Shown piece by piece: positions 1-10,557 of a stretch of DNA of 10,557 nucleotides (positions are counted from its first letter, which is position 1; each line of letters starts with the position of its first letter). The DNA lies in contig PCCT01000062.1 of assembly GCA_002731985.1 (NCBI GenBank), forward strand, positions 1-10,557, read 5' to 3'. Origin of the DNA: Nitrospinota bacterium. GTDB taxonomy: Bacteria > Nitrospinota > Nitrospinia > Nitrospinales > VA-1. The position numbers were made by a program, and so were the translations under genes. The notes under the pieces are model-generated. The model saw only the letters and a list, made by a program, of their open reading frames with translations, was not told the origin of the DNA and ran no database searches.

Positions 1-2373
1 CTCATCAATCTTTCCGTCTTTAAATTTCAAATTACCTATGTAGGTATAGTCCTGTGCCGTACCAATTTTATCACCTACTTCTAAGGTGAGGCTGAGTGCA
101 TCGCGATAATACTTTTCTGCATCGGCACGTTCCCCATTATTAAAACTTAGATTCCCCATATGACGATAATCTGTGGCGATTTCTTTTTTATTAGCTTTTT
201 TAAGTGAAATTTCCAGAGCAGCCTTAAAGTGTTCATTCGCTCTTTCCCTATATCCCCGCCCCAGGCAAAGCTCTCCGAGATTCCTGTGGTCGATGCGTTG
301 TTCCATTTCGTCTTTGAGCTGATTACTTATTTCCAGGGCTTTTTTGTAATATTCTTCCTGCTTGTTCCTGGATTTTTTCTCTGAGTAAATGCTCCCTAAA
401 ACTCGACTATCATGACAAATATTTCTTAGATCGTTAATCTCTTCGGATATCTTAAGAGATTCCAGCATTAGCTTCTCGCATAGGTTCCAGTCTTCTTTTT
501 GCAGGTAAAGATTGCCACGGTTTCGATAGTCTTCGGAAATTTCATATTTGTCATTTGACTTGGTGTTTATCTCCAATGAGCTCTTGTAGAATTTATCTGC
601 ATTAGCCCAGTCGTTCTTTTGCATACTCAAATTACCCATATTGCGATAATCGTTCATCAACCCTACTTCATTTCCATTTTTCTTATTGGTGCGGGTGGAT
701 TTTTTGATAATTTTTTCAGCCTCAGGGAGCTGGCCAAGCATCATAAGCACGTTAACCCTGTTTCCATAAAGTTCTGTCAGCCCCTGGGTATCATTGTTCT
801 TTTCTTTAAGCTCCATGGCTCGACTGAAACATTCTTCGGCTCCCTTAAGGTCATTCACATCCTTCAGAATGCCCCCCAGATTCTCCAGAGTGGAACTCAG
901 GCCAGCCTCGTCTTTCAATTTTTCCTGTAGCGCGGATGTTTCCCGCATTGTCGAAACAGCCTTGTCCATTTCTCCCGCCAGAAAATAAAGGTTGCCTAAT
1001 TCATCCAGAACTGCCAGCCGGGACTTGTCGTCTTTCTCCAGTTCGGGCTTCTTGAGCTCGTTCAACAACTCTTCCTGTCTGCGGCCCAGATATTTGGGTT
1101 GACCCATGATGTAGACGAGCTTGTCTTGAGCCTGTTGCAATCCCTTAGGGTCCTGCATGGCCTCAAACAATGCACTTGCTCGACTGAAAAAGATTTCTGC
1201 CTCGTGAAGGTTTTCCTTCTTCAAGTGGATATCGCCAAGGGATTCACATTGCTGGGCTATCCCGGGCCTGTTCTCCAATTGCTCCATGAGTTCTAAAGAA
1301 CTCTCGAATTGAACTCGCGCGTCGTCATAATTTTCCTGCAACAACCTCACGTTACCCAAATTAGAATAGCCTCGGGCTTCTCCCAGGGTATCGCCGAGTT
1401 CTGCCATGAGCCCTAAGGATTGACTGTAATGCTCCCATGCGTTATCCAATTCTTTTTTATGCAGGCAGATGTTACCCAAACTACCCAGCAGATAGGATTG
1501 GCGACGCTTATCCTGCCCTGTTTGAATGATTTCCAACGCACGCTTGCAATATCCTTCGGCTTTATCGAACTGCTCTGGCTGACCCGAATATCCAAGCTGA
1601 AGTAAAATTCCAGCTAGATTGCCCATGCATATTCCGGATGAACGCTTGTCGCCCAATTCCTCAAACAATTTGATAGATTTCGAAATCACGTCTGCGGCCT
1701 TCTCCATGTTACGACCCTGGTAATACAATTCTTCAAGATCCTGATATTTAGTCAGAATCTCCTTTGTCTTCCCAGCCTGCCGCAATGACTCTATTTCAAC
1801 GAGTAAGCTTTTTTCTTTACTCTCAACGTATTTAGGATGTTTTTGCAGATCAATCAGCTTGTCCTCGATCTGTTTGATTCGGTCTTTGTGCTTTTCTGAG
1901 TCGAGAAATGTCTTGGCGCGATTAAAATAATCTTCTGCCGCATCCAGGTCGTCCTTTTTCAGGCTCACGTTTCCCAGGTTTTCGTTATAGATGCTCTGGC
2001 CTTCTGTGTCGTTGGCCTGCTCAAGGAGTTTTAACGCTTTTTTATAAGTTTCATCGGCTTCGTCTAACTTGCCTTTGTAAAAGAGAACACTTCCCAGATT
2101 ACCAAGGGAACTCTCAATTCCTCTGAGATCATTTACTTTCTCCATGTACGTCAGTGCTTTGCTGTAATATTCTTCAGCCTTATCCAATCGACGACTCTGA
2201 AAACAAAGATTACCAAGGTTCCCCTGCACGTAGGCCTGCCCCTGTTCGTCCCCGCACTGTTCCATTAGCTTTAAGGCCTGGAGAAAATTGGATTCTGCTT
2301 CCGAAAGATTGTTCTGCTTCAAACAATCCAACGCAATTTTTTCGTACTTCCTGCCCTCTTCAATTTCCGCCAT
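1..2373 (-). CDS. Long TPR-repeat protein, C-terminus beyond left edge
   Basis: An open frame of 791 codons runs without a stop from ATG at 2373-2371 to the left edge. It contains about 18 tetratricopeptide units, mostly spaced 40 residues apart, each with an N-L-G-N-L type helix A and a helix B like A-E-x-Y-Y-x-x-A-L (starting near residues 12, 52, 92, 132, 212, 250, 290, 330, 372, 457, 497, 537, 577, 617, 657, 697, 737, 777). Two breaks, near 155-210 and 415-455, share a PKY motif and look like copies of one spacer. No signal peptide or membrane segment is visible, so it is probably a cytoplasmic protein-interaction scaffold. The start is supported by AAGG 9 nt upstream and by an in-frame stop 15 codons upstream. 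A consensus promoter precedes it. Proteins of this repeat type may carry an effector domain (for example CHAT) after the repeats, but that part is outside the window. The TPR call is very secure; the function is unknown. Confidence 0.93.
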   Translation of the reverse strand, partial: MAEIEEGRKYEKIALDCLKQNNLSEAESNFLQALKLMEQCGDEQGQAYVQGNLGNLCFQSRRLDKAEEYYSKALTYMEKVNDLRGIESSLGNLGSVLFYKGKLDEADETYKKALKLLEQANDTEGQSIYNENLGNVSLKKDDLDAAEDYFNRAKTFLDSEKHKDRIKQIEDKLIDLQKHPKYVESKEKSLLVEIESLRQAGKTKEILTKYQDLEELYYQGRNMEKAADVISKSIKLFEELGDKRSSGICMGNLAGILLQLGYSGQPEQFDKAEGYCKRALEIIQTGQDKRRQSYLLGSLGNICLHKKELDNAWEHYSQSLGLMAELGDTLGEARGYSNLGNVRLLQENYDDARVQFESSLELMEQLENRPGIAQQCESLGDIHLKKENLHEAEIFFSRASALFEAMQDPKGLQQAQDKLVYIMGQPKYLGRRQEELLNELKKPELEKDDKSRLAVLDELGNLYFLAGEMDKAVSTMRETSALQEKLKDEAGLSSTLENLGGILKDVNDLKGAEECFSRAMELKEKNNDTQGLTELYGNRVNVLMMLGQLPEAEKIIKKSTRTNKKNGNEVGLMNDYRNMGNLSMQKNDWANADKFYKSSLEINTKSNDKYEISEDYRNRGNLYLQKEDWNLCEKLMLESLKISEEINDLRNICHDSRVLGSIYSEKKSRNKQEEYYKKALEISNQLKDEMEQRIDHRNLGELCLGRGYRERANEHFKAALEISLKKANKKEIATDYRHMGNLSFNNGERADAEKYYRDALSLTLEVGDKIGTAQDYTYIGNLKFKDGKIDE

Positions 2374-2393
2374 TTGGGATTGCCTTCGTAGGG

Positions 2394-2474
2394 TTAGTTT
2401 TTCAGAAATAACTGATTAGCTTTGTCGTTGATCTCAGCGAAAAAAGCCTGTAATTCTGTCAGGGGACAACTCAT
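2394..2474 (-). CDS. 26-codon leader ORF upstream of the TPR gene
   Basis: A short ORF begins with ATG at 2474-2472 and ends with TAA at 2396-2394, 20 nt before the TPR start and in another frame. It lies wholly inside the predicted 5' leader of the TPR mRNA. The product would be an amphipathic, helix-like peptide (core L-T-E-L-Q-A-F-F-A-E-I-N-D-K) with one Cys at residue 3. No Shine-Dalgarno sequence precedes it, which argues against strong translation. It could be a regulatory leader peptide, the remnant of an older N-terminus lost by frameshift, or chance. Its L-x-x-L-x-A-F-F pattern loosely recalls Nif11-type leader peptides, but it is far too short to assign. Confidence 0.3.
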   Translation of the reverse strand: MSCPLTELQAFFAEINDKANQLFLKN

Positions 2475-2497
2475 TGTATTTAAGGAATAAGTTTGGA

Positions 2498-2526
2498 ATT
2501 ATAAAGTTTCCAGTTTCTCCTGTCAA
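2498..2526 (-). promoter_or_regulatory. Consensus sigma70 promoter for the TPR gene
   Basis: On the minus strand, TTGACA (2526-2521) and TATAAT (2503-2498) are separated by exactly 17 nt. Both hexamers match the sigma70 consensus perfectly. The predicted start near 2491 gives a leader of about 117 nt before the TPR ATG. Confidence 0.8.
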
Positions 2527-2553
2527 ATATACTATTCACTAAATTTGGAAACG

Positions 2554-2570
2554 AAAAACCGGGGTCCGGG
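2554..2570 (-). terminator. Weak intrinsic terminator candidate after the radical SAM gene
   Basis: Read on the minus strand, a CCGG-ACC-CCGG mini-hairpin is followed by five T residues, about 90 nt after the radical SAM stop and just before the TPR promoter. The stem is only 4 bp, so this is a weak candidate. It would nevertheless separate the two minus-strand genes into different transcripts. Confidence 0.25.
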
Positions 2571-2659
2571 CGCTTGCAAAACTCAAGAAAATATGGCTGG
2601 AGGACAGGTCGCATATGCGCCTCTCATGAGCCCTCTGATGGCTGATTTTTCCAGATTAT

Positions 2660-4498
2660 CTACAGGTTGGCGTTGTGAGGTAGTGCAAGAGTCAGGTATT
2701 TGCCCTTTTCTCCGTACAGAATGCCCATTTCTTCCAGTTGCTGGACCGCATTTTCGGCTGCATCTTCCTCTTCTGCCCCCAATTCCTGGGTATGCTTTTT
2801 GATCTGGTCCAGGGTTTTTGGAGATTCGTTGCAAAATAGCAGGGTCCAGGCTGGTGGTCCTTCAAATCTTTTTTTAACGGTGTTGCCTGCCGACCTGTCA
2901 TCGTAGACGGTCACGAAGTTCATTGATTTGGTAAATATCAGGTAAGGCAAATCATCGGACTGGTGTCTTTCCTTCCATTCCTGAGCGGTGTGGAGTAATT
3001 CGCTTCTTAATTCGGGATCAATTTTATTTTCTGACGTAAATTCGAAATCGTAAGCAATTTTGAACAGGTCGATATCGGGCGAATCGTAAACATACGGATA
3101 GGCCTCTCCCGGTGCTTTAATTTTGACTCCGTATTCTTCGGGACGAGCGTAATATGGGCTGAACCGCTCCAGGTAAAGGTCGCCAACACATTCCGGCGGG
3201 GGCAGGTGAAATAGAAGTTTGATCAAATCGATTTGATTACGATAATCTTCATCGGTCTCACCGGGGAATCCGATCAGTATATTCCAGTTCACCGCGATCC
3301 CGTAATACATCGCCCATTTCATGCAGAGAATATTTTGTAGCGGTCGTACGCCTTTATCCATTGCCATCAACTGATTCAGGCTGAAGCTTTCGATCCCGGG
3401 TTGAATCACATTAGCCCCGCCATGGGCAAGTGACTTGATCTGCTGTTTAGTAAGGTTGCTTTTCACTTCGATAAAAAACTGGAGGTCGAAATTGTTGTGG
3501 GCCATTTCTCCGAAGATGCCATCGATGTATTTCAGTTCCAGAATATTATCCACAAGCCTGAACCGGAAAGAGTCGTAGCGTTGCGCCAGATAGGCAATAT
3601 CGGCCTGAACCTGATCGATCGGTTTAGATCTGAATTCCATGGTATTGGCATTCAGCCCGCAGAAAGTGCAGTGATGCTTCTCCCCCCACCAGCAACCCCG
3701 GGCTGTCTCGTATAGAATGATCGGGTTTTCCAGCAGTGGCGAGTTGGGGTCGATCTGCCGCAACTGCTCGAAAAAATCATCGTAATCAGGCGGAGCGTTT
3801 TCACTGAAGTCATTTAACAGTTCGTGATTGTCTTCATAAACTATTTCTCTACCATCCCTGTGCACGACTCCTTTCGGAGGAGTTTCACCTTTTTCCAGGG
3901 ACTCCATAAGGGGAACCAATACACCTTCGGCTTCACCGGGAACGACAAAATCAATCCAGGGAAACACGCGAAAATATTCCAATCCCATTTCATCTTCGAA
4001 ATTGGAACCGCCAAACATGATCTTAACGGATGGATGCTTCTCTTTAATCAGTTTGGCCAGTGTGATGCTTGCAACGTTCTGATTGAAGGTCGAGGAAAAC
4101 CCTATAACGTCGTATTGACCCCAGTCACCGGCCTCAACCGCCCATTGAAGAAATTCTGGAACCATTTTTGTTTTGACGTCTATCAAAAATTCGCGCGGGC
4201 GGTCAATGGACTGGCAAATTTCTTCGATATGAGAATCAAAATGGTTCATGTAGTCCTGATTATTAGGATTCTCGCCAAACAGAAGATGCGAAAAAAGCCA
4301 CTCGCCGACGAGAAACCTTTTTTCACAGAGCTTGTTATAAACAGGCATCCCCAACTGGTGGGCAAAGTGAAGGTTCAGATAATGGCTCTTCACCGGCCAG
4401 CCTTTGGATTTGAGCAAAGTGGAAAGGGTCCCTAACTGGATGGATGGGTAGATATGGAACCCGAAGGGCATATTTATCAAAGCAATATTTAATGACAT
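2660..4498 (-). CDS. B12-type radical SAM enzyme, RiPP-maturation-like
   Basis: The protein has 612 residues. The N-terminus (I-N-M-P-F, then G-W-P-V-K-S-H-Y-L-N-L and L-V-G-E-W-L-F near residues 33-69) matches my recollection of the RiPP-maturation radical SAM protein 1 family. Residues 125-200 form a cobalamin-binding-like Rossmann segment (YDVIGFSSTF, IMFGG, VVPGEAEG). The 4Fe-4S cluster motif is C269-X7-C277-X2-C280 within RGCWWGEKHHCTFCGLN. The barrel continues to about residue 450, with N-W-N-I-L-I-G-F-P-G-E-T-D-E-D at 404-417. Residues 550-605 look like a small winged helix. Members of this family lie near ribosomal peptide precursors and are thought to modify them, often as C-methyltransferases; the reaction here is unknown. 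The ATG at 4498 has no Shine-Dalgarno sequence. The gene is divergent from the 664-aa gene, and no clear precursor is adjacent. The family call is confident; the substrate is not known. Confidence 0.88.
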   Translation of the reverse strand: MSLNIALINMPFGFHIYPSIQLGTLSTLLKSKGWPVKSHYLNLHFAHQLGMPVYNKLCEKRFLVGEWLFSHLLFGENPNNQDYMNHFDSHIEEICQSIDRPREFLIDVKTKMVPEFLQWAVEAGDWGQYDVIGFSSTFNQNVASITLAKLIKEKHPSVKIMFGGSNFEDEMGLEYFRVFPWIDFVVPGEAEGVLVPLMESLEKGETPPKGVVHRDGREIVYEDNHELLNDFSENAPPDYDDFFEQLRQIDPNSPLLENPIILYETARGCWWGEKHHCTFCGLNANTMEFRSKPIDQVQADIAYLAQRYDSFRFRLVDNILELKYIDGIFGEMAHNNFDLQFFIEVKSNLTKQQIKSLAHGGANVIQPGIESFSLNQLMAMDKGVRPLQNILCMKWAMYYGIAVNWNILIGFPGETDEDYRNQIDLIKLLFHLPPPECVGDLYLERFSPYYARPEEYGVKIKAPGEAYPYVYDSPDIDLFKIAYDFEFTSENKIDPELRSELLHTAQEWKERHQSDDLPYLIFTKSMNFVTVYDDRSAGNTVKKRFEGPPAWTLLFCNESPKTLDQIKKHTQELGAEEEDAAENAVQQLEEMGILYGEKGKYLTLALPHNANL

Positions 4499-4504
4499 GA
4501 GCGC

Positions 4505-4510
4505 ATTGTA
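4505..4510 (-). promoter_or_regulatory. Possible -10 box for a leaderless radical SAM transcript
   Basis: TACAAT on the minus strand ends 6 nt before the radical SAM ATG, which would place transcription initiation at or beside the A of the ATG. The absence of any Shine-Dalgarno sequence fits a leaderless mRNA. The matching -35 (TTCTCC at 17-nt spacing) is poor, so this is tentative. Confidence 0.3.
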
Positions 4511-4538
4511 GCAGTTAACATTTTATGGGAGAAGTTTT

Positions 4539-4566
4539 TATTGAAGACCGCGAACGGTTTTCAATA
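4539..4566. repeat. 12-bp-stem inverted repeat in the divergent intergenic region
   Basis: TATTGAAGACCG and CGGTTTTCAATA flank the 4-nt loop CGAA. Eleven of 12 pairs are Watson-Crick and one is a G-T pair. On the minus strand the loop reads TTCG. It lies 41 nt upstream of the radical SAM ATG. No gene is visible whose transcript it would end, so it is more likely an operator for a dimeric regulator or a 5'-leader hairpin than a terminator. Confidence 0.6.
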
Positions 4567-4763
4567 TCTTTCTTAGGTAGACAGAGGAGGTATTTCGTAA
4601 GTTAAAGTTACAATGACGACCATCATATAGTAAGGGATATAAGTTCTGACTCTTAACCGTGATCAAATTTCAGCAATTGGTTCTTTGACTGCTTTCTATA
4701 ATGTGTAAGCAATAAGCCAACCTTATATAGCCATTTATAAATATCCATTTCCACCACTCTTCA
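4567..4763. other. AT-rich intergenic stretch without a recognised gene
   Basis: This is the rest of the 334-bp gap between the divergent radical SAM and 664-aa genes. It contains an isolated TATAAT at 4697-4702 without a good -35 and a GAGGAGG sequence near 4585 with no start codon at a suitable distance. I see no tRNA, riboswitch or credible small ORF here. Confidence 0.4.
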
Positions 4764-4793
4764 TTGACAGGAGGCGATTAGGCTCTCTATAAT
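4764..4793 (+). promoter_or_regulatory. Sigma70 promoter for the 664-aa gene
   Basis: TTGACA at 4764-4769 and TATAAT at 4788-4793 are both perfect consensus hexamers with an 18-nt spacer. Initiation near 4800 gives a short leader of about 33 nt that contains the ribosome binding site at 4821-4825. Confidence 0.75.
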
Positions 4794-4820
4794 CAGCGTT
4801 TTTATTAATTCTAAGAATTT

Positions 4821-4825
4821 GAGGG
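4821..4825 (+). promoter_or_regulatory. Ribosome binding site fixing the GTG start at 4833
   Basis: GAGGG is followed by 7 nt and then GTG. This spacing is near ideal and no in-frame ATG competes nearby, so the GTG start is well supported. Confidence 0.7.
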
Positions 4826-4832
4826 ATATCCT

Positions 4833-6827
4833 GTGCTGGAGAAAAAAATCCGAGCGGCTTTGTCACGTCCTGGCTCTTTTTCGTTTGATGGCAATGCGGC
4901 TTCTGCCAAGTCTATCAGCGATAACTTTGCTCAACATAATGTAACGAAACTAGACGGCGCCACTTTTGTGCACGGTGGCGATGCACCGAGTGTTGCCAAT
5001 ACGCGCGTCAAGGTGTACCCGACGGGACACATGGCCTTCTACAATGCCGAAGGTCGCCGGTTTCTGGGGACTGACCCGGGCGGGCACCCTCTGCATGAAG
5101 CCAAGTGGAGCAAGGACCCGTCTACGGGTGAAACCTGTCTGGAGAAGGCGCGCATGCAACTGGACTCTTTGCAATGGGTTGGCATTCAACCTCGCTCGCG
5201 GACTTTTCAGTCGCAGATAGATATCAAGGGTCAGCCGGGATGGGAGGAGATGACTCTGGAGTTTCTCCGCGAGAAAGCCGCCGAAGTCTGGCGGGTCCCT
5301 GTATCGGAGGTGAATTACTTCTACAAGGAAGGCAATCTGGAATCGCTTGGCGATGGCAAATACAACGTCAAGCTAACGAAGGATTCGCTCTTCGCTTTAC
5401 CCGATGGGAACTTTGACGGTCGAAAAGTATTCTTAAGCTTCATGTTTCAGGTCAACTGGGCAAGGCTGGATATCATCCCTGTTGTGGAGTTATTTCAGTC
5501 CACTCTACCGGGAAGTGGTGGCGCCGCTTTTGAGTTCTTATGGGGAATTTATGAAGATCAATCGCGTGAGGAGGCGTTGGACACTCTTCGCTATCGCGGG
5601 CTTCCCACCTATCCTTCCACGGCGGCCTATAACATCTTCGCGTCCTTTTTCATCCCCAAGGCTCCTGAAGGGGAAGAAGATATTTTACGGGTATTCATGG
5701 ACACCAACCGGTCGCATGAAATCACATGGACACCACAGTCTAATCCTCCATGGCGATACTTTAATGACATGTCTAAAATTTGCCTGACAGTCCACAACGG
5801 ATGTATCTACAAAGTCACCTGCTACGATGAGACTAATCCAATTCCTTACGTCAACCGGTCGATCGGCGGCAACCCGTCTTGTCAGAGAGAGGTGCAGGTC
5901 TCGTCCCGAGCTTTTTTCCTGGTGGATGGGGAAGAACGAAAAGAATTTTCATTTCATCCGGACTGGAATGTCAAACCACAAACTGATTTACCGGCGAAAA
6001 TCCCGGATTATCCGTACAGCTGGACATGGTTTTTTAATGGCTTCGCTCCGGAGACGGACATCATTAAATCAATTTACACCGTTCCTTTTTATCCGGAAGG
6101 AGACGCTGAAATAGAGGAACCTGCTTTGCAACCGCTGGCGCTGGATCAAATCATTTATTATATGGAGATGGCGCCGGGAATGTCCGCCAGATTGGAAAAA
6201 GTCGAGCGTGTTCTGGTGCATACCTTCGACATGGTCATCGCCGGATGTATTGATTGTACTCATGAGCGTGAATACACGGTCCTATACAGCGACCCGGAGT
6301 TGGCCCAGAAAAACGCGCATCAGTTATGGGACTATGCCGCGAAACGAAATCAGTTGGACAATTTGAAAAAGGTTTCTTTCCTGCCTGAAAGAAAGCATCT
6401 TGAAGAAGTCTATAATGACAAGTACGGGATGATCTTTAAATGGATTCCCATGTTTTACTTTCAAGACCGAGGGGTGTGCGAACAGATACTGGCTTCATCA
6501 GTGCGCGCGCTTTTACCTGGCGGCATTTTATTTCTGGTGGGACCAAAACCGATCAGAGGACTGTTCGATCACTATGGCCTCGATTGCTTGTATGATGATC
6601 TAATGATGAATATGCCATTTTACCGACAGCACCTGAAAATGTGCCCGCAAAATCAAATCAATCAGGACATCGCAGTTTTTCTGGCTGTGAAGCGGGGTGG
6701 CTCAGAGGAACAAAACGAACCGGAGGCTGAAATGCCCCAGCCTTCATCCCAACCTGAGCCTGAACCACAAGCGGACTTAACCTCAGAACCCAATATTCCT
6801 CTGCGCGGGTTTAATCGGGATGAGTAG
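4833..6827 (+). CDS. Uncharacterised 664-aa protein with degenerate methyltransferase-like C-terminal region
   Basis: I do not recognise residues 1-450, a soluble, aromatic-rich segment with no signal peptide or clear membrane helix. Residues 455-620 have the order of a class I SAM-methyltransferase fold: a strand and acidic-loop-like YTVLYSDPELAQKNAHQL (481-498), VSFLP (514-518), a motif IV-like YGMIFKWIPMFYF (531-543), then ALLPGGILFLVGP (559-571), the common strand-turn after motif IV. The glycine-rich motif I (GxGxG) expected before residue 480 is absent; VLVHTFDMVIAGCIDC (460-475) stands there instead. The domain may therefore be a pseudo-methyltransferase or a different Rossmann fold. 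The tail (622-664) is rich in Pro and Glu and likely disordered. The gene has its own consensus promoter and is divergent from the radical SAM gene, so a shared pathway is possible but unproven. The coding call is secure; the function is unknown. Confidence 0.9.
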   Translation: MLEKKIRAALSRPGSFSFDGNAASAKSISDNFAQHNVTKLDGATFVHGGDAPSVANTRVKVYPTGHMAFYNAEGRRFLGTDPGGHPLHEAKWSKDPSTGETCLEKARMQLDSLQWVGIQPRSRTFQSQIDIKGQPGWEEMTLEFLREKAAEVWRVPVSEVNYFYKEGNLESLGDGKYNVKLTKDSLFALPDGNFDGRKVFLSFMFQVNWARLDIIPVVELFQSTLPGSGGAAFEFLWGIYEDQSREEALDTLRYRGLPTYPSTAAYNIFASFFIPKAPEGEEDILRVFMDTNRSHEITWTPQSNPPWRYFNDMSKICLTVHNGCIYKVTCYDETNPIPYVNRSIGGNPSCQREVQVSSRAFFLVDGEERKEFSFHPDWNVKPQTDLPAKIPDYPYSWTWFFNGFAPETDIIKSIYTVPFYPEGDAEIEEPALQPLALDQIIYYMEMAPGMSARLEKVERVLVHTFDMVIAGCIDCTHEREYTVLYSDPELAQKNAHQLWDYAAKRNQLDNLKKVSFLPERKHLEEVYNDKYGMIFKWIPMFYFQDRGVCEQILASSVRALLPGGILFLVGPKPIRGLFDHYGLDCLYDDLMMNMPFYRQHLKMCPQNQINQDIAVFLAVKRGGSEEQNEPEAEMPQPSSQPEPEPQADLTSEPNIPLRGFNRDE

Positions 6828-6834
6828 GGGATCA

Positions 6835-6863
6835 TTCTAAATGGTGTATATTGCTGATATAAT
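6835..6863 (+). promoter_or_regulatory. Extended -10 promoter for the receiver-symporter pair
   Basis: TGATATAAT (6855-6863) is a perfect extended -10 element (TG-n-TATAAT). The -35 at 17-nt spacing, TTCTAA (6835-6840), matches only partly, as is usual with extended -10 promoters. Initiation near 6870 precedes the receiver ATG by about 34 nt. The gap after the 664-aa stop is only 76 nt, so read-through could also contribute. Confidence 0.55.
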
Positions 6864-6893
6864 ATCGTAGCCATCCTGATCCGAACTACAATT

Positions 6894-6897
6894 GGAG
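6894..6897 (+). promoter_or_regulatory. Ribosome binding site choosing ATG 6904 over TTG 6892
   Basis: GGAG lies 6 nt upstream of ATG 6904. An upstream in-frame TTG at 6892 overlaps this site and has no binding site of its own, so ATG 6904 is preferred. Confidence 0.65.
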
Positions 6898-6903
6898 TCG
6901 GTC

Positions 6904-7269
6904 ATGCACGAAGATTATGAATACGCCGGAATGAAAATCCTCATCGTTGAGGATACTCCCGAAAACATAACTGTCCTCCGCAAAGTGCTAGAGAGATTGG
7001 AACTTTCTGTTTCAATCGCGCTTGACGGAGAAACCGCGCTTACATCTGCCCCTGAAATAGATCCTGATTTAATTTTACTGAATGTTGGGTTGCCTGGAAT
7101 TGAAGGCTTTGAAGTTTGCAGTAGATTTAAAAAGGATGCCACCTTCAAAAAGATTCCCGGTACCTTCCTCACGGCAATGACAGATACTGAAAGCATGGTT
7201 AAGGGATTTGCTTTAGGAGGAATTGATTATATTGCCAAGCCCTACAATCACTTGGAAAAATATGGGTAA
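6904..7269 (+). CDS. Truncated response-regulator receiver domain lacking the phospho-acceptor Asp
   Basis: This 121-aa product is a lone CheY-like receiver. It has MKILIVEDTPEN (10-21, with the acidic pair E16-D17), DLILLNVGLPGIEGFEVC (55-72), FLTAMTD (88-94, Thr90 in the switch position) and GIDYIAKPYN (106-115, conserved Lys112). The residue that should be the phosphorylated Asp, normally in a LLDVMLPG-type motif, is Asn60. The protein ends at NHLEKYG, before the helix 5 that normally follows the K-P motif, and no output domain follows. Its best parallels are the N-terminal receivers of larger hybrid or output proteins. It may be a phosphorylation-independent pseudo-receiver or the decaying remnant of a longer gene. 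Its last codons overlap the symporter start (ATG at 7262 inside TATGGGTAA), so translation may be coupled. Confidence 0.82.
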   Translation: MHEDYEYAGMKILIVEDTPENITVLRKVLERLELSVSIALDGETALTSAPEIDPDLILLNVGLPGIEGFEVCSRFKKDATFKKIPGTFLTAMTDTESMVKGFALGGIDYIAKPYNHLEKYG

Positions 7270-8611
7270 ATTTTTTGCTGATTTTGCCAGCCTGATGTGG
7301 GGGCCCTGGCTTCTCATTCTCCTACTGGGAGCGGGACTCTGGTTGACGTTCCGGCTTGGTGGAATTCAGTTCAGGAATCTGTTTTACGCGTTTCGCTTAA
7401 CCTTCTCTAAAGAGCGAAGTGGCAAAGGGGATATCTCTCATTTCGGGTCATTGATGACGGCTATGGCCGCGACCGTGGGAATGGGTAATATAGCCGGCGT
7501 TAGCACTGCCGTTGCTTTGGGAGGCCCCGGTGCGATCTTCTGGATGTGGATGACAGGCCTAGTGGGAATGGCCACAAAATATTCGGAAAGTTTTTTAGCT
7601 GTCAAATACAGGCAGTTCAACGAGGAAGGAGAAATTTCCGGCGGCCCCATGTATTACCTGGAACATGGACTCGGCCAAAAATGGCTGGGTATGTGTTTTG
7701 CCGCGTTTGGCGCTTTGGCGGCATTTGGCATTGGCAACATGATCCAGGCAAACACCACCGCCACCGCAGTAGCAGAGGCTACGGGATCGGGAAAGTTTGC
7801 CATGGGAATTGTGTTATCTGTTTTAACAGGATTGGTCATCATCGGCGGAATCAAGCGAATCGCCGAGGTCGCGAGCTATTTTGTACCCATAATGGTGGCG
7901 ATTTATTTAATTGGCGCTTTAGTGGTTATATTTTCCAATCTGGACCATCTGGGCTCAGGAATACAGTTGATTTTTGAACACGCCTTTAGCGGAACGGCCG
8001 CCACGGGTGGATTTTTGGGAGCCTCCCTCGCTCAAACAATCCGTTTTGGAGTGGCGCGGGGTCTCTTCTCCAACGAATCAGGAATGGGAAGCGCTCCCAT
8101 CGCGGCGGCGGCGGCAAAAACCAACCACCCTGGAAAACAAGCCCTCGTTTCAATGTCAGGAACCTTTCTCGACACTCTGGTTGTGTGTTCTCTCACCGCG
8201 CTGGCTCTGAGCTCCTCGGGGGTTTGGGTTTCAGGAGAAACCGGCGTCGCTTTGACCATGCAAGCATTCACCGGTAGCCTTTCTGGAAACTGGGGTAGCC
8301 TGCTGGTAACTCTCAGTGCCGTGACATTTGCCTTCTCCTCGATTCTGGCATGGGAGTATTATGGAGAAAAATGTTTCGAATATCTTTTTGGAGAAAAGTG
8401 GGTCCATTTTTATCGATACCTCTGGGTAATTTTTGTGTTTGTTGGAGCCATGGTAAAACTGGAAATCGTTTGGAATTTTTCTGACGCGATGAACGCGATG
8501 ATGACTGTTCCAAATCTGATAGGACTCATACTGTTGAGTGGAAAACTATCCAAGGAAACCCAGGCCTTTGAGGTGGGCATCCGTGAAGGCACTATCGATA
8601 AATTCGATTAA
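7262..8611 (+). CDS. AGCS-family amino-acid (alanine/glycine):cation symporter
   Basis: A 449-aa integral inner-membrane transporter, full length for the sodium:alanine/glycine symporter family, which imports small neutral amino acids with Na+ or H+. Family signatures are WGPWLLILLLGAGLWLTFRL (13-31), VGMGNIAGVSTAVALGGPGA (72-91), SGGPMYYLEHGLG (126-138) and GLFSNESGMGSAPIAAAAA (267-285). About 10-11 hydrophobic helices are visible. ATG 7262 puts 12 residues before WGP, normal for the family. It has only a weak GGA 5 nt upstream, so translation may depend on coupling to the overlapping receiver gene. Longer TTG starts at 7223 or 7232 are possible, and an AGGAGG at 7215-7220 lies near them, but the extra residues do not look like family sequence. 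No glycine riboswitch is evident upstream. The substrate cannot be settled from sequence. Confidence 0.93.
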   Translation: MGKFFADFASLMWGPWLLILLLGAGLWLTFRLGGIQFRNLFYAFRLTFSKERSGKGDISHFGSLMTAMAATVGMGNIAGVSTAVALGGPGAIFWMWMTGLVGMATKYSESFLAVKYRQFNEEGEISGGPMYYLEHGLGQKWLGMCFAAFGALAAFGIGNMIQANTTATAVAEATGSGKFAMGIVLSVLTGLVIIGGIKRIAEVASYFVPIMVAIYLIGALVVIFSNLDHLGSGIQLIFEHAFSGTAATGGFLGASLAQTIRFGVARGLFSNESGMGSAPIAAAAAKTNHPGKQALVSMSGTFLDTLVVCSLTALALSSSGVWVSGETGVALTMQAFTGSLSGNWGSLLVTLSAVTFAFSSILAWEYYGEKCFEYLFGEKWVHFYRYLWVIFVFVGAMVKLEIVWNFSDAMNAMMTVPNLIGLILLSGKLSKETQAFEVGIREGTIDKFD

Positions 8612-8673
8612 CTATTTTCATAACGCATCTCAAAAAAATATCTCTTATCACAAAATAATCCCTTCTAAAATTC

Positions 8674-8677
8674 AGGA
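8674..8677 (+). promoter_or_regulatory. Ribosome binding site for the frameshifted secreted-protein gene
   Basis: AGGA stands 8 nt before ATG 8686. The good site and spacing mark this ATG as a genuine start even though its frame soon closes. The 74 bp between the symporter stop and this ATG contain no clear promoter or terminator. Confidence 0.55.
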
Positions 8678-8685
8678 CGACTCCA

Positions 8686-8995
8686 ATGAAAAAAACTAAT
8701 ATTAAAACACTACTCGATCATCTGTATTCTTCTGGGTTTCCTGATTATCAATCCTGCGGGTCCCGCCTTCGGCGAAATCGATCTAAAACTTTCCCCCAAC
8801 ACCTTTGACAAGTTTTCTGTAGACGGTCAACTCCACACTTTTTTCCGACACGACAGCAACCCCTCTTTAGGAAAGTTTCATTTTACCTACTCTATGGATG
8901 GGCAGGATCGCGAACTGATTCGGCAGTTTGCTTTGAAAAAACAAATCGGAAAGGTCAGGCGAAACCGCAAGCTCGAAATATCACTTGTCGAATAG
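8686..8995 (+). pseudogene. Small secreted protein gene, out of frame at a 7-A run after its ATG
   Basis: Translation from ATG 8686 gives only a 40-aa nonsense-like product (stop at 8806-8808). The +1 frame is open from the A run to TAG at 8993-8995. Reading the run of seven A residues (8689-8695) as six gives a coherent 102-aa protein. It starts MKKLILKHYSIICILLGFLI, a textbook signal peptide with positive N-region and hydrophobic core. A likely cleavage site is AFG|E after residue 29. A polar mature part of about 73 residues follows (for example LSPNTFDKFSVDGQL and LGKFHFTYSMDGQDREL). I recognise no family. The defect may be a homopolymer sequencing error, a real mutation, or a slippery site allowing transcriptional or translational frameshifting. 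Its 3' end overlaps the convergent ftsY end by 15 bp. Confidence 0.7.
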
Positions 8996-9940
8996 GGCTT
9001 CTACGAATGATTTCGGATTAAAGGGTTGAAGGTCATCGACCTTCTCACCCACTCCGATAAAGCGCACGGGTACTTTAAGTTCGCGAGTGATGTTAAATAA
9101 TACCCCACCCTTGGAAGAGCCATCCAGCTTGGTCATCACTAGTCCATCCACATTCAGCGTGTCGTGAAACAACCTCGCCTGGGACAAACTGTTTTGTCCG
9201 ATGGACGCGTCGAGGACCAGGAGAGTTTCATGAGGAGCGCCTGCAACTACTTTCCCGATAACGCGTTTAATCTTTTTTAATTCTTCCATTAAATTCTTAT
9301 TGGTTTGCAGACGTCCCGCAGTGTCAACAATAACCCTATCTGCATTCCGCGTCACAGCAGACTGAACAGCGTCATAGGCGACTGCCGAAGGATCGGTCCC
9401 GCTTTTCTGGCTCACACAAGTAACACCGGTACGTTCTGCCCAAGCCTGCAACTGCTCGGTTGCCGCCGCCCGAAAGGTATCCCCGGCGGCCACGATAACC
9501 TGTTGCCCTTCTGCTTTATACCTTGCGGCCAGCTTACCGATAGTCGTTGTCTTTCCTGATCCATTGATACCAATCATCAGCACAACACAGGGGCCTTCTA
9601 CCGGTGGAAGTTCTTCCGCCGAGACCTCCTCTAAAACACGAACCAGAAGCTCTTTTAAATGATTCAGAATTCCTTCTTTTTCCCTGATAAGAGATGTAGC
9701 GACACCTTTTTTCAACTCTTCCATGATCCAGGTCATCGTGGGAATACCCATATCTGCGATCAGCAGAACCTCTTCCAGTTCCTGCCATAACTCAGGTCCT
9801 ATTTCTGCCGGGCCATTAACCACCCGGTCAATCCCGCCGGCAAAACTGCTACGGGTTTTCTGAAGTCCAGATTTCAAGCGTGAAAAAAAACCACCTTTTT
9901 TATTATCCGTTTCAACTGTATTTTCTTCTGCACCATCCAT
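8981..9940 (-). CDS. ftsY: Signal recognition particle receptor FtsY
   Basis: A 319-aa SRP-family GTPase that docks SRP-ribosome complexes at the inner membrane for co-translational insertion by SecYEG. A short acidic N-terminal segment (1-16) is followed by the N domain ([20 protein letters not shown], then the helical bundle to about 110). The G domain carries G1 GINGSGKTT (124-132), the SRP-specific insertion motif DTFRAAA (154-160), G3 DTAGR (206-210), G4 TKLD (270-273), GVGE (296-299) and the closing [16 protein letters not shown]. All motifs are intact. The N-terminal A domain is short, as in many bacteria outside enterics. Start ATG 9940-9938 is preceded by AGGA at 9-nt spacing. The gene stands alone on the minus strand, convergent with the small secreted-protein gene. 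Confidence 0.98.
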
Positions 9941-10012
9941 AGTTCATCATCCTGATAATTGAGCTGTCTGGGTGAAGGAAACCCACCACAAGACCAAATG
10001 TGAAAACCCGGT

Positions 10013-10041
10013 ATATTTGCAAGCCCTCCAAGTGATGTCAA
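10013..10041 (-). promoter_or_regulatory. Tentative ftsY promoter
   Basis: On the minus strand a perfect -35 TTGACA (10041-10036) is followed after 17 nt by AAATAT, which matches the -10 consensus at only three positions; TATACC lies 20 nt away. It is about 73-100 nt upstream of the ftsY start. Nothing better is visible in the 194-bp gap between ftsY and the insertion-element remnant. Confidence 0.35.
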
Positions 10042-10145
10042 GGCGAAACCCCACCCTTCCAGCCGTATTAGCCTCATCGGATAGAATTCCAGCCATCTCG
10101 CAGAGAAAACACCCCTAACCTATAATAAAATTAAGGAGTTGCACC

Positions 10146-10168
10146 AGATAACTAAGAAAATGTTATCT
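10146..10168. repeat. Subterminal 7-bp inverted repeat at the left end of the element
   Basis: AGATAAC (10146-10152) and GTTATCT (10162-10168) flank a 9-nt spacer just before the transposase ATG. The same heptamer lies in the right terminal repeat, so the element holds three copies. The inner copy may be an extra transposase contact or a self-regulating operator. Confidence 0.55.
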
Positions 10169-10175
10169 AATGTAC

Positions 10176-10389
10176 ATGCGCAAAAGTAGATTAAGTAAAG
10201 CAAAACAGGATCGTTTTGTGGGGCATTTTGTTGCGGGTACAACTGCAAGATGCGCGGCTGGTTTGGTAGACATCAATTTTAAAACAGCGGCCTATTACTA
10301 CCAAGGAATGTGAGTGGCGATTTAACAACCCCAAATCTAAATCACAATTAAAGCGGTTTAAACAACTTGTTAAGCAATATATGGGCTAG
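10176..10389 (+). pseudogene. Remnant IS1595-family transposase, centre deleted
   Basis: From ATG 10176 the frame reads MRKSRLSKAKQDRFVGHFVA, continues through GTTARCAAGLVDINFKTAAY and stops at TGA 10311-10313 after 45 residues. This is the N-terminal helix-turn-helix region of IS1016-like transposases. In another frame, 10303-10389 encodes KECEWRFNNPKSKSQLKRFK and a short tail ending in TAG, which is the family's C-terminus. The family is normally a little over 200 residues, so the central part with the catalytic acidic residues is gone. The deletion joint lies near 10300-10303 and is out of frame. The product is inactive as a transposase. Confidence 0.82.
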
Positions 10390-10442
10390 TTATCTGGTAC
10401 AGCCCAAAAAAAAATTTATTTTACAGGATGAGATTCTCCCGC

Positions 10443-10557
10443 TCAGGCGGTTTGCTGTGCTTTGGCGAGAGGTTGTGCGGGTATGTCTGGTTTTGGGTCG
10501 ACTATGTTTCTTTTCATGAGAATGTTGACTAACTGTTTGTCTCGGCAGGTAACAGCC
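10443..10557 (-). CDS. C-terminal tail of an unidentified protein, cut by the right edge
   Basis: The minus strand is open from the right edge to TGA at 10445-10443, giving 37 residues. The sequence is protein-like: CRDKQLVNILMKRNIVDPKP followed by a Pro/Ala/Gln-rich end (IPAQPLAKAQQTA). The basic composition and its position beside an insertion-element remnant would suit a transposase or recombinase tail, but I cannot assign a family. Chance is possible at this length. A 9-T run (10414-10406 on this strand) lies about 30 nt beyond the stop without a convincing stem. Confidence 0.4.
   Translation of the reverse strand, partial: AVTCRDKQLVNILMKRNIVDPKPDIPAQPLAKAQQTA

Follow-up and report, generated by a model that had tools for sequence, protein, structure and literature searches.

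A predicted PoyC-type radical SAM C-methyltransferase and the conserved protein P664, probably independent neighbors in one family of Nitrospinota

Introduction

RiPP enzymes are usually found via an adjoining precursor. PoyC, a B12-dependent enzyme of the proteusin-class polytheonamide pathway, lies with its pathway in the poy gene cluster and has a reported Cx7Cx2C motif (PMC11285071, in excerpt). In the pheganomycin-type cluster of Streptomyces globosus, the gene of a TIGR03975 enzyme immediately follows an annotated RiPP precursor of the pheganomycin family, and further biosynthetic genes come after it. Large proteins are also targets of radical SAM methylation, by Mmp10 and related B12-dependent protein C-methylases; Mmp10 C-methylates methyl-coenzyme M reductase (PMC8828468, in excerpt).

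Here we analyzed a 10,557-nt stretch of Nitrospinota DNA (contig PCCT01000062.1; "the window" below), in which a radical SAM gene is divergent from the gene for a 664-aa protein, P664 (Table 1). The radical SAM protein resembles PoyC in its Cx7Cx2C motif and predicted class B domain plan, and is 36.8% identical to the S. globosus enzyme over 100% of the query, with the CWWGAKHHCTFC motif in common. Unlike both, it has no linked precursor in the window, and the comparison with PoyC is by motif and domain plan. An earlier note on this DNA suggested that the pair could be a single modification system. We consider it likely that they instead represent two independent functions side by side, a PoyC-type enzyme and a P664 module, whose genes adjoin each other in some members of a single family without being a dedicated pair. 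Among the open-licence PMC papers listed in literature searches, none was seen to describe this locus.

Table 1. Coordinates of genes, motifs and signals in the window.
Feature	Position	Strand	Remarks
TPR-repeat protein, truncated at the end of the contig; regular divergent partner of P664 in related genomes	1..2373	-	Pfam TPR
Promoter-like pair of the TPR gene, TTGACA-17-TATAAT	2498..2526	-	Both hexamers kept in 5/5 aligned species
Radical SAM ORF, predicted B12-type C-methyltransferase, TIGR03975 (rSAM_ocin_1), PoyC-type motif	2660..4498	-	612 aa
C-terminal 92 residues of the radical SAM protein, possible PqqD-like/RRE winged helix	2663..2938	-	
Cx7Cx2C iron-sulphur cluster motif CWWGEKHHCTFC, residues 269-280	3659..3694	-	
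Hairpin between the radical SAM and P664 genes	4539..4566		Not conserved in relatives
P664 promoter, TTGACA-18-TATAAT	4764..4793	+	12/12 match; kept in 6/6 species
P664, Nitrospinota 664-aa protein of unknown function	4833..6827	+	GTG start
First 409 residues of P664: beta-rich, followed by a strongly conserved middle part	4833..6059	+	
P664 residues 409-622: predicted class I methyltransferase fold, glycine-rich motif I absent	6057..6698	+	

Results

The radical SAM enzyme

The radical SAM and P664 ORFs are not chance reading frames, since the former matches TIGR03975 at 583.8 bits and the latter has 191 relatives in a protein database at E ≤ 1e-3. The TIGR03975 score lies above the curated cut-off of 281.85 and spans the complete model (1-606 of 606) in a profile search, which bears out the family call of the earlier note; its hallmark motifs of RiPP-maturation radical SAM proteins were all found as well (INMPF near the start, GWPVKSH, and CWWGEKHHCTFCGLN). 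The Radical_SAM Pfam domain is above its cut-off, and the B12-binding domain PF02310 reaches 25 bits, under the Pfam cut-off of 32.1. The Cx7Cx2C motif is kept in 34/34 orthologues and in 120/120 among the database matches listed. At the C-terminus, the possible RRE has a weak match to the PqqD-type model TIGR04353 (E 0.12, 13.4 bits against a cut-off of 35) and none from Pfam or PDB sequence searches. Proteusins are named as C-terminal RRE fusions in the RRE-Finder paper (PMC7470986, in excerpt).

Based on family and motif, the gene would encode a PoyC-type, cobalamin-dependent radical SAM C-methyltransferase. As is typical of this class, a [4Fe-4S] cluster would cleave SAM to generate a radical, which would abstract hydrogen from an unactivated carbon in the peptide or protein substrate, with the methyl group coming from methylcobalamin.

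Each gene of the divergent pair had been thought to carry its own promoter around the hairpin. The P664 promoter and the hairpin are both present; the radical SAM gene yielded no promoter in a scan of its own strand, and the hairpin is not conserved in the relatives compared. The gap between the two genes is 334 nt here versus 118-153 nt in 4/5 aligned relatives. The TPR gene on the other side has its own conserved promoter-like pair and so is not necessarily in one operon with the radical SAM gene.

P664 and its locus

Neither Pfam nor PDB sequences gave a match to P664 at E ≤ 1, and the best NCBIfam match (E 0.055 only) falls in the proline-rich tail. The structure model has a pLDDT of 88.5. 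The N-terminal 409 residues have no convincing relative among solved structures, and the model predicts a class I SAM methyltransferase fold at the C-terminus, in line with the methyltransferase-like C-terminal third described previously. In contrast to KMT9/N6AMT1 and other class I methyltransferases, P664 contains a consensus loop HTFDTVIAGCIDC in place of the GxGxG motif I, and the glycine-rich motif is absent from the consensus of 70 sequences (VLIHTFDTVIAGCIDC). NPPY, a motif of the KMT9/N6AMT1 family, is also absent from the P664 consensus.

P664 is present in 56/77 genomes, and its GTG start is kept in 6/6 aligned species. Among the matches listed (the best 120 of 191 and of 186, from 5.8 billion proteins), none was seen outside Nitrospinota; these were word-based first-look searches, one of which limited scoring to the 7995 candidates with the most words in common. 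The majority of matches listed carry no source-given name, and the names given all belong to the Nitrospina group (Nitrospinota, Nitrospinaceae, Nitrospinales, Nitromaritima etc.), which is known for marine nitrite oxidation. No P664 was seen in 72,556 plasmids.

We surveyed the P664 locus in 31 of the 56 genomes that contain it, where several loci end at contig edges and the counts are therefore lower bounds. A divergent TPR gene is found in at least 30/31 loci and a further gene, F3, in at least 27/31, with a second radical SAM gene downstream of P664 in at least 17/31. The radical SAM gene described here lies between P664 and TPR in at least 11/31. P664 appears to be part of an older order-wide module with the TPR gene and F3, to which a NapG-like ferredoxin, a 167-aa protein, and another B12-binding radical SAM protein often belong as well. 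Only within one family does the radical SAM gene described here lie between P664 and TPR.

Candidate substrates of the enzyme

The radical SAM gene is near-universal in its order. Orthologues occur in 53/77 Nitrospinota genomes (E ≤ 1e-60), with one match in each, mean column identity is 75% across 36 sequences, and the gene tree groups by genus (the radical SAM and P664 trees have 34 rows each, from genes fetched with aligned length >480). This pattern, together with the Mmp10 precedent (PMC8828468, in excerpt), would fit a housekeeping methylase that modifies a core protein. However, the enzyme clearly belongs to TIGR03975 and reaches only 46.5 bits against TIGR04014 (MCR glutamine C-methyltransferase), a difference in subfamily judged by that model and not by Mmp10 itself, and no target is indicated. 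We regard a housekeeping role of this kind as somewhat unlikely.

The absence of a clear precursor, as claimed previously, is upheld in the window, where no small ORF adjoining the pair resembles one; a linked precursor gene is usual for TIGR03975 but not demanded by its cut-off. At other loci, most of the small ORFs listed are shadow frames within larger genes, and small genes may be missed. Another frame (F42) was rejected as a shadow ORF, with stops in the g6 loci. A Nif11 precursor was likewise rejected as an order-wide substrate, because it turned up in 1/60 genomes, that of the window itself, where it lies on a different contig together with three radical SAM genes of its own.

The enzyme could also be one component of a housekeeping RiPP-like system present throughout the order, with its genes scattered over the chromosome, in which a PoyC-type C-methyltransferase acts mostly in trans on a conserved small-protein family, either NHLP-like and alaS-linked or starting MHEVKVYD, and the modified members stay in the cell. 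Such a system appears unlikely. Its first version rests on the nitrile-hydratase-related leader family NHLP, whose precursors have a Gly-Gly leader end and a hypervariable core (PMC2887384, in excerpt). A search with the NHLP-leader model TIGR03793 matched 45/60 genomes at E ≤ 0.001 with 1/60 (G059) above the cut-off, and the sub-cut-off matches led to a 108-126-aa protein encoded just after alaS. This protein is found in 53/77 genomes (52 without the weak G059 match; G027 and G063 each have an additional, partial match). Its gene directly follows an AlaS-type end motif in 11/11 loci checked, and one member matches TIGR03793 at E 1.4e-10. PoyC itself comes from a proteusin pathway (PMC11285071, in excerpt). 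Yet the members scanned score 40.9 and 27.0 bits against a cut-off of 50.9, neither a clear core nor a leader ending at a fixed Gly-Gly is seen in the 11 aligned members, and no copy lies within the fetched loci around the enzyme gene. By hand count, 23 of 31 good genomes have both proteins and three have neither, which weighs little since all of these genes are clade-wide; the enzyme occurs without the NHLP-like protein in G015, G048, and G056, and the reverse is true in G032 and G038. We consider modification of this protein in trans quite unlikely.

Adjacency of the enzyme and P664 genes

The survey of adjacency covered 60 genomes (the window's own and 59 relatives), with counts tallied by hand. 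Both genes are present in 42/59 relatives, at one locus in 14 and on different contigs or far apart in 28; in the single-contig genomes G009 and G037 they are >1 Mb apart. In 12 of the 14 shared loci the genes are immediately adjacent, and in two there are one or two ORFs between them. Conservation of the adjacency, which the earlier note had singled out for checking, extends over five genera, but all 14 relatives belong to one family (f1). It requires two changes on each gene tree (on the P664 tree, leaving aside G038 and G047, which have no radical SAM match), and either persisted since the family ancestor or arose twice in the same place and orientation. Since it spans five genera, at P664 identities of 60-64% in g2, g5, and g7 and 74% in g9, a family-level link between the two genes is possible.

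The case for a single modification system, in which P664 would be the substrate, a partner or a further tailoring enzyme, could draw on these shared loci, where the genes are divergent, on the methyltransferase fold predicted in P664 and on a similar order-wide spread (53/77 and 56/77), although the shared distribution reflects common descent. The separation in 28/42 relatives and the steadier partnership of P664 with TPR argue against it. Among 31 good genomes (hand count), 25 have both genes, three have P664 only (G010, G032, and G038), one has the radical SAM gene only (G042), and two have neither. Taken together, a single system is improbable.

Away from P664, the radical SAM gene has other neighbors: a PPOX flavoprotein and a CobW-type GTPase in g6/g8, TypA in g12/g14, and a rhodanese in g3. 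In g8, a 60-aa ORF is found just upstream of the enzyme gene, which runs counter to a fully unlinked enzyme. This ORF belongs to a multi-copy 55-65-aa family starting MHEVKVYDSSGNLKK (the MHEVKVYD family), which 55/77 genomes have, often as several copies. Across the 18 copies read, the start is conserved and the tail varies. A copy is located on the same strand ~190-350 nt upstream of the enzyme gene in 11/13 g8 genomes with the enzyme (hand count) and ~5-6 kb upstream in four g6 genomes. As the substrate this family is very improbable, for it has no Pfam or NCBIfam match, its tails are short and charged, it was not seen near the enzyme in genera beyond g8 and g6, its three matches in the window's own genome are away from the enzyme (contigs C37, C39, and C106), and it is absent from G056, which has the enzyme.

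Discussion

We therefore return to the reading of two independent functions side by side, with a shared function of the enzyme and P664 inside family f1 being possible. With no linked small gene in most genera, the substrate of the enzyme is probably encoded elsewhere. P664 and its TPR partner constitute a well-conserved protein family of the order, for which we found no description and which has a confident predicted structure. The PoyC-type enzyme is kept through most of the order, mostly without a precursor, which suggests that it acts on a peptide encoded elsewhere or on a core protein.

Gene content of the window and the radical SAM enzyme

One whole contig, C62, makes up the window; the genome it comes from is 65% complete. 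The radical SAM enzyme matches TIGR03975, the RiPP maturation radical SAM C-methyltransferase model, at 584 bits (cut-off 282) with the full model covered. Its cluster motif, Cx7Cx2C at residues 269–280, is kept in 34/34 orthologues and occurs in 120/120 of the database matches listed. According to a review (PMC11285071), this spacing is particular to PoyC, which acts as C-methyltransferase on the polytheonamide pathway. The motif is also found in four plasmid homologues with 32–37% identity. The best of these lies directly behind a pheganomycin-family RiPP precursor gene, the Niallia homologue is followed immediately by an uncharacterised 56-aa ORF, one homologue adjoins a DUF5825 protein, and for the remaining one the record is unannotated at that place. 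The enzyme adds one more member to a known kind. Its last 92 residues match a PqqD-type profile weakly (E 0.12), and a putative fused peptide-binding domain at this end is plausible because proteusins are named with C-terminal RRE fusions in one section of PMC7470986.

Features of the window and of other loci (L003, L114)
Feature	Location	Strand	Remark
TPR protein	1-2373	-	cut by contig end
Radical SAM enzyme	2660-4498	-	TIGR03975
P664	4833-6827	+	ORF
Response-regulator receiver ORF	6892-7269	+	ends shortly after KP motif; overlaps AgcS frame
AgcS-type sodium:alanine symporter	7223-8611	+	
FtsY	8981-9940	-	
F3	L003:3494-4711		
Second B12-binding radical SAM protein	L003:13582-15390		
RiPP-type cluster (C74)	L114:388-6192		

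The earlier note gave the enzyme and P664 genes each a promoter around a hairpin. For P664 the promoter is a perfect match and conserved, but a scan of the enzyme-gene strand found none for the enzyme, and relatives do not conserve the hairpin. The divergent TPR gene has a conserved promoter-like pair of its own. Two other genomes of the window's genus carry a metallo-beta-lactamase-fold gene and the second radical SAM gene on the 3' side of P664. Because the downstream genes differ there, the receiver ORF in the window may mark a rearrangement or assembly junction.

Candidate substrates

A search for small Nif11 and NHLP ORFs, suggested by the earlier note, matched Nif11 in 1/60 genomes, the window's own, on contig C74 only; NHLP-leader matches (E ≤ 0.001) came from 45/60 genomes and were mostly below the cut-off. 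The C74 locus is a RiPP-type cluster. Its Nif11-leader precursor (50.9 bits, cut-off 32.3) shows a VAGG end together with a core repeat, SGDTQAYSDHF/SGDTQAYSDHY. The cluster further includes three successive radical SAM genes with Cx3Cx2C motifs and B12-type model matches, and the gene for an NHLP-clan protein of 126 aa (48.6 bits, cut-off 40). GC and tetranucleotide make-up give no clear sign of foreign origin.

The NHLP-like proteins form a family of 108–126 aa in the 11 members read, with an NHLP-resembling start and invariant W80, W81 and R84. In 11/11 loci the gene lies directly 3' of an AlaS-type end motif. Its own profile found it in 53/77 genomes (52 without a weak match in G059), including 25/31 good ones. 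These 31 comprise 23 with both it and the enzyme, three with the enzyme only, two with the NHLP-like protein only and three with neither, an overlap that is weak evidence because both genes mark the same clade. The protein lacks a Gly-Gly boundary and a recognisable core, so it falls outside the standard definition of a precursor in PMC2887384. We consider it a second candidate substrate beside the 60-aa family described below.

Where the enzyme gene lies elsewhere, its neighbours are a CobW-type GTPase and a PPOX-type flavoprotein in genera g6 and g8, TypA in g12 and g14, and a rhodanese in g3; in G056 the next gene encodes a relative (45%) of the second radical SAM protein. In 11/13 enzyme-bearing g8 genomes a 60-aa ORF on the strand of the enzyme gene lies ~190–350 nt upstream of it, the exceptions being G063 (5.3 kb off) and G067 (none seen near the enzyme gene). 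In four g6 genomes the ORF is about 5–6 kb upstream. This family, often multi-copy, occurs in 55/77 genomes (28/31 good ones) and matched no Pfam or NCBIfam model. In the 18 copies read, the start, MHEVKVYDSSGNLKKVISVK, is conserved and the charged tail varies. G056 has the enzyme without this family. A putative link between the two is possible.

P664 and its partners

Among the matches listed, named P664 relatives are all Nitrospina, Nitrospinaceae or Nitrospinota, and our literature searches (open-licence PMC) found no description of the family. Neighbours were counted at 31 loci, one per genome, from the 56 genomes having P664. At 30 of them the TPR gene and P664 point away from each other. 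F3, a protein of about 400 aa with no Pfam family, is present at 27, the second B12-binding radical SAM protein lies downstream at 17, F5 is found at 14, a NapG-like ferredoxin at 12, and at 11 the interval from TPR to P664 holds the enzyme gene. Only G056 is without these partners. P664 is a lineage-restricted family, and the TPR gene is its steady partner.

Own-genome contig C64 carries the MBL protein, second radical SAM, F5, NapG-like and AspS genes in one block. The second radical SAM protein (L003 and relatives) has an unusual Cx4Cx2C spacing, reading CYWGECTFC in L003 and CYWGKCTFC or CYWGQCEFC in 12/12 orthologues with >480 aligned residues; no NCBIfam model scored above its cut-off. 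F3 adjoins the TPR gene in 27/31 loci, carries CPLC and CDRC close to its C-terminus, and matched nothing in Pfam or NCBIfam. An 800-aa P664 relative (P0119) has a PF02915 domain, which we take to be rubrerythrin, placed by sequence in a C-terminal extension. Second, more distant P664 copies (50–51% identity) occur in G019 (L099) and G015 (L100); neither has a TPR partner within the sequence fetched.

Pairing of the enzyme with P664

The divergent gene pair described in the earlier note stands as an observation; its reading as one modification system was followed across 60 genomes (the window's own and 59 relatives). P664 was found in 49, the radical SAM gene in 48 and both in 43, or 42 excluding the own genome. 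The two share a locus in 14/42 relatives, as immediate neighbours in 12, and these 14 loci come from five genera (g1, g2, g5, g7, g9), all within family f1. In the other 28 the genes are far apart or on separate contigs. A few of these could be assembly gaps, since some contigs are short; in the single-contig genomes G009 and G037 the distance exceeds 1 Mb. At 19/31 fetched loci P664 is directly flanked by TPR, with the enzyme gene not there. Adjacency maps to two groups within f1 and takes two changes on each gene tree. It dates either from the f1 ancestor, with loss in g3 and g6/g8, or from two separate gains. The pairing of the enzyme with P664 is a family-level arrangement, which may or may not be functionally important.
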